Source of the DNA: Methanosarcinales archaeon Methan_01
GTDB taxonomy: Archaea > Halobacteriota > Methanosarcinia > Methanotrichales > Methanotrichaceae
Reading direction: 5' to 3'
Assembly (NCBI GenBank): GCA_001602645.1
Contig: LUYE01000038.1
Span: 1 to 64,000 of the forward strand
Length of the DNA stretch: 64,000 nt
Numbering within the stretch: the stretch's first letter is position 1; every line of letters begins with the position of its first letter. The position numbers and the translations under genes are program-made. Below, piece after piece: positions 1-64,000 of this stretch. The notes below the pieces were generated by a model that saw only the letters and a list, made by a program, of their open reading frames with translations, did not search any database and was not told the origin of the DNA.

Positions 1-3
1 TTC

Positions 4-795
4 CTAGACACAATCTTTATTGTAAGGTGAGTAATAAAATTTATAACTTTCGTTCCGGAGTACTAGTAGCATCTCAGGGGTCCAATAGGTATCTGGATTG
101 TTCAGGACCAACTCCATAAATGGGGCGCCGTTGGTAACAGGGTCTTCGACGTAGTCGGCCACTCCCGACGTGTGGGTCAATAACTCTCGTATTGTCACTT
201 GTTCTGCGTAGTCCTTGCCTTCAAAGACGAAGAGACTCTCTAATGAGCTCTCCGGCAGATATTTGGCAATCGGGTCGTCAAGAGAAATCGCTCCTCTCTC
301 AGCGAGCATGCATATCAGAGTAGCCGTGAAGACCTTCCCGATGCTGGCTATGTGGAATGGCACATCTTTTCCACCCGGTGGATACTCATAAGAGATGCCC
401 AGCTTTTCAGAATGTAGTAATACCTGTAGACTTGATCGGCCTTGGATCTCTTCCTCAATTCCCGCCAAGTACTGGTCCAGATGCTCTTGGACATCAAAGC
501 TCTTGTCGTTGCCGGAATCTCGGAGTCTACTCCCTTCGTCAGTGCGATCTTCGGCCTTCAAGTCAACTCTAAGTTGGCCAATAATGTCCCACGCTTCGTC
601 CATTGTTGCCGATATCGCATTCCAGAATTCAACCATTACTATGGCCCTATGAGGATCCACCAACTGATTGAGTGTTTGTACTATAAATTGGCTTGATGGC
701 ACATCAGATGGCGACGAGTAACAGCAACCTCCAATGGGCAATGCTACTAGAGCGGCCAGAGCGATTCGAAATGCTAGGCTGGCTACCCCATTCAT
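4..795 (-). CDS. Class C beta-lactamase-like serine hydrolase (PF00144 type), truncated or frameshifted at its C-terminus
   Basis: The protein is 263 residues and stops just inside the window edge. It starts with a lipoprotein-type signal: a hydrophobic stretch followed by LPIGGC, with the lipidation Cys near residue 24, so it is probably anchored outside the membrane. The SxxK nucleophile motif of serine beta-lactamase-like enzymes is S151-I-G-K154, followed by LAERGAISLDDPIAKYLPE and the ITIRELLTHTSG-like stretch (here VTIRELLTHTSGVADY) typical of the family. Family members run to about 350-500 residues and carry a YxN motif after this point. Here the chain ends in FYYSPYNKDCV, roughly where YSN should be, so a frameshift or stop has probably cut the gene. 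The rest may lie to the left of the window. The fold is clear; substrate and activity are unknown. Confidence 0.75.
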   Translation of the reverse strand: MNGVASLAFRIALAALVALPIGGCCYSSPSDVPSSQFIVQTLNQLVDPHRAIVMVEFWNAISATMDEAWDIIGQLRVDLKAEDRTDEGSRLRDSGNDKSFDVQEHLDQYLAGIEEEIQGRSSLQVLLHSEKLGISYEYPPGGKDVPFHIASIGKVFTATLICMLAERGAISLDDPIAKYLPESSLESLFVFEGKDYAEQVTIRELLTHTSGVADYVEDPVTNGAPFMELVLNNPDTYWTPEMLLVLRNESYKFYYSPYNKDCV

Positions 796-1079
796 ATAAA
801 TGCCTCTTGTACTACTCTGCTCACTTCGTGTCCCTCAGGCGCTTTTTCTTGCATTGCGAGATTCTGCCTTGGAGGGGTTGACATCACCAATTGATATGGC
901 GTGACACGGCATAATGAACTAATTTCTGAGTCCCCAAACCCTTCCATGCTCTAATGCTGGTATATACTACCTTAAAAGGTTTAGGTTTCTCTACCGTGTT
1001 CTATAGTCAAATAAAGTCAGAAGCATATTAATTTCATTCATTTTTATATTCAAACATTTCTCTGTGGGGGTTCTATGAA

Positions 1080-1550
1080 GTGCTGGATGTAGTCGACGGC
1101 TGCCTCCCGATGGACGCCTCGGGCGAGTTCGTCGCCAAGGCTGAGAAATCCGACGTCGTCCACGATCTGCTGGCGCATCTCGCAGAGGAGATGATCCGGA
1201 TGAACCGGGAGAAGCAGGAGGAGATCCGGGGGTTCCTCGCGTGGCTTGAGGATTTCATCGGCTCCAGGGTCGACGACCTCTCGAACAAGACGAAGGTCCA
1301 GGCCTACTACGAGATCGAGTTTCCCGAGCTTCTCGCCGTCCTCAAGAAGAACCGGGGCAAGCTCGCCGTCGACCCAAGCCGCCGGGCCTTCGGCGAGGAC
1401 CTGCGGCGGGAATACTCGGCGTCGATGGAGAAGCTCGGGCCGCTCCTCGCGCGGATCGGCACCGTCGACCGGCTCATCGATGCGATCGTGTATCGGCTAT
1501 ACGGCCTCACCGCCGAGGAGGTCGCCATCGTCGAGGGGAGCCTCGAGTGA
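1080..1550 (+). pseudogene. C-terminal fragment of an Eco57I/TaqI-like restriction-modification methyltransferase, copy 1
   Basis: The open frame encodes 156 residues, starts at a weak GTG and has no catalytic domain. It ends in RLIDAIVYRLYGLTAEEVAIVEG, split here as RLIDAIVYRLYGLT and AEEVAIVEG. This is the characteristic tail of large Eco57I-type methyltransferase/restriction proteins, just after a helical stretch (residues about 28-60, EEMIRMNREKQEEIRGFL). The NPPY and AdoMet motifs of the full enzyme are missing. It aligns without gaps to a second copy at 2441-2911, with runs of identical DNA (for example about 1213-1263 against 2573-2623). I therefore read it as a remnant of a duplicated gene rather than a functional protein, though a small folded C-terminal protein cannot be excluded. 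Confidence 0.65.
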
Positions 1551-1650
1551 TCTATCTCCTGTGGGGGGAGTTGGTGTAGGGGCGCTTGAAGGCCGATAAA
1601 TAAATATAAGTAGTGAGGCCCGTGATCGACCGCATAGGGAGCAGATCAGA

Positions 1651-1935
1651 TTGAAAAAGAGCAAAGCGATTAAACAAATTAACAGGTGGAGGGAAAGCCG
1701 TACAGATGTGCGTTTTAATGACCTCCTTTTAGTCGCGATAGCTTTTGGTTTTGAATTCAAAGGCATGAAGGGTAGTCACGTGGTCTATTCGAGGCGTGAT
1801 TTAGACGAGATTTTGACCTTTCAGAGCGTGAATGGCAAAGCAAAGCCTTATCAAGTGAAACAATTAATAGACTTGGTCGATAAATACAAACTCACCGAGG
1901 ATGAGCCCGATGTACAAAATAAACGTCTTTTATAG
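1651..1935 (+). CDS. hicA: HicA-like mRNA interferase toxin
   Basis: The 94-residue protein has a TTG start with a GGGAG about 11 bases upstream. The core MKGSHVVYSR near residues 46-55 matches the HicA dsRNA-binding-fold signature, in which a Gly-Ser-His motif carries the catalytic His. The YQVKQLIDLVDKY helix near the C-terminus is the usual HicA ending. The N-terminus is longer than in the shortest HicA proteins (about 60 residues). The stop overlaps the start of the HicB-like gene in a different frame, the arrangement expected of a co-translated toxin-antitoxin pair. HicA toxins cleave mRNA; activity here is inferred from family only. The pair sits between two fragments of a restriction-modification gene. 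Confidence 0.72.
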   Translation: MKKSKAIKQINRWRESRTDVRFNDLLLVAIAFGFEFKGMKGSHVVYSRRDLDEILTFQSVNGKAKPYQVKQLIDLVDKYKLTEDEPDVQNKRLL

Positions 1936-2125
1936 TATCGAGGACGAAGGGTACATCGCCACAGTACCTGAGTTGCCGGGCTGTTCTGCTTTTGGAGAGA
2001 CCAGAGAGGAAGCCCTGGAGGAGATAGAAGTGGCAAAAACTCTGTGGCTCTCCGCCGCGGCGGCGGAAGGCAGAACTGCGCAGGTTCCCCATGAAAGCAG
2101 CGTAGGCCACCGACTGACTGTTTGA
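1910..2125 (+). CDS. hicB: HicB-like antitoxin
   Basis: This is a small protein beginning MYKINVFYSIEDEGYIATV, followed by PELPGCSAFGETREEALEE. That is the partial-RNase-H fold signature of HicB (the YIATVPELPGC strand and the T-x-EEAL helix). I chose the ATG at 1910 over the in-frame ATG at 1901 because GAGGAT (about 1896-1901) then serves as ribosome binding site. It overlaps the end of the HicA-like gene. The last 15 or so residues (VPHESSVGHRLTV) resemble the short proline-containing tail of minimal HicB proteins; there is no added DNA-binding domain. It should neutralise the upstream toxin by direct binding. Confidence 0.75.
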   Translation: MYKINVFYSIEDEGYIATVPELPGCSAFGETREEALEEIEVAKTLWLSAAAAEGRTAQVPHESSVGHRLTV

Positions 2126-2440
2126 GTGGCGAAGTTCTGCCCTGTTTATCATCGAGTAAACCCCGGCGGCAGGCTTATATCGGACTGATTTTATAGATGT
2201 CGCGGCGGCTTATGACGACGCGATAAGCGCCATCCGACTGAATCGATAAGATTCGGTGACCACCCTTCGGATGAGCATATTTTCGGGCTGCCAACCGATG
2301 GGAACGGGCGACGGAATGAGTATAATCATATAAATATATTTATTAAGGAATGTGGAATCGACGCGGAAACAAAAGAGGGGTTCCGCCGCCGCCTCTCAGA
2401 GGAGTTCTCGGCTTCTATCGCCGCCGGAAATTTCGATAAA

Positions 2441-2911
2441 GTTCTTGAAGTAGTCGACGACTGTCTCCCGAAGGATGCCGCAGGAGATTTCATTGCCGAG
2501 GCCGAGAGGTCCTACATCGTCTGCGATCTTTTGGCGCACCTCGCCGAGGAGATGATCCGGATGAACAGGAAGAAGCAGGAGGAGATCCGGGGGTTCCTCG
2601 CGTGGCTTGAGGATTTCATCGGCGCCGGGGTCGACGACCTCTCGAACAAGACGAAGGTCCAGGCCTACTACGAGATCGAGTTTCCCGAGCTTCTCGCCGT
2701 CCTCAAGAAGAAAAAGCGGAAGCTCGCCTGCGACCCAAGCCGCCGGGCCTTTGGCGAGGACCTCCGGCGGGAATACTCGGCGACGGTGGAGAAGCTCGCG
2801 CCGCTCTTGCTGCGGATCGGGGAGGTCGACCGGCTCATCGATGCGATCGTCTACCGGCTCTACGGGCTCACCGCCGAGGAGGTCGCCATCGTTGAGGGGA
2901 GCCTCTCTTGA
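2441..2911 (+). pseudogene. C-terminal fragment of an Eco57I/TaqI-like restriction-modification methyltransferase, copy 2
   Basis: This is a gapless match to the fragment at 1080-1550: the same 471 bases, the same EEMIRMN helix and the same YRLYGLTAEEVAIVEG tail. The frame stays open to the left as far as 2216, through a plausible coding stretch (GFRRRLSEEFSASIAAG), but has no ATG or GTG. The first in-frame start is a TTG at 2531 inside the homologous part. It is best read as the 3' end of a gene that lost its catalytic half. The 3' flanks of the two copies also look related (a G-rich run after each stop), so the duplication included downstream DNA. Confidence 0.65.
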
Positions 2912-3126
2912 ACTCTTTCTGTCCTGGGGCCGGTGGCGGAGGGGGGCGTCTTCAGGCCCCGCCGGGCCAAGCGCCGCCCGGCGCCGCGGCGCCGGGCGGG
3001 ACGGACGACGGGATCGAAAGATGGAAGAGGAGGAGGGCGCCGGAGCAGGGAGGGTCGGGGTCATGAGATGGGTGGGCGTCAGAGCTGCTTTGTACGGGAT
3101 CGACGCGGGCTTTGGGCTTCAGGAAG

Positions 3127-3136
3127 TATAAATATA
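3127..3136 (+). promoter_or_regulatory. TATA-like box upstream of the MNT-fragment gene
   Basis: TATAAATATA lies about 24 bases before the ATG at 3160. That spacing suits an archaeal TATA box driving a leaderless or short-leader transcript. Confidence 0.45.
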
Positions 3137-3159
3137 ATCAGATACATAGGACCTCAGCG

Positions 3160-3330
3160 ATGAAGATTGAGGAGACCTTGAAGGCCCGGCGGGAGGAGAT
3201 CCTCGCCATAGCCGAGAAATACGGGGTCCGAAATGTCCGGATATTCGGCTCCGTAGCCCGGGGCGAGGCCGATGACCGAAGCGACCTCGAGGAGGCTCTT
3301 CCCCCCGAAGGCGATGGCATCTTGAAATAG
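3160..3330 (+). pseudogene. Truncated MNT-type nucleotidyltransferase (MntA-like antitoxin) fragment
   Basis: The 56-residue frame begins MKIEETLKARREEILAIAEK and contains GSVARGEADDRSDLE. This matches the GSxARGxxxxxSDxD active-site stretch of minimal nucleotidyltransferases, which partner HEPN toxins. The second metal-binding Asp of the SDxD motif is Glu here, and the chain then ends in LPPEGDGILK instead of continuing for another 40-50 residues. No HEPN gene follows. It is therefore a decayed antitoxin, although its TATA box is still visible. Confidence 0.6.
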
Positions 3331-3451
3331 GCCCCTGGACACAACAGAAAGAACTTACCCCTCGCCTTTCCAGGAACCCCGGCCTGAGGTCCTTTGACGC
3401 AACCTATTAGTACGTCTTCCCTTCAACCTTTGAATCGAGGACTGATTCCTC

Positions 3452-4405
3452 ATGACGCGAACCATAAAGCACCTCTTCGGCCCCGTCCCCTCCCGGAGGC
3501 TTGGCCTCTCCCTCGGGGTCGACCTCCTGCCGTTCAAGACCTGCACCCTCGACTGCGTCTACTGCCAGCTGGGGCCGACGACCTGCCTCACCCTAGCCCG
3601 GGAGGAGCGCGTCTCCCCCGCTGAGGTCTTGGAGGAGATCCGGTCCCTATCCGAGGAGGGGTCGGATCGGGTTGGGGATGGAGATGGGGGGAGAGGGGCG
3701 GTGGAGTTCGACTACCTCACCCTCGCCGGCTCCGGGGAGCCCCTCCTCCACCGGGGCCTCGAAGAGATCATCCGGGGGGCGAAGGAGGCGGTCGATAAAC
3801 CCGTCGCCCTTCTGACGAACGGGACCCTCTTCTTCCAAGACGACGTTAGGCGGGAGGTTCTGGAGGCGGACCTGATCATCCCCTCCCTCGACGCCGCGAC
3901 CCAGCCGACCTTCGAGAGGATAAACCGCCCCCACCCCGACCTATCGATCGACGAGATCGTCGAGGGGCTCGTCCGCCTCCGGGAGGAGTTCGAGGGAGAG
4001 ATCTGGCTGGAGGTGATGCTCGTCAAGGGGATCAACGACGGCGAAGCCGCCTTAATAGCCGAGGCGGCCGAGAGGATCGGCCCCGACAAGGTCCAGCTCA
4101 ACACCGTGGTGAGGCCTCCAGCGGAGCCTGTCCAGCCCCTCTCCCCCGACGAGATGGATGGGATGCTGGAGGTCTTCTCCGGCGCCGAGGTGATCGCTGA
4201 ATGGGGCAGAGACCTCTCGAAGATGACGGTGGATCTGATCCGTGACCTCCTCACCCGGAGGCCCTGCACCCTCGCGGAGCTCTCCTCCCTCTCGGGCCTC
4301 CACCAAAACGAGATATTGAAGTACCTGGAGGTTCTGGAGGCAGAGGATAAGATCATGAGGCTGCGGCACAAAGACCGCCTCTACTTCCAGGCAAAGGATG
4401 GGTGA
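3452..4405 (+). CDS. Radical SAM protein (COG0731-like Fe-S oxidoreductase) with C-terminal winged helix
   Basis: The protein is 317 residues. The [4Fe-4S]/SAM site is CTLDCVYC near residues 30-37 (C-x3-C-x2-C). LTLAGSGEPLLHRGL supplies the GGE-like SAM contact, and the barrel continues through IWLEVMLVKGIND. The N-terminal FGPVPSRRLGLSLGVD is a hallmark of the COG0731 group of methanogen and bacterial radical SAM proteins. The last 70 residues (LLTRRPCTLAELSSLSGLHQNEILKYLEVLEAE) look like a winged helix-turn-helix domain, suggesting nucleic-acid or protein docking. The substrate is not known. It is not the wyosine enzyme TYW1, whose extra domains are absent. Confidence 0.82.
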   Translation: MTRTIKHLFGPVPSRRLGLSLGVDLLPFKTCTLDCVYCQLGPTTCLTLAREERVSPAEVLEEIRSLSEEGSDRVGDGDGGRGAVEFDYLTLAGSGEPLLHRGLEEIIRGAKEAVDKPVALLTNGTLFFQDDVRREVLEADLIIPSLDAATQPTFERINRPHPDLSIDEIVEGLVRLREEFEGEIWLEVMLVKGINDGEAALIAEAAERIGPDKVQLNTVVRPPAEPVQPLSPDEMDGMLEVFSGAEVIAEWGRDLSKMTVDLIRDLLTRRPCTLAELSSLSGLHQNEILKYLEVLEAEDKIMRLRHKDRLYFQAKDG

Positions 4406-4588
4406 GGTGAGATGGGATCCGCCTCCGCCGTACCGATGACGGCTCGACGGGCAACGGAGATTTCGATCCTGATTTCGATGGCTATGATAACAGAGCGACG
4501 ATATATAGACAGATGAAGATCTTATGGACCGATGAAGATCTCGAAAAGAATCCCTAAAAATTTAACATAATTTCACGATGGTGTTACT

Positions 4589-5455
4589 ATGGAAGAATGC
4601 GATGCTAACTGCGAATCCTGTAAATCGAGAGGGACCTGCCCAGACCCGAGGAAGGAGATGGACGTAGAGCTCCGGGCCGTCTCGTTCAGGATGGAACGGG
4701 TGAAGCACAAGATCATGATCGCGAGCGGCAAGGGCGGGGTCGGGAAGAGCACCGTCGCCGTCAACCTCGCCCGCGCCCTCCAGGCCCGGGGCTTCCGGGT
4801 CGGGGTCCTGGACGCTGACATCACCGGCCCCAGCACAGCCAAGCTCTTGGGCGTAGAGAAGGCGAGGCTTCAGGCCGGGCCTGGGGGGATCGAGCCCGTC
4901 GACTCGAAGGGGCTGAAGGTGATCTCCATGGCCTTCGCCTTGTCGGGACCCGACTCTGCCGTTGTCTGGCGGGGTCCGATGAAGATGGCGGCGATAAAGC
5001 AGTTTCTATCCGACGTCAACTGGGGCGACCTCGACTTCCTCATCATCGACCTTCCCCCGGGGACGAGCGACGAGCCCCTCAGCGTCGTCCAGCTCCTGCC
5101 GGACCTCACCGGCGCCGTCATCGTCACCACCCCCCAGGAGGTCGCCCTCCTCGACTCCAGGAAGGCGGTGAACATGGCGAAGTCGATGAAGGTCCCCATC
5201 CTCGGGATCGTCGAGAACATGAGCGGCCTCCGATGCCCCCACTGCGGCGAGCTGATCGAGATCTTCAAGACCGGCGGAGGAGAGAGGGCGGCGGAGGAGC
5301 TCTCTGTCCCCTTCCTGGGGGCGATACCCCTGGACCCGGAGGTAGCCCCCCTCGGGGACGAGGGGATAGCCTTCGTCGAGAAGGGGACCGCCGCTATGGA
5401 GAGCTTCGAGAAGGTCGTCGACGGGATCCTCGACCAGATCGGCGAGGAGAATTAG
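4589..5455 (+). CDS. Mrp/Nbp35/ApbC-family Fe-S cluster carrier P-loop ATPase
   Basis: The protein is 288 residues. After an N-terminal Cys-rich stretch (C5, C9, C12 and C18 in ECDANCESCKSRGTCP) comes the deviant Walker A GKGGVGKST near residue 48. The switch LDADITGPS, DLPPGTSDEPL and the C-terminal MSGLRCPHCG motif follow; the CxxC binds the bridging cluster in the Nbp35/Mrp dimer. The family assembles and transfers [4Fe-4S] clusters to apo-proteins in the cytoplasm, which fits a methanogen rich in Fe-S enzymes. The ATG is preceded by GGTG, and an AT-rich TATA-like stretch lies near 4554-4566. Confidence 0.9.
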   Translation: MEECDANCESCKSRGTCPDPRKEMDVELRAVSFRMERVKHKIMIASGKGGVGKSTVAVNLARALQARGFRVGVLDADITGPSTAKLLGVEKARLQAGPGGIEPVDSKGLKVISMAFALSGPDSAVVWRGPMKMAAIKQFLSDVNWGDLDFLIIDLPPGTSDEPLSVVQLLPDLTGAVIVTTPQEVALLDSRKAVNMAKSMKVPILGIVENMSGLRCPHCGELIEIFKTGGGERAAEELSVPFLGAIPLDPEVAPLGDEGIAFVEKGTAAMESFEKVVDGILDQIGEEN

Positions 5456-5605
5456 GCGGTCTGATCAAAATCGGCGATCTCCGCGGGAGGGCGTAAAAGG
5501 AGCAGGATGGCCTCGGGCCCATGGCCGTCATGAGGCAGAAGGAGTCAAAAACGACCGCATACGGCGGGCCTATAAATGGTCATCCGGGGGATGGGCAGGG
5601 CCCCT

Positions 5606-5779
5606 TCAGGGCCAGAGCCCGAAGGAGTAGTTCATCACGAGAACTGCTGCCCCCACCCCGGAGCTGAAGGCGATCACCGTCTTCGGGTTCAGCTTGATCG
5701 CCGTATCGTCCGCCTCGAAGTACCTCATGAGACCGGCAGAGGACATCAGTCCGCTGCCATCAGACTTCTTCTTTGCCAT
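5606..5779 (-). CDS. Preprotein translocase subunit Sec61-beta
   Basis: This is a 57-residue protein. It has a lysine/serine-rich cytoplasmic head (MAKKKSDGSGLMSSAGLMRY), the conserved FEADDTAIKLNPKTV stretch found in archaeal Sec61-beta/SecG proteins, and a single C-terminal transmembrane helix (IAFSSGVGAAVLVMNYSFGL). Length, charge pattern and topology all match the small non-essential subunit of the SecYE-beta channel. It is transcribed leftward and lies downstream of, and convergent with, the Mrp-type gene. Confidence 0.88.
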   Translation of the reverse strand: MAKKKSDGSGLMSSAGLMRYFEADDTAIKLNPKTVIAFSSGVGAAVLVMNYSFGLWP

Positions 5780-5820
5780 GAGATCCCCCTATTTCAGCGA
5801 CCCCTTCAAGTAAGTTTCGG

Positions 5821-7599
5821 CTACCTCGCCCATCCGTCCCTCTCCCCGTAGGGGTAGAAGTCGGTGGTGTTCACCCCGACGGCCCTCGGCTTGTCGAGGC
5901 AGGGGCTGCCACCGCAGGGGTGGTCGGACCAGTGGTTTCCGCCCTTGAGGGCTCCCCAGTCCCAGAGGTTATTGCCGTCATCCTCCGCCTGGACGACGTT
6001 CTCGATCAGGTTGTTCCGGTAGACGATGCAGCCCGACGACCCGTTTATGGAGATTCCGACGCCGTTTCCTATTATGGAGTTTTCGGCGATCTCCGTCTCG
6101 TTGGAGATGAGGAGCCTTATCCCTGCATCCCGGTTTGCCTCAGCGGCGTTGGAGAGGACCCTATTATTATCAGACTTCCGGAGGAGAAGCCCCTCCCTCC
6201 CGTTCCTGGAGAGGTTGTTTTCTACGATGGCGTTGCCGCCAGACTCCACCAGCATCATCCCTCCGTACCTGTTCTCGGAGGCCTCGTTGCCCCGGAACTC
6301 GTTACCGTCGGAACTCCTGATCAGCATCCCATAGGCTTTGGAGACGACGTTCTCCAGGATCCTGCATCCCCGGGACGCGTATGTGAAGAGGGCATCGTTG
6401 GTGACGGTGCACCCCTCGACGGTGCAGTTTTCGCAGGATGCGAGGGTGATGTGGCTGAACTCCCGCCCCGTCACCACCTCGCCAGATCGGCCGTAGAGGT
6501 AGAGGATCGGGACGCCATCGATGGTGTTCGATTCAGGGATCGAGTTGTTGAAGCTCTCGGCCGCTGACCCGTCGACGGTCAGCCCCAGCTGGACCCCAGC
6601 AAGGTGGTTCCCATCGAAGATGTTCTCCGGAGATTCGGAGATCACGATCCCCGAGTTGGCATTTTCGATATGGTTGTTCTTGAGGACGTTGGCCTCAGAC
6701 CCCGCCGAGATCATCATAACGACGTCCAGCCCCGATAGGCGGTTTTCTGCGACGACGTTATCCATAGAGGTGAAGAGGAAGATCCCGTTCGTCGAGTTCG
6801 AGATGGCGTTCTTCTCGATCAGGTTCTTTGCTGCGGAGTTGAGGGCGATGGCGGTGGTGGCGTTCTCGAAGGTGGATTCCCGGATCGAGTTGGAGGCGGC
6901 TTCGACGAGGATGCCGTAGGTGCAGCTTGTGATCCTGCTCCCGGAGATCCCGTTATCCGTGCTTCCGGAGACGAGGTAGACCCCTCGGGAGGACCCCTCT
7001 GCCTCGCACCCTGAGATGGAGTTTCTAGCCGCGGAGTTGAGGAGGATTCCCGCCCCCGGGACCTCCTTTGATCCCCTACAGTCCTTGGCGACGTTCCCCG
7101 TCACGGTGTTCTCGGAGGATGAGAGGAGGACGATGCCGCAGTACCCCCCCTCCTCCCGGTTATTCTGGATGACGTTTCCCGAGGTGCCGTTCAGGAAGAT
7201 CCCGTGGACGTTCCCCACCAGGACGTTGTTTTTGATCTCGTTTCCCCGGGACTCGACGTAGATCCCGGGGCCCGCAAAGTCCGATATGGTTAATCCCTCG
7301 ATCTTGCAGCCGTCCGCCAGGACCTCGATTCCGATATCGTTTCCGTCACCGACGAGGCCGACGACCCCCTCTTCCCCCCGGGGGGGCATCAAGACGATGC
7401 TCTTGTTCATGACAATGTGCTCCCGGTAGATTCCGGGCTTAACGTAAATCGTATCTCCATCTTTGGCTACGTCTACCGCCTCGCCTATGGTGTGATACTG
7501 GGCAAAGCCGTCGTCGTCGACGATGTACATCTTGGCATCGGCTCCGAGAAAGAGCCCCGAAGAGAGGGCGATCAAGATCGCGAAGGTCAATCTCACCAT
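5821..7599 (-). CDS. Secreted right-handed beta-helix protein (NosD/CASH-like)
   Basis: The protein is about 592 residues. I chose the ATG at 7599 because a clear signal peptide follows (MVRLTFAILIALSSGLFLGADA) and GGTGGA sits just upstream; an open frame runs on to 7896 but is not needed. The mature start YIVDDDGFAQYHTIGEAVD, then DGDTIYVKPGIYREHI, is the classic opening of periplasmic NosD-like beta-helices. It is followed by about 20 turns with the Asn-rich pattern (I-x-x-N-x-x) typical of PbH1 repeats. The end contains LKGGNHWSDHPCGG, close to the GGNYWSDY motif that closes these proteins in methanogens. It is probably a surface protein; there is no C-terminal anchor. Binding partner unknown. 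Confidence 0.8.
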   Translation of the reverse strand: MVRLTFAILIALSSGLFLGADAKMYIVDDDGFAQYHTIGEAVDVAKDGDTIYVKPGIYREHIVMNKSIVLMPPRGEEGVVGLVGDGNDIGIEVLADGCKIEGLTISDFAGPGIYVESRGNEIKNNVLVGNVHGIFLNGTSGNVIQNNREEGGYCGIVLLSSSENTVTGNVAKDCRGSKEVPGAGILLNSAARNSISGCEAEGSSRGVYLVSGSTDNGISGSRITSCTYGILVEAASNSIRESTFENATTAIALNSAAKNLIEKNAISNSTNGIFLFTSMDNVVAENRLSGLDVVMMISAGSEANVLKNNHIENANSGIVISESPENIFDGNHLAGVQLGLTVDGSAAESFNNSIPESNTIDGVPILYLYGRSGEVVTGREFSHITLASCENCTVEGCTVTNDALFTYASRGCRILENVVSKAYGMLIRSSDGNEFRGNEASENRYGGMMLVESGGNAIVENNLSRNGREGLLLRKSDNNRVLSNAAEANRDAGIRLLISNETEIAENSIIGNGVGISINGSSGCIVYRNNLIENVVQAEDDGNNLWDWGALKGGNHWSDHPCGGSPCLDKPRAVGVNTTDFYPYGERDGWAR

Positions 7600-7720
7600 A
7601 CGTCCACCAGAGCCCTGATCCCTCCAATACGTAATACGTCTTTCCATCAGCGTGGTTAGAGATCGCCGTCCAAAAATCTTATCTACGGTCCAAATCATAG
7701 GATCGGCGTTGGTGATCGGG

Positions 7721-7918
7721 TTGACAAAAGTGGCATCCCACAAGCACTGCATCGTCTGCGGCAAGACCGTCGATGAGACGGAGACCTTCTGTGACCAGGT
7801 CTGCGAGTCGAAGTACAGATCCGCCCAGAGACGCCAGACCCTCTTCTTCCTGGTCTTCGTAGGTCTTCTGATCCTGATGCTCATAGTCCCCGTCATCCTG
7901 AAGGCTCCCCAGGTTTGA
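7721..7918 (+). CDS. DUF2116-type zinc-ribbon membrane protein
   Basis: The 65-residue protein starts at TTG 7721, chosen because GGTGATC (7711-7717) is a near-perfect archaeal ribosome binding site. HKHCIVCGKTVDETETFC then DQVCE forms a C-x2-C...C-x3-C treble-clef or zinc-ribbon knuckle. It is followed by a charged stretch (RSAQRRQ) and one transmembrane helix (LFFLVFVGLLILMLIVPVIL). This matches the archaeal family annotated as DUF2116, of unknown function. It is divergent from the beta-helix gene and 17 bases before the next secreted protein. Confidence 0.75.
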   Translation: MTKVASHKHCIVCGKTVDETETFCDQVCESKYRSAQRRQTLFFLVFVGLLILMLIVPVILKAPQV

Positions 7919-7935
7919 TACAGGGTTGATAGGAT

Positions 7936-8367
7936 ATGGGATCGAAGACGGCGTTGCTGATGGTGATCTTTCTCCTCACCCCCGCGGCCTTCGCCGATCG
8001 GGGGAGGGAGTACATTCAGGTCCAGGAGGTGACGATGTCCCTCGAGGATGGCGACGCCGTATTCGAGATAAAGTTCGGCCTCGACCCCTTCGCCAGGCTC
8101 TACGTCCTAGCCCTGGGAACCAAGCACCTGGAGCCGGAGCTCTTGGACCTCTTCTCGGACTTCGGCAACCTCTCGGTGCGGAAGGCCGCCCCTCATCGGG
8201 CGGTCCTCGTCTCGAAAGGGGCAGGCGATCTGAAGAGCGGCTACTACCTCTACGATGCGAGACGGCTGGGCCAAGAGGTGCCAAAGCTGACCGTCGTCTA
8301 CCCCGAGAAGCTCACCCGGACCTTCTACGAGGTCTCCTTCACGCCTAGCGTCTTCTCCGAGGCTTGA
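7936..8367 (+). CDS. Secreted protein of unknown function
   Basis: I do not recognise this 143-residue family. It begins with a signal peptide (MGSKTALLMVIFLLTPAAFA), so the mature protein of about 122 residues is exported. The mature part is a mix of short beta-strands (IQVQEVTMSLEDGDAVFEIKF) and a helix-rich middle containing LEPELLDLFSDFG, with no cysteine and no metal motif. It follows the zinc-ribbon membrane protein closely, so the two may be co-transcribed. Confidence 0.6.
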   Translation: MGSKTALLMVIFLLTPAAFADRGREYIQVQEVTMSLEDGDAVFEIKFGLDPFARLYVLALGTKHLEPELLDLFSDFGNLSVRKAAPHRAVLVSKGAGDLKSGYYLYDARRLGQEVPKLTVVYPEKLTRTFYEVSFTPSVFSEA

Positions 8368-8487
8368 AGGTCAGGGACCGGCTGGGGGGCGACCTCTCCT
8401 ATCTCTTTGTCAGAGCAGCGAGGGCCCGCCATCGGGTCTATGAAAAGAGAAAATCTGATATCGAAAGACGATAGAACCCCCACCAGC

Positions 8488-8943
8488 ATGAACTTTGAAC
8501 CCGTTATCTTCACCCCCATAGGCGTCGTCCACTGCGACTTCGGCGAGCCGGCGGACCCAAAGACGATGAGAAACTCCCTCTCTACCCTGGAGATCGACGA
8601 GAAGTACCGGGAAGCCCTCGCTGGAATCGAGAATTATCGACATCTCTTCGTCATATACTACATCCACCGCGCCCTCGGCTACGACCTGATGGTCCACCCC
8701 ATGGGGGATGAATCGATCCCCAAGAGGGGGCTCTTCGCCACCAGGACCCCGAGGAGGCCAAACCCCATCGGCCTCACGGTGGTGGAGGTCCTGAACGTCG
8801 AGGGGATGAAGATCACCGTCACCGGCCTCGACGCCCTCGACGGGAGCCCCATCCTCGACATCAAACCCTACGAAGAGCACTACGACTCCCCTCGGGGCGT
8901 CGAGGCGGAGAGGGACCCGGGCTACAGCCCAAAGGACGGTTGA
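8488..8943 (+). CDS. trmO: tRNA (t6A37) N6-methyltransferase TrmO (TsaA/UPF0066 family)
   Basis: The family start is IFTPIGVVHCDF. It is followed by LEIDEKYREALAGIENYRHLFVIYY, the HP-GDE-PKRGLFATRTPRRPNPIGLT block (MGDESIPKRGLFATRTPRRP) and GLDALDGSPILDIKPY. These are the SAM-binding beta-barrel motifs of TrmO, which methylates N6-threonylcarbamoyladenosine at tRNA position 37. The frame is open upstream with other possible starts (ATG 8440, TTG 8407). I chose ATG 8488 because family members begin a few residues before PIG. It lacks the bacterial C-terminal extension, as archaeal members do. Confidence 0.85.
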   Translation: MNFEPVIFTPIGVVHCDFGEPADPKTMRNSLSTLEIDEKYREALAGIENYRHLFVIYYIHRALGYDLMVHPMGDESIPKRGLFATRTPRRPNPIGLTVVEVLNVEGMKITVTGLDALDGSPILDIKPYEEHYDSPRGVEAERDPGYSPKDG

Positions 8944-9016
8944 GCCGCCAGCGCCAGCCCTCGTCCCGGAAAATATTAATATCGAGGCAGAGCAAATAAA
9001 GTTCTGAGGTGAAATA

Positions 9017-9436
9017 TTGACATCCAAAACCCTTCTGGCCCTGGCGTTGCTGGCGACGTTCGTCGTGGGCTCAGCCTTTGGAGATGAAGCCATAGAGCCC
9101 TCCTACACCGTTAAGATATCGACCGGGGGAGCCCTGGGAGCCTTCCTCGTCGACGGAGAGGGGATGACCCTCTACAGCTTTGCCAACGACGCTCCTGGCG
9201 GCAACATCAGCGCCTGCATCGATGATTGTGCCGAGCGGTGGCTCCCCTTCTTTGCGCCGGAGATCGAGGTTCCGGCGGAGCTGAAAGCGACCGACTTCAA
9301 CGGTTTCGTCAGAGACGACGGCACCATCCAGACCACCTACAAGGGATGGCCTCTATACCTCTACTTCGAGGACCAGGTCCCTGGCGACGTCCTGGGCCAC
9401 GGCCTCGGCGGCGTCTGGTCTGTGGTCGCCCCTTGA
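9017..9436 (+). CDS. Secreted Yx(FWY)xxD repeat protein (PF03640-type), copy A
   Basis: The 139-residue protein starts at TTG 9017 with GAGGTGA just upstream. It has a signal peptide (LALALLATFVVGSAFG) and a mature part built of the motifs LYSFAND and LYLYFEDQ, the Yx(FWY)xxD pattern of the COG4315 lipoprotein family. Between them lie two Cys (CIDDC) in the position usual for the family, and the protein ends in GHGLGGVWSVVAP, matching its neighbour. The family is secreted and of unknown function; a role in redox or metal binding has been suggested for relatives. A paralogue follows 94 bases later. Confidence 0.78.
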   Translation: MTSKTLLALALLATFVVGSAFGDEAIEPSYTVKISTGGALGAFLVDGEGMTLYSFANDAPGGNISACIDDCAERWLPFFAPEIEVPAELKATDFNGFVRDDGTIQTTYKGWPLYLYFEDQVPGDVLGHGLGGVWSVVAP

Positions 9437-9530
9437 GGCCTCCTCCAGAGGGGGCTTCCGGGTCTCTTTTTTCTCCAGCGGCTCGGAACCTTTAAACGTT
9501 GGACGACACTATAAGGGATCGGTGATAAAA

Positions 9531-9950
9531 TTGAAGATCACAGCCGCGATGGCCCTGGCGATCGCGTCGGCGGCCATCTTCGCCATAGGGGCTGCAGCCC
9601 CCGTAAACACCATCAGCGTCGCCTCGGCGGAGGGCCTCGGCGACTACCTGGTGGACCAAGACGGCTACACCCTCTACTACTTCGCTGAGGACGTACCTGG
9701 CAGCGGAACGAGCAGCTGCGGCGAAACCTGCATCCACTACTGGCCTCCCTTTCATACCGGTCAGGTGGTGATACCCTTAAATCTGAGCAACTTCGACTTC
9801 AGCACCATATATAGGGAGGATGGCTTGGCCCAGACCACCTACAAAGGATGGCCCCTGTACTACTACATAAACGACTATCGATCCGGCGATGTCAAAGGTC
9901 ATGGGATGGAAGGCACCTGGTTTGTGGCGGGTCCCGACCAGATGCCCTGA
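9531..9950 (+). CDS. Secreted Yx(FWY)xxD repeat protein (PF03640-type), copy B
   Basis: This is a paralogue of the previous gene. I place the start at TTG 9531 because GGTGAT at 9521-9526 is an ideal ribosome binding site; the GTG at 9522 lies inside it. It has a signal peptide (ITAAMALAIASAAIFAIGAA), then LYYFAEDV and LYYYINDY motifs, a CGETC pair and the shared GHGMEGTWFVAGP ending. Both copies keep QTTYKGWPLY between the motifs. The similarity is clear at protein level but the DNA has diverged, so the duplication is not recent. Confidence 0.78.
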   Translation: MKITAAMALAIASAAIFAIGAAAPVNTISVASAEGLGDYLVDQDGYTLYYFAEDVPGSGTSSCGETCIHYWPPFHTGQVVIPLNLSNFDFSTIYREDGLAQTTYKGWPLYYYINDYRSGDVKGHGMEGTWFVAGPDQMP

Positions 9951-10034
9951 GGGGGAGAACCTACCCCATCCATTTTTTGCATGGCCGACCCTCTCCTCTG
10001 GATGACTGTGGTACTTCGATGACGTAGGTCCATC

Positions 10035-10817
10035 ATGACCAGGAGGGCGGGCCGAAATGAAGCGTTAGCAGGCCGGTACTGGGAGATCGACCTCCTCCGC
10101 GGCATCGCCGTATTGATGATGATCGGCTTTCACGCCCTCTACGACCTGGCCTTCTTCTCAGGGCCCGCCATAGTCGACGTCCGATCCGGGGCGATGCCCA
10201 CGATCGCCGAGGCCACAGCCTCGATCTTCCTCCTCCTAGTCGGCCTCTCCCTGACGATCAGCTCCGCCAGAGCCGGGTTCCTGGGATGGGATCGGCTCCT
10301 CTTCCGGGGGATCGGGATCTTCTCCTGGGGGATGGCCGTGACCCTTTCGACCTTCCTCGTCCTGGAGGAGGGGTTCGTCGTCTTCGGGATCCTCCACCTC
10401 ATCGGCATCTCCGTAATCCTATCCCTGCCGATCCTCCATCGTCCCCGCGCAGCTCTTCTCCTGGGAGCCGCCGTCATTCCCGCGGGCCTGATCCTCCGCG
10501 GTCAGGCCATCGCCACCCTTTGGCTTTTGCCCCTAGGTCTCGTTCCCGTCGGCTTTTACTCCGTCGACTACTTCCCCCTCCTCCCCTGGTTTGGGGTAGT
10601 CCTGGTGGGGATCTTCCTCGGAAGCCTCCTCTACCCCGGAGGCGAGAGGAGGCTCCCCCTCCCTGAGATCTCCCCCACGTCTCCGGCGAGGTTGATCTGC
10701 CTTTTGGGGAGAAACTCCCTCCCGATCTATCTCCTCCATCAGCCGGTGCTGATCGTCGCGATGGGACTTTTTGGGATCATCGATATCGGGAGGAGCCTGG
10801 CCCTCCCCCTGCCTTGA
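10035..10817 (+). CDS. DUF1624/HGSNAT-catalytic-domain-like integral membrane protein
   Basis: The 260-residue protein begins RYWEIDLLRGIAVLMMIGFH, then ALYDLAFF. This is the signature of the heparan-alpha-glucosaminide N-acetyltransferase-like (DUF1624) acyltransferases: a polar R/E/D before the first helix and an intramembrane His. About seven hydrophobic segments follow, ending NSLPIYLLHQPVLIVAMGLF, the conserved LLHQP motif. Members probably move acyl groups across the membrane onto surface sugars; the substrate here is unknown. It is a stand-alone gene. Confidence 0.78.
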   Translation: MTRRAGRNEALAGRYWEIDLLRGIAVLMMIGFHALYDLAFFSGPAIVDVRSGAMPTIAEATASIFLLLVGLSLTISSARAGFLGWDRLLFRGIGIFSWGMAVTLSTFLVLEEGFVVFGILHLIGISVILSLPILHRPRAALLLGAAVIPAGLILRGQAIATLWLLPLGLVPVGFYSVDYFPLLPWFGVVLVGIFLGSLLYPGGERRLPLPEISPTSPARLICLLGRNSLPIYLLHQPVLIVAMGLFGIIDIGRSLALPLP

Positions 10818-10924
10818 AGGGGGAGATCTCCCCGGGCGAAAGGAGAATCGTTGGCAGAAGGGGGGAGGAAATCTTCGGTGGGGGCTCCGATGGAACTTTC
10901 GCCCCCACCACCGGTCTTATATCG

Positions 10925-11125
10925 CTACTTGGAGAGCTTGGGGGTCAGGATCGCGAGATATATCGCCGCCAGGGCTACCACGACGTACACGATCCTCTCG
11001 AGGACCGGAACCCCACCCAAAAGGATGCTCACCAGGTTGTACCCGAAGGCGTAGAGGCCCCAGTTCAGGCCTCCGACTATCACCAACACTATGGCCAGAA
11101 GATCCAATGGAGCTAACTTAGCCAA
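10925..11125 (-). CDS. DUF378 small membrane protein
   Basis: The protein is 66 residues from TTG 11125, with GGAGGTG six bases upstream (the GTG at 11134 is part of that site). It has two transmembrane helices: LLAIVLVIVGGLNWGLYAFG, containing the GGLNWGL motif that defines DUF378, and IVYVVVALAAIYLAIL. Its function is unknown. A TATA-like TTTATAAA (on this strand) at about 11161-11169 precedes it. Confidence 0.82.
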   Translation of the reverse strand: MAKLAPLDLLAIVLVIVGGLNWGLYAFGYNLVSILLGGVPVLERIVYVVVALAAIYLAILTPKLSK

Positions 11126-11160
11126 TCTTAACACCTCCGGATCAACAATTTATCCTCTTA

Positions 11161-11169
11161 TTTTATAAA
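11161..11169 (-). promoter_or_regulatory. TATA-like box for the DUF378 gene
   Basis: On the reverse strand this reads TTATAAAA in an AT-rich setting, about 38 bases before the chosen start and upstream of the GGAGGTG ribosome binding site. The DNA from here to 11460 holds no gene I can support. Confidence 0.45.
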
Positions 11170-11460
11170 CCTTTTGGATTTTTATACCTATGGAAAGATC
11201 CATCGACCCGTTTTAATCGGTCTTAAAAGCGAAAAGGCCAGAATATTTAGAGAATCGGAGAAGACGAATATCAATTAAACCAGTACGAATGACAAGAATA
11301 TGATGAATAAATAGATGAAGATGGAGGTGGAAACGGAGGAGATGGAGATCGAAAGGGCCAAAAGGAAGAGAGGCAGAGATCCCCGAGGGGATGCCGATCG
11401 GCGAGGTCTGGACATGAGGCAGAGAGTTCTGGTGGAGAAGAACGCCTGATAGACTGATGC

Positions 11461-12122
11461 TTCCGGGGGTATCCCGCCAAATCGAGGACGGAGGAAAAGA
11501 AGGTCCTCTTCGACGTGGGGCACTCCGACCTCTCAATCGATAACGCCCGGAAGATGAATATCGACCTTCTGGACCTGGATTTCGTCGTCCACTCCAACAG
11601 CCACCTCGACCACACCTGGGGTCTCGCCTCTCTCGTCCGCCTCTTCACCGAGGCGAAGATCGAGGGGACCTACAGGAAGAACACCTCTCTGGTGGCCCAT
11701 CCGGATCTTCTCCTCCCGAGGTGGGTCGAGGGCCTGGGGGAGACTGGCTCATTCCTCTTCCTGGCGGAGCTCTCCCGCCCCTTCGAGCTGACCCTGAGCC
11801 GGGAGCCGCTCTGGCTCCCAGAACGGCTCGTCTTCCTGGGGGAGATCCTCCGGGAAGACGACTTTGAGGCAGGCTCTCCTCTGGGGAGGATCTCGGCCAG
11901 CTCGGGGAGGAGGACGACCTTATGAGGGACGGCTCCGCCCTAGCCTATCGATCGACCGAAGGGCTCGTCATCGTCACCGGCTCTTCCCACGCCGGGATCT
12001 GCAACGTCATCGAACCGGCGATCAGCATCTTCGGCGAGAGGAGGGTCCTAAACGTAGTCGGAGGCCTCCATCTCATGGACCCGCCGGAGAGGCAGATGAC
12101 GGAGACGAAGAGATACTTCTAG
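11461..12122 (+). pseudogene. Broken metallo-beta-lactamase-fold hydrolase (dihydropterin/RFAP-synthase-like group)
   Basis: One frame (from about 11461 to 11925) encodes TEEKKVLFDVGHSDLSIDNA and then SNSHLDHTWG, LVAHPDLLLPRWVE and LPERLVFLGEI. A second frame (from about 11860, ATG at 11922) continues with STEGLVIVTGSSHAGICN and RVLNVVGGLHL. Together they spell one MBL-fold protein of the group that includes 7,8-dihydropterin-6-methyl-4-aminobenzene phosphate synthase homologues. A frameshift separates the halves, there is no clear start codon, and the first His of HxHxDH is Asn. These three independent defects mark it as dead. Confidence 0.7.
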
Positions 12123-12311
12123 AGGGGCCGTCCCCGGAGGGTCCACCTCCGCCACCGTACCGACCTCGCCTCGAAGGTGCCCTGGCGGGGGTCGCCGAGA
12201 TGAAGGCGGTGGGGGTGGGCCTTGATCTCAGGCTCGTTTGAGTTGATGGAGGGGGGCCGGAGGAGACGGGGGCTCTCCAACCCCTTCCGCCCCCGAAGGA
12301 GATAAAAGAGG

Positions 12312-14600
12312 TCAGAGGGACGGAAGGGAGCCTAAGCTCATACCTCCCTCGAACTCAAACTTCATCGGACTCTCGAACAGCTCTAAGCTCATCTCCTCCC
12401 CAAAGATGGGGGGAACTTTCCGGATCGAATCGTTCTTCTCCTCCGCCGCCTCGGGAGCTGCCGCCAGAGCCGGCGTCGCCACCTCTGGAGCTGGCGTTTC
12501 GGCTGCCACCGGAACGGCGGCCGGGACGAGGAAGGGGGTCTCGGGATCGCCCAGGAGGGTGATCTCGTAGTAACAGTACCTCATGTTCTCGTCGCCGCCC
12601 AAAACATCGCTGATGAAGGCCTCTTTGGAGAGCTGGTTTACGAGTCCGAGGCTTCTGTTGTCGTTTGTATACGACGAACCGAACATCTCCTCCCAGAAGG
12701 CCTTGTCGAACTTCTGGGATGGGCTGTCGTTGACGCTGTCGAGGTCGATCAGGCCGTACCTGGTGTTGCCGATGAAGGCGAAAGCCCCCGCCGTGGCGGT
12801 CACGAAGTGCTCGATGACGCAGTCGTGGGGGAGGTAAACCCCCTCAGGATCCCTGTTGTCGAAGGAGGCAGCATACCCCGCCTGGGAGTATCCGAAGAAG
12901 TACTTGCTGTTATTTAGGGCGTCGGCGTGGTTGTATCCCATCTTCATCACGTAGGCTACGATGTCGCAGAAGTTGGAGGTTCCAATGTGGTTTATGGCGT
13001 GGATCATGTCGGCGTTGATCATCTCCTCGAGGAGAGACCGGGGCCAGTCATTCTGATCGCAGTTGCAGTCGCCTCCGGGATAGTCCCGATCGTATAGGGT
13101 CCAGATGTTGAAGGCCGCCGGGAAGACGCCCTTTATCTGGTCTTTGTAATCTCCTCCCCAACCACCACAGGCGAGCTTCTCCGGGGCATGGTCCTCCATC
13201 TCGCTGACGTTCGTTCCCAGCAAGAGCATCGGCTCCATATATTCGCCGATGAGCCAGATGGCCGTCAGGTAGGGGTCATCGGGCCGGGTAGACTCGTAGG
13301 CTATGGTCTTTCGGACGAAGTTCGAGAGCTCCTCATAGTTGTCCACCGGAGCCCTCCCGACGTAAACGTCCGCGTGGAGGTTGACGCCGTCGGTCGGCTC
13401 GCCGTACAGCCCGTTGTCGTTCCCGTCGAAGTTCCCTTCAAGACAGGCGTAGTAGAGGTCTGAGACCAGGGTCGCTCCCTCGACGGGCGGGCAGCAGCAG
13501 CTTGGGTCGGGCTCGTAAGCCCAAGCCCAGAGCCCCCTCGCCGGGACTACGGCGTCCCAGGTCTCGCCGCCGATCCTCGCCCCATCACCGTCGCCTCCCA
13601 GGAGGACGAACCTTATGCCGTTGTTCTTATATGCGTCCTTGATGAAGTTTCTTATCATCTCCTGTTCGTCCCTGTGGTATGTGTACTTGTAGGCGGCGTA
13701 GATCTCCTCCACGGTGACGATCGCCACCTTCAGACCCCTCTCGCTCTTCCAGTCGGCCAGGGCCTGGAAGTTGTAGGGACGAGGAGCCTCCTTCATGAAC
13801 TGGTTTGTGATGATGACGTAATCGTAGTCTCCGTCCAGGAGGAGGGATTTGCCCGTTGGAGCCAGGTCTGGGGCGTAGGTCGTCGCCTTCTCCGGATTGT
13901 CGACGATCGCCATCACCTCTTCTCGGTCCTCGGCGAGGCCTCTGAAGATACCCTGATCGAGGGTCTGGTCGGGGGCGGTCGTCACCTCGATGTCGAAGGC
14001 TCCATAGCTGTAAGCGTCACCCGTTGTCGGGATGTACCTGATGGGGTAGAGGTTTATGTAGAAGATATCGTAGCCGTGCTTCTTCTGAACCCCCAGGATC
14101 GAGTAGGGCTCCGCTGGGTAGGGGGAGTCGGACCCATAAACCTCCTCATTTCGAAGGGCCAGCTCCGGGGCATTCGTCCAGTTATCCTCCGGATGGCAGG
14201 TGGTGCAGTTTCTGGTGAAGCCGATGGGGACGGAGCTCTGGCCGGGCCTTATCGAGACCCTGCCCAGGTACTTCTCATTTCCCGGGATCACCTTCACCTC
14301 AGATACCTCTTCACCGTAGGGTATCAGTATCCTCGCGGTCCTGAAGGGCAGGAGGGGCTCTCCTGCCGCAATCCGGTTGTGGAGACCTCCAATCGTCAAC
14401 GAGTCGTAGATCTCCATAGACCCGTCTGGGCTCGTCAGAATCTCGGCTCCCCTCTGGATGGCAGGCTCGTCGAGAAGGTACTGGATGGTGATCTTGCTCG
14501 TGCTGCCTGGATCGACCTGGGCCATGGCCGATGAAGAGATCGCCAAGCTCAAAGATAAGCTCAAAAGGCAGATCATACCTACTGAAACAATATTTTTCAT
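12312..14600 (-). CDS. Secreted peptidase C25 (gingipain-fold) family protein, probably catalytically inactive
   Basis: The protein is 762 residues. It has a signal peptide (MKNIVSVGMICLLSLSLSLA), an N-terminal propeptide-like domain, then the C25 core: YDYVIITNQFMKEAPRPYNF, LADWKSERGLKVAIVTVEEI, IRNFIKDAYKNNGIRFVLLGGDGD, VYVGRAPVDNYEEL and AFAFIGNTRYG. In archaeal C25 relatives the catalytic His lies in an NH-x-GH motif and the catalytic Cys in a YSQGC-like motif. Here those places read NHIGTSN and YSQAGYAASFDN, so both residues seem to be lost. The N-terminal region holds CTTCH (about residue 131), a heme-c-like CxxCH, in an insert. A Pro/Ala-rich tail follows and no membrane anchor is seen. 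It is probably a surface scaffold or binding protein. Confidence 0.78.
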   Translation of the reverse strand: MKNIVSVGMICLLSLSLSLAISSSAMAQVDPGSTSKITIQYLLDEPAIQRGAEILTSPDGSMEIYDSLTIGGLHNRIAAGEPLLPFRTARILIPYGEEVSEVKVIPGNEKYLGRVSIRPGQSSVPIGFTRNCTTCHPEDNWTNAPELALRNEEVYGSDSPYPAEPYSILGVQKKHGYDIFYINLYPIRYIPTTGDAYSYGAFDIEVTTAPDQTLDQGIFRGLAEDREEVMAIVDNPEKATTYAPDLAPTGKSLLLDGDYDYVIITNQFMKEAPRPYNFQALADWKSERGLKVAIVTVEEIYAAYKYTYHRDEQEMIRNFIKDAYKNNGIRFVLLGGDGDGARIGGETWDAVVPARGLWAWAYEPDPSCCCPPVEGATLVSDLYYACLEGNFDGNDNGLYGEPTDGVNLHADVYVGRAPVDNYEELSNFVRKTIAYESTRPDDPYLTAIWLIGEYMEPMLLLGTNVSEMEDHAPEKLACGGWGGDYKDQIKGVFPAAFNIWTLYDRDYPGGDCNCDQNDWPRSLLEEMINADMIHAINHIGTSNFCDIVAYVMKMGYNHADALNNSKYFFGYSQAGYAASFDNRDPEGVYLPHDCVIEHFVTATAGAFAFIGNTRYGLIDLDSVNDSPSQKFDKAFWEEMFGSSYTNDNRSLGLVNQLSKEAFISDVLGGDENMRYCYYEITLLGDPETPFLVPAAVPVAAETPAPEVATPALAAAPEAAEEKNDSIRKVPPIFGEEMSLELFESPMKFEFEGGMSLGSLPSL

Positions 14601-14974
14601 ACATCTCCCTCATATTTCAGGACCGAGGACACCGAATATCTATTCTGACCTTCCCCAGAATCAGCGTCTTCTGGGGGGTTCGTCTCCACCTCGACTCTCG
14701 TGAGAGCCGATCCCCTCCGGCGATCAAACGGTGACACGGTCCCCCTTCATTGCCTATAATGGTATATATTTCTTGAAAAACTATTTAACAATTTCCCACG
14801 ATCATGCAGGGGCTCGCCGGCGGGGTTTTGGGGAGGGCGACGGACTCACGAGGGGCGGAGGAGGGGGAGACTCCGGCTGAAATGGAGCGTTGTGGTCAGA
14901 CCTCAAAGGGTGTGGCATGGATGGGCAGGGCGAAGGCTGTCGATCCTGCTGAGGTCCGAAGGGGGTCTCGGCCC
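14601..14974. other. Intergenic stretch without a supported gene
   Basis: The right part (near 14750-14800) is AT-rich with TATA-like runs. The left part holds the ribosome binding site and leader of the C25-family gene (GAGGGAGAT before its ATG). The downstream end of the RND operon also falls here. I see no conserved open frame or RNA gene. Confidence 0.4.
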
Positions 14975-16024
14975 TCACCCCTCCTTCCTCCTCCTCCTGT
15001 AGAGGGACGCACCACCTGCGGCAATGACGATCAGGACGACGGCGATAGGCATGGCGTAAGACCTTTTAGCGGGGTCGACGTTCACCGGTATCTTCATGCT
15101 GTCGGATATGATCGTCCCGCCCCTGAGGTCCGTGTACTTTATCTCGCTGTTGATGCTGTAGGGCTTGACGGTGGCGTCGGAGTCGACGTCGATCTTGAAC
15201 TTGACCGCCCGCACCTCGCCCGGTCCGAGGGTGCCGATATACGCCTGATCATCGGTGGACGAGAAGGGCTTGAAGACGGAGAGCCTGGCGATGGCATCGT
15301 CGGCCGTCTCCTCGCCGGTGTTCTTGTAGGTCACCTCGATGATCCCTCCCTTCTCCCCTGCGCGAAGCTCGGCGTCGGCCTCAGTGATCTCGAAGTAAGC
15401 CTCCTTTTTGACGGTCACGGGTATGGTGACGGTCCCGTTCGCCCTCTGGTACCAGTAAGACGACTGGAACCCCCGGAGGCCTATCTCGGGGTCGAGCTCG
15501 TCGGCGTCCACCTCAGCGTTGTACTGGTAGTCGTAGGTGAGCTGGAGGTAAAGGGGATACTCGCCCGCCGGGGCCCGGCTGGATATCTTGATGGTGAACT
15601 TCATCGGATCCCTCGACTTTTCTCCGGCCCGGAGGGCCTCGATCACCTGGTCGCCCGATTTGACCTCTATGAGGCCAGTATCGGACCTCAGGGTTCCCGT
15701 TATTCCCAAAGCAGTAGTCCTCTCCCGCTCGTAGTCCAGCTCCCGATCTGCCAGAGCCTGCTCCATCTTCGTCTCGGCTTTCTTGTCGGCCTTAAACCCC
15801 ATGATCCTGCCGTGGTTGGTGAGGTCGACGTAGAGGGTGACGGTCTCGCCCCGATCAAACTCGTTCGTCCCCGCGAGGCTTGCGTCGAGCTGGGGCGACC
15901 CGGAGGTCGTCCAGTAGTTTTCCAGGGATACCGATGGTATGTAGTTTTCAGAGGCCCCGGTCGGGCCGATCCAGGCCAGGGCGATGATGATCAACGTCGC
16001 TTTCAAATTGACGATCTTGCTCAA
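14975..16024 (-). CDS. Membrane-anchored S-layer/COG1361-like accessory protein of the RND exporter
   Basis: The protein is 349 residues. A signal peptide (ATLIIIALAWIGPTGA) is followed by two or three Ig-like beta-sandwich domains with the NEW-type pattern of COG1361 (VTLYVDLTNHGRI; GGIIEVTYKNTGEETADDAIARL; FKIDVDSDATVKPY). At the C-terminus is a single transmembrane helix with a basic tail (AMPIAVVLIVIAAGGASLYRRRRKEG). The start codon overlaps the stop of the RND gene (ATGA), so the two are translationally coupled. It probably sits outside the membrane as a periplasmic adaptor. The Lys/Glu-rich insert KADKKAETKMEQALADRELD in the first domain looks helical. Confidence 0.8.
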   Translation of the reverse strand: MSKIVNLKATLIIIALAWIGPTGASENYIPSVSLENYWTTSGSPQLDASLAGTNEFDRGETVTLYVDLTNHGRIMGFKADKKAETKMEQALADRELDYERERTTALGITGTLRSDTGLIEVKSGDQVIEALRAGEKSRDPMKFTIKISSRAPAGEYPLYLQLTYDYQYNAEVDADELDPEIGLRGFQSSYWYQRANGTVTIPVTVKKEAYFEITEADAELRAGEKGGIIEVTYKNTGEETADDAIARLSVFKPFSSTDDQAYIGTLGPGEVRAVKFKIDVDSDATVKPYSINSEIKYTDLRGGTIISDSMKIPVNVDPAKRSYAMPIAVVLIVIAAGGASLYRRRRKEG

Positions 16025-18348
16025 TCCTTCAACCTCCTGAAGGTCATAATCAGCATACTAGCGGCTCTGGCCATCACTTCAGCCCTGTTTCTCCTCCAGT
16101 AATCGAGCCTGATCAGAAGCACCGGGAAGACCGTGAAGGTGGCGAAGAGGGCGAAGATGACAGAGAGCACCGTTATCGTCCCGAAGCTGCTGGTCATGGG
16201 GAAGGGGGAGGCTATGAGGGCGGCGAATCCGAAGACGGTGGTGAGCCCCGAGGCGACGATGGCGGCTCCGATGCTTCCCGTCGCCGTGAAGAGCGCCTCC
16301 ATGACATTCTCGGTCTTGGCCTTCTCCTCGTAGAACCGCTCCATCGTCAGGATGGCGTACTCCGACCCCACCCCCAGGATCAGGGCCCCCAGGGTGGCGG
16401 TCATGGGGTTGTACTTCATCCCGGAGACGTACATCACACCGCCCATCCAGCCGATGACGATGAACATCGGAAGGACCGGCAGGACCGCCTTCACCAGGTC
16501 TCGGTAAATCACCAATAGGATGAAGAATATCAGGACGAGGCCGAGGAGGGTCATCCTTATCCTGCCGGTGGTGAGGGCTCCGATGACGGTGTTCATCACC
16601 GCCATCTCTCCGGTCTGGATGACGGAGACCCCGGGCGGCGGCTCAAACCAGATCAGGTCCTTCTCCACCTCTCCCTGGAGCCGCTCGATCCCCACCTGGC
16701 CGAGGCTATCAAAGGCCTGGCCTATGTCCAGGATGATCTGGGCGGTGTCCTGGCCGTTGATGTACTGGTACTTCGCCTCTTCTGGGACGCCTTCGAGAAC
16801 GGCCACCACCCCGGCCTGGTCCTGGGGTATGATGCCGCCGTTGTAGGCCTTGACGATGGTGGCGAGGCTCGTCGCCCCGTAGACCTTATCCCTCGATTCG
16901 ACGACGTAGTCGCCGAATTCGTCCATCCACGTCAAGGTCTCTGGGTCGGTCACGTCCCCCTGGACTATGATGTTCAGCTGGTCAGTCCCGCCGAATATAT
17001 TTTCAAGATGGCGGAACTGGATGAGGGGCGGGAGATCCTGAGGTATGAACTCGTTCATGTCCGTCTCTATGGGAACCTTGGTGTCGGCGTAAAGGCCCGC
17101 GACGGAGAGGACTGCCGAAGCCGCCAGCACGACCCTCCATCTGTGAATTACAAAGGCCGCCGCCTTCACGACCACGGGGCCTATCGGGGACTTCCTCTCC
17201 CTCTTATCCCCACAACTCCGGCTGGCTCTGCTGTTTCGCCCCCGCTCCATCTGGTAAAGGATTGTAACCCCCACGAAGAGGGCGGAGATGTAGCACATGA
17301 TGATGCCGATCAGGCAGAGGAGGCCGAAGTCCCTGATCATGGGGACCGACGACGAGAAGAGGGAGAAGAACCCGGCCCCCGTTATGATCAGGGCGATCAG
17401 GACGGCGGGGGCGGTGTGGGTCACCGTATCGATCGCCGCCGATGCGATCGATCCGCCCCGCTGGAACTCCTCCTCGATCCTGTTATGGAACTGGATGGCG
17501 TAATCGATGCCTAGGCCGATAAGAATCGGGAAGGCCGCCATCGATACCATCGTCAGGGGGACCTGGAGAAACCCCATCATACCGAAGGTCCATATTATCC
17601 CGAGGAAGACAATCGGCAGAGGCAGAAGGGGAAGGTGGACGTGTCTGAAGACGAGGAGGAGGGCCACCACCATCAGAAGGCCGGAGATCACGAGGAGCGT
17701 CCCCATGGAGGTGTTCATCTCCCGCTCGATCTCGTCCCCGAGGGCGACCTCGCCCGTCACTATCGTATCGGCCCCCGAGGGAAACTCTGCCATCTCCACC
17801 GCAGAGCGGGCTTCGGGGAGGATGGCATCTATGCTCTCCTGGGTGATGGAAGTCGGAAGGTCGATGGATATCATGGTATGTCCCCGGTCGGGTAGGAGGG
17901 CGTCGATTATGGTGGGATTGATCTCTTCAAGCCCCTCCAGGATCTCGTCGATCCTCGCCTGGGAGTCGGGGACTCTCCGGACGCCCGTCTCCTGGGCCTC
18001 GGCTTCCATCACCATCTCGGCTATGCTGACCGTTCCCAGGACGTTCTCCACCGTCTCCATCTGCCGGGTCAATCGGTCCATCGCCTTCAGGGACTCGGGG
18101 GAGGTGACGGAGTCCCCCTCCACCAGAACCACGATCGATTGGGTCCCGAAACGATCGTTGAAGAGATGGTCGAACTCCACATAGAGCCTGGAGTTCTCGT
18201 CGACGAAGGTCTCCGTCTCCGTCTCCATGGTGATCGTCTGGGCGAAGTGGATCGAAGCTGCGGTGAAGAGCAACGCTGCCGTCAGGATGACGATCGGATT
18301 CCCCTCGATCCATCTGCCCAGCTTTTCTCCCCTGCTCGTGGTATTCAC
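16021..18348 (-). CDS. RND-family (MMPL/HAE3-like) exporter
   Basis: The protein is 775 residues in two similar halves. Each has one helix, a large extracytoplasmic domain and five further helices. The first half runs from TM1 (VILTAALLFTAASIHFAQ) to the block with GLGIDYAIQFHNRIEEEFQ; the second ends with LGVGSEYAILTMERFYEEKA. These paired GxGx(D/E)YA motifs are the proton-relay region of MMPL/HAE3 transporters. The first loop contains FDHLFNDRFGTQSIVVLVEG, typical of the HAE3 subgroup found in methanogens. The start is GTG at 18348. It is co-transcribed with the COG1361-like protein and divergent from a GbsR/MarR regulator, which points to controlled export of a lipophilic compound or surface lipid. 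Confidence 0.87.
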   Translation of the reverse strand: MNTTSRGEKLGRWIEGNPIVILTAALLFTAASIHFAQTITMETETETFVDENSRLYVEFDHLFNDRFGTQSIVVLVEGDSVTSPESLKAMDRLTRQMETVENVLGTVSIAEMVMEAEAQETGVRRVPDSQARIDEILEGLEEINPTIIDALLPDRGHTMISIDLPTSITQESIDAILPEARSAVEMAEFPSGADTIVTGEVALGDEIEREMNTSMGTLLVISGLLMVVALLLVFRHVHLPLLPLPIVFLGIIWTFGMMGFLQVPLTMVSMAAFPILIGLGIDYAIQFHNRIEEEFQRGGSIASAAIDTVTHTAPAVLIALIITGAGFFSLFSSSVPMIRDFGLLCLIGIIMCYISALFVGVTILYQMERGRNSRASRSCGDKRERKSPIGPVVVKAAAFVIHRWRVVLAASAVLSVAGLYADTKVPIETDMNEFIPQDLPPLIQFRHLENIFGGTDQLNIIVQGDVTDPETLTWMDEFGDYVVESRDKVYGATSLATIVKAYNGGIIPQDQAGVVAVLEGVPEEAKYQYINGQDTAQIILDIGQAFDSLGQVGIERLQGEVEKDLIWFEPPPGVSVIQTGEMAVMNTVIGALTTGRIRMTLLGLVLIFFILLVIYRDLVKAVLPVLPMFIVIGWMGGVMYVSGMKYNPMTATLGALILGVGSEYAILTMERFYEEKAKTENVMEALFTATGSIGAAIVASGLTTVFGFAALIASPFPMTSSFGTITVLSVIFALFATFTVFPVLLIRLDYWRRNRAEVMARAASMLIMTFRRLKD

Positions 18349-18444
18349 CTTCAGCGGCTCGTAGGATATTTTAGAATGTTCTGAAACTTCGAGGTTTTCG
18401 GATGATACGAAATGTACTTAAAGGTTGTGGTAGACTTTCAATTG

Positions 18445-18990
18445 ATGATGAGAGAAGATGCCGCTCCCGTGGAAGCTGCGAAACGGTGCGTGGTGGACGC
18501 CAGCATTCAGATGGCGAATCTGTTGGGGCACAGCGACGCCGCCGGGGCTCTCATAGGATCGCTGTTCGTTGCGGATGGCCCCCTCTCGATGGACGAGTTG
18601 GTGGAGATGACCGGGTACAGCAAGTCCACCGTCAGCATCAACATGACCTTTTTGGAGAACCAGGGGATTGTTCGGAGGATGAGACGGCCGGGGGACAAGA
18701 GGAACTACTACGTCATAATGAAGAACATAGACGAGACGTTCAAGACCGAGAATGAGAAGATCAGACAGATGATGCAGATCCAAATTGCCGCCATCGGTGA
18801 GGCGGAGAGGATTTTGGAGGGTGCTGAAAGAAGCGATGAAGCAGAGTGGCTCCGCAACCACTTCAGCTCGATGAGGGTGGAGTGTGTCAAGGCTCGGAAG
18901 CTGATAGACCTGGTCGCCCCCTTCACCATCGACGAGCTGATTGAGATTCTGGAGCGGGAGGTCGCGATCCGAGAGGCGGGCGAGCGGTGA
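18445..18990 (+). CDS. GbsR/MarR-family transcriptional regulator (COG1510-like)
   Basis: The protein is about 181 residues. The winged helix runs through GALIGSLFVADGPLSMDELV, then EMTGYSKSTVSINMTFLENQ (recognition helix) and the wing GIVRRMRRPGDKRNYYVI. A long C-terminal helical dimerisation region follows. The start is uncertain: ATG at 18412, 18445 or 18448. I prefer 18445 because ACTTAAAG near 18415-18422 could be a TATA box placing transcription start at about this codon (leaderless). The gene is divergent from the RND operon with fewer than 100 bases between them, so it probably controls that operon and itself. Confidence 0.8.
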   Translation: MMREDAAPVEAAKRCVVDASIQMANLLGHSDAAGALIGSLFVADGPLSMDELVEMTGYSKSTVSINMTFLENQGIVRRMRRPGDKRNYYVIMKNIDETFKTENEKIRQMMQIQIAAIGEAERILEGAERSDEAEWLRNHFSSMRVECVKARKLIDLVAPFTIDELIEILEREVAIREAGER

Positions 18991-19081
18991 TGGGGGCGGA
19001 GGATAGAAACGAAGAGCGGATGGATATCGGAGATGTGGTTCATAACGCGGCTGGAACCTTCGTTTTTTGGATCGACTCCTT

Positions 19082-20260
19082 ATGAACGGAGATAAAAGGC
19101 TCTTCGGCGTCCTCTTCATATCGGTATTTTCCGCCATGCTGGGCCTTGGGATTGTGGTGCCCCTCCTCCCCATATACGCCGAAGAGCTGGGAGCTTCAGG
19201 GATCTGGATAGGCCTGATCTTCTCGGGGTTCGCCGCCGCTCGAGCGTTCTTCATGCCGATCGTCGGGAGGCTCTCCGACGAATCGGGGAGGAAGAGGTTC
19301 ATCGTATTCGGGCTATTGGGCTATGCCCTCCTCTCCATCGGCTACGTCACCGCCGGGAGCGTCTACACCCTCACCGCCGTCCGGTTCCTCCACGGGATAG
19401 CCTCGGCGATGGTCGTCCCCATCGCCATGGCCTACATCGGCGACCTCTCTGGGAGGGGGGAGGAGGGGGCTCTGATGGCCAAGTTCCAGGTCTCCTTCTT
19501 CCTCGGCCTTGGGTCCGGCCCCCTCCTGGGCGGCGTACTGAACGACGCCTTCGGGTTTTCGTCGGCGTTCTACGCCATGGCCGCCCTCTCGACCCTGGCG
19601 TTCCTGGTGATCGTCTTATTCCTACCGGAGGCGAAAAGGCCGTCATCCAGGAGCGGGGATCGGGTCTCTCTAAGATGGGCCTTTCGCCAGCCTGGGGTCC
19701 CGGCGGTGATGGCCTTCACAGCCCTCAACTCCGCGGCTCGCGGACTGTTGCTGGTCTTCATGCCCCTCTACGCCCCCCGGATATCCATCGCCCCCGGAGA
19801 GGTGGGAGTGATCCTCACCGTCTCCATCTTCTTGATGGCGTTCTCTCAGGTGCCCATGGGGAGGATGGCTGACAGGGGACACGCCCTATCGATGATAATG
19901 GCGGGTTCGGTCGTCTCTGCCGCAAGCCTCGCCCTCATCCCCGCCACCACCACCTTCTGGGAGCTCTTCATCGCGGCCGCAGCCAACGGCCTCGGAAGCG
20001 CTCTGATTTTGCCGGCCCTTTTGGCCGTCACGGTGAAGCTGGGAAGGGGGATGGGGATGGGGACCTCCATGGGGGCTTACAACACCGCCATGAGCCTCGG
20101 GATGATCACGGCTCCCCTCCTCGGCGGCCTGGTGATGGACCTATCTTCGATGGAGTTGGTCTTCGTCTTGGGGGGGGCCGCAGGCGTCGGAGCTTCCGGA
20201 GTCGTATATCAGTTGACCCGGAGATCCCTGGAGGCGGTGGAAGCCGGCGGATCTGGCTGA
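19082..20260 (+). CDS. Major facilitator superfamily transporter (DHA1 drug-efflux type)
   Basis: The protein is about 392 residues with twelve predicted helices. The first pair is followed by motif A, GRLSDESGRKRFIVFG, in the TM2-TM3 loop, and its second-half counterpart is GRMADRGHALSM. TM5 carries GPLLGGVLNDAFGF, the motif C (GPxxGG) that marks H+-coupled drug antiporters. I use ATG 19082 rather than TTG 19067. It lies 91 bases after the GbsR/MarR regulator on the same strand and may be in its regulon. The substrate is unknown. Confidence 0.85.
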   Translation: MNGDKRLFGVLFISVFSAMLGLGIVVPLLPIYAEELGASGIWIGLIFSGFAAARAFFMPIVGRLSDESGRKRFIVFGLLGYALLSIGYVTAGSVYTLTAVRFLHGIASAMVVPIAMAYIGDLSGRGEEGALMAKFQVSFFLGLGSGPLLGGVLNDAFGFSSAFYAMAALSTLAFLVIVLFLPEAKRPSSRSGDRVSLRWAFRQPGVPAVMAFTALNSAARGLLLVFMPLYAPRISIAPGEVGVILTVSIFLMAFSQVPMGRMADRGHALSMIMAGSVVSAASLALIPATTTFWELFIAAAANGLGSALILPALLAVTVKLGRGMGMGTSMGAYNTAMSLGMITAPLLGGLVMDLSSMELVFVLGGAAGVGASGVVYQLTRRSLEAVEAGGSG

Positions 20261-20307
20261 AAAAATAATATGATATCCAGGGGGTTATGGTCCAGAAGTT
20301 CAGACCC

Positions 20308-23300
20308 TCAGGCCGGGTCCTCCCTCCTGGGCATGGTGAACCTGAAGATGCTCCCCCTGCCGGGGGATGACTCCGCCCAGATCCTCCCGCCGCAGGTCTC
20401 GACGATCTTCTTGACGGTGGCAAGGCCTATCCCCGACCCCTCGCCAGACCTTTCGAGCCTGGTGAAGGGATCGAAGATCCTATCGGCGTACTTCATATCG
20501 AACCCAAGGCCGTTGTCCCTCACCCAGAACTCGTACTCGTCGCCCCGGTCAAGGCATCCCACCTCGATCTCGATCCTATCCTTGGAATATTTGAGGCTGT
20601 TCTCCAGGAGGTTTGAAAAGACCTGCTTTGCCCTGCTCTTCTCGCAGCTGATCGTGGGGAACTCCCCCGCCAGGGTGAGGTTCGCGGGCTTCTCTTTAGC
20701 CGTCGATTTTACGTCCTCGTAGGCCTCGACGACGAGCTTCTTCAGGTCCACCATCTCCGGCGGCGACTTTATCCTCCCTATCCGGGAGTAGTCCAGAAGG
20801 TCCAGGATCAGCCGGTCCATATTCTCCGCGATCGTTCCGATCCGTTCGATGTACCTCCTCCCGACCTCGTCGAGGCCGTCGCCGTAATCCTCCTGGAGGG
20901 CGAGGGCGAACCCCCGGATCCCCCGGAGAGGGGCCCGGAGATCGTGGGAGATGGTGTAGGCGAAGCTCTCCAGCTCTCGGTTGAGGGTCTCGAGCCTCTG
21001 CTGGTAATCGATCGTCTCCGATATGTCCCTAACCACGACGATGGTGGCCATCGGCTTTCCATCTCTGCTGTCGACGGGGGCGAAGCTGATGGAGGCGGGG
21101 AAGGTCGAGCCATCCTTCCTGACGCAGGTCACCCGCCTACGGCCGCCGTTCCCCTCTCCGCCGGGGGCTGCCTCCTCTCCGAAGTCCAGGATGAAGTCCT
21201 GGTGGAGCCGGCCCCGGGCCTCCTCCAGCCTGAACCCGAACATATCGAGGAGGGCTGGGTTTGCGAAGAGGAGGTGGTTGCTCTTTCCGAAGATGGCGAT
21301 CCCGTCGTTGGAGGACTCGATGGCGTCCATAAAGAGGAGCATCTGCTCTTCCAGCCACCGATCGTATGAGATGTCGTGGCCGAAGGCTATCACCCTCTCG
21401 ATCTCGCCGGTTCTGCTCCTGATGACGCCCCACCCCCACTGGATCGCCATAGGATCTCCCGTCCTGGTGACGACGGCAGCCTCCGTCTGCTCGGGGGCCT
21501 TTCCCTCGAAGATCGAGGATACGGCGATCTCAAAGCCCATCCTGTCGTCCCCGGCGATGAACCGGTCGAAGAAGTTCTCGTCGAACGCCTCCTTTGCGGA
21601 TCTCCCCGTCACCTTCTCAGCCCCCCGGTTGAAGAGCGTGATCCTACCCCGGGGGTCGAGGCCGACGATCAGGAGGTCCGCGCCCTCGATGATCCCCCGG
21701 GAGAACTCCCGCTCGGAGCGGATCTCCTCCTCCATCTTGGCGTACTCGGTGGTGTCTTGGGCGGTGATCACGATACCGATCCCTTCACCCTCGCCGTCCT
21801 CGAGCTTTATGCCGCTCCAGGAGATCACCTTCTCCTCCCCCGACTTCGCCATCATCCTCGTCCGATGCCCCTCCGCCGTCAACCCCATCTCGATCTCATC
21901 CAGGGTCTTGAGGAACTCCGACCTCTCTTCGCCGTCGGGGAAGAGGAGGGTCCAGACCTCTTCGTCCCCCATCACCTCCTGGGCGGAGTACCCGGAGGCC
22001 ATCTCAGCGGCCCGGTTCCAGAGAAAGATCCTCCGATCGCGGTCGATGACGAATATCATGGGGCTTCCGATCTCGACCAGCTTTTCGCTCAGGTCAGCCA
22101 GCTGTTTTATGTTCTCCTCCACCCGCTTCCGCTCGGTTATGTCGACGATCGTCCCCCGGAGGCCGATGGGCCTTCCGTCGCGGATGATCGGCCTGGAGTA
22201 GACGATGAGGTGGAAGGTCGTCCCCTCCTTCCGCAGGCCGGTGTACTCGTAGGTGAAGACCCTATCATCGTTCAAACTTCGCTGGAAGTTCTTCATCATC
22301 TCCTCTCGGTCTTCGTAGGCGAAGACCTGGAAGATGTTGACGCCTACCTCCAGATCCTGCCGGTCGTATCCATAGAGCTCGAAGGCGGTCTGGTTCGCGA
22401 AGGTGACTTTGCCTGCAAGATCGCATTCGAAGATCGGCTGGGGGAGGGTGTCGGCCATCTCCCGGAACCTCCTCTCGCTCTCGGCGAGTTCTATCTCCAT
22501 CTTCTTCCGATCGGTTATGTCGAGGGCGATCCCCTCCACGTGGGTCACGGCACCGTCTTCATCCCGGATTATCCAGACGTTGCTGGCGACCCATCGGACT
22601 TCGCCAGACAGGGTGAGGACCCTGAACTCCTGATAGAAGCCGTAGGATCCATCCTCTATCTGCCGTTTCAGTTCGGAGACTACCAGCTCCAGATCCTCAG
22701 GATGGACCAAGTTCCTATCAAACGAAACAGCTCCGGAATAAAAGTCCTCGGGGGTGTACCCCAACTGGCTCACGTTTTCGGATACGAACTCGACGGGCCC
22801 ACCCAACGGAATGGACTGGACGAAGGCGATGGCAGGGCTGCGGTTGACGATCCTCTCCAGCTCTTTCTGCTTCTCTGAGGCCTCCAGGATCGCCTGGTCC
22901 ATCTTCTTCTGCCAGGTGACGTCCTGCATCACCCCCGCCATCTTGATCGGCCTGCCTGCCTCGTCCCTCCCTACGACGAGCCCCCGGTCATGGACCCAGG
23001 TCTCGGCGGGGGCGGAGGTAGTCCTGTAGTCGAGATCGAAGAGGTTGGTCCTACCCGCCGAGATCTCCCGGAGGGCTGCCTCGACGGCGGGGAGGTCATC
23101 GGGATGGATCGAACTCTTCCAGGCCTGAAGGTCGCTCTCATCGGCGGAGGAACTCCCGATCATCTCGGCGTACCGGCGGTTGCCGACGACCTCACCCGTC
23201 GAGAGATCCCGGTTCCAGATGGCGAGATCCGCCCCATCGACGGCGAGCTTCAGCCGCTCTTCGCTCTCATGGAGGGCTTCTTCCGCCTTCTTCTGCTCCG

Positions 23301-23838
23301 TCGCGTCGACCAGGATCCCGTGGATCCCCCGGAGCCACCCTCCCTCGATCGGCCTCCCGTAGGTTCTGACATGCCGGACTCTGCCATCTTTGCCGATGAA
23401 CCTCAGCTCTGAGACCCGAGAGCTCCCGCCGAGGGCGCTCTTGAGCCTCGCCTCCAGGAGCTTTGAGTCCTCAGGATGGAGAAATCGAAAGACATTCTCG
23501 CCCTGGATCTCATCGGCCGAGTAGCCGAGGATCCTCTCGACGGCGGGGCTGATGTACGCTATCTTGCCGGAGGTCTCTACGACATAGATCACCCCGTCGA
23601 CGTTCTCCACCAGGCAGCGGTATCTCTCCATCGACCTTCGGAGCGCTCTGTTCGATGAGACGAGCTCCTCGCCCTTTCTCCTCGCCTCCTCTGCCGATCG
23701 GTGAAGGTCTTCGAGGGTGGCCGAGAGCTCCTCAAGCCCCAAGGCCAGCTCTTCCTTGGAGGAGTTTTCCCCTTGAAGGAGGGCTCTAACCTGCCTTTGA
23801 GCCCTCTCCACCTCTTCTTTTAGTAAATCGTCCGTCAA
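20308..23838 (-). CDS. Soluble multi-PAS sensor histidine kinase
   Basis: The protein is 1176 residues with no transmembrane segment, so it is cytoplasmic. After an N-terminal coiled coil (about 1-70) I count seven PAS domains, beginning near residues 70, 190, 330, 455, 590, 715 and 835, several followed by PAC motifs (for example GLRGTIVDITERKR). The kinase core has the phospho-acceptor in FAYTISHDLRAPLRGIRGFA (about residue 960), N-box FSNLLENSLKYSKDR, G1 DNGLGFDMKY, and GEGSGIGLATVKKIVE. No receiver domain is fused and no response regulator is adjacent. The TTG start at 23838 has GGAGAAGA before it. It probably senses redox or small-molecule signals, as methanogen kinases of this build do. 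Confidence 0.9.
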   Translation of the reverse strand: MTDDLLKEEVERAQRQVRALLQGENSSKEELALGLEELSATLEDLHRSAEEARRKGEELVSSNRALRRSMERYRCLVENVDGVIYVVETSGKIAYISPAVERILGYSADEIQGENVFRFLHPEDSKLLEARLKSALGGSSRVSELRFIGKDGRVRHVRTYGRPIEGGWLRGIHGILVDATEQKKAEEALHESEERLKLAVDGADLAIWNRDLSTGEVVGNRRYAEMIGSSSADESDLQAWKSSIHPDDLPAVEAALREISAGRTNLFDLDYRTTSAPAETWVHDRGLVVGRDEAGRPIKMAGVMQDVTWQKKMDQAILEASEKQKELERIVNRSPAIAFVQSIPLGGPVEFVSENVSQLGYTPEDFYSGAVSFDRNLVHPEDLELVVSELKRQIEDGSYGFYQEFRVLTLSGEVRWVASNVWIIRDEDGAVTHVEGIALDITDRKKMEIELAESERRFREMADTLPQPIFECDLAGKVTFANQTAFELYGYDRQDLEVGVNIFQVFAYEDREEMMKNFQRSLNDDRVFTYEYTGLRKEGTTFHLIVYSRPIIRDGRPIGLRGTIVDITERKRVEENIKQLADLSEKLVEIGSPMIFVIDRDRRIFLWNRAAEMASGYSAQEVMGDEEVWTLLFPDGEERSEFLKTLDEIEMGLTAEGHRTRMMAKSGEEKVISWSGIKLEDGEGEGIGIVITAQDTTEYAKMEEEIRSEREFSRGIIEGADLLIVGLDPRGRITLFNRGAEKVTGRSAKEAFDENFFDRFIAGDDRMGFEIAVSSIFEGKAPEQTEAAVVTRTGDPMAIQWGWGVIRSRTGEIERVIAFGHDISYDRWLEEQMLLFMDAIESSNDGIAIFGKSNHLLFANPALLDMFGFRLEEARGRLHQDFILDFGEEAAPGGEGNGGRRRVTCVRKDGSTFPASISFAPVDSRDGKPMATIVVVRDISETIDYQQRLETLNRELESFAYTISHDLRAPLRGIRGFALALQEDYGDGLDEVGRRYIERIGTIAENMDRLILDLLDYSRIGRIKSPPEMVDLKKLVVEAYEDVKSTAKEKPANLTLAGEFPTISCEKSRAKQVFSNLLENSLKYSKDRIEIEVGCLDRGDEYEFWVRDNGLGFDMKYADRIFDPFTRLERSGEGSGIGLATVKKIVETCGGRIWAESSPGRGSIFRFTMPRREDPA

Positions 23839-24135
23839 ATCTTCTCCAGCTCCGCCTCAGCTTTGAAGTTCTCTCCGTCGATCGCAGACGGTGGCTTCCG
23901 CCTCCGTCAGCCGAAATCCTGCGGATCTAGGATCTCAATGCGAGGCCTGCTTCTTCATCGCCGGTCTTCGGCTCTTGCTCAGATCTCTAACCATGTTAGA
24001 AGAGGATGGATATAACTATTTAGCATCAGATCCAGCTCCCGTCCCCTCACATCTGGATCCATCAGGACCGTTGGGGCCGGCGGCTGAGCCGGGATCGGGG
24101 AAAGGTTAAAGGAGATAAAGCCGAGATGGTCGGGC

Positions 24136-25110
24136 ATGGAGCCTCTTTCAGAGCTGGTGAGAGACCTCAGAAGCGAGGACTACTTCGAGCGGCAGAGCGC
24201 CGCCTGGAGGCTGGTGGAGGCAGGGAGCGAGGCTGTAGGGCCCCTCACGACGGTGTTGGCTGGCGATGCCAACACCCAGGCGAGGTTCAAGGCCGCCTGG
24301 GCTCTGGGGAAGATCGGAGACGAGAGGGCCGTCGACCCACTAGTTCGGGCCCTCAGAGAGGACGAGGACCCATCGGTGAGGGAGTGGGCGGCCTCGGCCC
24401 TGGAGGCGATCGGGGACCCGCGGGCCGTCCCCTTCCTCGCCCGGTCCCTGGCGACGGACCCATCACGGGAGGTGAGGCTCCGATCCTCCCTCGCCCTCGG
24501 AGCCTTCGGGGCCATCTCTGCCTTCGAGGATCTCCTCCGGGAGGGCGACCTGGAGGCGAAGAGGATGGCGGTGGTCGGGCTCGGCCGGCTTCGGTCCGCG
24601 GGATCGATGGAGCTGGTGGCCTCCCACTCCGGGGACGCCGACCCGGAGCTCCGGAGGAGGACCGCCTGGGCCCTGGGGGAGATGGGGTCCGGCGGCGCTC
24701 TTCCTCTCCTCCTTCCAGCTCTAAAAGACGACGCCCCCGCCGTCAGGATGGAGGCGGCAAAGGCGCTGACGAAGATCGGTGGGGCTGAGGCCTGCCGGAT
24801 GGCTCTCTCCCTCCTGGAGGACGCCGACCCCCGGGTGAGGCTCGCCGCCGTCACCGCCCTCGGAGAGATCCGCATCGTCGACGCCCTCGACCAGCTGGTG
24901 GAGGTTCTCTTCAGCGAGGACGAAGAAGAGATCCGGGCCTGGGCCGCCTGGTCCCTGGGCGAGATCGGCGACGTGCGGGCTATCGGGCCTCTCCAAGAGG
25001 CGTGCGTCCAGTGTCCACCAAAGGTCAGGGAGAAGGCCCTCGACTCCCTCGAGGAGGTCTTCGGGATGGGGAGGGACCACCAGAGGGCCGGCGGGGGAGG
25101 CGACCCCTGA
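24136..25110 (+). CDS. HEAT-repeat (PBS-lyase HEAT-like) protein
   Basis: The 324-residue protein is built almost wholly of about ten helical repeats of roughly 31 residues with the pattern R-x-x-AAWALGxIGDxRAVxPLxxAL (for example ARFKAAWALGKIGDERAVD and IRAWAAWSLGEIGDVRAI). It ends with a short tail. Proteins of this kind are adaptors or cofactor-lyase relatives; nothing here identifies a catalytic site. It stands 91 bases before the methanogenesis marker pair on the same strand and may be co-transcribed with it. Confidence 0.82.
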   Translation: MEPLSELVRDLRSEDYFERQSAAWRLVEAGSEAVGPLTTVLAGDANTQARFKAAWALGKIGDERAVDPLVRALREDEDPSVREWAASALEAIGDPRAVPFLARSLATDPSREVRLRSSLALGAFGAISAFEDLLREGDLEAKRMAVVGLGRLRSAGSMELVASHSGDADPELRRRTAWALGEMGSGGALPLLLPALKDDAPAVRMEAAKALTKIGGAEACRMALSLLEDADPRVRLAAVTALGEIRIVDALDQLVEVLFSEDEEEIRAWAAWSLGEIGDVRAIGPLQEACVQCPPKVREKALDSLEEVFGMGRDHQRAGGGGDP

Positions 25111-25201
25111 GATGGGGTGAACTCCCCTCCCTACCCCCTCCTCTGTTGATCATCCCCAGCCCACCGTCACCTATTTTTCTTTCGGGATCTTTTGAAGGCC
25201 G

Positions 25202-26164
25202 ATGAAAATCGAGTCTCTAGCGGCCGAGCTTCGCGGGTTTGTGGGGATAACCCGGAAGAAGGCCATCGGCGATCTCGTCGGCCACTTTCCTGTGGAATCG
25301 GACCTGATCATAGCCTCCTTCGGGGAGGACGCGGCGGTCATCGACGACGGCGACGAAGTGATGCTCCTTGCCGCCGACGGGATCTGGTCGAGGCTTCTGG
25401 AGGCCGACGCCGAGTGGGCCGGCTACTGTGCCGTCCTGGTGAACGTCCACGACATCGCGGCGATGGGGGGGTGGCCCGTCGCCATGGTGGACGTCCTCTC
25501 CGCCGGATCGACCGACCTCGCCGAGGCGGTCCTCTCCGGGATGAGGAAGGGGATCGAGAAGTTCAAGGTCCCGATCGTGGGAGGACACTTCCATCCGGAA
25601 ACCCCCTACAGCTCCCTGGACGTGGCGATCCTCGGCAAGGCGAAGAAGGGGGCGGTGATCCTCAGCTCCGGGGCGGAGCCCGGCGATTCCGTTGTCGTCG
25701 GGGTAGACCTGGACGGGAGGGTCCACCCGAGCTTCGCCATCAACTGGGACAGCACCAGCTTCAAGTCGGGGGAGATCCTCCTCCGCCAGCTCGGGTCGAT
25801 GCGGGAGCTCGCGGAGAGGGGTCTCGTGACGGCGGGAAAGGACATCAGCAACCCAGGGATGCTGGGAACCCTGGGGATGCTCCTGGAGTCGAGCCGGACG
25901 GGGGCGGTCGTCGACCTCGACAAAATCCCCAAGCCGGAGGGGATGGAGATGCTCTCCTGGCAGAAGATGTATCCGGGGATGGGGTTCGTCGTGACAGCCC
26001 CGCCCGCGAAGGCCGAAGAGGTCGTCCGGATCTTCCGGGTCCGGGGGCTCAACTCTGCCGTCATCGGCAGGGTGACCGGGGAGCGGCGCCTTGTCATAGA
26101 GTCCAGTTCGGAGAAGGCCGTCCTCTTCGACTTCGTGGCCGAGACGATCACGGGGATCAGGTGA
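25202..26164 (+). CDS. Methanogenesis marker protein 2 (AIR synthase/PurM-like)
   Basis: The protein is 320 residues and has the PurM/SelD ATP-grasp-like dimer fold. The N-terminal metal/ATP stretch is ASFGEDAAVIDDGDEVMLLA. NVHDIAAMGGWPVAMVDVLS matches the PurM motif N-x-xD-xAAMG, and GKDISNPGMLGTLGMLLESS lies in the C-terminal domain. This is the AIR-synthase-related protein found in all methanogens as marker 2. Its reaction is not established; the fold suggests ATP-dependent activation of an amide or acyl group in cofactor biosynthesis. It is followed after 4 bases by marker 4. Confidence 0.85.
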   Translation: MKIESLAAELRGFVGITRKKAIGDLVGHFPVESDLIIASFGEDAAVIDDGDEVMLLAADGIWSRLLEADAEWAGYCAVLVNVHDIAAMGGWPVAMVDVLSAGSTDLAEAVLSGMRKGIEKFKVPIVGGHFHPETPYSSLDVAILGKAKKGAVILSSGAEPGDSVVVGVDLDGRVHPSFAINWDSTSFKSGEILLRQLGSMRELAERGLVTAGKDISNPGMLGTLGMLLESSRTGAVVDLDKIPKPEGMEMLSWQKMYPGMGFVVTAPPAKAEEVVRIFRVRGLNSAVIGRVTGERRLVIESSSEKAVLFDFVAETITGIR

Positions 26165-26168
26165 TCTT

Positions 26169-26972
26169 GTGGATGGTGAGTTCGTCGACCGGCTGGAGCG
26201 GGCCGCCCGGGGCCGCCGCGCCAGGATCGGAGTGGGCGTCTCCGGCGGCGGACCCGAGCTCCTCGCGGGGCTGGCGGAGGCGTCCGATCTCGCCGAGATC
26301 GTCCTGGTGGGAGACCCCGGCCCGGGGGCGGAGGTCGAGGTGGATCTGATCCGGGCCGACGATCCCGCCTCGAGGCTGGTGGAGCTCCTGGCCGGGGGGG
26401 AGGTCGACGGGGCCGTCCGGGGGAACCTCTCCGCCACCAGGGTGATGAGGAAGATATCGAAGACCTTCGAGGTGAGGGTGAGACGCCTCTCGCTCCTCGC
26501 CCTCCCCGACTGGTCCTTCTTCCTTGCCCCCGTGGGGATCGACGAGGGGGACTCCATCTCCGACCGGCTGAACCTGGCTGTTCAGGGAGCCAAATACCTC
26601 GAGTCGATGGGGGTCGAAGCCCAGGTCTCGATCCTCTCCGGAGGGAGGCTGGAGGACCTGGGGCGGAGCGACCGGGTCGATAGAACCCTCGCCGAGGGGG
26701 AATTGGTGGCGAGGCTCGCCCGGGACGCCGGGGTCCGGGCGGTCCACCGGGGGATCCTCATCGAGGAGTGCCGCGGCGACGACCTGATCGTCGCCCCCGA
26801 CGGGATCTCAGGAAATCTCGTATTCAGGACCCTGATGCTCCTCTCGGGAGCGAGGGGCTTTGGCGCCCCCGTCCTTATGGATCCGGTCTTCGTCGACTCC
26901 AGCCGGGCTAGGAGGAGCTTTGTGGGGCCGGTCGCCCTCGCCGGCGCCCTGGTGGCGATGAAGGGGCGCTGA
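26169..26972 (+). CDS. mtxX: Methanogenesis marker protein 4 (MtxX-like, phosphotransacetylase-fold)
   Basis: The 267-residue protein starts at GTG 26169, with AGGTGATC overlapping the stop of the preceding gene. Recognisable parts are RIGVGVSGGGPELLAGLAEA, EVDGAVRGNLSATRVMRKIS, GIDEGDSISDRLNLAVQGAK and the end LMDPVFVDSSRARRSFVGPV. These fit methanogenesis marker 4, annotated as putative methyltransferase subunit MtxX, with the fold of phosphate acetyl/butyryltransferases. The exact role is unknown. Close coupling to marker 2 suggests that both act in the same methanogenic cofactor or enzyme-maturation step. Confidence 0.85.
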   Translation: MDGEFVDRLERAARGRRARIGVGVSGGGPELLAGLAEASDLAEIVLVGDPGPGAEVEVDLIRADDPASRLVELLAGGEVDGAVRGNLSATRVMRKISKTFEVRVRRLSLLALPDWSFFLAPVGIDEGDSISDRLNLAVQGAKYLESMGVEAQVSILSGGRLEDLGRSDRVDRTLAEGELVARLARDAGVRAVHRGILIEECRGDDLIVAPDGISGNLVFRTLMLLSGARGFGAPVLMDPVFVDSSRARRSFVGPVALAGALVAMKGR

Positions 26973-27069
26973 GGCCGGGTCGCCGAGATTGGAAGAGATG
27001 CGCCGGGTAAATATTACAGAAAAAAGGTCGGGGTGACCTCGTCACCCCATGAACTTTTGCGTCTTACCC

Positions 27070-28104
27070 TTACATGACGCCGAGGACCTTCAGGGGGTGG
27101 ACCCCTGCGCTCTGGAGAGCCTGTAGCTCTTCCGCGCTCTCCAGGTGGAACTCCTTGATGGTGGTGACGTAGTTCTCAGGGGTGTCGGCTGAGTCCATTC
27201 GCTGCAGAGCACCGTTCAGCTTGGTGGCCCATTCAGGCCAGGAGGCCGTCTCGTTCGTGCTGGTGCTAGAGCTGGAGCTATTTCCTCCCAGAACCAGGCC
27301 GTCGCCAGCGTTGGAAGATCCGTCCCATCGAATGAATATTCCGGATATACCAGCTCCGTACTTCTCCTTTAGACCGCTCGATTCAGAAGCGGTGAGGGAC
27401 TTGACGAAGAGGCCGCTCTTTCCGGGGGTGCAGTCCCAGGCTATCTGGAAGTAGTCATCTTTGCACGAGTTGGGGCAGGCTATCACCTTGTAGCTCTGGT
27501 TGGCCGGGTCTTCGATGGGGAGCTCTTTCTCCACGTACTTAGCCAGCATGAAGCCGCTGATGAGCCCGGGGCAGATGTGGTCGTGTAATTGGGCTGCCTT
27601 CATGAGCACGAATGGGGTATTCTCGTGAGCCCAAACGTTGGCGAAGCGGATCATGCCGCTGAAGTTGCCCGGCTCCCAGGCGTCGACTTTGGCGAGGACC
27701 GTCTCAGCGTCGATCTTCTCCTTATCCTGGATCTCAAAGCCGGAGGCGTCAGCGTTCACCTTCATGTAGACCGCCTCGCCGGTGTTCTTGTTGAAGAACC
27801 CAAACCAGAGGGGCTTCCAGGGTGGGCTCAGGATGTTGAGCAGGTTCTCTTTTCCGGGGGTGCAGCCTGAGACCTCCATCACCGCATCCAGACACAGGTC
27901 GGTGGTCTGGCCATCGATCACCGGATATCCGGCGTTGGTGAGGGCCAGGACGTTCACATCTCCCTTCTCAAAACCCAGCTCCGTCATGGCGTAAGTTGTG
28001 GCGTCCGCGCCGAGCTGGTACATATCTGCCCCGTCCCCTATCGCCATCCCTGGCACCAGGGAGATCAGGAGCAGAACTGCCACTTCTAATTTATACATTT
28101 TCAC
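27070..28104 (-). CDS. Secreted FmdE-family protein, copy 1
   Basis: The protein is 344 residues from GTG 28104 (alternative ATG 28098), with GAGGCGAT upstream. It has a signal peptide (VAVLLLISLVPGMAIGDG). The FmdE signature is HDHICPGLISGFMLAKYVE (about residues 177-195), followed by ACPNSCKDDYFQIAWDCTPGK. The N-terminal half repeats part of the domain (LCLDAVMEVSGCTPGKENLL) but lacks the H-x-H-x-CPG motif, so the protein looks like two FmdE-type halves with only the second able to bind metal. A Ser/Thr-rich linker (SSSSSTSTNETA) precedes the tail. FmdE was named from the molybdenum formylmethanofuran dehydrogenase operon but is not a catalytic subunit; a secreted form suggests metal handling outside the cell. 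Confidence 0.82.
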   Translation of the reverse strand: MKMYKLEVAVLLLISLVPGMAIGDGADMYQLGADATTYAMTELGFEKGDVNVLALTNAGYPVIDGQTTDLCLDAVMEVSGCTPGKENLLNILSPPWKPLWFGFFNKNTGEAVYMKVNADASGFEIQDKEKIDAETVLAKVDAWEPGNFSGMIRFANVWAHENTPFVLMKAAQLHDHICPGLISGFMLAKYVEKELPIEDPANQSYKVIACPNSCKDDYFQIAWDCTPGKSGLFVKSLTASESSGLKEKYGAGISGIFIRWDGSSNAGDGLVLGGNSSSSSTSTNETASWPEWATKLNGALQRMDSADTPENYVTTIKEFHLESAEELQALQSAGVHPLKVLGVM

Positions 28105-28150
28105 TTTATCGCCTCATATTCGGTACCGTGCTGGTCTAGCGAAATCAGCC

Positions 28151-28350
28151 TTAGCTGAAATGGCAGACTAGGGCGCTGGTTTTGCACAGTTGTTGCCCTC
28201 AGAACAGCGCCCTCTTTGGGTGGAGGGCAAACGCTCTGGAGAGAGCCGCCATCTCAACGGAGATCATGGTGCGTTGATCGGCGTGCACTCTAGCAAGGAA
28301 TATATTGTAATTAGTATTAACTCTGTTGATTTAATTCATACTAGTCTTTT
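28151..28350 (-). promoter_or_regulatory. Conserved structured leader of FmdE copy 1, with promoter at its distal end
   Basis: This region aligns over about 190 bases with the DNA upstream of FmdE copy 2. It contains two interleaved complementary pairs: 28171-28178 (GGGCGCTG) with 28205-28212 (CAGCGCCC), and 28194-28200 (TGCCCTC) with 28223-28229 (GAGGGCA). That is an H-type pseudoknot arrangement if transcribed. A distal AT-rich part (28295-28344) holds TAATTAGTATTAA and an ATTTAATTCATACTAG motif shared with copy 2. It fits a 5' leader RNA of about 200 bases with a cis-regulatory role. Function is inferred from conservation and structure only. Confidence 0.5.
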
Positions 28351-28477
28351 GGACCCCGATCATCGGCATGATGGGGAGGCCAGGATACTATCCTGGCGGG
28401 AAAAAAGCCATGCACTGCCAAAGATCTAGATGAAAAGTGGGGGGGATGATCAGATCCACCCCCGAATCCAATCTATC

Positions 28478-29512
28478 TCAGGTCTCTACACCCAGCACCT
28501 TCAGGGGGTTTACGCCCGCTCCCTGGAGGGCTACCAGCTCGTCGTTGTTCGCGAGGCTGAACTCCTTGATCGTCGAGACGAACTCTTCGGGGGCGTCGGC
28601 GGCGTCCATCAGGACAATGTCCTCCTTTACCCGATAGGCCCAGCTCGGCCAGGTGTCGATGTTGCTCATGTTCCCGGCCTTGTCAAAGTCGAACCCGAGG
28701 ACCAGGCCGTCACCGGTGCTGGAAGATCCGTCCCAGCGGATGAATATTCCGGCGACCCTCGTCCCGTACTTCTCGGTCAGGGCGGTCGTCTCAACGTCGG
28801 TGAGTTTCTTGACGAAGAGGCCGCTCTTGCCGGGGGTGCAGTCCCAGGCCACCTGGAAGTAGTCGTCCTTGCACCAGTTGGGACAGGCTATCACCTTGTA
28901 GCTCTGGTTGGCGGGGTCCTCGATGGGAAGCGTCTTCTCCACATACTTCGCGAGCAAGAAGCCGCTGGAGACACCGGGGCAGATGTGGTCGTGGAGCTGG
29001 ACCGCCTTCATGAAGACGTAAGGCGTATTCTCGTGGGCCCAGACGTTGGCGATGGGCATCATGTGGCTGAAGTTGCCCGGCTCCCAGCCCTCGACGTTGG
29101 CGAGGATCGTCTCGGCGTCGATCTTCTCCTTATCCTGGATCTCGAAGCCGGAGGCGTCGGCGTTCGCCTTCATGTAGACCGCCTCCCCCGTATTGCTGTT
29201 ATAGAAGCCGAACCAGAGGGGCTTCCAGGGGGCGGAGAGGATGTTGATCAGGTTCTCTTTTCCTGGACTAGAGCCGGTCGCCTCCATCACGGCGTCGAGG
29301 CAGAGATCGGTCGTCTGGCCGTCGATCACCGGGTATCCGGCGTTGGTGAGGGCCAGGACGTTCGCGTCACCCTTCTCAAACCCCAGCTCTGCCATGGCGT
29401 ACTCTGCGGCGTCTGCGCCGAGCTGGTACATATCCACCCCTTCGGCCATGGCCATCCCCGGGACCAGGGCCAGAAGGAGGAGGGTCGTCGCTATAACTCG
29501 ATCCATCTTCAT
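28478..29512 (-). CDS. Secreted FmdE-family protein, copy 2
   Basis: This is a 344-residue tandem paralogue of the protein at 27070-28104, equal in length and highly similar (KWKPLWFGF-type block, NQSYKVIACPN). The start is ATG 29512, with GGGTGATGAT upstream and a signal peptide (ATTLLLLALVPGMAMAEG). The metal site HDHICPGVSSGFLLAKYVEK is intact, and a second Cys pair lies in ACPNWCKDDYF and DCTPGK. In the degenerate N-terminal half the Cys of GCTPGK has become Ser (GSSPGK), further evidence that this half no longer binds metal. The Ser-rich linker of copy 1 is absent. Both genes read toward the left, and each has its own leader. Confidence 0.82.
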   Translation of the reverse strand: MKMDRVIATTLLLLALVPGMAMAEGVDMYQLGADAAEYAMAELGFEKGDANVLALTNAGYPVIDGQTTDLCLDAVMEATGSSPGKENLINILSAPWKPLWFGFYNSNTGEAVYMKANADASGFEIQDKEKIDAETILANVEGWEPGNFSHMMPIANVWAHENTPYVFMKAVQLHDHICPGVSSGFLLAKYVEKTLPIEDPANQSYKVIACPNWCKDDYFQVAWDCTPGKSGLFVKKLTDVETTALTEKYGTRVAGIFIRWDGSSSTGDGLVLGFDFDKAGNMSNIDTWPSWAYRVKEDIVLMDAADAPEEFVSTIKEFSLANNDELVALQGAGVNPLKVLGVET

Positions 29513-29579
29513 ATCATCACCCTATTCCTATGCCTTTTTATCTGCGAATACATGATACGCAAGGCGCTAAGAGTAAGAC

Positions 29580-29620
29580 TGAATTATTTATAACGATTTT
29601 GGTTGAAATTCATATTAAAT
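29580..29620 (-). promoter_or_regulatory. Proximal promoter of FmdE copy 2
   Basis: On the reverse strand, ATTTAATATGAATTTCAACC is followed by TTATAAATAATTC, a TATA-like box about 75 bases before the start codon. The same upstream motif (TA-x-TATGAATT) recurs at the distal promoter near 29843-29857 and at the FmdE copy 1 promoter. Copy 2 may therefore be read from two promoters, only one of which includes the structured leader. Confidence 0.4.
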
Positions 29621-29662
29621 AATATTTTGTTTAAATAAACTCATATTTTTTGCAAGTCTGCA

Positions 29663-29860
29663 GCGGCTAAAATGGCAGAAGAGGGGCGCTGGTTCCGAGC
29701 AGGCACTGCCCTCGGAGACAGCGCCCCTACTGGATGGAGGGCATTGGCCTATGGAGGGATGCCGTGTCTGAGGAGGTCATGGCATGGTGTCTGTCTTGCA
29801 CCCCATCGGCATCAATATCGTAATTAGTAATAAATCTTTCGGTTAAATTCATACTAGATC
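29663..29860 (-). promoter_or_regulatory. Conserved structured leader upstream of FmdE copy 2, with distal promoter
   Basis: This is homologous to the leader at 28151-28350. The same interleaved pairs are present: 29683-29691 (GGGGCGCTG) with 29719-29727 (CAGCGCCCC), and 29707-29713 (TGCCCTC) with 29737-29743 (GAGGGCA). The outermost pair of the first stem is G-C here and A-T in the other copy, one compensatory change. CCGAG (29695-29699) can also pair with CTCGG (29711-29715), which would compete with the second stem. The distal end holds TAATTAGTAATAAA (29821-29834) and the TTAAATTCATACTAG motif (29843-29857). The remaining DNA to 29988 contains no gene I can support. Confidence 0.5.
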
Positions 29861-29988
29861 TTTGATGCAGCTTCTGATAGTAATAATAAACCGCTAACAC
29901 ATTGATTATCTGCGAGCATAGGAATTCGAATCCATTAGATATCCAGCAGCCATGAGGGAGTTGTATCGCCACATTCCGACTGCTGTGG

Positions 29989-30737
29989 CTATGGGTGCAT
30001 ATTTCTCTCGAATACTTTGATGGCCGCAACAACCGCCAGAGCTGCCGCACACCAGACGTAGATGATCTCCGCGATGGGAAGACCGCCTTCTCTCAGCCCC
30101 TCGATGGCGGGGGTGAGAGGGATGACTTCGATCATCAGCCTGAACGGGGGCGGATACATCTCGACGGGAACGAAGACGCCGCACAAGTATGTTAAAGGCA
30201 TGGTGATGAAGATGCCCACCGTGGTCAGGGTGTGGGGGTCGAGGACCGAGACTCCCACCGCGATCCCTGCGGAGGTGAAGAAGAGGGCGAGGCCGATGGT
30301 GAATAGCATGAGGGCAGAAAGGGAGATGGCGAAGCCGGGGAGGAGCAGCCAGACGGGCAGAAGGAAGCAGAGGACCGCGAAGAAGGCGACGACGATGCCG
30401 GTCAGAAGATATCCGGCCACCGCCTCGCGAGGCTTTATGGGGGCGGTCATGGTGAGGAGCTCGAGGTAGCCCTCGTGGTTCTTGGACATCCAGATCTCAG
30501 AGCTGAAGTGCTGGTAGCAGACCTGAACCACGCTCATCATCAGTATCCCCGGCAACATGAAGCTGAGGTAGGATTCGCGGCCTGGCAGGTTTACGAAGGA
30601 GCCGAGGCCGACGCCTATCACCAGGACGAAGAAGACGGGCTGGATGAGGTTTCTCAGGGCGAAGTAGAAGATGTTCTTCCGGTAGTCGCGGATCTCCCTC
30701 TCGAAGGTGACGAGGGAGGCCAGAATGGGGCGGGGGA

Positions 30738-30741
<4 letters not shown>
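29989..30741 (-). CDS. ABC-2 type transporter permease
   Basis: The 250-residue protein starts at ATG 30741, overlapping the stop of the ATPase gene (ATGA). A cytoplasmic N-terminus (LASLVTFEREIRDYRKNIFYF) leads into six hydrophobic helices. Typical ABC-2 features are LIQPVFFVLVIGVGLG, SFMLPGILMMSVVQVCYQHF, the MSKNHEGYLELLTMTAPIKP loop and LTYLCGVFVPVEMYPP before the last helix. It forms an exporter with the ATPase encoded just upstream. The substrate is unknown; the pair lies directly downstream of the binding-protein array on the same strand. Confidence 0.85.
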
Positions 30742-31685
<944 letters not shown>

Positions 31686-31740
31686 CTTAGTTGCACGCCC
31701 ATGAGGATAAAAATAAAATGATGAGCGCTTAGCTTCGCGC

Positions 31741-32916
31741 TCAGCTTTCCTGCGGGTACGCCCAAATTCCTTGGTAGGGAGCGCCCAGCCACTTCTCAAA
31801 GTATTCTTCATGAATCTCATTGGGATCTATATCCTGGAGGTACTCTGGATATAACCACTTGGCAATATAATAGGCTGCGATGACACCCCTAGGAGCACCC
31901 TCGGAGCAGTAGCCATGAAGCAGATAGATCCGTCCATTATTGGCCGCATCTGTGTTCATGATGCCCGGTCGATTTCGGGTTAGCTCCAAATATTGGTTCA
32001 GGCTTTCAGTCGTATCGGAAGGATAGTAATCAAGGGCAGGGCCAGGTGCCCATTCACTCATAGTTGCGGCTATTATGACGGCATCTGGATCTTCAGTTAG
32101 GATCCATTCTGGATCTACATCTAAAAAGGACGATTCGAAACCGAGATCTTTTCCGATATTGATGCCCCCTGCCGAGGTTATTGCATGATGCAGACCAGAA
32201 TTAGGCGCAGCCGCAAATAAATAATGATGGTTGCTTTCTCCGTAGACACTTAACCTATTTTCTGGAGGGATAGTTTCAACGATCTCAGCGAGCTGACTCT
32301 TGTAATCACCATTCCAGCGAAGGAACTCTTCTGCTCGCTCTTCCTTCTCCAACACTTTCCCTAAACACTTAAGATCAGTCTCAAATGTAGTCCAATTCCG
32401 AGTAGATAATCTCAAGAAAGTTATCCCTGCGTGTTCCATAGCATCTTTTTGGTCAAATGCGGTGTTAACAATGTCTGGATTTAACTCAATGATCTTCTCA
32501 TAGTCGATCGAATTCCAGGCACCAACAGTCGACTTCGAATCCATTCCAGGAATCCAACCAAAAACCTCCTGTTGTGTCGAGGTTACACCTACGACCTTGT
32601 CTAATGCGTCGAGGATGAATAGCATCTCAATAGACCATGATGGTGTAGATATTATTCCATTCACTGGCTTATATATCGTTACTGTATCTCCATACGAGTT
32701 AGTGACTGTGATGGGATATTTTTCATGTATATGCTTGATCTCCTCCAGCTCATCGGATGTTATCTTCCCCTCACTGTAGGATTGCTCCGCCAATTCCAGC
32801 TCTTCGTCGGAGACGATCATGTCGCCGTCAGCGTCTCCAGGGACCACGATACCTTGCGCGCTCGCTGTAGCAAAGATCAGCGAGAGGCAAACCAATGCCA
32901 ATAAGGCCGTTCTCAT
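31741..32916 (-). CDS. EF-hand-bearing periplasmic binding protein (BtuF/FepB-like), array member 1
   Basis: The protein is 391 residues. A signal peptide (MRTALLALVCLSLIFATASA) is followed by one calcium-loop motif (DADGDMIVSDEE) and a helical linker (YSEGKITSDELEEIKHIHEK). Then comes a class III (PF01497) binding protein: VTIYKPVNGIIS, LDALDKVVGVTST, YEKIIELNPDIV, LLHGYCSEGA and AKWLYPEYLQDIDP. Such proteins deliver iron chelates, corrinoids or related ligands to a membrane permease, but no FecCD-type permease is in this window. It follows member 2 by 21 bases with GGAGG before the start, so members 3, 2 and 1 form one leftward operon. Ligand unknown. Confidence 0.83.
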   Translation of the reverse strand: MRTALLALVCLSLIFATASAQGIVVPGDADGDMIVSDEELELAEQSYSEGKITSDELEEIKHIHEKYPITVTNSYGDTVTIYKPVNGIISTPSWSIEMLFILDALDKVVGVTSTQQEVFGWIPGMDSKSTVGAWNSIDYEKIIELNPDIVNTAFDQKDAMEHAGITFLRLSTRNWTTFETDLKCLGKVLEKEERAEEFLRWNGDYKSQLAEIVETIPPENRLSVYGESNHHYLFAAAPNSGLHHAITSAGGINIGKDLGFESSFLDVDPEWILTEDPDAVIIAATMSEWAPGPALDYYPSDTTESLNQYLELTRNRPGIMNTDAANNGRIYLLHGYCSEGAPRGVIAAYYIAKWLYPEYLQDIDPNEIHEEYFEKWLGAPYQGIWAYPQES

Positions 32917-32937
32917 TTACAATCCTCCTCTACAAAT

Positions 32938-34125
32938 TCAGGCGGTCGCCTGGGGATATGCCCAAACTCCCTGATAGGGCACGCTCAGCCACTCTTCGAA
33001 GTACTCCCTATGGATGGCCTCCGGATCGAGGTCTGCAAACTCTTCTGGATAGAACCATTTGGCCATATAAACAGCAGCTATAACAGCCTTACAACTCGTG
33101 AAACTGGTATCACCATCTAACACATAGACGTTACCGTTCTTGACCGCATCCATTTGCTTCCATCCATCCCATTGGGATGCTTCATCTATGAATTTCTTGG
33201 CATTATCACCGTTTTCCAGTTGATATCCTGTAAGGTAAGATGCCGACGGATCATAGTCATGGAAAGCAGGGATGATAATAACCTCTGGTTTCTGTTCTAG
33301 AACCCACTCTGGGTCCACTTCTACGTAATAAAGCTTATCTAAAATGCCAGCTATGTTGAAACCACCTGCAAGAGTTATAGCATCGTGTATGCCTGACGTC
33401 CGGGCTCCTGTACTCCATGGCAACTCGTTAGCATAATCGTTGTAAACTCGTCGCTTAGGCTCTATGTTAGCGGTTTTTTCTCTGATATCAATAAGGTAAC
33501 TCTCCCACCAGGTGAGAAATTCTTCTGCTCGCTCTTCTTCTTCCATCAATTTAGCTAGAGTTCGGAAGTTTTCTTCGAACGTGTCCAGGCTAGATAGATC
33601 TAATACGATTACTGTAGTGCCAATCGGATTTAACTTATCCTCCACCTCATCTATAGTCCTAGTTGAACCAATTGCATAGACATCAGGCATATTTTCAATC
33701 ACTGCCTCAAAATCTATCTCCTTATACTCCCCCACAGAGGGCTTATCTTCGATGCCCGGTATATAGAAGAAACACTTTTTGGCGGTGTTTGTTACTGCAG
33801 CAAGCTTATCCAGTGCGCCCAATATGAAAACGGGTTCATACTCAAACGTGGGTTGAATTATCATTCGTTCTACAGGCTTGTATATCGTCACCTCTCTATC
33901 AGCAGAATCCACGATTGTGATGGGATATTTTTCATGTATATGCTTGATCTCCTCCAGCTCATCAGATGTTATCTTCCCCTCACTGTAGGATTGCTCCGCC
34001 AATTCCAGCTCTTCGTCGGAGACTATCTTGTCGCCGTCAGCGTCTCCAGGGACCAAGATACCTTGCGCGCTCGCTGTAGCAAAGATCAGCGAGAGGCAAA
34101 CCAATGCCAATAAGGCCGTTCTCAT
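32938..34125 (-). CDS. EF-hand-bearing periplasmic binding protein (BtuF/FepB-like), array member 2
   Basis: The protein is 395 residues. The first 70 or so (signal peptide, DADGDKIVSDEE loop, KITSDELEEIKHIHEKYP linker) are almost identical to member 1, down to the DNA. The ligand domain then differs strongly (VTIYKPVERMIIQPTFEYEP, IPGIEDKPSVGEYKEIDFEA, AGGFNIAGILDKLYYVEVDP). The last 50 residues are again close (AKWFYPEEFADLDPEAIHRE, VPYQGVWAYPQATA). Conserved ends with a divergent middle suggest selection for different ligands or domain swapping. It lies 21 bases downstream of member 3 with the same GGAGG site. It is exported and probably lipid-free, as no lipobox Cys is seen. Confidence 0.83.
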   Translation of the reverse strand: MRTALLALVCLSLIFATASAQGILVPGDADGDKIVSDEELELAEQSYSEGKITSDELEEIKHIHEKYPITIVDSADREVTIYKPVERMIIQPTFEYEPVFILGALDKLAAVTNTAKKCFFYIPGIEDKPSVGEYKEIDFEAVIENMPDVYAIGSTRTIDEVEDKLNPIGTTVIVLDLSSLDTFEENFRTLAKLMEEEERAEEFLTWWESYLIDIREKTANIEPKRRVYNDYANELPWSTGARTSGIHDAITLAGGFNIAGILDKLYYVEVDPEWVLEQKPEVIIIPAFHDYDPSASYLTGYQLENGDNAKKFIDEASQWDGWKQMDAVKNGNVYVLDGDTSFTSCKAVIAAVYMAKWFYPEEFADLDPEAIHREYFEEWLSVPYQGVWAYPQATA

Positions 34126-34146
34126 TTACAATCCTCCTCTACAAAT

Positions 34147-35313
34147 TCAGGCGGTCGCCTGAGGATAAGTCCAAACCCCCTGATAGGGTGCGCCCAACCA
34201 TTCTTCGATGTACTCTCTATGAAGTTCTTGGGGATTCATTTCAGCAAATTGTTCTGGGTAGAACCACTTGGCACAATAAGAGATGCCTATGGGGGCACTA
34301 CAACTTCCTAGAAGGTTCATTCCGTCAATTAAATAAATCCTACGAGACTTGCCCGCAATCGTCTCTCTTAATACCTCGTTATTGTGTAGCCCTTCTACGA
34401 CTTGTTTCGCGTTTTCAGAACTCTCCACGAAGTATCCAACGAGTTCGCTTGACCATCCCGTGGCAACAACTACTTCAGGATCCACATCAAGAATCCATTC
34501 GGGATCAACTGTAACGCTATAATCTCCTGGAAGCGCGCTTACAATATTATAACCCCCGGCATTTGTTATTATGTCATGAATGCCAGAACCAATTGTATTG
34601 CTCTTCCAAGTTTCAAGTGTATCGGCACCACTAGTAAATACGCGAACCTTCGGTTCTATCCCTTCAGTCGCATCTTTTATCTGAGTTAAATGGCTATTTC
34701 GCCATATTATGTACTCTTCAGCTCGCGCTTCTTCCTCCAATAATCTTGCCAGAATGTCAAATTCGTATTCGAATTTATCGAGCTCTGCAAACTTCAAGAC
34801 GATTATTGGAATATTTGCAGGCTCCAATATTTCCTCAATATCGGGCCGTTCCCTAAAAGTAAGAACTATGTCTGGAGCAAGCTCTATAATTTTTTCATAA
34901 TCGAGTTCCTGATATCCGCCAATTGTAGGCTTGTCTTCCATTTCAGGTACCCATGAATAGCACTCTTGTGCTGTTGTGGTTATCCCCGCAAGTTTGTCTT
35001 GGGCACCAAGAACAAAAACTGGTTCATATAATGTAGTGGGTTGAATAATTATTTTCCGTACCGGTTTGTATATCGTCACAGTTCTATCAGCAGAATCTAC
35101 GATTGTTATGGGATATTTTTCATGTATGTGCTTGATCTCTTCCAGCTCATCGGATGTTGTCTTCCCCTCACTGTAGGATTGCTCCGCCAATCTCAGCTCT
35201 TCGTCGGAGACGATCATGTCGCCGTCAGCATCTCCGGGGACCACGATACCTTGCGCGCTCGCTGTAGCAAAGATCAGCGAGAGGCAAACCAATACCAATA
35301 AGGCCGTTCTCAT
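34147..35313 (-). CDS. EF-hand-bearing periplasmic binding protein (BtuF/FepB-like), array member 3
   Basis: The protein is 388 residues from ATG 35313 (GGAGAGATT upstream); the frame extends to 35367 but the signal peptide MRTALLVLVCLSLIFATASA fixes the start. It has the same EF-hand module (DADGDMIVSDEELRLAEQ) and linker as members 1 and 2, then a distinct ligand domain: VTIYKPVRKIIIQPTTLYEP, LDYEKIIELAPDIVLTF, NAGGYNIVSALPGDYSVTVD. It ends GAPYQGVWTYPQATA. It is first in the three-gene operon. AT-rich DNA from about 35345 to 35410 upstream contains the likely promoter. Confidence 0.83.
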   Translation of the reverse strand: MRTALLVLVCLSLIFATASAQGIVVPGDADGDMIVSDEELRLAEQSYSEGKTTSDELEEIKHIHEKYPITIVDSADRTVTIYKPVRKIIIQPTTLYEPVFVLGAQDKLAGITTTAQECYSWVPEMEDKPTIGGYQELDYEKIIELAPDIVLTFRERPDIEEILEPANIPIIVLKFAELDKFEYEFDILARLLEEEARAEEYIIWRNSHLTQIKDATEGIEPKVRVFTSGADTLETWKSNTIGSGIHDIITNAGGYNIVSALPGDYSVTVDPEWILDVDPEVVVATGWSSELVGYFVESSENAKQVVEGLHNNEVLRETIAGKSRRIYLIDGMNLLGSCSAPIGISYCAKWFYPEQFAEMNPQELHREYIEEWLGAPYQGVWTYPQATA

Positions 35314-35344
35314 CTTCAATCTCTCCAGCACAAATCTTTGAATA

Positions 35345-35420
35345 CTAATCCAGAGTAAAATCATCACAAGTATTAATAATTAACTATATAATATTATCAA
35401 TAAAAAATAAAAAAAACGTA
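35345..35420. promoter_or_regulatory. AT-rich promoter region of the three-gene binding-protein operon
   Basis: On the reverse strand, AT-only runs such as TTGATAATATTATATAGTTA and TTAATTATTAATACTTG lie 40-90 bases before the start of member 3. I see several TATA-like options and cannot pick one. Nothing else is recognisable between here and the methyltransferase remnant that begins near 35560. Confidence 0.35.
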
Positions 35421-35559
35421 AGTATACTCAGGCCCGGATTTCGTACAGCTTCACTGGGCCACCCCTCCCATTCAGGAGCATCTCCCTAAGATCTCCTCCT
35501 GAGCACCCCGTGAACAGTAGACCAAAAATCGAACAAGAAGCAGGGAGCTAAGCGAGAGG

Positions 35560-35811
35560 TGGAGCACGATTGCGGTGTCTCCCGCCCCTTCGCTGTGCGG
35601 GAAGAGGCGGTGCCAGGGTCCCCCGCCTCGCTCCGATGCCGAGGATTGGCCATGAGGGATCGATCTCCAGGCGGCGGCCCTCTCCCCTCTCGCCGTCCCG
35701 CCTCCGATCGGTCGTACCGCTCCGCCGTCGCCTCCTTCACGCGGGCGTTCTCAAGGCGTCCCTCGCGGGATGCCAGGAGAGAGTGCTCCCGTACGGGTAC
35801 GAGTCGATCAT
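35560..35811 (-). pseudogene. Decayed N-terminal copy of the array methyltransferase, remnant A
   Basis: Read leftward from ATG 35811, the DNA gives LLASREGRLENARVKEATAERYDRSE. After a frameshift it continues with LEIDPSWPILGIGARRGTLA. The intact enzyme at 36451-37269 has LLASRDGRLENCYVKEEAADRYDRSE and LKIDPSWSVLDIGAGPGILA in the same places. The SAM-binding DIGAGPG has become GIGARRG, the frame is broken and the rest of the gene is gone. This is a clear duplicate in decay. Confidence 0.72.
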
Positions 35812-35886
35812 CGACGCCGTGATCGGCCAGCGTGAGCAATCCTTATTTACTTCAATGCTCATTCAATATGCATAGGATGATGATCT

Positions 35887-36129
35887 ATGAACGTTAATCT
35901 TGGGGCTCCGTACGAGGTTGCTATAAAAAGCATCATCGAGAAAGGCTACGCAGGAAACCGGACGGAGGTCATACGCCAGGCCATAATGGCATATAAGCGG
36001 ATTATTGAGGAAGAAGAGCTGATGCTGGTACATAGAGGGGTCATGGCGGAGATGGGCGAGCTGGAAGCAGGAAAGGCCAAGACCCATTCCTTTGAAGAGA
36101 TAAAAAAGATCCTGGAGCCCGAGCCCTGA
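35887..36129 (+). CDS. Ribbon-helix-helix antitoxin (ParD/CopG-like)
   Basis: The 80-residue protein starts NVNLGAPYEVAIKSIIEKGY, then AGNRTEVIRQAIMAYKRIIEE. A short N-terminal strand and two helices with the G-x-R-(T/S)-EVIRxA pattern are typical of MetJ/Arc-type antitoxins. A flexible C-terminal region (KAKTHSFEEIKKILEPEP) would wrap the toxin. The stop is 6 bases before the toxin start, and both starts are preceded by the same GATCT. The pair is on the + strand, opposite to all its neighbours, and sits between a methyltransferase remnant and the intact methyltransferase, so it was probably inserted. Confidence 0.75.
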   Translation: MNVNLGAPYEVAIKSIIEKGYAGNRTEVIRQAIMAYKRIIEEEELMLVHRGVMAEMGELEAGKAKTHSFEEIKKILEPEP

Positions 36130-36135
36130 CGATCT

Positions 36136-36396
36136 ATGGACCTCGTCTTCTCCGATTCTGCAAAAAAGGAGCTTGAGAACCTCCCGCAGGAGCTGAAGGT
36201 CCTTTTTCTGAACCGCCTGGAGAAGATGATGGTGTTTCCTCCTCGCAAGCGGATGAAGCACGGAATCCCCTGCCATATAGTAAAGGTGACCAAACAGGCG
36301 AGGATCGTCTGCGAGATCAAAGGAGAGAAGATCTATGTGCTTCACTGCTTCGGGAGCCATAAGGGGTATGAGCGATGGTACAGATCATACAAATAA
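36136..36396 (+). CDS. RelE/ParE-family toxin
   Basis: The 86-residue protein begins MDLVFSDSAKKELENLPQEL and continues with HIVKVTKQARIVCEIKGEKI, then YVLHCFGSHKGYERWYRSYK. This is the RelE/ParE fold: an N-terminal helical hairpin, then a central sheet with basic residues (R, K) and a C-terminal aromatic/basic stretch. Relatives either cleave ribosome-bound mRNA or inhibit gyrase; the sequence alone does not decide. It is co-transcribed with the ribbon-helix-helix antitoxin upstream. Confidence 0.75.
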   Translation: MDLVFSDSAKKELENLPQELKVLFLNRLEKMMVFPPRKRMKHGIPCHIVKVTKQARIVCEIKGEKIYVLHCFGSHKGYERWYRSYK

Positions 36397-36450
36397 TATC
36401 TGATCCTGGATTCTTTTTGGCAGGATAATTCTCTCCTCATCTAAGAGGTC

Positions 36451-37269
36451 TCATAGACTGCGATCCTCTGTCCTCCATGAGATCCTCACGTATGTCGTGG
36501 CGTCCTCCAGCATCACCCGATCGCCCTCAAGCTTCCCTCGCCTCTCCAAGTAATCCCTGATCAAGCCGTCATGCTCCTGATGGCAGAGCCCCAGGGATTC
36601 ACGAATGTTGGAGATGCCGTCCTCCATGCTCTCGTAAACCCTCGGAAAATTGGTCCCCTCCAGCACCTGGACCTCCGGATAGATCCCCAGGCTGTAGAGG
36701 AGGTTGTAGAGGACGTCGCACATCGGGCTTGGGATGTGCTCCCTCCCGTATATCGAGGGGTAGAGGTCAGCCCTGATCCTCTCCCAGGAGGGAATCCCCG
36801 CAAACCAGTAGAGATGGACCTGTTGTTTGGCCAGCCTGTTCATCTTGAGGAGAGCCTCCTGGATATCCAGAAAGGCGAGAGAATAGGAGGCGATGGCCAG
36901 ATCGTGCTGGTCCACCTCCTCCTCGGCGAGGTCCTCCCATCGGGCGGAAAGGATCCGGATGTTGGAAAGCCCCTCGGCTCCGATATGCCTCTTCAGCCTC
37001 TCGACCATGGCTGGGGACGGCTCCACCGCCGTGACCCTCGCCGCCCTCCGGGCCAGGGGCAGGGCCAGGATTCCCGGCCCCGCACCGATGTCCAGGACCG
37101 ACCAGGAGGGATCGATCTTTAGAGCGGCGGCCCTTCTTTCGCCGTCAAGCCATGCTACCTCGGATCGGTCGTACCGATCAGCAGCCTCCTCTTTCACGTA
37201 GCAGTTCTCAAGGCGTCCGTCCCGGGATGCCAGGAGAGTGTCCTTCCATACGCGGTTCCAGTCGATCAT
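36451..37269 (-). CDS. Class I SAM-dependent methyltransferase of the binding-protein array
   Basis: The protein is 272 residues from ATG 37269 (GGTGG upstream; an in-frame ATG at 37281 is the alternative). Motif I is SWSVLDIGAGPGILALPLAR (residues about 57-76), motif II VTAVEPSPAM, and motif IV-like DLAIASYSLAFLD. The C-terminal part (YNLLYSLGIYPEVQVLEGT, LEDATTYVRISWR) is not diagnostic. No substrate-specific domain is evident. It begins about 24 bases after array member 4 on the same strand. A decayed copy directly overlaps the stop of member 5, and another lies near 35560-35811. A binding-protein/methyltransferase pair was thus the duplicated unit. It may modify a ligand or metallophore taken up or released by the system. 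Confidence 0.83.
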   Translation of the reverse strand: MIDWNRVWKDTLLASRDGRLENCYVKEEAADRYDRSEVAWLDGERRAAALKIDPSWSVLDIGAGPGILALPLARRAARVTAVEPSPAMVERLKRHIGAEGLSNIRILSARWEDLAEEEVDQHDLAIASYSLAFLDIQEALLKMNRLAKQQVHLYWFAGIPSWERIRADLYPSIYGREHIPSPMCDVLYNLLYSLGIYPEVQVLEGTNFPRVYESMEDGISNIRESLGLCHQEHDGLIRDYLERRGKLEGDRVMLEDATTYVRISWRTEDRSL

Positions 37270-37293
37270 GGCAGCCACCATCTACCCTTAAAT

Positions 37294-38574
37294 TTAGCTC
37301 AGACTAGGGTAGAAGAAAGCTCCATGCTCAGAAACGTTGAACGATATGCCCATCAGGTCCATGTACTCCTGATGAATGGCTACAGGATCGACATCTTCAA
37401 ACAAATCCGGATAAAACCACTTGGCCAATAGGGCCACTGTGGTTGGATAATTTGGAGATATGGCATAATCATTTGTGATTATGTAAATCCTGTCGTTTGC
37501 TGCCGCGTCAACGGCTGCAAAACCGGGCAACTCTCTGATTTCGTCCGCGTGAGCGGCCAATATAGATGTATCGTCAAGTTCGTAGGGCCGAATTCCCTCA
37601 CCCATCGCCCTGCAAACTATGACTTCTGGGTTTTGTTCAAGGACCCATTCCGTTTCGACGGAGCCGTATTCTACCTCACTATTGGACTGCAGAGGTACGT
37701 TGCCAGCGGCTATGTTATCTCCTCCCGCCAGCACGCAGATCTGATGGGCTGCATGACCATTCCCGATGGCGGTACGAGATAGGGTCTCCGTTCCCGAGCT
37801 CTCCAGGAAGAATCTCAACCGTTCGTCTTCTGGAACCTGGGAGATTCTTTCGGCTATCTCGTCGATGTATTTATCGTGCCATTCCAGATACTCCTCTACG
37901 TTCTCCGCTTTATCCAGCAGATAACCCAGGGTGACAACCGATTCTTTGACAACATCTACGCCACTGTTACATTCACAGTCCATGCGCAGGACCGCCACAT
38001 CATCTGGCAACTTTGAATCAAGTAACTCGGGGTCTGGGAACTGATAGCTGCTATAGGCCAAGATCAAATCGGGGTCCAGGGAAAGTACAGCCTCGATATC
38101 AGGGTCGTACCCGCTTCCTATGCTGGGCTTGGTGCTGATCTCCGGGAACCTCCTGACCTGATCTTTGAAGGTATCTCTCACCCCCACCACTTTATCCTGT
38201 GCCCCCAATATTTGGATAACTTCACCACATTGGTGGTGATACAAAATTATTCTCTCTACCGGCAGACTTATCGTGACGATATTTCCGCCCGAATCCATCA
38301 ATGTGAGATTTGTCGCCTCTTTATTTATGATGCTGTTGAGCTGGGTTATATCACTCGCATCAACTTGGCCGTCTCGGTTGGCATCTGCGAGATCCGTAAC
38401 CTCATTTTCGCCTGCGATGATCCCTTGGACATATTCAATGTCCAGATCGTCAATGGTGTCGTCCATGTTGGCGTTTCCGAATACCTGGAGTGTGACCATC
38501 GATGCACCTGCTGGCCCGAGGGGCAGCAACATGCATAACGCCATCACTGTAATTACACCAGTAGAACTTTTCAT
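37294..38574 (-). CDS. Dockerin-bearing periplasmic binding protein, array member 4
   Basis: The protein is 426 residues from ATG 38574 (GAGGTAAT upstream), with a signal peptide (TVMALCMLLPLGPAGA). Residues about 28-80 form a complete type I dockerin-like pair of calcium loops: NANMDDTIDDLD and DANRDGQVDASD, each followed by a helix. The binding-protein domain follows (VERIILYHHQCGEVIQILGA, LSLDPDLILAYSSYQF, AGGDNIAAGNVPLQ, AKWFYPDLFEDVDPVAIHQE). It is paired with the intact methyltransferase downstream. The promoter contains TAATTAGTAATAAA (38608-38621), identical to a stretch in the FmdE copy 2 leader. Confidence 0.83.
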   Translation of the reverse strand: MKSSTGVITVMALCMLLPLGPAGASMVTLQVFGNANMDDTIDDLDIEYVQGIIAGENEVTDLADANRDGQVDASDITQLNSIINKEATNLTLMDSGGNIVTISLPVERIILYHHQCGEVIQILGAQDKVVGVRDTFKDQVRRFPEISTKPSIGSGYDPDIEAVLSLDPDLILAYSSYQFPDPELLDSKLPDDVAVLRMDCECNSGVDVVKESVVTLGYLLDKAENVEEYLEWHDKYIDEIAERISQVPEDERLRFFLESSGTETLSRTAIGNGHAAHQICVLAGGDNIAAGNVPLQSNSEVEYGSVETEWVLEQNPEVIVCRAMGEGIRPYELDDTSILAAHADEIRELPGFAAVDAAANDRIYIITNDYAISPNYPTTVALLAKWFYPDLFEDVDPVAIHQEYMDLMGISFNVSEHGAFFYPSLS

Positions 38575-38607
38575 TTTATTACCTCTTACTATCGGTCGAT
38601 TCAAAAC

Positions 38608-38621
38608 TAATTAGTAATAAA
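38608..38621 (-). promoter_or_regulatory. Promoter core of array member 4, shared with the FmdE leader
   Basis: On the reverse strand this is TTTATTACTAATTA, a TATA-like box about 34 bases before the start codon. The same 14 bases occur at 29821-29834 in the distal promoter of FmdE copy 2, and a near match at 28307-28320 serves copy 1. This suggests common control of the two gene groups. Confidence 0.45.
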
Positions 38622-38700
38622 CATTACGATGCGAAGGGACTTTTTATAAAATCTAGAATTGCAGGGCTGATTTCTCAGGTGACATGCCTCTTTCATATCA

Positions 38701-38919
38701 GGGGTAGGGCCAACGTTCTTGGCCCTGCTCTGATGTCCAGGACCGATCATGATGGATCGACCACTAGGGCGGCGAGACCTTCCTCTCTCCATCCAACTTT
38801 CCATCTCCGACAGCACTTATCACTTGCTGCCAGCAACTTCACTTAGTCGTTCTCCAGGGGCCCCTCTTGGGATGCCATGAGAGATCGTTTATATGTGGTC
38901 CCAGTCTAGCGTCGGTCAT
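38701..38919 (-). pseudogene. Decayed N-terminal copy of the array methyltransferase, remnant B
   Basis: The ATG at 38919 overlaps the stop of array member 5 (ATGA). The DNA then tracks the first 220 bases of the intact methyltransferase with many substitutions and frame breaks: matching blocks include TGGCATCCC, GTCGATCC and TCGGTCCTGGACATC, the last spanning motif I. No frame is open through it. The overlap shows that this methyltransferase was once translationally coupled to its binding protein. Confidence 0.7.
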
Positions 38920-40112
38920 CCCTGCCATTCGCGACTTCGGGCGCTCGCCTGCGGATATGCCCAGACACCCTGGTAGGGGATGCCAAGCCATTTCTCGAAG
39001 TACTCCTTGTGAACGGCTTCAGGATCCAGGTCCTCAAATCGATCTGGGTAGAACCACTTAGCTAAGTAGAGTGTGGGAACAAAATTCCTGGCTGACGTAA
39101 GGACACATCCTGCATCCAGAACGTAAACTCCGCCGTTTTGTACAGCAGATGTATCCTTTAGATCTGTTCTGTTGGTGGCCGATTCTACGAACTGCATTGC
39201 ACCTTCGTAATTATCTACATAATACCCGGTGAGGCCTAACATGTCCTCCCAGGCTGCAAAGAATATCACCTCGGGATTTTCGGTCATTATGAACTCCGGG
39301 TCTAGCACGATCCAGTATTCATCAAGATCCCCAGCGATGTTGTCGCCACCTGCAACCTTAATCGTGGAATCAATAGCTGACGTTTTTCCACCTGTTGCAC
39401 GTTCCACGTGAGCCCATTCGCCGTAAACCCGTACTCTAGGATCGATTTCGTTGGTTTTTTCTTTGACGGAATTGATGTATTCGTTTCTCCAGGCGAGAAA
39501 ATCTTCAGCTTGCTCTTCGGCCTCAAGGATTTCTGCGATATTTTTGAGCTCGGAATCAAATGTTTCCAGTTCTACGAACTCAGCACCAACTACCGTTATT
39601 CCAGCAGGCTCCAGGATTTCGTCGATCTTTTTCGTTTCAATCCCGGAATTGCTTACGAGGGCTATGTCAGGTTTGAGCTCTATAATCTTCTCGTAATCAA
39701 GCTCTTTATATTCACCTATAGAAGACTTATTCTGAATTCCTGGAAGCCAAGTATAAGCTAGATCTTTAGCTGTATTGGTCACGCCTACTACTCTGTCTTG
39801 GGCTCCTAGGATCCATATGGGCTCATACGATGAAGTGGGCTGGATTATAATTCGTTCTACAGGCTTGTAGATGGTAACAACTCTATCTGCAGAATCCACT
39901 ATTGTGATGGGATAGGCCTCGTGTATATGCCTGATCTCTTCCAGCTCATCAGAGGTTATTTTACCTTCATCGCATGATTGCTCGGCCAGTTCTATTTCTT
40001 TGTCTGACACTATCATGTCTCCGTCGGCATCTCCGGGAACCACGATATATTGCGCGCTCACTGTAGCAGAGATCAGCGAGAGGCAAGCTAGTCCCAATAA
40101 GACCATTCTCAT
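38916..40112 (-). CDS. EF-hand-bearing periplasmic binding protein, array member 5
   Basis: The protein is 398 residues from ATG 40112 (AGGAGGAT upstream). It belongs to the same family as members 1-3: signal peptide (LLGLACLSLISATVSA), DADGDMIVSDKEIELAEQ loop, and linker ITSDELEEIRHIHEAYP. The ligand domain follows (VTIYKPVERIIIQPTSSYEP, GIQNKSSIGEYKELDYEKII, AGGDNIAGDLDEYWIVLDPE). The C-terminus WAYPQASARSREWQG is about eight residues longer than in its relatives, as if the normal stop was lost. Its stop overlaps the start of methyltransferase remnant B. Confidence 0.82.
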   Translation of the reverse strand: MRMVLLGLACLSLISATVSAQYIVVPGDADGDMIVSDKEIELAEQSCDEGKITSDELEEIRHIHEAYPITIVDSADRVVTIYKPVERIIIQPTSSYEPIWILGAQDRVVGVTNTAKDLAYTWLPGIQNKSSIGEYKELDYEKIIELKPDIALVSNSGIETKKIDEILEPAGITVVGAEFVELETFDSELKNIAEILEAEEQAEDFLAWRNEYINSVKEKTNEIDPRVRVYGEWAHVERATGGKTSAIDSTIKVAGGDNIAGDLDEYWIVLDPEFIMTENPEVIFFAAWEDMLGLTGYYVDNYEGAMQFVESATNRTDLKDTSAVQNGGVYVLDAGCVLTSARNFVPTLYLAKWFYPDRFEDLDPEAVHKEYFEKWLGIPYQGVWAYPQASARSREWQG

Positions 40113-40133
40113 CTTCAATCCTCCTACATAAGT

Positions 40134-40241
40134 TCAGGCGCTCGCCTGGGGATAGGCCCAGATCCTCTAATAGGGCACACCAAGCCACTCTTCGATGTAC
40201 TCCCTGTGAATTTCCTCAGAGTCATTAGCTCTGATTTTCAT
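40134..40241 (-). pseudogene. C-terminal remnant of a seventh binding protein
   Basis: Read leftward from ATG 40241 the frame gives SEEIHREYIEEWLGVPY, then TAG (40167-40169), then RIWAYPQASA and TGA. The living members have the same ending with Gln in place of the TAG (VPYQGVWAYPQ). Only about 35 codons are left, and the rest of the gene has been replaced by the end of the CrtI-like gene, which it overlaps by four bases. The spacer to member 5 (AGGAGGATTGAAG type) is the same as between the other array members. Confidence 0.7.
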
Positions 40242-41752
40242 GCGTTTACCTCAGACCCACCGATATAGCTCCGGACCAGCTCTGCCGCCTGTTTTCCGCT
40301 GATGATCACACCCATCACTCCCGCGTGGGGCTCGGTCCAGCCGCCTGCCAGGTAGAGGCCATCGATTGGTGTCTTCTGTGGCAGACGCTTGAAGCAGATG
40401 TCGAAACCCAAGTAGCTTCCGTTTTTATTCAGGGTATACCTCTGGAATGTGAGGGGCGTGGCCGCTTCTTTTACCAGGATATGCTCTCGCAGCCTTGGAA
40501 TCGTCCCCTCAACAATGGATATCAGCTCCTCGGTGATAGCCTCTTTCCGGGAGCGGTACTCCTCGTTGCGCTCATGGTAACTGGAGATGCCCCAGTCATC
40601 TGGTTCGACCGTCCTCATGGGAACTGCGATAGTCAGTATCTGCCTATTCCTGGAGGCTAGAGATGGATCTAGGAGTGTGTAATTGGTCAAGCCCACGAAG
40701 GGATAGTCTCCGGATTCATTCATGATGCAAATCTCGAAGGAATTTCGCAATGCTTCGGGGACCTGAAAGCTGTCGTCCATCCCTAAATAGACCTGGAAAA
40801 AAGACTGCGTAGCGGTCATATTTTTCAAGGAACGGATAAATTCTGAAGGCAACTGCTCTTCGCCCACCATCTCCAGGAAAGTTGAGGAGGCATCAGCATT
40901 GGATATCACGCTATCAGAGAATACCTTTCTACCGTCCTCCAGCTCTACGCCTGCGGCGCGCCCTTCATCAAGCAGGATCTTCTTTGCTTTACAGCACGTC
41001 TCAACCTTACCACCATGCCGCGTGATGGCTCCGGCAAAGGCGTCGGAAAGGGTCTGGGAACCGCCTAATATCCAGTAGCTTCTCGCCTGGAAGAACTCCC
41101 TCAGAGAGACAGCGTATTTCAGGAAATCGATCTCCGAGAGGTTTATCCCGAAGTAGCTGATGGGCAGATATAGATAACGAAAGATCCTTTGGTTCAAAAA
41201 GTAGGATGAGAGAACTGTACTCAAAGGCTGAGACAGGCGATGTGCCAGCTCAGGATCGAAGCCTGCAGGCTCGTCGAACAGGGGCTTGGATTGAGTGGCA
41301 GGAAGAAGGTCCCAGATGCGATTCAAGTCGGAAAAGAACCTCTCGATGCTGCGGCGTTCTGCAGGGAACTGGCCGGCTATCATCTCCATAAACTCCTCCT
41401 GCCTGGTAGGGAGGTTAAGCACTCTATCTGAGATGACGATCTTCATGCAGCTCTGGCTCAAGTCCAGGAACTCCACATCTCCTTCTGCCCCTGCCTCCCG
41501 CAGCACCTGGCGAACGGCTCCGTCTTCTTCGCAGCCAGCGATGGTATGGATGGAGGCTTCGAAGTGGAAAGGATCTCCATCAGGTGCCTTGCGGCAGAAG
41601 CGACTGGCATATCCACCTACATTGCAATGCTGCTCGAACAGAACAACTTTGTAGCCGTGTCCAGCCAGAAGAGCCGCAGAGCTGAGACCCCCAAGGCCCC
41701 CGCCTACTACTATTACATCGTACTGTTCAAAATCCTCGGTCTTGCAGTTCAT
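40238..41752 (-). CDS. FAD-dependent oxidoreductase of the phytoene desaturase/carotene isomerase (CrtI/CRTISO) type
   Basis: The protein is 504 residues. The N-terminal dinucleotide-binding motif is YDVIVVGGGLGGLSSAALLA, with the following FEQHCNVGGYASRF block. The C-terminal FAD-contact motif is PIDGLYLAGGWTEPHAGVMG, then VIISGKQAAELV. The middle matches CrtI-like amine-oxidase-fold flavoproteins (YFGINLSEIDFLKYAVSLRE, GGSQTLSDAFAGAITRHGGKVE). Such enzymes desaturate or isomerise polyprenoids, but related proteins act on other hydrophobic or lipid substrates. Its start is 18 bases after array member 6 on the same strand, so it is probably co-expressed with a binding protein. This is unusual company and suggests processing of a ligand or carrier. 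Confidence 0.83.
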   Translation of the reverse strand: MNCKTEDFEQYDVIVVGGGLGGLSSAALLAGHGYKVVLFEQHCNVGGYASRFCRKAPDGDPFHFEASIHTIAGCEEDGAVRQVLREAGAEGDVEFLDLSQSCMKIVISDRVLNLPTRQEEFMEMIAGQFPAERRSIERFFSDLNRIWDLLPATQSKPLFDEPAGFDPELAHRLSQPLSTVLSSYFLNQRIFRYLYLPISYFGINLSEIDFLKYAVSLREFFQARSYWILGGSQTLSDAFAGAITRHGGKVETCCKAKKILLDEGRAAGVELEDGRKVFSDSVISNADASSTFLEMVGEEQLPSEFIRSLKNMTATQSFFQVYLGMDDSFQVPEALRNSFEICIMNESGDYPFVGLTNYTLLDPSLASRNRQILTIAVPMRTVEPDDWGISSYHERNEEYRSRKEAITEELISIVEGTIPRLREHILVKEAATPLTFQRYTLNKNGSYLGFDICFKRLPQKTPIDGLYLAGGWTEPHAGVMGVIISGKQAAELVRSYIGGSEVNA

Positions 41753-41770
41753 GACGATCCCTGCTTATCG

Positions 41771-43051
41771 TCACAACGGGTTCTCTTGTGGAGGATAAAC
41801 GAATGATCCATGCTTGCTTAAGTCGTAGTCAATTCCGAGGAACTTGGTCAGGTACTCCTGATGAATTGCTTTTGGATCTAAGTCTTTGAAGAGCTCTGGA
41901 TAGAACCATTTTGCATAATATGAAACGCCCACTGGGTATATTGCACAAAGTACGATATTTGAGTCGAGGGTGTAAACACGCTCGTTTTGCACCGCTTCAA
42001 TAGCGGAAAAACCGGAGCGATCCATAATTTCCTCTCTTTTTTCACGCAGCACTGTTACATCGTCAACTTTGTAACCTCCTGCATATGCCATACCTAGATG
42101 ATGAAGTATTACCTGGGGATTGCGTTCTATTATTTCCTCGGGGTCCACTTCAACCAATTTATATACTCCATCGCTTATGATGCCACTAAATACATTCTTT
42201 CCACCTGCCATCTCAATGTAGTCTTGGTACGCAGTTCCTTCACCGCCTGTGTAGTAATCCATGAAGAACTCTGTGTAGACTTTTGTTCTTTCGTCATCTG
42301 GAAGATTGCGCACTTTCTCCAAAATGTCATTTAAATGCTCCTCGTTCCAGTTAATAAGCTCACCTGCTTCATCTCTCTTGTTAAAAATATATCCTACCTT
42401 TTTCACTTCGTCATCGTAAAGTGATGGAACACAGAACGTGAACCAAAGCACCCTGATATTTGGATCGAGAGCTTGAATTCTTTCTATGATCTCTTCGTCT
42501 GGGTCCATCGATGTGCCGCCTGTAAGGACCACATCAGGCCCGAGCTCCAGAATTTTCTCATAGTCAAGTGCATCAGGGGATGGCTGTATTCCAACACTTG
42601 GGAGTTTGCTGAGCTCTGGGAAGAGTATTGGCTCATCTTTTATGACATCTGTAACACCAACCACCGCCTCATCGGCTTTTAGTGCTTGTAATGTCAGAGC
42701 GGCGTCGATCCAATAGGCAATAACTACTCTCTCTATTGGCTTCTTCACCGTTACGATCCTATCAGCAGAATCGATGATTGTAATCTCCTTCTCCTCGCCC
42801 TGTATGATCAACTCAATTTGGGAGATATCGTTCTCGTCTATTCTGCCATCGTAATTAGCATCCGATAGTTCTGTAGCTTTATATCTACTGTCGATTATTC
42901 CCCGGACGTATTCAATGTCCGCTTCGTCGATTGTTCCGTCCATATTCGCGTTACCGAAGATTCCCAGTGTGTAATTCGTTGCTTCACTCGCTGGTAATGT
43001 CGCTTGCGATATGCATGACATAACAACCAATATCAAAGCTGTTCCTTTCAT
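41771..43051 (-). CDS. Dockerin-bearing periplasmic binding protein, array member 6
   Basis: The protein is 426 residues from ATG 43051, with TAGGAGGTTGATG upstream. It has a signal peptide (LILVVMSCISQATLPASEA). A full type I dockerin-like double loop follows: NANMDGTIDEAD and DANYDGRIDENDISQ. The binding-protein fold comes next: VKKPIERVVIAYWIDAALTL, DALDYEKILELGPDVVLTGG, MAGGKNVFSGIISDGVYKLV, AKWFYPELFKDLDPKAIHQE. It is most like member 4 in build. It is the most upstream gene of the leftward array, followed closely by the CrtI-like oxidoreductase. Confidence 0.83.
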   Translation of the reverse strand: MKGTALILVVMSCISQATLPASEATNYTLGIFGNANMDGTIDEADIEYVRGIIDSRYKATELSDANYDGRIDENDISQIELIIQGEEKEITIIDSADRIVTVKKPIERVVIAYWIDAALTLQALKADEAVVGVTDVIKDEPILFPELSKLPSVGIQPSPDALDYEKILELGPDVVLTGGTSMDPDEEIIERIQALDPNIRVLWFTFCVPSLYDDEVKKVGYIFNKRDEAGELINWNEEHLNDILEKVRNLPDDERTKVYTEFFMDYYTGGEGTAYQDYIEMAGGKNVFSGIISDGVYKLVEVDPEEIIERNPQVILHHLGMAYAGGYKVDDVTVLREKREEIMDRSGFSAIEAVQNERVYTLDSNIVLCAIYPVGVSYYAKWFYPELFKDLDPKAIHQEYLTKFLGIDYDLSKHGSFVYPPQENPL

Positions 43052-43114
43052 GATTCATCAACCTCCTAACATACAATTATCAAATTAAATCTTATTATGT
43101 GATATAAACTAACG

Positions 43115-43126
43115 TATATTTATAAG
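43115..43126 (-). promoter_or_regulatory. TATA-like box for array member 6
   Basis: On the reverse strand this reads CTTATAAATATA, about 65 bases before the start codon. It lies between the tandem structured repeats and the gene. Confidence 0.45.
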
Positions 43127-43143
43127 TGTCGTTGGCAATATTC

Positions 43144-43307
43144 GGTAATCTACCGCGAATGAGTTTACCTCACCTATCAGACTACATGGGCGAGATAAGA
43201 AGGTCGATTGCACGCGATTGGATCTCATAAGTACATCTTATGGATGAGGACTGATGTTGCGGTTTTAATGAGCAGCAACTCGTTATAGGTAGACTACCCC
43301 TCGGCCC
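43144..43307. repeat. Structured tandem repeat, unit A
   Basis: This is a unit of about 164 bases bounded by an imperfect inverted repeat. The left end GGTAATCTACC (43144-43154) with a following GAGTT pairs with AACTCGTTATAGGTAGACTACC at the right end (43277-43298). It is followed directly by unit B, which has the same ends and a recognisably similar interior (for example GTCGATTGCA against ATCGATTGCA, and CATAAG followed by TACATC in both). No open frame is conserved. Confidence 0.6.
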
Positions 43308-43318
43308 GGTAGTCTACC
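43288..43318. repeat. Perfect 11-base inverted repeat at the junction of the two units
   Basis: GGTAGACTACC (43288-43298) and GGTAGTCTACC (43308-43318) are perfect reverse complements around a nine-base loop (CCTCGGCCC). As RNA this would be a stable hairpin; as DNA it could be an operator or recombination site. Confidence 0.65.
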
Positions 43319-43474
43319 GCAACTGAGTTGATATCGCTATCTCAGATCGCGCGGCGAAATGAAGAGATCGATTGCATCCGATTTGCTCCCATAAGGTACA
43401 TCCCATTCGATGAGTTCACACGTTGTTTGTTTCATCCACATCAACTCGTTGTGGGCAGACTACTCCTCGGCCCC
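43308..43474. repeat. Structured tandem repeat, unit B
   Basis: This is a unit of about 167 bases. Its ends pair nearly throughout: GGTAGTCTACCGCAACTGAG at 43308-43327 with the complement of ATCAACTCGTTGTGGGCAGA (43440-43459). The stem is about 22 base pairs with few mismatches. It ends in CTCGGCCC, the same eight bases that close unit A. The DNA from here to 43662 has no other gene or RNA that I can support. Confidence 0.6.
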
Positions 43475-43662
43475 AATCCTGAAAATCTCGATCTTCGAAA
43501 GAATGAATGGAAATCTCGTGAGAAACGAGAAGGGCGGATGAGAGGTTCAGCCCCGTTATGCATCATACGGCATGTCGCTGGTTTCTTATACGAATCGATG
43601 TTAGCGTGATACAATGCTCATACTATCGTTCGAGACTTATTATCACATCCGGGCGGGTGAAG

Positions 43663-44652
43663 ATGGCGTTTGCGATTGAAGCACGGCAGCTCACCAAGAC
43701 CTACAACGGACAGACGAGGGCCCTGGACGGGGTAGACCTCTTCGTCGATCAGGCGGAGGTCTTCGCCTTCCTCGGCCCCAACGGCTCGGGAAAGACGACC
43801 CTGATGAGGATCCTGACGACCCAGTTTCGGCCGACCTCTGGCGAGGCGCGGGCCTTCGGCCTCGACGTCGTCCGCCGCGGTGCGGAGGTTCGGAGGATGA
43901 TCGGCTATGTCCCCCAGGAGACCTCGGTCTGGCTCGACATCACCGGCCGTGAGAACCTCCTCGTCTACTCCAAGATCTACGGCGTCCCCAAGAGCAACAG
44001 AAAAGAGAGGATCGAGGACGCCATCTGCGCGATGGGGCTGGAGGAGGTGGCAGAACGGATGGTCAAGACCTACTCCGGCGGGATGACGAGAAGGCTCGAG
44101 ATCGCCGCCGCCCTCCTCGTCAAGCCGAGGATCCTCTTCCTCGACGAGCCGACGATCGGCCTTGACCCCACCGCCAGGAAGGCGGTCTGGGAGAGCCTCA
44201 CCGCCTTCAAAAAAGAGTACGGGACGACGGTCTTCTTCAACACCCACTACATGGACGAGGCGGACCATTACTCCGACGAGATCGCGATCATCAGCCGCGG
44301 TCGGATCGTGAAGTCGGGGACCCCCGGGGAGCTGAAGCGCTCCCTCCACGGCGAGATCCTTCAGCTCCGATTCAGCCCAAACCACCACCAGAACCAGAAC
44401 CACAACGGCTTCGATGAACGGGCCCTCGGGAAGATCAGGGATCTGGATCTCGTCCGGGATGCCGTTCTCTGTGGCACGCAGCTCGACGTCTTCGTCGAGG
44501 ACGGGGAGAGGGCGCTCCCCCTCGTCATCGAGGCTCTGAGCTCCGAGGGGATATCCTTCGAGAGGATATCGACGGCGAGGCCGACCCTCGACGACGTCTT
44601 CCTGAGGTATGCCGGCCCCCTCAGCTCCGGGAGGGGTGGAGATGGGAAGTAA
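43663..44652 (+). CDS. ABC-2 exporter ATP-binding protein (DrrA-like), second system
   Basis: The protein is 329 residues from ATG 43663, preceded by GGGTGA; an open frame continues upstream to 43558 without ABC homology. It has Walker A LGPNGSGKTTLMRIL, signature YSGGMTRRLEIAAAL, Walker B ILFLDEPTIGLDP and switch NTHYMDEADHY. The C-terminal DrrA-type domain ends RPTLDDVFLRYAGPL and has a His/Asn-rich insert (HHQNQNHN). It is GC-rich, like the housekeeping part of the window. It is followed by its permease 33 bases later. Confidence 0.9.
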   Translation: MAFAIEARQLTKTYNGQTRALDGVDLFVDQAEVFAFLGPNGSGKTTLMRILTTQFRPTSGEARAFGLDVVRRGAEVRRMIGYVPQETSVWLDITGRENLLVYSKIYGVPKSNRKERIEDAICAMGLEEVAERMVKTYSGGMTRRLEIAAALLVKPRILFLDEPTIGLDPTARKAVWESLTAFKKEYGTTVFFNTHYMDEADHYSDEIAIISRGRIVKSGTPGELKRSLHGEILQLRFSPNHHQNQNHNGFDERALGKIRDLDLVRDAVLCGTQLDVFVEDGERALPLVIEALSSEGISFERISTARPTLDDVFLRYAGPLSSGRGGDGK

Positions 44653-44685
44653 AGCTGCCATGGCGGTTTTGATGGAGATCGATCG

Positions 44686-45456
44686 ATGACCGCCGATGAC
44701 TCCCTCCGCGAGATGTTTGCGATGATCGAGCTGGAGATGCGGAGGCTCCGGCACGATCGGACTGAGATCTACACCCGGGCCATCCAGCCGATCCTCTGGC
44801 TTGCGGTCTTCGGGTCGGTGATGAGCGAGGTGAGGGGGATTCCCACCGGCGGCATCCCGTACATCGACTACATCACCCCCGGCGTCCTCCTCCAGTCGAC
44901 GATCTTCGTCTCGGTCTTCTATGGCCTCACCATCGTCTGGGAGAGGGAGACGGGTATCCTCAAGCGCCTCCTCGTCGCCCCGGCCTCCAGGTCGGCGACC
45001 GTCATAGGCAGATCGATCGCCTCCGGCGTCCGGGCCGTCGTCCAGGCCCTCATCATCTTCCCGGTGGCGATCCTTCTGGGGGTCAGGTTCATGCCGAACC
45101 CGGCATACATCATCGCCGCCTTCATCGTCCTCTTCCTCGTCTCGGGGGGGTTTGCGGCGATCTCCATCTTCGTAGCCTCCCTGATGAAGACCCGGGAGCG
45201 GTTCATGGGCCTCGGCCAGGCCCTGATCATGCCGCTCTTCTTTGCGAGCAACGCCCTCTACCCCATCGAGCTGATGCCGCCCGCCCTCCAGTACGTCGCC
45301 CTGGTCAACCCCCTCACCTACGCCGTCGACGCCGTCCGGGGGCTATTGATCAGCGGCGATCTCTCAAACCTCGCCGTCGACGTCGCCGCCATCCTCGTCT
45401 TCGACGTGGTGATCTTCGCGGTGGCGTCGGTCAGCTTCAAGAAGATCATAGAATGA
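44686..45456 (+). CDS. ABC-2 type transporter permease (DrrB-like), second system
   Basis: The protein is 256 residues with six transmembrane helices. The N-terminal amphipathic stretch (MFAMIELEMRRLRHDRTEIY, then TRAIQPILWLAVFGSV) and DYITPGVLLQSTIFVSVFYG are typical. The loop WERETGILKRLLVAPASRSA is the ABC-2 coupling-helix motif that contacts the ATPase, and FFASNALYPIELMPPALQYV and NPLTYAVDAVRGLLI close the domain. It forms an exporter with the preceding ATPase. The substrate is unknown. Confidence 0.9.
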   Translation: MTADDSLREMFAMIELEMRRLRHDRTEIYTRAIQPILWLAVFGSVMSEVRGIPTGGIPYIDYITPGVLLQSTIFVSVFYGLTIVWERETGILKRLLVAPASRSATVIGRSIASGVRAVVQALIIFPVAILLGVRFMPNPAYIIAAFIVLFLVSGGFAAISIFVASLMKTRERFMGLGQALIMPLFFASNALYPIELMPPALQYVALVNPLTYAVDAVRGLLISGDLSNLAVDVAAILVFDVVIFAVASVSFKKIIE

Positions 45457-45593
45457 GGGTCTGAGTAAAAGAGATCGCGCAGATGCGCGCCTTCGGAGCC
45501 GGGCGGGCGGCGCGGCCCTCCTTTTGGCCCCTTATCCCCGACCGCGGAGAAAAATTCCAATAGCGCTTAAGTTTGTTCAGATGGTGGTTTCTT

Positions 45594-46163
45594 TCAAGAA
45601 CGAAACTCTGAGCCCTTACTTTTACCCTCCAATGCCTCCATCACCCTCCCCCGAAACTCCTCCACGCTCCCCGCATTCTCGATCCGCAGGTCCGCCGCCC
45701 GGATCGCGTCGCCCATACCCCAGCCGAGCTCCCGGGCGTCCCGATCCGCCACCGCCTTCGCGAGGTCGCAGTCATTTGCGTCGTCGGACCTCCCCCGGGA
45801 GGCGATCCGGGCGAGGCGGACCTCGTCGGGGACGTAGACCTCGATGAGGAGGAAGTCGTCGGAGCTTTCTCTGAAGAGCTCCACCTCGGATCTGCTCCTG
45901 ATCCCCTCGACGACGACGACGGAGGCGCCGGTGGCCCGGATCTTCGCGAGGCACCTAGTTGCGATGGCGTCGGGGCCCTCTTTACTTCTAAGATCGTTTC
46001 CGACGGCCCCGAGGTTTCTGTCAGTCGGCGGGAGTCCCCGCCGGGCCGCCTCCTCCCGGATGACGTCGCCCATGACGACGACGGGTATGTTCATCTCCCG
46101 GGCGACTCCAGCGGCCGCCGACTTCCCGGAGCCGGGCATCCCCACGAATCCCACGATCTTCAT
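45594..46163 (-). CDS. UPF0200-family P-loop kinase (dephospho-CoA/adenylate-kinase-like)
   Basis: The protein is 189 residues. Walker A is GFVGMPGSGKSAAAGVAREM near the N-terminus. The lid and base-binding regions are VVMGDVIREEAARRGLPPT and VVVEGIRSRSEVELFRESSD, and VPDEVRLARIASRGRSDDAN contains a conserved Arg pair. The archaeal UPF0200 family has this length and these motifs; its substrate is not established. The start overlaps the stop of the NrdG-like gene (ATGA), so the two are made together. Confidence 0.83.
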   Translation of the reverse strand: MKIVGFVGMPGSGKSAAAGVAREMNIPVVVMGDVIREEAARRGLPPTDRNLGAVGNDLRSKEGPDAIATRCLAKIRATGASVVVVEGIRSRSEVELFRESSDDFLLIEVYVPDEVRLARIASRGRSDDANDCDLAKAVADRDARELGWGMGDAIRAADLRIENAGSVEEFRGRVMEALEGKSKGSEFRS

Positions 46164-47026
46164 CCTCTTCCGTCTCCGTCTCGGTCTTCATCGTCCCGGT
46201 CCTTCCTCAAGGGATCGCTCGATTTCAACCTTTCTGAGCCGCTGGGGAAGGCGGGCCGGGGGTGGAGCTTTCTGAGCTGGCAGATCTGGAAGAGCTCCGT
46301 CTGGTACGGTCGGGACCTGTAGGAGAGGGGCCCCTTCTTTATGGTGGCGTCGATGCCGTACCGCTCCTTCATCGCCGTGGAGATATATATGAGCAATTTT
46401 ATAGGAACCAGGTCGAAGGGCTTCTCGCAGTCGCTCGGGAGCCCCTGCTGGAGGGTGTAAGACCTGATCCCAAGGTCGCTGAGGAACCCCCCGATCTCCA
46501 GAAGCCGGTCCAGAGAGGGCATCTTCGGAAAGACCGTCGTCCTCACCTCCAGGGGGACCTCCGCCTCCAGGCAGAGCCGGAGGCTCTCCGCCACCCGAGG
46601 GGCGACGTCCCACCGGCCGGTGGCCCTCGCATACTCGGGGTCCCGCAGCGCCTCCTTGACGTCCAGGAATACCATATCCACCAGCCCCTCCCCCAGAAGC
46701 GAGGCGATCCGGTCCGGGAAGCGGCCGCTGGTCTCTACGCCCACCTTCAGTCCCATATTTTTTGAGTGAATGGCTATCTTCCGCGATGCCTTCAGCTGGA
46801 CGAGGGGCTCGCCGCCGGATAGGATCACAGCGCTGATGAAGGGCCCTGCCTCGTCGATCCTGCTTTTTATATCCGCCAGCTCCTCGAAGCTCTCCCCGGT
46901 CTGGAGGTGCGCGTTGTGACAGTGGGGGCACCGGAGAGGGCACCCCCTCATGAAGATGACGGCGGCGGCTGCGCCGGTCCAGTCGAGGGTCGAGAGGGGG
47001 ACGATCCCCCCGAGGTTCACTTTCAT
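46160..47026 (-). CDS. NrdG-like radical SAM activating protein
   Basis: The 288-residue protein starts KVNLGGIVPLSTLDWTGAAA. The cluster motif is CPLRCPHC near residues 30-37, followed by HNAHLQTG and ILSGGEPLVQL (the SAM-binding GGE). The pattern matches archaeal proteins annotated as anaerobic ribonucleotide-reductase activating proteins, also found near other glycyl-radical activases. The C-terminal half (MKERYGIDATIKKGPLSYRS; LFQICQLRKLHPRPAFPSGS) is characteristic of the archaeal subgroup. No nrdD is adjacent. It is translationally coupled to the UPF0200 kinase downstream and perhaps to a 33-codon frame upstream. Confidence 0.82.
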   Translation of the reverse strand: MKVNLGGIVPLSTLDWTGAAAAVIFMRGCPLRCPHCHNAHLQTGESFEELADIKSRIDEAGPFISAVILSGGEPLVQLKASRKIAIHSKNMGLKVGVETSGRFPDRIASLLGEGLVDMVFLDVKEALRDPEYARATGRWDVAPRVAESLRLCLEAEVPLEVRTTVFPKMPSLDRLLEIGGFLSDLGIRSYTLQQGLPSDCEKPFDLVPIKLLIYISTAMKERYGIDATIKKGPLSYRSRPYQTELFQICQLRKLHPRPAFPSGSERLKSSDPLRKDRDDEDRDGDGRG

Positions 47027-47124
47027 CGGTCATCCTTCAGCGGGGCGATATCGAGCTCGATCTTCCTCTGATGGGAGAGGGCGAGGCGGGCCGCCAAAAA
47101 GGTCATCTTCAGGAAAGCTACCAT
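47023..47124 (-). CDS. Possible 33-residue protein between Hel308 and the NrdG-like gene
   Basis: The frame encodes MVAFLKMTFLAARLALSHQR then KIELDIAPLKDDR. Its ATG lies within the Hel308 stop region (ATGGTAG) and is preceded by GGTGGAGGGAG, an excellent ribosome binding site. Its own stop overlaps the start of the NrdG-like gene (ATGA). An amphipathic helix and a short strand are plausible. It fits exactly into a coupled operon, which argues that it is real. I recognise no family, and a reader site for the downstream gene is the alternative. Confidence 0.4.
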   Translation of the reverse strand: MVAFLKMTFLAARLALSHQRKIELDIAPLKDDR

Positions 47125-49250
47125 CTCCCTCCACCTTCTCCTTCTTCTCCTCCTACTCTTCCTCCATCGGCCCGGAGCTGGGCGATCACCTTCTCGGCGA
47201 TCTTCGGCCCGAGGATCTCTGATAGGTTCGCGACCTTCGCCTCCTTCAGCCTCTCGATGCTGGTATACCCGGCCCGGTGGAGCTTTCTCGCCCTCACCCG
47301 CCCGATCCCCTTCAGGTCGAGAAGGCCCAGAAGGTCGGGGCCGGCGCCGTAGTGGACCCTCTTCTCAAGCTGGTATATCCGGAAGGTGGCCCCCAGCTCC
47401 AGGTGCTCGGAGAGGCGGCCCGCCGAGTGGATCAGCCACTCCGCCGTCTCCGCGACGCGCCTGATGTCCCCGGGGCCGACCCGGAACCGGTCGGCGATCT
47501 TCTCCTCCTCCGATTCGGCGATCCACTCCAGGAGGAGGGCGGCGGTCTTCGCTTCCCTCATCATCCAGTCGTAGTTCTCCTCGGGACAGAGCTCGCATGC
47601 GTGCTCGTCGATGAAATCCTCGACCCAGCCGTCGGAGGATTGGACGTAGAGGGTGTCCATGTCGGGGGTCATGGTGATCATGTGGAGGAGGGTGAGGTCG
47701 GTGATCTTCGTCTTCTCCTTCGCCCGGAGGTTATCGACGACGATCCTGGCGGAGAGGGGGTCGATGTAGAGCCGCGAGACGAGCTCTCCCAGGGGGGTGG
47801 GCCGCAGGTCCGCCTCCAACATGCCGCCCTCGATCAGAAACTCCAGGACCCGCTCCATCGTCGCCTCGAGGTGCCAGGCCTCCTGCTGGCTGGCGTAGAA
47901 GGTGGAGTCGACGAACCTCTTCAGCTCCTCCGCATCCTTCGCAAAGCCCGTCGCCACCGTCGAGAGGAGGTGGGTCCGGAGCGCCGGCTCCATGGCGAGC
48001 TTCGAGAAGATCTCCTCCGGCTCCCCCAGGACGTAATGGTCCAGAAGGTCCCTCACCTCTGCCTCGTTCTTCGCCATCAGGAGGGCCTCCCCCCGGGGGT
48101 CGAGGCCGGGCCTTCCGGCTCTTCCCGCCATCTGCCGGTACTCCATCACCGGTATCGGGACCATCCCTCGGGAGCCCTCATACCGCCTATAGCTTTTTAT
48201 GAGGACCCTCCTTGCGGGGAGGTTCAGCCCCGCGGCGAGGGTCGGGGTAGAGGCTATCGCCTTGATCAAGCCGGATCGGAAGCCCATCTCGACGACCGCC
48301 CTCTGCTCGGCGAGGAGGCCGGCGTGATGGAAGGCGACGCCGGACCTGACGCAGTTGGCAAGCCTCTTTGCCATATCCGTCTCGCCGGTGGCGAGGATCT
48401 TCTCAGAGAACCGCGATGCGACCACGCCATCGATCGCCTTTGCGACCACCTTCGCGAGCTTTGTCGCCGTCGCCTCGGCGTTCCGCCTGCTGCTATCGAA
48501 GATCAGGATCTGTCCCCCCTGGCCGATGGTGTCCTCGACGAGGTCGACGAGGTCGTCGCGCCGGCGAGAGAGGGGGACCTCCTCCCCCGGAAAGTGGAGG
48601 ACTCCGTCGCAGATAACCCCCTCCTTCAGCTCCACCGGCCTCCATCGGCTCTCCACCAGCTCGGCTTCGAGCCAGGCCGCCACCTCCCGGGCGTTGGCGA
48701 CCGTCGCGGATAGTCCTAGTACCTGCATCTTCGGGTTCAGCCTCATCAGCTTGGTTATCGTCATCTCCAGGGTCGGGCCTCGGTTCGGGGAGTCGAGGAG
48801 GTGGATCTCGTCGACGACCAGGACTGAGAGGTCTCGGATCCACCGGGCTCCGTTTCTGATGAGGGAGTCGGCCTTCTCCGAGGTGGCGACGACGATCTGA
48901 TTTCTTCCCAGATATTCGTCCCGCCGCTCCATATCGCCGCTGGAGACCCCCACCTTCACCCCCAGGGCGGAGAACCGCGAGAAGGCGGCGTGCTTCTCCG
49001 AGGCGAGGGCTCGGAGGGGGACGATGTAGAGGGACCGGCCGCCGGAGAGGGCGGACCTCAGCATCGCCAGCTCAGCGAGCATCGTCTTTCCCGCGGCCGT
49101 CGGGACCGAGACGAGCATGTTCTTCCCCTCCAGTAGGCCCCTCTCCACCGCCGCGGCCTGGGGTGGGTAGAGCTCCCGTATCCCCTCATTCTGATAAAGT
49201 TCCGCCACCTCCCGGGGGATCCAGGAGGTCAGATCTTCCATCTCGAGCAT
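47118..49250 (-). CDS. hel308: Hel308-type superfamily 2 DNA helicase
   Basis: The protein is about 710 residues. I chose ATG 49250 because GAGGAG lies just upstream, though ATG 49241 downstream of a TATATA box is also possible. It has motif Q/0 LYPPQAAAVERGLLEGKNML, motif I PTAAGKTMLAELAML, motif II VVDEIHLL, motif III LGLSATVANAREVAAW, motif V ASTPTLAAGLNLPARRVLIK and motif VI MAGRAGRPGLDP. A winged helix and ratchet domain follow. The C-terminal helix-hairpin-helix is LLDLKGIGRVRARKLHRAGY. Hel308 loads at stalled replication forks and unwinds the lagging strand. A Cys cluster (HACELCPEENYD) sits in the ratchet region. Confidence 0.92.
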   Translation of the reverse strand: MLEMEDLTSWIPREVAELYQNEGIRELYPPQAAAVERGLLEGKNMLVSVPTAAGKTMLAELAMLRSALSGGRSLYIVPLRALASEKHAAFSRFSALGVKVGVSSGDMERRDEYLGRNQIVVATSEKADSLIRNGARWIRDLSVLVVDEIHLLDSPNRGPTLEMTITKLMRLNPKMQVLGLSATVANAREVAAWLEAELVESRWRPVELKEGVICDGVLHFPGEEVPLSRRRDDLVDLVEDTIGQGGQILIFDSSRRNAEATATKLAKVVAKAIDGVVASRFSEKILATGETDMAKRLANCVRSGVAFHHAGLLAEQRAVVEMGFRSGLIKAIASTPTLAAGLNLPARRVLIKSYRRYEGSRGMVPIPVMEYRQMAGRAGRPGLDPRGEALLMAKNEAEVRDLLDHYVLGEPEEIFSKLAMEPALRTHLLSTVATGFAKDAEELKRFVDSTFYASQQEAWHLEATMERVLEFLIEGGMLEADLRPTPLGELVSRLYIDPLSARIVVDNLRAKEKTKITDLTLLHMITMTPDMDTLYVQSSDGWVEDFIDEHACELCPEENYDWMMREAKTAALLLEWIAESEEEKIADRFRVGPGDIRRVAETAEWLIHSAGRLSEHLELGATFRIYQLEKRVHYGAGPDLLGLLDLKGIGRVRARKLHRAGYTSIERLKEAKVANLSEILGPKIAEKVIAQLRADGGRVGGEEGEGGGRW

Positions 49251-49374
49251 CGACTCCTCTAATCTTATATACAACGTGACTGTTACTATCAGCGAACCGA
49301 CGCCGCCCCGCGATCCTGATCAGGACCAGGCGAGGGCGGCATCGTGGATCTATACCACCATTGGAGATCATCCC

Positions 49375-50541
49375 ATGTACTCTGATCGGATAAAATCCCT
49401 CCCACCGTACCCCTTCGCCGCCATCGACAAGGCGAAGATAGCGGCTCAGAAGAGAGGGGTGGACGTCATCAACCTGGGGGTCGGAGACCCTGACCTGCCC
49501 ACCCCCCAGATCATCATCGATAGCCTATGCCGGGCGGCCGCAGACCCAAGAAACCACCAGTACCCCTCCTACGAGGGGAAGATCGAGTTCCGGACTGCCG
49601 TTGCCGAGTGGTATAAGGAGACCTTCAAAGTCGACCTCGACCCAGAGTCGGAGGTCCTCGCCCTCATCGGATCCAAGGAGGGTATAGCCCACGCCCCCCT
49701 CGCCTTCCTCAACCCCGGAAACCTCGCACTGGTCCCGGATCCGGCTTATCCGGTCTACAAGACCTCCGTCGAGTTTGCGGGAGGGGTTCCCGTCATCCTC
49801 CCCCTCCTGAGGGAGAACGGGTTTCTCCCGGACCTGGATGCCATCACCTCCGACGTCGCCCGAAAGGCGAGGCTGATCTTTCTGAACTATCCCAACAACC
49901 CGACGGGGGCATGCGCCGACCTCAAATTCTTCAAGAGGCTCGTCGACTTCGCCGTCGATAACAACCTGATCGTCCTCCACGACAACCCCTACTCTGAGGT
50001 CTACTTCGGCGAGAAAAGGCCGCCATCGATCCTGGAGGTGGAGGGGGCTCGGGAGGTGGCCGTCGAGTTTCACTCCCTCTCCAAGACCTGCAATATGACC
50101 GGCTGGAGGGTCGGCTTCGTCGTCGGAGACCGGGAGATCGTCGCCGGGATCGGGAACGTCAAGAGCAACATCGACTCCGGGAACTTCGGGGCCGTCCAGG
50201 ACGCGGGGATCGTCGCCCTGAAGAACGCCCAAAAGATCGCCTCCGAGATGAGAAAGACCTACCAGGAGAGGATGGAGCTCCTTTACGCTGGCCTCAAGAA
50301 GATCGGCCTGGAGGTCGAGAAGCCCGAGGCGACCTTCTACCTCTGGGCCTGGACCGGCGGCAGGTCCAAGGATTATACGAGGAAGCTGATCGATAATCTG
50401 GGCATAGTCGCGACCCCAGGCGTCGGCTTCGGCGACTACGGCGAGGGGTACGTTCGGTTCTCGGTAACCCAGCCGACGGAGAGGATCGCCGAGGCGGTCG
50501 AGAGGATGGAGAGGATGGTGGCGGAGGAGAAGAACCTCTGA
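49375..50541 (+). CDS. dapL: LL-diaminopimelate aminotransferase
   Basis: The 388-residue fold-type I PLP enzyme starts at ATG 49375, with GGAGATCA upstream; the longer open frame from 49276 is not needed. The start YSDRIKSLPPYPFAAIDKAK followed by VINLGVGDPDLPTP is diagnostic for the DapL/MTH52 group. LNYPNNPTGACAD contains the cofactor-binding Asn, and the Schiff-base Lys is in SLSKTCNMTGWRVGF. RFSVTQPTERI provides the Arg that binds the substrate carboxylate. It converts tetrahydrodipicolinate directly to LL-diaminopimelate for lysine synthesis in methanogens. LeuRS follows within 20 bases, forming a likely operon. Confidence 0.88.
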   Translation: MYSDRIKSLPPYPFAAIDKAKIAAQKRGVDVINLGVGDPDLPTPQIIIDSLCRAAADPRNHQYPSYEGKIEFRTAVAEWYKETFKVDLDPESEVLALIGSKEGIAHAPLAFLNPGNLALVPDPAYPVYKTSVEFAGGVPVILPLLRENGFLPDLDAITSDVARKARLIFLNYPNNPTGACADLKFFKRLVDFAVDNNLIVLHDNPYSEVYFGEKRPPSILEVEGAREVAVEFHSLSKTCNMTGWRVGFVVGDREIVAGIGNVKSNIDSGNFGAVQDAGIVALKNAQKIASEMRKTYQERMELLYAGLKKIGLEVEKPEATFYLWAWTGGRSKDYTRKLIDNLGIVATPGVGFGDYGEGYVRFSVTQPTERIAEAVERMERMVAEEKNL

Positions 50542-50552
50542 CCTTGGAGGAG

Positions 50553-53438
50553 ATGAATTTGCTCGAAGATTACAGGGCTGCATCAATTGAAGCGAAGTGG
50601 CAGCGGAAGTGGTCTGAGGCGGGGGTCTTCGCGGCGGAGCCTTCTGAAAAAGAGAAGTTCTTCATAACGATACCTTACCCTTATCTGAACGGAAACCTCC
50701 ACGCCGGTCACACCAGAACCTTCACCATCGGCGATGTCGTCGCGCGGTATCGAAGGATGAGGGGCGAGAACGTCCTCTTCCCCATGGGCTTTCACGTCAC
50801 CGGAACTCCCATCGTCGGCCTCAGCGAGCTTGTCAAAAACAGGGATCCGGAGATCGAGAAGGTCTACACCGAGCACCACGACATACCGCTGGAGGTCTTC
50901 GTCACCCTGACGACCCCCCAGGCGATCGTCGACTACTTCAGGAAGGAGTCGAAGGCGGCGATGCAGTCGATCGGTTACTCCATCGACTGGAGGCGGGAGT
51001 TCACGACGACCGACCCAGCCTACAAGAAGTTCATCGAGTGGCAGTACTTCATCCTCCGGGGCCTCGGCTACGTCTCCAAGGGGAGCCACCCCGTCAGGTG
51101 GTGTCCCAATGACGAGAACCCCGTAGAGGACCACGACATCCTCAGGGGGGAGGAGGCGACGATCATAGACTTCGCCCTCATCAAGTTCAGGTTCGATGGC
51201 AAGATCCTACCCTGCGCCACCTTGCGCCCCGAGACGGTCTTCGGGGTGACGAACCTCTGGGTCAACCCCGAGGTCGTCCACGCCGTGGCCAAGGTCGGCG
51301 ACGAGACCTGGATCGTCAGCCAGGAAGCGTTCGAGAAGCTGACCTATACCGATAGGGTGGTGGAGCGGATCGGCGAGGTGAGGGGGAGCGACCTCATCGG
51401 CAAAAAGGTCACAAACCCCCTCACGGGAGCCGAGGTCCTGATCCTTCCCGCCTCCTTCGTTGATCCGGATAACGGAAGCGGGATCGTCATGTCCGTCCCC
51501 GCCCACGCCCCCTACGACTACCTCGCCCTCAAAGACCTATACGACCAGGACCTCAGCGGATATGGGATCACCGAAGACCTCCGCAAAATCGAGTTCATCT
51601 CCCTCATCGAGGTCCCCGACTACGGCGAGTTTCCCGCCATCGAGGTCTCCGACGAGCTCGGAGTCGTCGACCAGAACGATCCTCGGGCCGAGGAGGCGAC
51701 GAAGCTCGTCTACCGGCGGGAGTTTCACAACGGCGTCCTCAAGGAGAGGACGGGAAAGTACGCCGGGGTTGCCGTCTCCAAGATCAAGGACCTCCTCCTC
51801 GCCGACCTGATCGAAGAGAACATCGCCGAGGTCTTCTACGAGTTCAGCGAGACGCCGGTGATCTGCCGATGCGGTACCCGGTGCGTTGTAAAGATGGTCA
51901 GAGACCAGTGGTTCCTCAACTACTCCGACCCCCAATGGAAGGGGCGGGTAAGCCAATGTCTCGCCCAGATGCGCCTCATCCCTGAGGAGATCAGGACGGA
52001 GTTTGAGAACAAGGTCGACTGGCTGAAGGACAAGGCCTGCGCCCGGAGGAAGGGGCTGGGGACGAACCTCCCCTGGGATAAGGAGTGGCTGATCGAATCT
52101 CTTGGCGACTCCACCATCTACATGTCCTACTACATCCTGGCAAAGTACGTCAACGCCGGGATGAGGATCGACCGTCTCGTCCCCGAGTTCTTCGACTACA
52201 TATTCCTCGGGAAGGGGGACCCCGCCGCCGTCGCTGACCTGGCGGGGCTGCCAGAGGAGCCGGTCCGGAATATCCGGGCGGAGTTCGAGTACTGGTACCC
52301 CGTCGACCTCCGATCCTCCGGCAAGGACCTCGTCGCAAACCACCTCCTCTTCTTCCTATACCACCACGTCGCGATATACCCGCCCTCCCTCTGGCCGAGG
52401 GCTATGGCCGTCAACGGCTTCGTCTCCCTGGAGGGGAAGAAGATGTCCAAGTCCAAGGGGCCCCTCCTCACCCTCCGGCGGGCGGTCGAGGCCAACGGCG
52501 CCGACGTCACGAGGCTCTACATCCTCTCCAACGCCGAGCACACCCAGGATGCCGACTGGCGAAACGACGGCGTCGAATCGACGAGGCAGCAGGTCGTCCG
52601 GTTCTACAACCTGGCAAGGGAGATCATCGCCGACAGAGAGATCGACGAGTCGGCGGAGCCGGAGCTGATCGACCGGTGGATGGAGAGCATGCTCTCGAGG
52701 AGGATCCTCGAGACGACGGAGGCTCTCGAGGCGGTCCAGACCCGTCGGGCGGTCCAGAGCGCCTTCTACCACATGATCAACGACCTCCGGTGGTACCAGC
52801 GGCGGGGCGGCAGAAACCGGCTCCGCTCCGTCCTGGGCGTCTGGGTGAGGCTGATGGCGCCGTTCACGCCGCATGTCTGCGAGGAGATCTGGGAGGAGAT
52901 GACCGCAGGTGGCGCTGGCGAAGCCCCAGAAAAGGGGGGTTACATCTCCCTGGCCCCGTGGCCGGTGGCTGACCCCGCCAGAGTCGATCCCGAGGCGGAG
53001 ATGGCCGAGGACCTCCTGGAAAGGACCCTCGCCGACGTCGAGGAGATCCTCCGGGTGACGAGCAAAAAGCCCGCGCGGATCACCCTCTTCACCACGCCGG
53101 CCTGGAAGAGGGCGATCTTGAAGGCGGCCCTCGACCAGAAGGAGGCTGGAAGCCTCGACGTCGGGTCTATCATCAAGGCGGCGATCGCCCTCCCCGAGGT
53201 CGCTAGCCACAAGAAGGAGGCGCCGAAATACGCTCAGAGGCTGATGAAGGGGGCCCACGCCCTCAACTCCGACCCCCTCCGGATCGACGAGTTTGCGACC
53301 CTCTCCCGCGAAAAGACGTACCTGGAGCGGGCCTTCGACTGTTCCGTCGCTGTCCTCTCGGCGGATGAGCCAGGGGAGGACCCGATGAAAAAGAGCAAGA
53401 ACGCGGAGCCAGGGCGGCCCGCCATATTCATCGAGTGA
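50553..53438 (+). CDS. leuS: Leucyl-tRNA synthetase
   Basis: The protein is about 961 residues. Class I motif HAGH lies in PYPYLNGNLHAGHTRTFTIG, and the KMSKS loop is GKKMSKSKGPLLTLRRAVEA. The CP1 editing domain (TLRPETVFGVTNLWVN, FVDPDNGSGIVMSVPAHAPY) and the archaeal-type anticodon region (LMAPFTPHVCEEIWEEM) are complete. The start is uncertain: ATG 50553 sits only two bases after GGAGG, while TTG 50559 has better spacing and gives the family-like N-terminus LEDYRAASIEAKWQRKW. It charges tRNA-Leu and is essential. A zinc knuckle is present (TPVICRCGTRC). Confidence 0.95.
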   Translation: MNLLEDYRAASIEAKWQRKWSEAGVFAAEPSEKEKFFITIPYPYLNGNLHAGHTRTFTIGDVVARYRRMRGENVLFPMGFHVTGTPIVGLSELVKNRDPEIEKVYTEHHDIPLEVFVTLTTPQAIVDYFRKESKAAMQSIGYSIDWRREFTTTDPAYKKFIEWQYFILRGLGYVSKGSHPVRWCPNDENPVEDHDILRGEEATIIDFALIKFRFDGKILPCATLRPETVFGVTNLWVNPEVVHAVAKVGDETWIVSQEAFEKLTYTDRVVERIGEVRGSDLIGKKVTNPLTGAEVLILPASFVDPDNGSGIVMSVPAHAPYDYLALKDLYDQDLSGYGITEDLRKIEFISLIEVPDYGEFPAIEVSDELGVVDQNDPRAEEATKLVYRREFHNGVLKERTGKYAGVAVSKIKDLLLADLIEENIAEVFYEFSETPVICRCGTRCVVKMVRDQWFLNYSDPQWKGRVSQCLAQMRLIPEEIRTEFENKVDWLKDKACARRKGLGTNLPWDKEWLIESLGDSTIYMSYYILAKYVNAGMRIDRLVPEFFDYIFLGKGDPAAVADLAGLPEEPVRNIRAEFEYWYPVDLRSSGKDLVANHLLFFLYHHVAIYPPSLWPRAMAVNGFVSLEGKKMSKSKGPLLTLRRAVEANGADVTRLYILSNAEHTQDADWRNDGVESTRQQVVRFYNLAREIIADREIDESAEPELIDRWMESMLSRRILETTEALEAVQTRRAVQSAFYHMINDLRWYQRRGGRNRLRSVLGVWVRLMAPFTPHVCEEIWEEMTAGGAGEAPEKGGYISLAPWPVADPARVDPEAEMAEDLLERTLADVEEILRVTSKKPARITLFTTPAWKRAILKAALDQKEAGSLDVGSIIKAAIALPEVASHKKEAPKYAQRLMKGAHALNSDPLRIDEFATLSREKTYLERAFDCSVAVLSADEPGEDPMKKSKNAEPGRPAIFIE

Positions 53439-53526
53439 AGAAGAAGGGAAGGTTCCAGGCCGGGAGGGTCTTGGGGCCGCCTTTTTTTTATCGAGGATTT
53501 CGCAGAATCGAGGAGACCCTACCACC

Positions 53527-54819
53527 ATGATCCATTCCACCCTCGACGACTGGGTTCGCTGCGATCTGATCCAGTCCTCCCTCAGTTCGTCCGAAGGCCT
53601 AAACGGCTCCATCGACGAGGTCATCGCCTCCCTCGACCCCTCGGTGGAGCTCATCGGCTTCGGGGAAGCTCTCCACGGCGGTGAGGATATTCTAATCCTC
53701 AGAAACGAGATCTTCCAGCGGCTCGTCGAGGCCCATGGCTACAGCGCCATCGCCATCGAGAGCAGCTTTCCTCGGGCGAGGGTGGTGAACGATTACGTGG
53801 TCGGTGGTGGCCCGGGGTCTTACGAGGCCTTCGAGGAGATTGGATTCAGCCACGGCTTCGGTCGCCTCGAAGCGAATCGGGAACTTGTGGAGTGGATGCG
53901 GCGCTACAACGCCGATCCCTCCCATCAGGTCAAGCTCCAGTTCTACGCCTTCGATGGTCCCACCGAAATGACCGGAAGCGATAGTCCGAGGCTTCTCCTC
54001 CATTTCGTCCTCGATTACCTCGCCTCCATCGACGGCGCCGACGGCCTGGCGCGTCGCAAGCGTTTCGACCAGCTCCTGGGCGAAGACTCCGACTGGGAGA
54101 ACTCGGCGGCGATGATGGATCCATCCCAGTCGATGGGCCTATCGCTGGAGGCGAAGGCGCTCCGGATCGAGACGGAGGAGCTCATCTCAGAGCTTCTGGT
54201 CCGCCGTCCAGAGCTCGCGGCCAAGGGCGGAAAGGACCGCTATCTCGAAGCCGTGCAGTATGCGTTGATCGCCCGCCACCTTCTCAACTATCATGCAATC
54301 CTGGCCCGAGATTCGGGCGACCGGCTCGTCGGAGGCCTCGCCCTTCGTGATTATATGATGGCAGTTAACCTCGAGTACATCGTATCCCGGGAGCGGGGCC
54401 GGGGAAAGGTCCTCGCCTTCGCCCACAACAGCCATTTGAAGCGCGGGATCGCCGAATGGAAGCACGGCCCCGACCTCCTCCGGTGGTGGCCGGCGGGCGC
54501 CCACCTCGCAGAGATCTTCGGCCCCCGCTACGCCGTCATCGGAACCGCCGTCGGCGTCTCCCCTGAGAACGGCATCGGCGAGCCCGAAGCCGGGACCCTG
54601 GAGGCGATCCTCGCCGCTGCAGCGGGATTGGGGCTCTTCATCCCGACATCCGGGGGTCGGGAGCTTTCTGCCTCCGATATCGAGGCCCTCCCGACCCGTT
54701 CGGGAAGCAGAAAGAACCCGACCTACTTCCCGCTGACGCCACAATGCTTCAACGACTTCGACCTGCTGGCTTTCCTGGATTGTGTCGGATACAGCCGCGG
54801 AGGGCCACCTCTGCCATAG
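53527..54819 (+). CDS. Erythromycin-esterase-family protein
   Basis: The protein is 430 residues. The hallmarks of the EreA/succinoglycan-biosynthesis-like fold (PF05139) are VELIGFGEALHGGEDILILR (the catalytic His and Glu pair), YSAIAIESSFPRARVVNDYV, FYAFDGPTEM, LEYIVSRERGRGKVLAFAHN (HN motif) and GPRYAVIGTAVG. Secretion signals are absent, so it is cytoplasmic. Resistance enzymes of this family hydrolyse macrolides, but most environmental members have other, unknown ester or phosphate substrates. The gene is unlinked to any resistance marker and separated from LeuRS by 88 bases. Confidence 0.83.
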   Translation: MIHSTLDDWVRCDLIQSSLSSSEGLNGSIDEVIASLDPSVELIGFGEALHGGEDILILRNEIFQRLVEAHGYSAIAIESSFPRARVVNDYVVGGGPGSYEAFEEIGFSHGFGRLEANRELVEWMRRYNADPSHQVKLQFYAFDGPTEMTGSDSPRLLLHFVLDYLASIDGADGLARRKRFDQLLGEDSDWENSAAMMDPSQSMGLSLEAKALRIETEELISELLVRRPELAAKGGKDRYLEAVQYALIARHLLNYHAILARDSGDRLVGGLALRDYMMAVNLEYIVSRERGRGKVLAFAHNSHLKRGIAEWKHGPDLLRWWPAGAHLAEIFGPRYAVIGTAVGVSPENGIGEPEAGTLEAILAAAAGLGLFIPTSGGRELSASDIEALPTRSGSRKNPTYFPLTPQCFNDFDLLAFLDCVGYSRGGPPLP

Positions 54820-54857
54820 GGGGGTATAGGTCTTGGAGGGCTCCTCTCTGGGTGTGA

Positions 54858-55052
54858 ATGATTAGCTTTTTTTCCAAAGGAATGACGCAGGAGATACATG
54901 CCGCTTGGATGATTGAGCAGGACAAGGTCTCCGAATACTGCCCTCATTGTGACAGATATACAGATTTAATATATAAGTCGCAGCCACTGGAAAACAGACG
55001 GAACTGGTCGCAAGAGCTAAAAGCTCAATTTTTTCGTGTTCTCAGCGGCTAG
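54858..55052 (+). CDS. Small protein of unknown function with a CPHC pair
   Basis: The 64-residue frame contains EYCPHCDRYTDLIYKSQPLE. A single C-x2-C pair could be half of a zinc site. The remainder is not familiar, and no clear ribosome binding site precedes ATG 54858. The DNA here is more AT-rich than on either side. It may be a fragment of a longer gene or a chance frame. The following 236 bases, to 55288, hold nothing I can identify. Confidence 0.35.
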   Translation: MISFFSKGMTQEIHAAWMIEQDKVSEYCPHCDRYTDLIYKSQPLENRRNWSQELKAQFFRVLSG

Positions 55053-55288
55053 AATGGTTCGGCAGGTCGCTCTCTTTACTCGGGGCTCAGGATGACGGGA
55101 TACTGATAGCGTTGGGCGCCGAGAGGGCCTCGATCCTGAAGATATTCCTCTTCGAGAACCGCCTCCTCGCCCTAGCCCTCAACTCCCTGGCAGGGCTCCC
55201 CGGAGATCTGGGCCTCCGGCCTCGATCCCGTCGAGGCGATCGGATCGGAGTAATGGCGTCCAAAGGGCCAGCATAAAGGAAAGACCGT

Positions 55289-56497
55289 TCACCCTCTGAC
55301 AACGACCTCGTAGCCTGCGGCTCTGAGCGCCACCTTAATCTCCTCGATCATGCCGAAGCCCCGGGTCTCCACCTCCAGGTCTACCCTCGTCTTGAAGAGG
55401 GAGAGGTCTTTTCCTCCCCTGGCGTGATGGATGTGCAGGACGTTTCCGCCCGTCACCGCCACGAGGTCGAGGAGGCGGGCGAGGGAGCCGGGAACGTCCT
55501 CGATGCAGGCCGAAAATCTCATCATCCTCCCGTCGTTCAAAAGCCCCTGCCTGATCGCCCTCTCCATAAGGGGCGGGTCTAGGTTTCCACCGCTGATCAC
55601 CAGGACGACCTTACCCCCCGCCGGGAGGGCGAGCTTCGAGGCGAGGAGAGCGGCCAGGGGCGCTGCCCCCGCCCCCTCCGCCAGGACCTTCTTCCTCTCC
55701 AGGAGGGCTAGGACCGCCGAGGCGATCTCCTCCTCCTCCACCAGGACGACCTTGTCGACATGCTCCCGGATTATGGGGAGGTTAGCCTCACCGACCTCTT
55801 TGACCGAGATCCCGTCGGCTATGGATTTCTTCGCCTCGACGCTGACCCTCCTTCCCGCCCGAAGGGCCTCGAAGGCGGAGGGGCATGCGGCGGCCTGGAC
55901 CCCGATGATCCTAGTCTCTGGCCGGAGGGGCTTGATCGCCGACGCTATCCCGCTGATGAGCCCCCCTCCGCCGACGGGGACGACGACCAAGTCCGGGTCC
56001 GGGAGGTCTTCCAGGACCTCGAGGCCAACGGTCCCCTGGCCGGCGATTATATCCCGGTCGTCGTAGGGGTGGATGAAGGTCCGACCCTCCTCAGCCATGC
56101 CTCTGGCGATCGATATGCTCTCAGCGAGGCTATCGCCGGCGAGGATCACCTCGGCGCCGTAGCTCTTTGTAGCCTCCTGCTTTCCCATCGAGGCCCAGAC
56201 CGGCATCACTATCATCGCTGGCAACCCAGCGGCTCTAGCCGCCAGGGCCACCCCTTGAGCGTGGTTTCCGGCGGAGGCAGCGACGACGCCCGCCGGACCG
56301 ATCTCCTCCCGCCTCTTGAGGAGCTTGTAGGTCGCCCCCCTCACCTTGAAGGAGCCGCCGATCTGTAGGCTCTCCAGCTTCAGGTACACCTCCGCCCTCG
56401 CCATCTGCGAGAAGGTATGGGACCGGACTAGGGGGGTTCGGATCACCCTCCCCTCCAACAGCCTCGCAGCTTCCCTGATCTCATCGAACTCTATCAT
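55289..56497 (-). CDS. ilvA: Threonine ammonia-lyase with C-terminal ACT domain
   Basis: The 402-residue PLP fold-type II enzyme starts at ATG 56497, chosen by homology (IEFDEIREAARLLEGRVIRT) over the open frame to 56572. The Schiff-base Lys is in SLQIGGSFKVRGATYKL, the substrate loop is ASAGNHAQGVALAARA, and the phosphate-binding Gly loop is VPVGGGGLISGIA. The last 75 residues (ACIEDVPGSLARLLDLVAVT to LRAAGYEVVVRG) form one ACT domain for allosteric control. It makes 2-oxobutanoate for isoleucine synthesis; in methanogens with citramalate synthase it may be catabolic or supplementary. Confidence 0.92.
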   Translation of the reverse strand: MIEFDEIREAARLLEGRVIRTPLVRSHTFSQMARAEVYLKLESLQIGGSFKVRGATYKLLKRREEIGPAGVVAASAGNHAQGVALAARAAGLPAMIVMPVWASMGKQEATKSYGAEVILAGDSLAESISIARGMAEEGRTFIHPYDDRDIIAGQGTVGLEVLEDLPDPDLVVVPVGGGGLISGIASAIKPLRPETRIIGVQAAACPSAFEALRAGRRVSVEAKKSIADGISVKEVGEANLPIIREHVDKVVLVEEEEIASAVLALLERKKVLAEGAGAAPLAALLASKLALPAGGKVVLVISGGNLDPPLMERAIRQGLLNDGRMMRFSACIEDVPGSLARLLDLVAVTGGNVLHIHHARGGKDLSLFKTRVDLEVETRGFGMIEEIKVALRAAGYEVVVRG

Positions 56498-56974
56498 GCC
56501 ACTTCCCCCTTTATTCCATCCGCCCCTGCTCATCGCCTCTTGGATCCCGGGAGGATAACCGCGGCTCTCCACCTTTGCCTCGCCGACGAGAGGATCCCCG
56601 AGGCAGCAGCCTCTGATGGCTCAAACCTCGCTCCAGGCCAGCCGAGCATCACCAGGGGAGCGACCACAAAGGCGCCGCCCCCTCGAAGGTCATGAAGCGA
56701 CGATGCGATGACAGGCCGGGGAGCCTCCCGAAGCCATCAAGAGGGAGACGATTCTTGGATATTATTATTTTAATATTAATTATAGCAAATTACTTCATCT
56801 CAGCCTTCTTTCCGCGGGGGAGATCCCCGATACTACGATAACCGATCCCAACTGTGACCTCTATTTCGATTGGACCCCCCTGGTTTTAATCCGCCGCCAC
56901 GGGACCGGCCCAATTTATCCTGTACATAATATTCCCTCAGAAACTACTTAAAGATAAAAGTCGATGGATAGCCG
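56498..56974. other. Intergenic stretch between divergent genes
   Basis: The middle holds an AT-only run (near 56758-56785), and further right lies ACTACTTAAAGATAAAA (near 56943-56959). The latter is a TATA-like element about 20-25 bases before the ATG of the TPR gene, so that transcript may be nearly leaderless. The left part is GC-rich, with no conserved open frame or RNA that I recognise. Confidence 0.4.
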
Positions 56975-59365
56975 ATGGATCAGCTCGTCGTTCTCCAGGA
57001 GATATTCGAGTCCTACATGAGGGGGGGGTTCTCCCGCCCCATAGATCCAAAATCGATAAGTGGAGATTGCGCTAATCTGGTGGCCGCCCTCCTGGAGAGC
57101 TTTGAAGATGGACAGATCGACGAGAAGATCTGCACGAGGCTTTTGAACTGCCTCTCCGACATATACGACATAAAACGGCTTGGGGACATCTGCAGGCTCG
57201 CGGGCCACCTGGGGATCGCCGCTAGATGCTACAACAAGGCCCTAACTCAGACGACGGAGCAGCACGTCAAGAGCGTCCTCTACAACAACCTCGGCCAGGT
57301 CCACGCCCGCCAGGGCTACCTCGGCCGAGCCCTCCACTACTATGAGAGGGCTGCGGAGGGCTTTTCTTCTCAGGGGGATGCGGGAAGCCTTGCCCAGGTC
57401 CTGGGGAACATGGGATCTGCCTACCGAAGCAGCAAGAGCTACGATGAGGCCCTCGATAGCTGCCGAAAGAGCTTGGAAATATTCCAGGATCTGGAGGACG
57501 AGTTCGGGATCGCCCAGATGACCGGAAGCATCGGCAGGATCCGCGCCGAGATGGGGGACTATGACCAGGCCCTCCAGCATTACGAGAAGAGCCTCGCGGA
57601 CTTTGAGCGGCTCGGGGATCAGAGGCAGGTCGGCTGGATCCTCAACCGGATGGGACGGGTCAACGCCGATATGGGCATCGCCGACGTCGCCATCGGCTAC
57701 TACAACAAGAGCATGGAGATCTTCGAGGAGATCGGCCAGCACCACAACGCCGGGGTAGTCCTAGCAAACCTCGGGAGGCTTCACCTCGACCGGGGCGACT
57801 TCGACCTCGCCGCCGACCACCTGGAGACGAGCCTGGAGATGATAAGAAAGAGCATGCAGCCGGTCAGGGCGAACGCCGTCTCCTGGCTCTCCGCCGTCCG
57901 ATCGATCCAGGGGCGGGACCTCCACCAGCAGGCCCTCCACCACATCGGCGGCGACGAGGATGACCGGGACTCGGGCGAGCTCTTCATCGAGGCGTCCACC
58001 TGCTACTCAGGGGCTGCAGAATGCCTCGATGAGCTGACCAAGACCCCTGGGCTGGCTCACCCCGACCTGGAGGTGGACGCGGGGATCGCTAGGTTTGTCG
58101 CCGCCTTTGTGATCCTGGAGATGGAGACGGAGGCGGAGAGGGCGGTGAAGCTGGCGGAGGAGGGAGTGGCCGACCTCAACTCCGCCCTCTCCAAGGCCGA
58201 GGACGCCCCAGAGAGGCCCACCGTCGAGGCTTTGAGGCGGAGCATGATGGGGATGAAGGAGACGTGGCGGCTCACCCTGATGAGAGATGAGCCGTGGAAG
58301 CTCTCCGACGTTGCGGCCGACGCCACCGAGCACTTCACCCAGGCGATCCTCCAGCTCGGCTCGGCGGGGCGGGGGTGCAAGGAGGCGTGCGGGCAGCTCC
58401 TCCCCGCCTTCAAGACCCTGGCGAGGTTTATGACGACGATCCTCAAGGGCGAAGCTCCGGGGGACCTCTCCGAGACGATGGCTTACCTCAAACGGGCAGA
58501 GAGCGCCTTCGAGCTCGCCGCCCCCGACCTAGGGATGATAAGCCCCTTCCAGATCAGGGAGGCCCGGATGATGACCGCGCGGCTCGGAGAGATGGCAGAC
58601 AGCGGGAAGGGCGGGTCCGCCCTTCTTCTCGAGACTTATCAGAGGGCCCTCCTCCTCATGGGACGGGTCCTCACCCGGGCGGCCCTGACGGAGGCGGATG
58701 ACCTCGACATGGTGAGAACCTGGAACGAGTCGATGAACCTGATGGAGGAGAGGCCTCTCGGCAAGCCTAAGCAGAGGCCGCTACCTCCAGCGGAGAAGAG
58801 GACCGTCGCCGGGGACGTGCCCTCCGACTCCGGGAGCCAGCTCCCGGAGGGGGCAGATGCCAGGCCACATCTCAAGCCTCCTTTGATCCGTCCCATAGAA
58901 GAGGTCCTCTCCTTGAAGGAAGCCCCAGTGGCAGAGGGTGGCCCCTTCCCCCTGGAGTTCACCGAATTTGGGGGAATCCGGGCACCAGGGGCTGGAGAGG
59001 TGGAGAAGGGCGAGGGGCCTGAAATGGGGCTTGAAGGTCGGCGAAATCCCGCCCCTGCGCCCATCATCGAACCCCCTTCCAGCGAAATATCTGACAAGGA
59101 GGCCCCTCTGAGGGGGCCCTGCGAGGATCTAGTGGCCCCGGGGACGTATAGGAGAAATCCCCTCCGATCCCTGGCCAGGGCTGCGAATGAGTTCGCCATA
59201 GACCTCGGCGAGATCGCCTTCCGGCGGGGAGAGCTGAGGACTCCAAAGCTCCACAGATTCTCCTACAGGCCCCTCCTCGCGTCTATCGCCTTGAGGGGTC
59301 TCAGGCTCTTTGCCGCCCTCGTCGTCCTCTTCATCCTCGTCGACCTGACCCACTACTTCTTATAG
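56975..59365 (+). CDS. Tail-anchored TPR-repeat protein
   Basis: The protein is 796 residues. Residues about 60-300 are tetratricopeptide repeats of the LGN/Rapsyn type with 40-residue spacing (AARCYNKALTQTTEQHVKSV; LGRALHYYERAAEGFSSQGD; YDEALDSCRKSLEIFQDLED; YDQALQHYEKSLADFERLGD; VAIGYYNKSMEIFEEIGQHH). A second helical region runs to about 580. A Pro/Glu-rich linker follows, and there is one C-terminal transmembrane helix (LRLFAALVVLFILVDLTHYF). No signal peptide is seen, so the repeats face the cytoplasm and the tail anchors the protein to the membrane. It is probably a scaffold; the partner is unknown. The gene stands alone. Confidence 0.8.
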   Translation: MDQLVVLQEIFESYMRGGFSRPIDPKSISGDCANLVAALLESFEDGQIDEKICTRLLNCLSDIYDIKRLGDICRLAGHLGIAARCYNKALTQTTEQHVKSVLYNNLGQVHARQGYLGRALHYYERAAEGFSSQGDAGSLAQVLGNMGSAYRSSKSYDEALDSCRKSLEIFQDLEDEFGIAQMTGSIGRIRAEMGDYDQALQHYEKSLADFERLGDQRQVGWILNRMGRVNADMGIADVAIGYYNKSMEIFEEIGQHHNAGVVLANLGRLHLDRGDFDLAADHLETSLEMIRKSMQPVRANAVSWLSAVRSIQGRDLHQQALHHIGGDEDDRDSGELFIEASTCYSGAAECLDELTKTPGLAHPDLEVDAGIARFVAAFVILEMETEAERAVKLAEEGVADLNSALSKAEDAPERPTVEALRRSMMGMKETWRLTLMRDEPWKLSDVAADATEHFTQAILQLGSAGRGCKEACGQLLPAFKTLARFMTTILKGEAPGDLSETMAYLKRAESAFELAAPDLGMISPFQIREARMMTARLGEMADSGKGGSALLLETYQRALLLMGRVLTRAALTEADDLDMVRTWNESMNLMEERPLGKPKQRPLPPAEKRTVAGDVPSDSGSQLPEGADARPHLKPPLIRPIEEVLSLKEAPVAEGGPFPLEFTEFGGIRAPGAGEVEKGEGPEMGLEGRRNPAPAPIIEPPSSEISDKEAPLRGPCEDLVAPGTYRRNPLRSLARAANEFAIDLGEIAFRRGELRTPKLHRFSYRPLLASIALRGLRLFAALVVLFILVDLTHYFL

Positions 59366-59452
59366 GGCCAGGCCTGAGGGGGGATGACCCGGAGACGGTG
59401 ACCGATCCTTTTGGGGCTTGGGCTCTCTGGGGTCCTGCCCCTCTCCACGACC

Positions 59453-60049
59453 ATGAAGAAGAGAAAGCTAGAGATGATCCTGGAACGGCTGGAGGGGTTT
59501 TCGTCCCCCAAACCCAGCCTAGAACAGTACCAAACCCCGGCGACCATCGCCTCGGAGCTCCTCTACTCCGCCCTCCTCCGGGGTGATCTGGAGGGGACCG
59601 TCTGCGACCTGGGATGCGGAACCGGGGTCCTGGCGATCGGTGCCGCCCTCCTGGGGGCGAGGGCCGTCGTCGGCTTAGAGATGGACCCCTCGGCCCTCAG
59701 GATCGCGAGAGAGAACGCCCGCCGCCTCGGCGTCGAAGTCCATTTCGTCCGAGGAGACGTGGCCACCGTCGCCCTCCGAGGGGTTGCGACGGTGGTGATG
59801 AACCCGCCCTTCGGCGCCCAGAGGGGGAGCGGTGGAGACCGGGCCTTCCTCCGGAAGGCGATGGAGACGGCCGAGGTTATCTACTCGATCCACAACGCGG
59901 GCAGCGAAGGGTTCATTAGACGGTTCGTAGAACCCTGTAAGGTCGAAGATGTCAAGAAGATCCCCTTTCCCCTGAGGAGGAGCTTCAAGTTCCACAGCAG
60001 AGACGTCAAGATAATAGAAGTAGAACTATATCGGATATTTTGCAGGTGA
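59453..60049 (+). CDS. METTL5-family RNA N6-adenine methyltransferase
   Basis: The 198-residue protein starts at ATG 59453. The opening KLEMILERLEGFSSPKPSLE, then QYQTPATIASELLYSA, is the METTL5 N-terminal motif. SAM-binding motif I is VCDLGCGTGVLAIGAALLGA, with LEMDPSAL (acidic ribose contact). The catalytic NPPF is in VVMNPPFGAQRGSGGDRAFL. In eukaryotes the homologue makes m6A in 18S rRNA; in archaea the rRNA target is likely but not shown. It is followed by Csl4, Rpo11 and RtcA with short or overlapping junctions, a single operon. Confidence 0.87.
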   Translation: MKKRKLEMILERLEGFSSPKPSLEQYQTPATIASELLYSALLRGDLEGTVCDLGCGTGVLAIGAALLGARAVVGLEMDPSALRIARENARRLGVEVHFVRGDVATVALRGVATVVMNPPFGAQRGSGGDRAFLRKAMETAEVIYSIHNAGSEGFIRRFVEPCKVEDVKKIPFPLRRSFKFHSRDVKIIEVELYRIFCR

Positions 60050-60057
60050 ACCGAAAG

Positions 60058-60621
60058 ATGCCATCGAATTTCGTCATCCCCGGCGACGTCGTCGGGGCTG
60101 CAGAGGAGTTTTTGCCCGGCGAAGGCACCTATGTCAGAGGTGAGCACCTCCTCTCCTCGAGCACGGGGGTCTTTGAGGTGGACGTCAAGGGAAGGTCGGC
60201 GAAGGTTCTCCCCCGGACCAACGCCCCGGTGAAGCTGAAGAACGGGGATGTGGTCGTCGGCCAGATCACCGACCTCAAGGACAGCCTCGCCATCCTCCGG
60301 CTGGCCTTCAAGAGGGGGTGCGAGGCGAGGCCGATATTCAACACCGAGGCCCTCCTCCACATATCCAGGGTCAAGAACTCCTACGTCAAGGAGATCCGCC
60401 AGGTCCTGGGCCTCCGGGACATCGTCAAGGCGAAGATCATCGACGCCACCCCCACCATCGGCCTTTCCATCGTCGACGAGGACCTGGGGGTCGTCAAGGC
60501 GTACTGTGGAAGGTGCGCCACCCCCCTCAAGCTCGATGGGAAGCGGCTCGTCTGCCCCGAATGCGAGCAGGTGGAGTCCCGGAAGCTGAGCACAGATTTC
60601 GGGACGGGGGTGATCAGATGA
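60058..60621 (+). CDS. csl4: Exosome RNA-binding subunit Csl4
   Basis: The 187-residue protein starts at ATG 60058, with GGTGAACC upstream; that sequence also contains the stop of the methyltransferase gene. An N-terminal domain (FVIPGDVVGAAEEFLPGEGT) is followed by an S1 domain (LKNGDVVVGQITDLKDSLAI to LRDIVKAKIID). The C-terminal zinc ribbon has two CxxC pairs (YCGRCATPLK and VCPECEQVE). Csl4 sits on top of the RNase PH-type exosome ring and feeds RNA to it. Its stop overlaps the Rpo11 start. Confidence 0.93.
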   Translation: MPSNFVIPGDVVGAAEEFLPGEGTYVRGEHLLSSSTGVFEVDVKGRSAKVLPRTNAPVKLKNGDVVVGQITDLKDSLAILRLAFKRGCEARPIFNTEALLHISRVKNSYVKEIRQVLGLRDIVKAKIIDATPTIGLSIVDEDLGVVKAYCGRCATPLKLDGKRLVCPECEQVESRKLSTDFGTGVIR

Positions 60622-60893
60622 ACGTAAAGGTCCTGAAGAAGACCGATGACGAGCTCCACCTGGAGTTCTTTGGGGAGAGCCACACCCTCCTGAACCTCCT
60701 CAGGACGGAGCTTCTGGAGGACGACCGGGTCCTCATAGCCACCTACGACGCCAAGTTCCCTATGATGACAAACCCCATCTTCAGGCTGAAGACGAGGGAT
60801 GTCGACCCCGTCGCCCTATTGAACGAGGTGGCCTCCAGGATCGCCGGCATGTGTGAGGAGTTCGAAGAGGAGTTCAGTTCCGCGGTCGGATGA
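60618..60893 (+). CDS. rpo11: DNA-directed RNA polymerase subunit Rpo11 (RpoL)
   Basis: The 91-residue protein contains [20 protein letters not shown], then [20 protein letters not shown] and [17 protein letters not shown]. This is the alpha-NTD-like dimerisation motif of the archaeal L subunit, which pairs with Rpo3 to start polymerase assembly. Start and stop overlap the neighbouring genes by ATGA on both sides, so translation of Csl4, Rpo11 and RtcA is coupled. Confidence 0.95.
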
Positions 60894-61885
60894 TCGATAT
60901 CGACGGCTCCTTCGGCGAGGGTGGAGGTCAGATCGTGAGGACGGCGGTGGCCCTCTCGGCGGTCACCGGGGAGCCGGTCCGGATCGCGAGGATCAGAGAG
61001 AACCGGCCAAGACCAGGCCTCTCACCCCAGCACGTAACGGCGATATCAGCCCTCGCCATCGTCTCGGACGCCAGGACGGAGGGGGTGATGCCGGGGTCCA
61101 GGGAGGTGAAGTTCTGGCCCGGGGAGGTCCGGGGCGGCGTCTACGACGTCGACATCGGCACCGCCGGGAGCATCACCCTCCTCATCCACTGCCTCCTCCC
61201 GGCTCTGGCCAAGGCGGACGGGCCTGCGACCCTGACCCTTCGGGGAGGAACCGACGTCAAGTGGTCTCCGACTATCGATCACCTATCCCGAGTCGCCCTC
61301 CCAGCCTTCGCCGAGTTCGGGGTCCGGGCCCGATTGACGGTCGACCGGCGGGGCTACTACCCTCGGGGGGGAGGGGTGGCAACCCTGAAGACGGCCCCAG
61401 GGGCGCTGAAGAGGGCAGACCTCTCCGCCTCGGAGGCCGAGATCCTCGAGGGCTCATCCCACTCTTCAAACCTCCCTGAGGACGTCGTCAGGAGGCAGGC
61501 GGAGGCGGCCACCATGGTCCTGAATCGGGCGGGGTTTGAGGCCGAGATCGGGATCGAGACTCTTGCCCTGCCGTCAACCGGGAGCGGGATCACCCTCTGG
61601 TCGGGGTGGAAGGGTGCAAGCGCTCTGGGGGAGCGGGGCCTCCCGGCGGAGCGGGTCGGCTCCCAGGCGGCGGAGGGGATGGTGGCGGAGCTACTCTCGA
61701 GGGCCGCCGTCGACCGCCACCTCGCCGATCAGCTCGTCCCTTACCTCGCCCTGGCGGGCGGTTCCTACACCGCCCCCGAGGTGACGAGCCACGCCTCGAC
61801 GAACATCTGGACAGCCTCCAGGTTCCTTGAGGCCGAGATCTTCGTCGACGAAGGCGATGTGGCGACCTTCAGGTCCGACCTCTGA
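60890..61885 (+). CDS. rtcA: RNA 3'-terminal phosphate cyclase
   Basis: The protein is 331 residues. The opening [20 protein letters not shown] and [20 protein letters not shown] are the nucleotide- and RNA-binding motifs. [17 protein letters not shown] and [14 protein letters not shown] follow, and [12 protein letters not shown] marks the insert domain. The catalytic His is in [20 protein letters not shown]. RtcA adenylates the RNA 3' phosphate and converts it to a 2',3'-cyclic end. It is the last gene of the operon with METTL5-like, Csl4 and Rpo11 proteins, a grouping of RNA synthesis, modification and decay. Confidence 0.93.
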
Positions 61886-61948
61886 ATGGTGGCCAGGTTC
61901 TCGGCAGGTTGGATCACAAGCGTTCATCTCCCCTATTAGGGGACCTTC

Positions 61949-62638
61949 CTAAAGGTGCTGATGCCTCCTCAGCTGAGCCTCGATGTAGGATCGGACCTCC
62001 GGGCCCCTGAAGACCCAGGCGTGGCCCTCGCAGAGGATGTCGGCCTCCAGCCCCAGGAGCTTCTCCATCGACCTCCTCCACCGGCCTACGTCAGAGCCCC
62101 AGCGGTCGCTGAAGGGGCCGTGAACGTCCTGGCCGAAGAGGAACCTCACCCCCAGGAGGTCGACGAGGACGGCTATGCTTCCTGGGGTGTGGCCGGGGAT
62201 GGCGACGAATCGGAATTCCAGATCCCCTAGCTTCATCACCTCCTCGTCCCCCTCGAGGACTACGTCCACCTTTGTCGGCCAGTACTCGATTCCGTAGAGG
62301 TCTGCGGCGGTGAGCCTCGGATCTCCGAGCTCGATCCCGTCCCGGTCTTCCTGGTGGCCGATCACCAGGCATCCTGTCTCCTCCCGGATCCAGGCTATCC
62401 CCCCGATGTGGTCGATGTGGCAGTGGGTGGCTACAAGGTGGCCGATCCGGGAAGGGTCGAAGCCGAGGTCCCGGACGTTTTTCAGGATCGAGCCGGCTCC
62501 GGGTCCAGCGCCAGCGTCGATCATCACCATCTCCGGTCCAGCATCCACCAGGTATACGCAGCAGTCCGCGGGGTGGGAGATCCCCGCCCCGCCTACGACG
62601 TATACCCCCTTCTCGATCTCTTCAGCCTCCATGGTCAT
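61949..62638 (-). CDS. Metallo-beta-lactamase-fold hydrolase (glyoxalase II-like)
   Basis: The protein is 229 residues. The metal site HCHIDHIGG lies in HLVATHCHIDHIGG, preceded by MIDAGAGPG. The third-ligand region is IPGHTPGSIAVLVD, and the last His lies in LCEGHAWVFRGPEV. All five or six metal ligands appear to be present, in contrast to the broken gene at 11461-12122. The family covers glyoxalase II, lactonases and other hydrolases, so the substrate cannot be named. The start may be ATG 62638 or 62632; no ribosome binding site is seen, and a TTTATT box lies about 12-18 bases upstream. Confidence 0.85.
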   Translation of the reverse strand: MTMEAEEIEKGVYVVGGAGISHPADCCVYLVDAGPEMVMIDAGAGPGAGSILKNVRDLGFDPSRIGHLVATHCHIDHIGGIAWIREETGCLVIGHQEDRDGIELGDPRLTAADLYGIEYWPTKVDVVLEGDEEVMKLGDLEFRFVAIPGHTPGSIAVLVDLLGVRFLFGQDVHGPFSDRWGSDVGRWRRSMEKLLGLEADILCEGHAWVFRGPEVRSYIEAQLRRHQHL

Positions 62639-62692
62639 GGGAATAAAGACGTGTCTGATACTTAGATCTGACCAAAGGCCTTGGAGGCCTCC

Positions 62693-63367
62693 TCATGCCC
62701 CGCCTTCGCCGTCGAGATCCTCATCCGCCTCCCTCTTAACGGACCTGAGCCGTTTCATGCTGACGTAGTGCTCCAGGGCCACGATCCCGGCGAGGAATGC
62801 GAGAAGGAGGAGGAATAGCCTGAAGGCCCGGGGCGCATCCTCTCTATAAAAGCCGACGTCGACGAGGGTCCTCCCCTCCAACTCCGTCCAGAGGAGGACA
62901 GTCCTGTTCTCCAGGACAATAACCCCGTCGGGGCGAGGCATAGCCTTTCCCAGGAGGCGATCGCCGGTGGCGTAACCTGGAGGGAGAACGACCCGGACGC
63001 TGGAGCCCTCCTCGGCGAGGGCGACGAACCTCTGGTCGGTGATGGGGATGGTGTAGTTGAGGTGCCCCTCTACCGCCTCCTCGGAGACGACCTGGTAGTT
63101 GTAGTATCCCCGCCAGAACTGGACCTCGGTCTCGACGGGGACCTCTCCGCCCGAAGAGTTGAAGAGCCTCATCTCAGCCCTGATGGGGAGGGTGAGGTTG
63201 AAGCTGCTGCCGTTAGCGGGGACGATCACTTCCGCCTCCGACTTCGCGAGGATGTAGGTGGTGCCGTTGAACTCGTCGGCCTCCACTCCTTGGAAGAGGG
63301 CGGCCTGGGCCTGGACGGCTGTCAGGATCAGAATCGTCAAGGATACAAGGCCCGCATCTCGTTTCAT
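62693..63367 (-). CDS. DUF5803-like membrane-anchored surface protein
   Basis: The protein is 224 residues from ATG 63367, the start that gives a clean signal peptide (KRDAGLVSLTILILTAVQAQA). It has a beta-rich exterior with five predicted N-glycosylation sites (such as NGT, NLT, NYT, NRT). The segment VLPPGYATGDRLLGKAMPRP, then NRTVLLWTELEGRTLVDVGFY, resembles the archaeal DUF5803 family. A C-terminal transmembrane helix (AFRLFLLLLAFLAGIVALEH) is followed by a charged cytoplasmic tail. The function is unknown. It stands 54 bases upstream of the metallo-hydrolase on the same strand. Confidence 0.68.
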   Translation of the reverse strand: MKRDAGLVSLTILILTAVQAQAALFQGVEADEFNGTTYILAKSEAEVIVPANGSSFNLTLPIRAEMRLFNSSGGEVPVETEVQFWRGYYNYQVVSEEAVEGHLNYTIPITDQRFVALAEEGSSVRVVLPPGYATGDRLLGKAMPRPDGVIVLENRTVLLWTELEGRTLVDVGFYREDAPRAFRLFLLLLAFLAGIVALEHYVSMKRLRSVKREADEDLDGEGGA

Positions 63368-63531
63368 CTCGCCATCGTCTCCAGAGGATCCTCCCATGGC
63401 CCCATCTCGACGGTCCCCACCGCTGGAGGAGCGGGAGTTTAGCCTCCTGGACCCACCAGAACCGGATGAGATAAAAACCTCCCCATCGATAAGGTACCTT
63501 TATCTTGAGGCCGATGGAGGGGAAGGACGAG

Positions 63532-63993
63532 ATGGATCTCTTGGGGACCCGCAATGATAGCTTGAAGATCAGAAGGTTTGAGCCTCGCGACTTCTCCGAG
63601 GCGGTCTCCTTGGACGCCGAGGCTGGGGGCGGCCACGACCCTTACCTTCTGACCTACTTTTACGAGAACTACCCCACCACCTTCCTGGTGGCGGAGGTGT
63701 CCGGCACCATCGCCGGGATGGTCCTGGGGTTCAGGCAGTCGCCCATGGAGGGGAGGATCTTCTGGCTAGCGGTCAGGTCGGGACTTCAGGGCCAGGGGGT
63801 CGGAAGACGTCTTTTGACGGAGCTTCTGGAGATCTTCCGGAGGCTCGGGGTCGTCGACGTCATCCTGGAGGTGAGGGCGACTAACAAGCGGGCTCAGGGG
63901 CTCTACGTCGACCTCGGGTTTGAGATCTTCACCACCGCCAAGAACTACTACCCCGACGGCGAGGGGGCTATCATCATGAGAAGGTCGCTATAG
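63532..63993 (+). CDS. GNAT-family N-acetyltransferase (RimI-like)
   Basis: The 153-residue protein starts at ATG 63532, with GGAGGGGA about nine bases upstream; the frame is open to TTG 63505. Domains follow the RimI order: IRRFEPRDFSEAVSLDAEA, LVAEVSGTIAGMVLGF, acetyl-CoA loop VRSGLQGQGVGRRLLTELLE (the Q/R-x-x-G-x-G/A motif) and the catalytic-site strand VILEVRATNKRAQGLYVDLG, then FEIFTTAKNYY. Archaeal members acetylate protein N-termini or ribosomal protein S18-like targets. It is divergent from the DUF5803-like gene. Confidence 0.87.
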   Translation: MDLLGTRNDSLKIRRFEPRDFSEAVSLDAEAGGGHDPYLLTYFYENYPTTFLVAEVSGTIAGMVLGFRQSPMEGRIFWLAVRSGLQGQGVGRRLLTELLEIFRRLGVVDVILEVRATNKRAQGLYVDLGFEIFTTAKNYYPDGEGAIIMRRSL

Positions 63994-64000
63994 CCGTCGC

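Follow-up and report, generated by a model that had tools for sequence, protein, structure and literature searches.

Upstream of the two FmdE genes in the window (the 64,000-nucleotide stretch of DNA analysed in this study, from a genome of the Methanothrix harundinacea group, genus g1, family Methanotrichaceae) are two copies of a conserved element that we lean towards regarding as an autonomous small RNA gene with its own promoter, most likely masking ribosome binding sites by base pairing. The gene would specify a noncoding RNA of about 135 nt, transcribed from its own BRE/TATA promoter and inherited beside FmdE in one genus of the Methanotrichaceae; copies of the element also occur without FmdE. 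The predicted fold combines a GC-rich 3' hairpin with a flexible 5' domain exposing ACCUCCU, and the RNA would end in CUUCUGCCAU. The conservation of the element, its promoter anatomy, the covariation of its hairpin, and its orphan orthologues are established observations. Its own promoter, together with its occurrence away from FmdE, makes a small RNA gene likelier than a sensor that forms part of the FmdE mRNA.

Homologous leaders of two FmdE genes

Both FmdE genes are on the minus strand and match PF02663: FmdE gene 2 (28478..29512; E 4.2e-21) encodes a secreted FmdE-domain protein, and FmdE gene 1 (27070..28104; E 9.4e-21) has a single promoter-like match upstream. The RNA is therefore the minus strand of 28159-28291 for copy 1 (133 nt; 98.3 bits with covariance model R1) and of 29671-29804 for copy 2 (134 nt; 138.8 bits), the latter being a conserved block from about 29 nt after the TATA to CUUCUGCCAU.

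An earlier note on this DNA had described the two leaders as homologous and as sharing two interleaved sets of complementary segments, and alignment of both leaders bears this out. GGGCGCTG and CAGCGCCC are complementary at 28171-28178/28205-28212 in copy 1 and 29684-29691/29719-29726 in copy 2, and a ninth pair, which as claimed is A-T in copy 1 (28170-28213) and G-C in copy 2 (29683-29727), completes a hairpin with its 5' arm at 28205..28213 and 3' arm at 28170..28178 in copy 1, and at 29719..29727 and 29683..29691, with compensatory changes, in copy 2 (all minus strand). TGCCCTC and GAGGGCA are at 28194-28200/28223-28229 in copy 1 and 29707-29713/29737-29743 in copy 2, in the interleaved order. 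When the leaders were shuffled 2000 times with dinucleotide content kept, a perfect interleaved pattern of 8+7 bp arose only 7 times for copy 1 and 9 times for copy 2, so that it is above chance in both. Over the element, identity is 64% between the two copies and 70-88% between copy 2 and other species of the genus; the duplication is therefore not recent, or copy 1 is evolving fast.

Elsewhere in the window (31741-35367, minus strand), three consecutive genes encode periplasmic-binding-type proteins with nearly identical N-termini and an EF-hand/dockerin-like stretch (VPGDADGDMIVSDEELELAEQSYSEGKITSDELEEIKHIHEKYPI); the one tested matched Peripla_BP_2.

Occurrence within and beyond the genus

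DNA searches, followed by searches with R1 (12 sequences), identified 12 copies of the element, about 133 nt long, with E-values from 1e-19 to 2e-32; they come from eight of the nine genomes of the genus. R1 was run against the order, against 30 genomes at higher sensitivity, and against 238 genomes of the class, of which the 229 outside the genus contained no credible copy. The three strongest matches beyond the 12 copies, two in other genera (G002, E 7e-4; G044) and a second match in G011, are inside coding genes and were taken as chance.

The element precedes FmdE in the same orientation in eight genomes, at orthologous loci, and the window has two such pairs. This arrangement favors a cis-acting 5' leader of FmdE (a riboswitch or attenuator), in which transcription from the upstream promoter (P1) would read through, binding of a ligand, metal, or protein would set expression, and a second promoter (P2) would be an unregulated start; weighed against all of the evidence, this explanation is rather unlikely. 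Two orphan copies (G012:C45 and G013:C1) have no FmdE beside them, and are orthologous to each other from the promoter to about 230 nt, while the DNA upstream is unrelated. The next gene after the G012 orphan is convergent. Such orthologues without a downstream gene argue against a leader, as does G014, in which FmdE and its promoter P2 are retained but the element is reduced to a 3' remnant.

At the copy in G007 (G007:C205, L056 3585-5045), two small genes are found about 500 nt further on instead of FmdE; by eye, they resemble genes for nitrogenase-cofactor-binding proteins.

Neither the window nor any of 13 related loci matched an Rfam family at the gathering threshold. At a low threshold, almost all matches were to microRNA models, far below the thresholds of those models, and none was credible. 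The earlier note recognised no known class in the leaders; no Rfam riboswitch was matched, and the predicted RNA is apparently previously undescribed.

Two promoters at the FmdE loci

Each element is preceded by a promoter with the pattern TATGAATTTAACCRAAAGATTTATTAC. The distance from the first TATA base to the first base of the element is 29 nt in ten of the 12 copies and 28 nt in one. For copy 1 of the window, the match was to the downstream hexamer alone, 22 nt from the element. A spacing of about 28-29 nt from the TATA is about where archaeal transcription begins. P1 of copy 2 (29817..29853, minus strand) has the BRE-like TATGAATTTAACCGAAA and the TATA sequence GATTTATTAC, while the alignment of both leaders places the P1 of copy 1, promoter-like but altered (TATGAATTAAATCAACAGAGTTAATAC), at 28303..28340 on the same strand. 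In the g1 genomes scanned, the P1 pattern was found only in front of elements.

When the eight orthologous FmdE loci are compared, mean identity rises from 17-48% upstream to 95% and 88% over P1; it is 59-93% within the element, 50-61% past its end, and 92% over P2 (TATGAATTTCAACCAAAATCGTTATAAATA), which for copy 2 is at 29585..29614 on the minus strand, between the element and FmdE. The 3' stretch CUCUUCUGCCAU (29672..29683, minus strand), complementary to AUGGCAGAAGAG, has 93% mean identity, followed by a drop to 53%. From this profile, high over P1, falling after CUUCUGCCAU, and high again over P2, the element and FmdE resemble two neighboring units whose upstream motifs are similar. P2 is downstream of the element in seven single-copy loci and at window copy 2. 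In the genus's other FmdE loci it is present throughout, matched by pattern everywhere but in G012, where it can be seen with a single base altered. In four genomes, the P2 pattern had one exact match per genome and none elsewhere. The earlier note mentioned neither the promoter-like sequence of each copy nor the second promoter between element 2 and its FmdE.

That P2 is as strongly conserved as P1, and that in the common arrangement the element ends about 160 nt short of the FmdE start codon, are both contrary to a leader function. The exception is window copy 1: no second promoter was found before FmdE gene 1, which places this copy in a probable 5' leader, and it is probably part of the FmdE message. 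The lack of a clear U-tract terminator after the element also counts against an autonomous gene. The promoter anatomy suggests that the element is transcribed, yet not necessarily within the FmdE message. The proposal in the earlier note of a sensor controlling FmdE is retained in one part, a structured, undescribed RNA upstream of the gene (12 copies, a compensated hairpin, and no Rfam match), while the part concerning control is weakened by the separate FmdE promoters, the copies without FmdE, and the remnant in G014. The upstream promoter motif TATGAATTTnAACC is common to the element and FmdE, and from this we infer that the two are probably switched on together.

The same promoter type was also noted in a g1 genome (L094 from 1501; G011:C2:489734), followed by GACCUCC, a long GC-rich hairpin, and a CCCUCUCCC tail; this locus is possibly a third RNA of similar style.

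Conserved hairpin and proposed pseudoknot

The 3' hairpin has compensatory changes at several pairs (including C-G/U-A at A3 84-120 and U-A/C-G at 87-117), and its inner stem differs in sequence between species with the pairing compensated. Four pairs have two-sided change, a level matched by 86 of 500 column shuffles; the signal is modest because the set is limited to 12 related sequences. Compensatory pairs are also present in the orphan from G013.

The earlier note had joined the two sets of complementary segments into the core of an H-type pseudoknot, and it is this claim that failed when covariation was examined across homologues. In the second helix (UUGCCC/GGGCAA; in copy 2 the upstream half UGCCCUC is at 29737..29743, minus strand, and its partner GAGGGCA at 29707-29713), two-sided change is present in none of the six pairs among 12 sequences, with seven broken cells and none compensated. 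The covariation score is lower than that of shuffles, and all departures disrupt pairing except one from U-A to U-G. The GCCCUC side is invariant in 12 of 12 copies, even where its partner is lost. Since the second helix has no two-sided change and the departures break it, the pseudoknot proposed from the window is judged unsupported, although not disproved, and its failure to covary also counts against a leader of FmdE built around it. Pseudoknots are present in riboswitches such as preQ1-I, SAM-II, and fluoride, which the element resembles in having interleaved complementary segments in a leader; however, it differs from them in the lack of covariation in the second helix, in having copies without a downstream gene, and in having no match to an Rfam riboswitch.

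The 5' domain has rival pairings (GGGGUGC/GCAUCCC and AUGYY/GRCAU), none clearly supported. In computed folds, ACCUCC and UCUGCCA are largely single-stranded. The conserved, anti-Shine-Dalgarno-like ACCUCCU (29771..29777 in copy 2, minus strand) has a computed unpaired probability of 0.55-0.91, compared with 0.37-0.53 for whole elements.

Conservation could also be due to an antisense gene for a small protein (ATG GCA GAA GAR ...), with the RNA fold as a by-product, since translation of that strand begins MAEEG in nine of 12 copies and GGAG is upstream in several. However, 1-nt indels shift the downstream frame between species, copy 1 has a stop at codon 4, the G008 copy has no ATG and contains stops, stops are also present in G013 and both orphans, and the conserved promoters face the other way. 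No conserved reading frame was found on either strand of the element; this candidate is largely refuted and highly improbable. In the window, the frame antisense to copy 2 (29672-29825, plus strand) is open for about 50 codons (MAEEGRWFRAG...), with the start kept in nine of 12 copies and the frame shifting between species.

Predicted action on ribosome binding sites

ACCUCCU is complementary to the Shine-Dalgarno sequence and CUUCUGCCAU is complementary to AUG GCA GAA G. In the preferred model of an autonomous small RNA, these anti-Shine-Dalgarno and anti-start-codon stretches would pair with target mRNAs and mask their ribosome binding sites, while the common upstream motif would turn on the RNA and FmdE together; transcription, base pairing, and co-regulation with FmdE are all predicted from sequence. 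Masking is proposed by analogy to sRNA154 (through its loop 2) and sRNA41 of Methanosarcina mazei, both of which repress translation in this way (PMC5867862). The element is like these two RNAs, by description and not by sequence, in being short, intergenic, from a methanogen of the same class, and composed of hairpins with stretches, predicted to be exposed, that are complementary to ribosome binding sites. It is unlike them in that its model R1, as well as model R3 described below, has no credible match outside the Methanotrichaceae among 238 genomes of the class, and in that there is no Rfam match.

A search for 21-nt antisense matches identified no conserved target mRNA: the matches were mainly the elements themselves, and the few others were about as numerous as with a reversed control. 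A search for GGAGG-N-AUGGCAGA gave many matches, among them, in several genomes, look-alikes (by eye) of hdrD, mtrB, and elongation factor 1-alpha. These candidates were dropped. Highly expressed genes often have start regions of this kind, and the longer antisense search found no conserved target, so no target is claimed.

A second RNA family in sister genera

A search for P1-type promoters, followed by a search with the DNA behind them, led to models R2 and R3. With R3 searched at E <= 0.01, they match at 45 places spread over 26 genomes, which belong to genera g2, g4, g8, and g11 (Methanothrix and sister genera). Model R3 covers loci L147-L158, L161, L063, L076, L085, L092, and L097. The family is absent from the nine g1 genomes, where the R1 element occurs instead, and has no Rfam match. 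Its fold of 96 positions is a three-way junction, which GAAGAG/CUCUUC closes. One hairpin loop carries CCUCCUUUACC and another loop CUGCCA, and the RNAs have a GC-rich hairpin and, as a tail, CUCCUCUUCU. Its covariation is strong: two-sided change is present in ten of 20 pairs (41 cells), a level reached by none of 500 shuffles, with an alignment fitted to the structure and thus favoring the result.

The short form of R3 is followed, about 40 nt downstream, by a conserved small ORF (MTSLMITDIRKS...) in 19 distinct places by sequence motif, while long-form copies are standalone and adjoin convergent genes. At L151 (minus strand, from 1460 downwards, about 40 nt past the RNA) and 18 other places, the ORF encodes a protein of about 90 residues beginning M(T)SLMITDIRKS, for which the first 60 residues have no Pfam match.

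The R3 family is like the window element in the kind of promoter (AACCRAAAGATTTATTACT), CCUCCU in a 5' hairpin loop, the CUGCCA motif, standalone copies, and a GC-rich 3' hairpin directly followed by CUCUUCUG. It is unlike the window element in having CUGCCA in a hairpin loop instead of at the 3' end, a three-way junction, and a length of 96 positions. On elements of the window type, model R3 scores 7-10 bits (E 2-10), which is not significant, and the case for common ancestry consequently rests on promoter type, motif order, and complementary distribution. Shared ancestry is likely but not proven, as a judgement and not a measurement.

The position of the short form ahead of a small ORF also favors a leader function for the window element. 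A related explanation is a dual-use module, a small RNA gene at some places and a leader at others, as in the sister family: R3 is standalone at L089, L160, L162, and L163, with a convergent neighbor 19-69 nt away, but leads the MITDIRKS small ORF elsewhere, and of the two copies in the window only one has P2. The homology on which this comparison depends is not established by the covariance model (7-10 bits at best on elements), and dual use is considered improbable. More tentatively than shared ancestry, the window element and R3 may together form one undescribed, Methanotrichaceae-wide class of RNA with anti-Shine-Dalgarno and anti-start-codon stretches, which would act as free small RNAs and as leaders of small-protein or FmdE genes, and would control translation.

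Implications

Methanothrix-type archaea are the main acetate-consuming methanogens, and the family is hard to handle genetically. A literature search found no description of regulatory RNAs in these archaea. If real, the two families would provide clade-wide RNA candidates with defined ends, promoters, and covariation, and the possible sister family R3 may be more valuable than the element in the window. They would also show whether the small RNAs that mask ribosome binding sites in Methanosarcina extend to the Methanotrichaceae.
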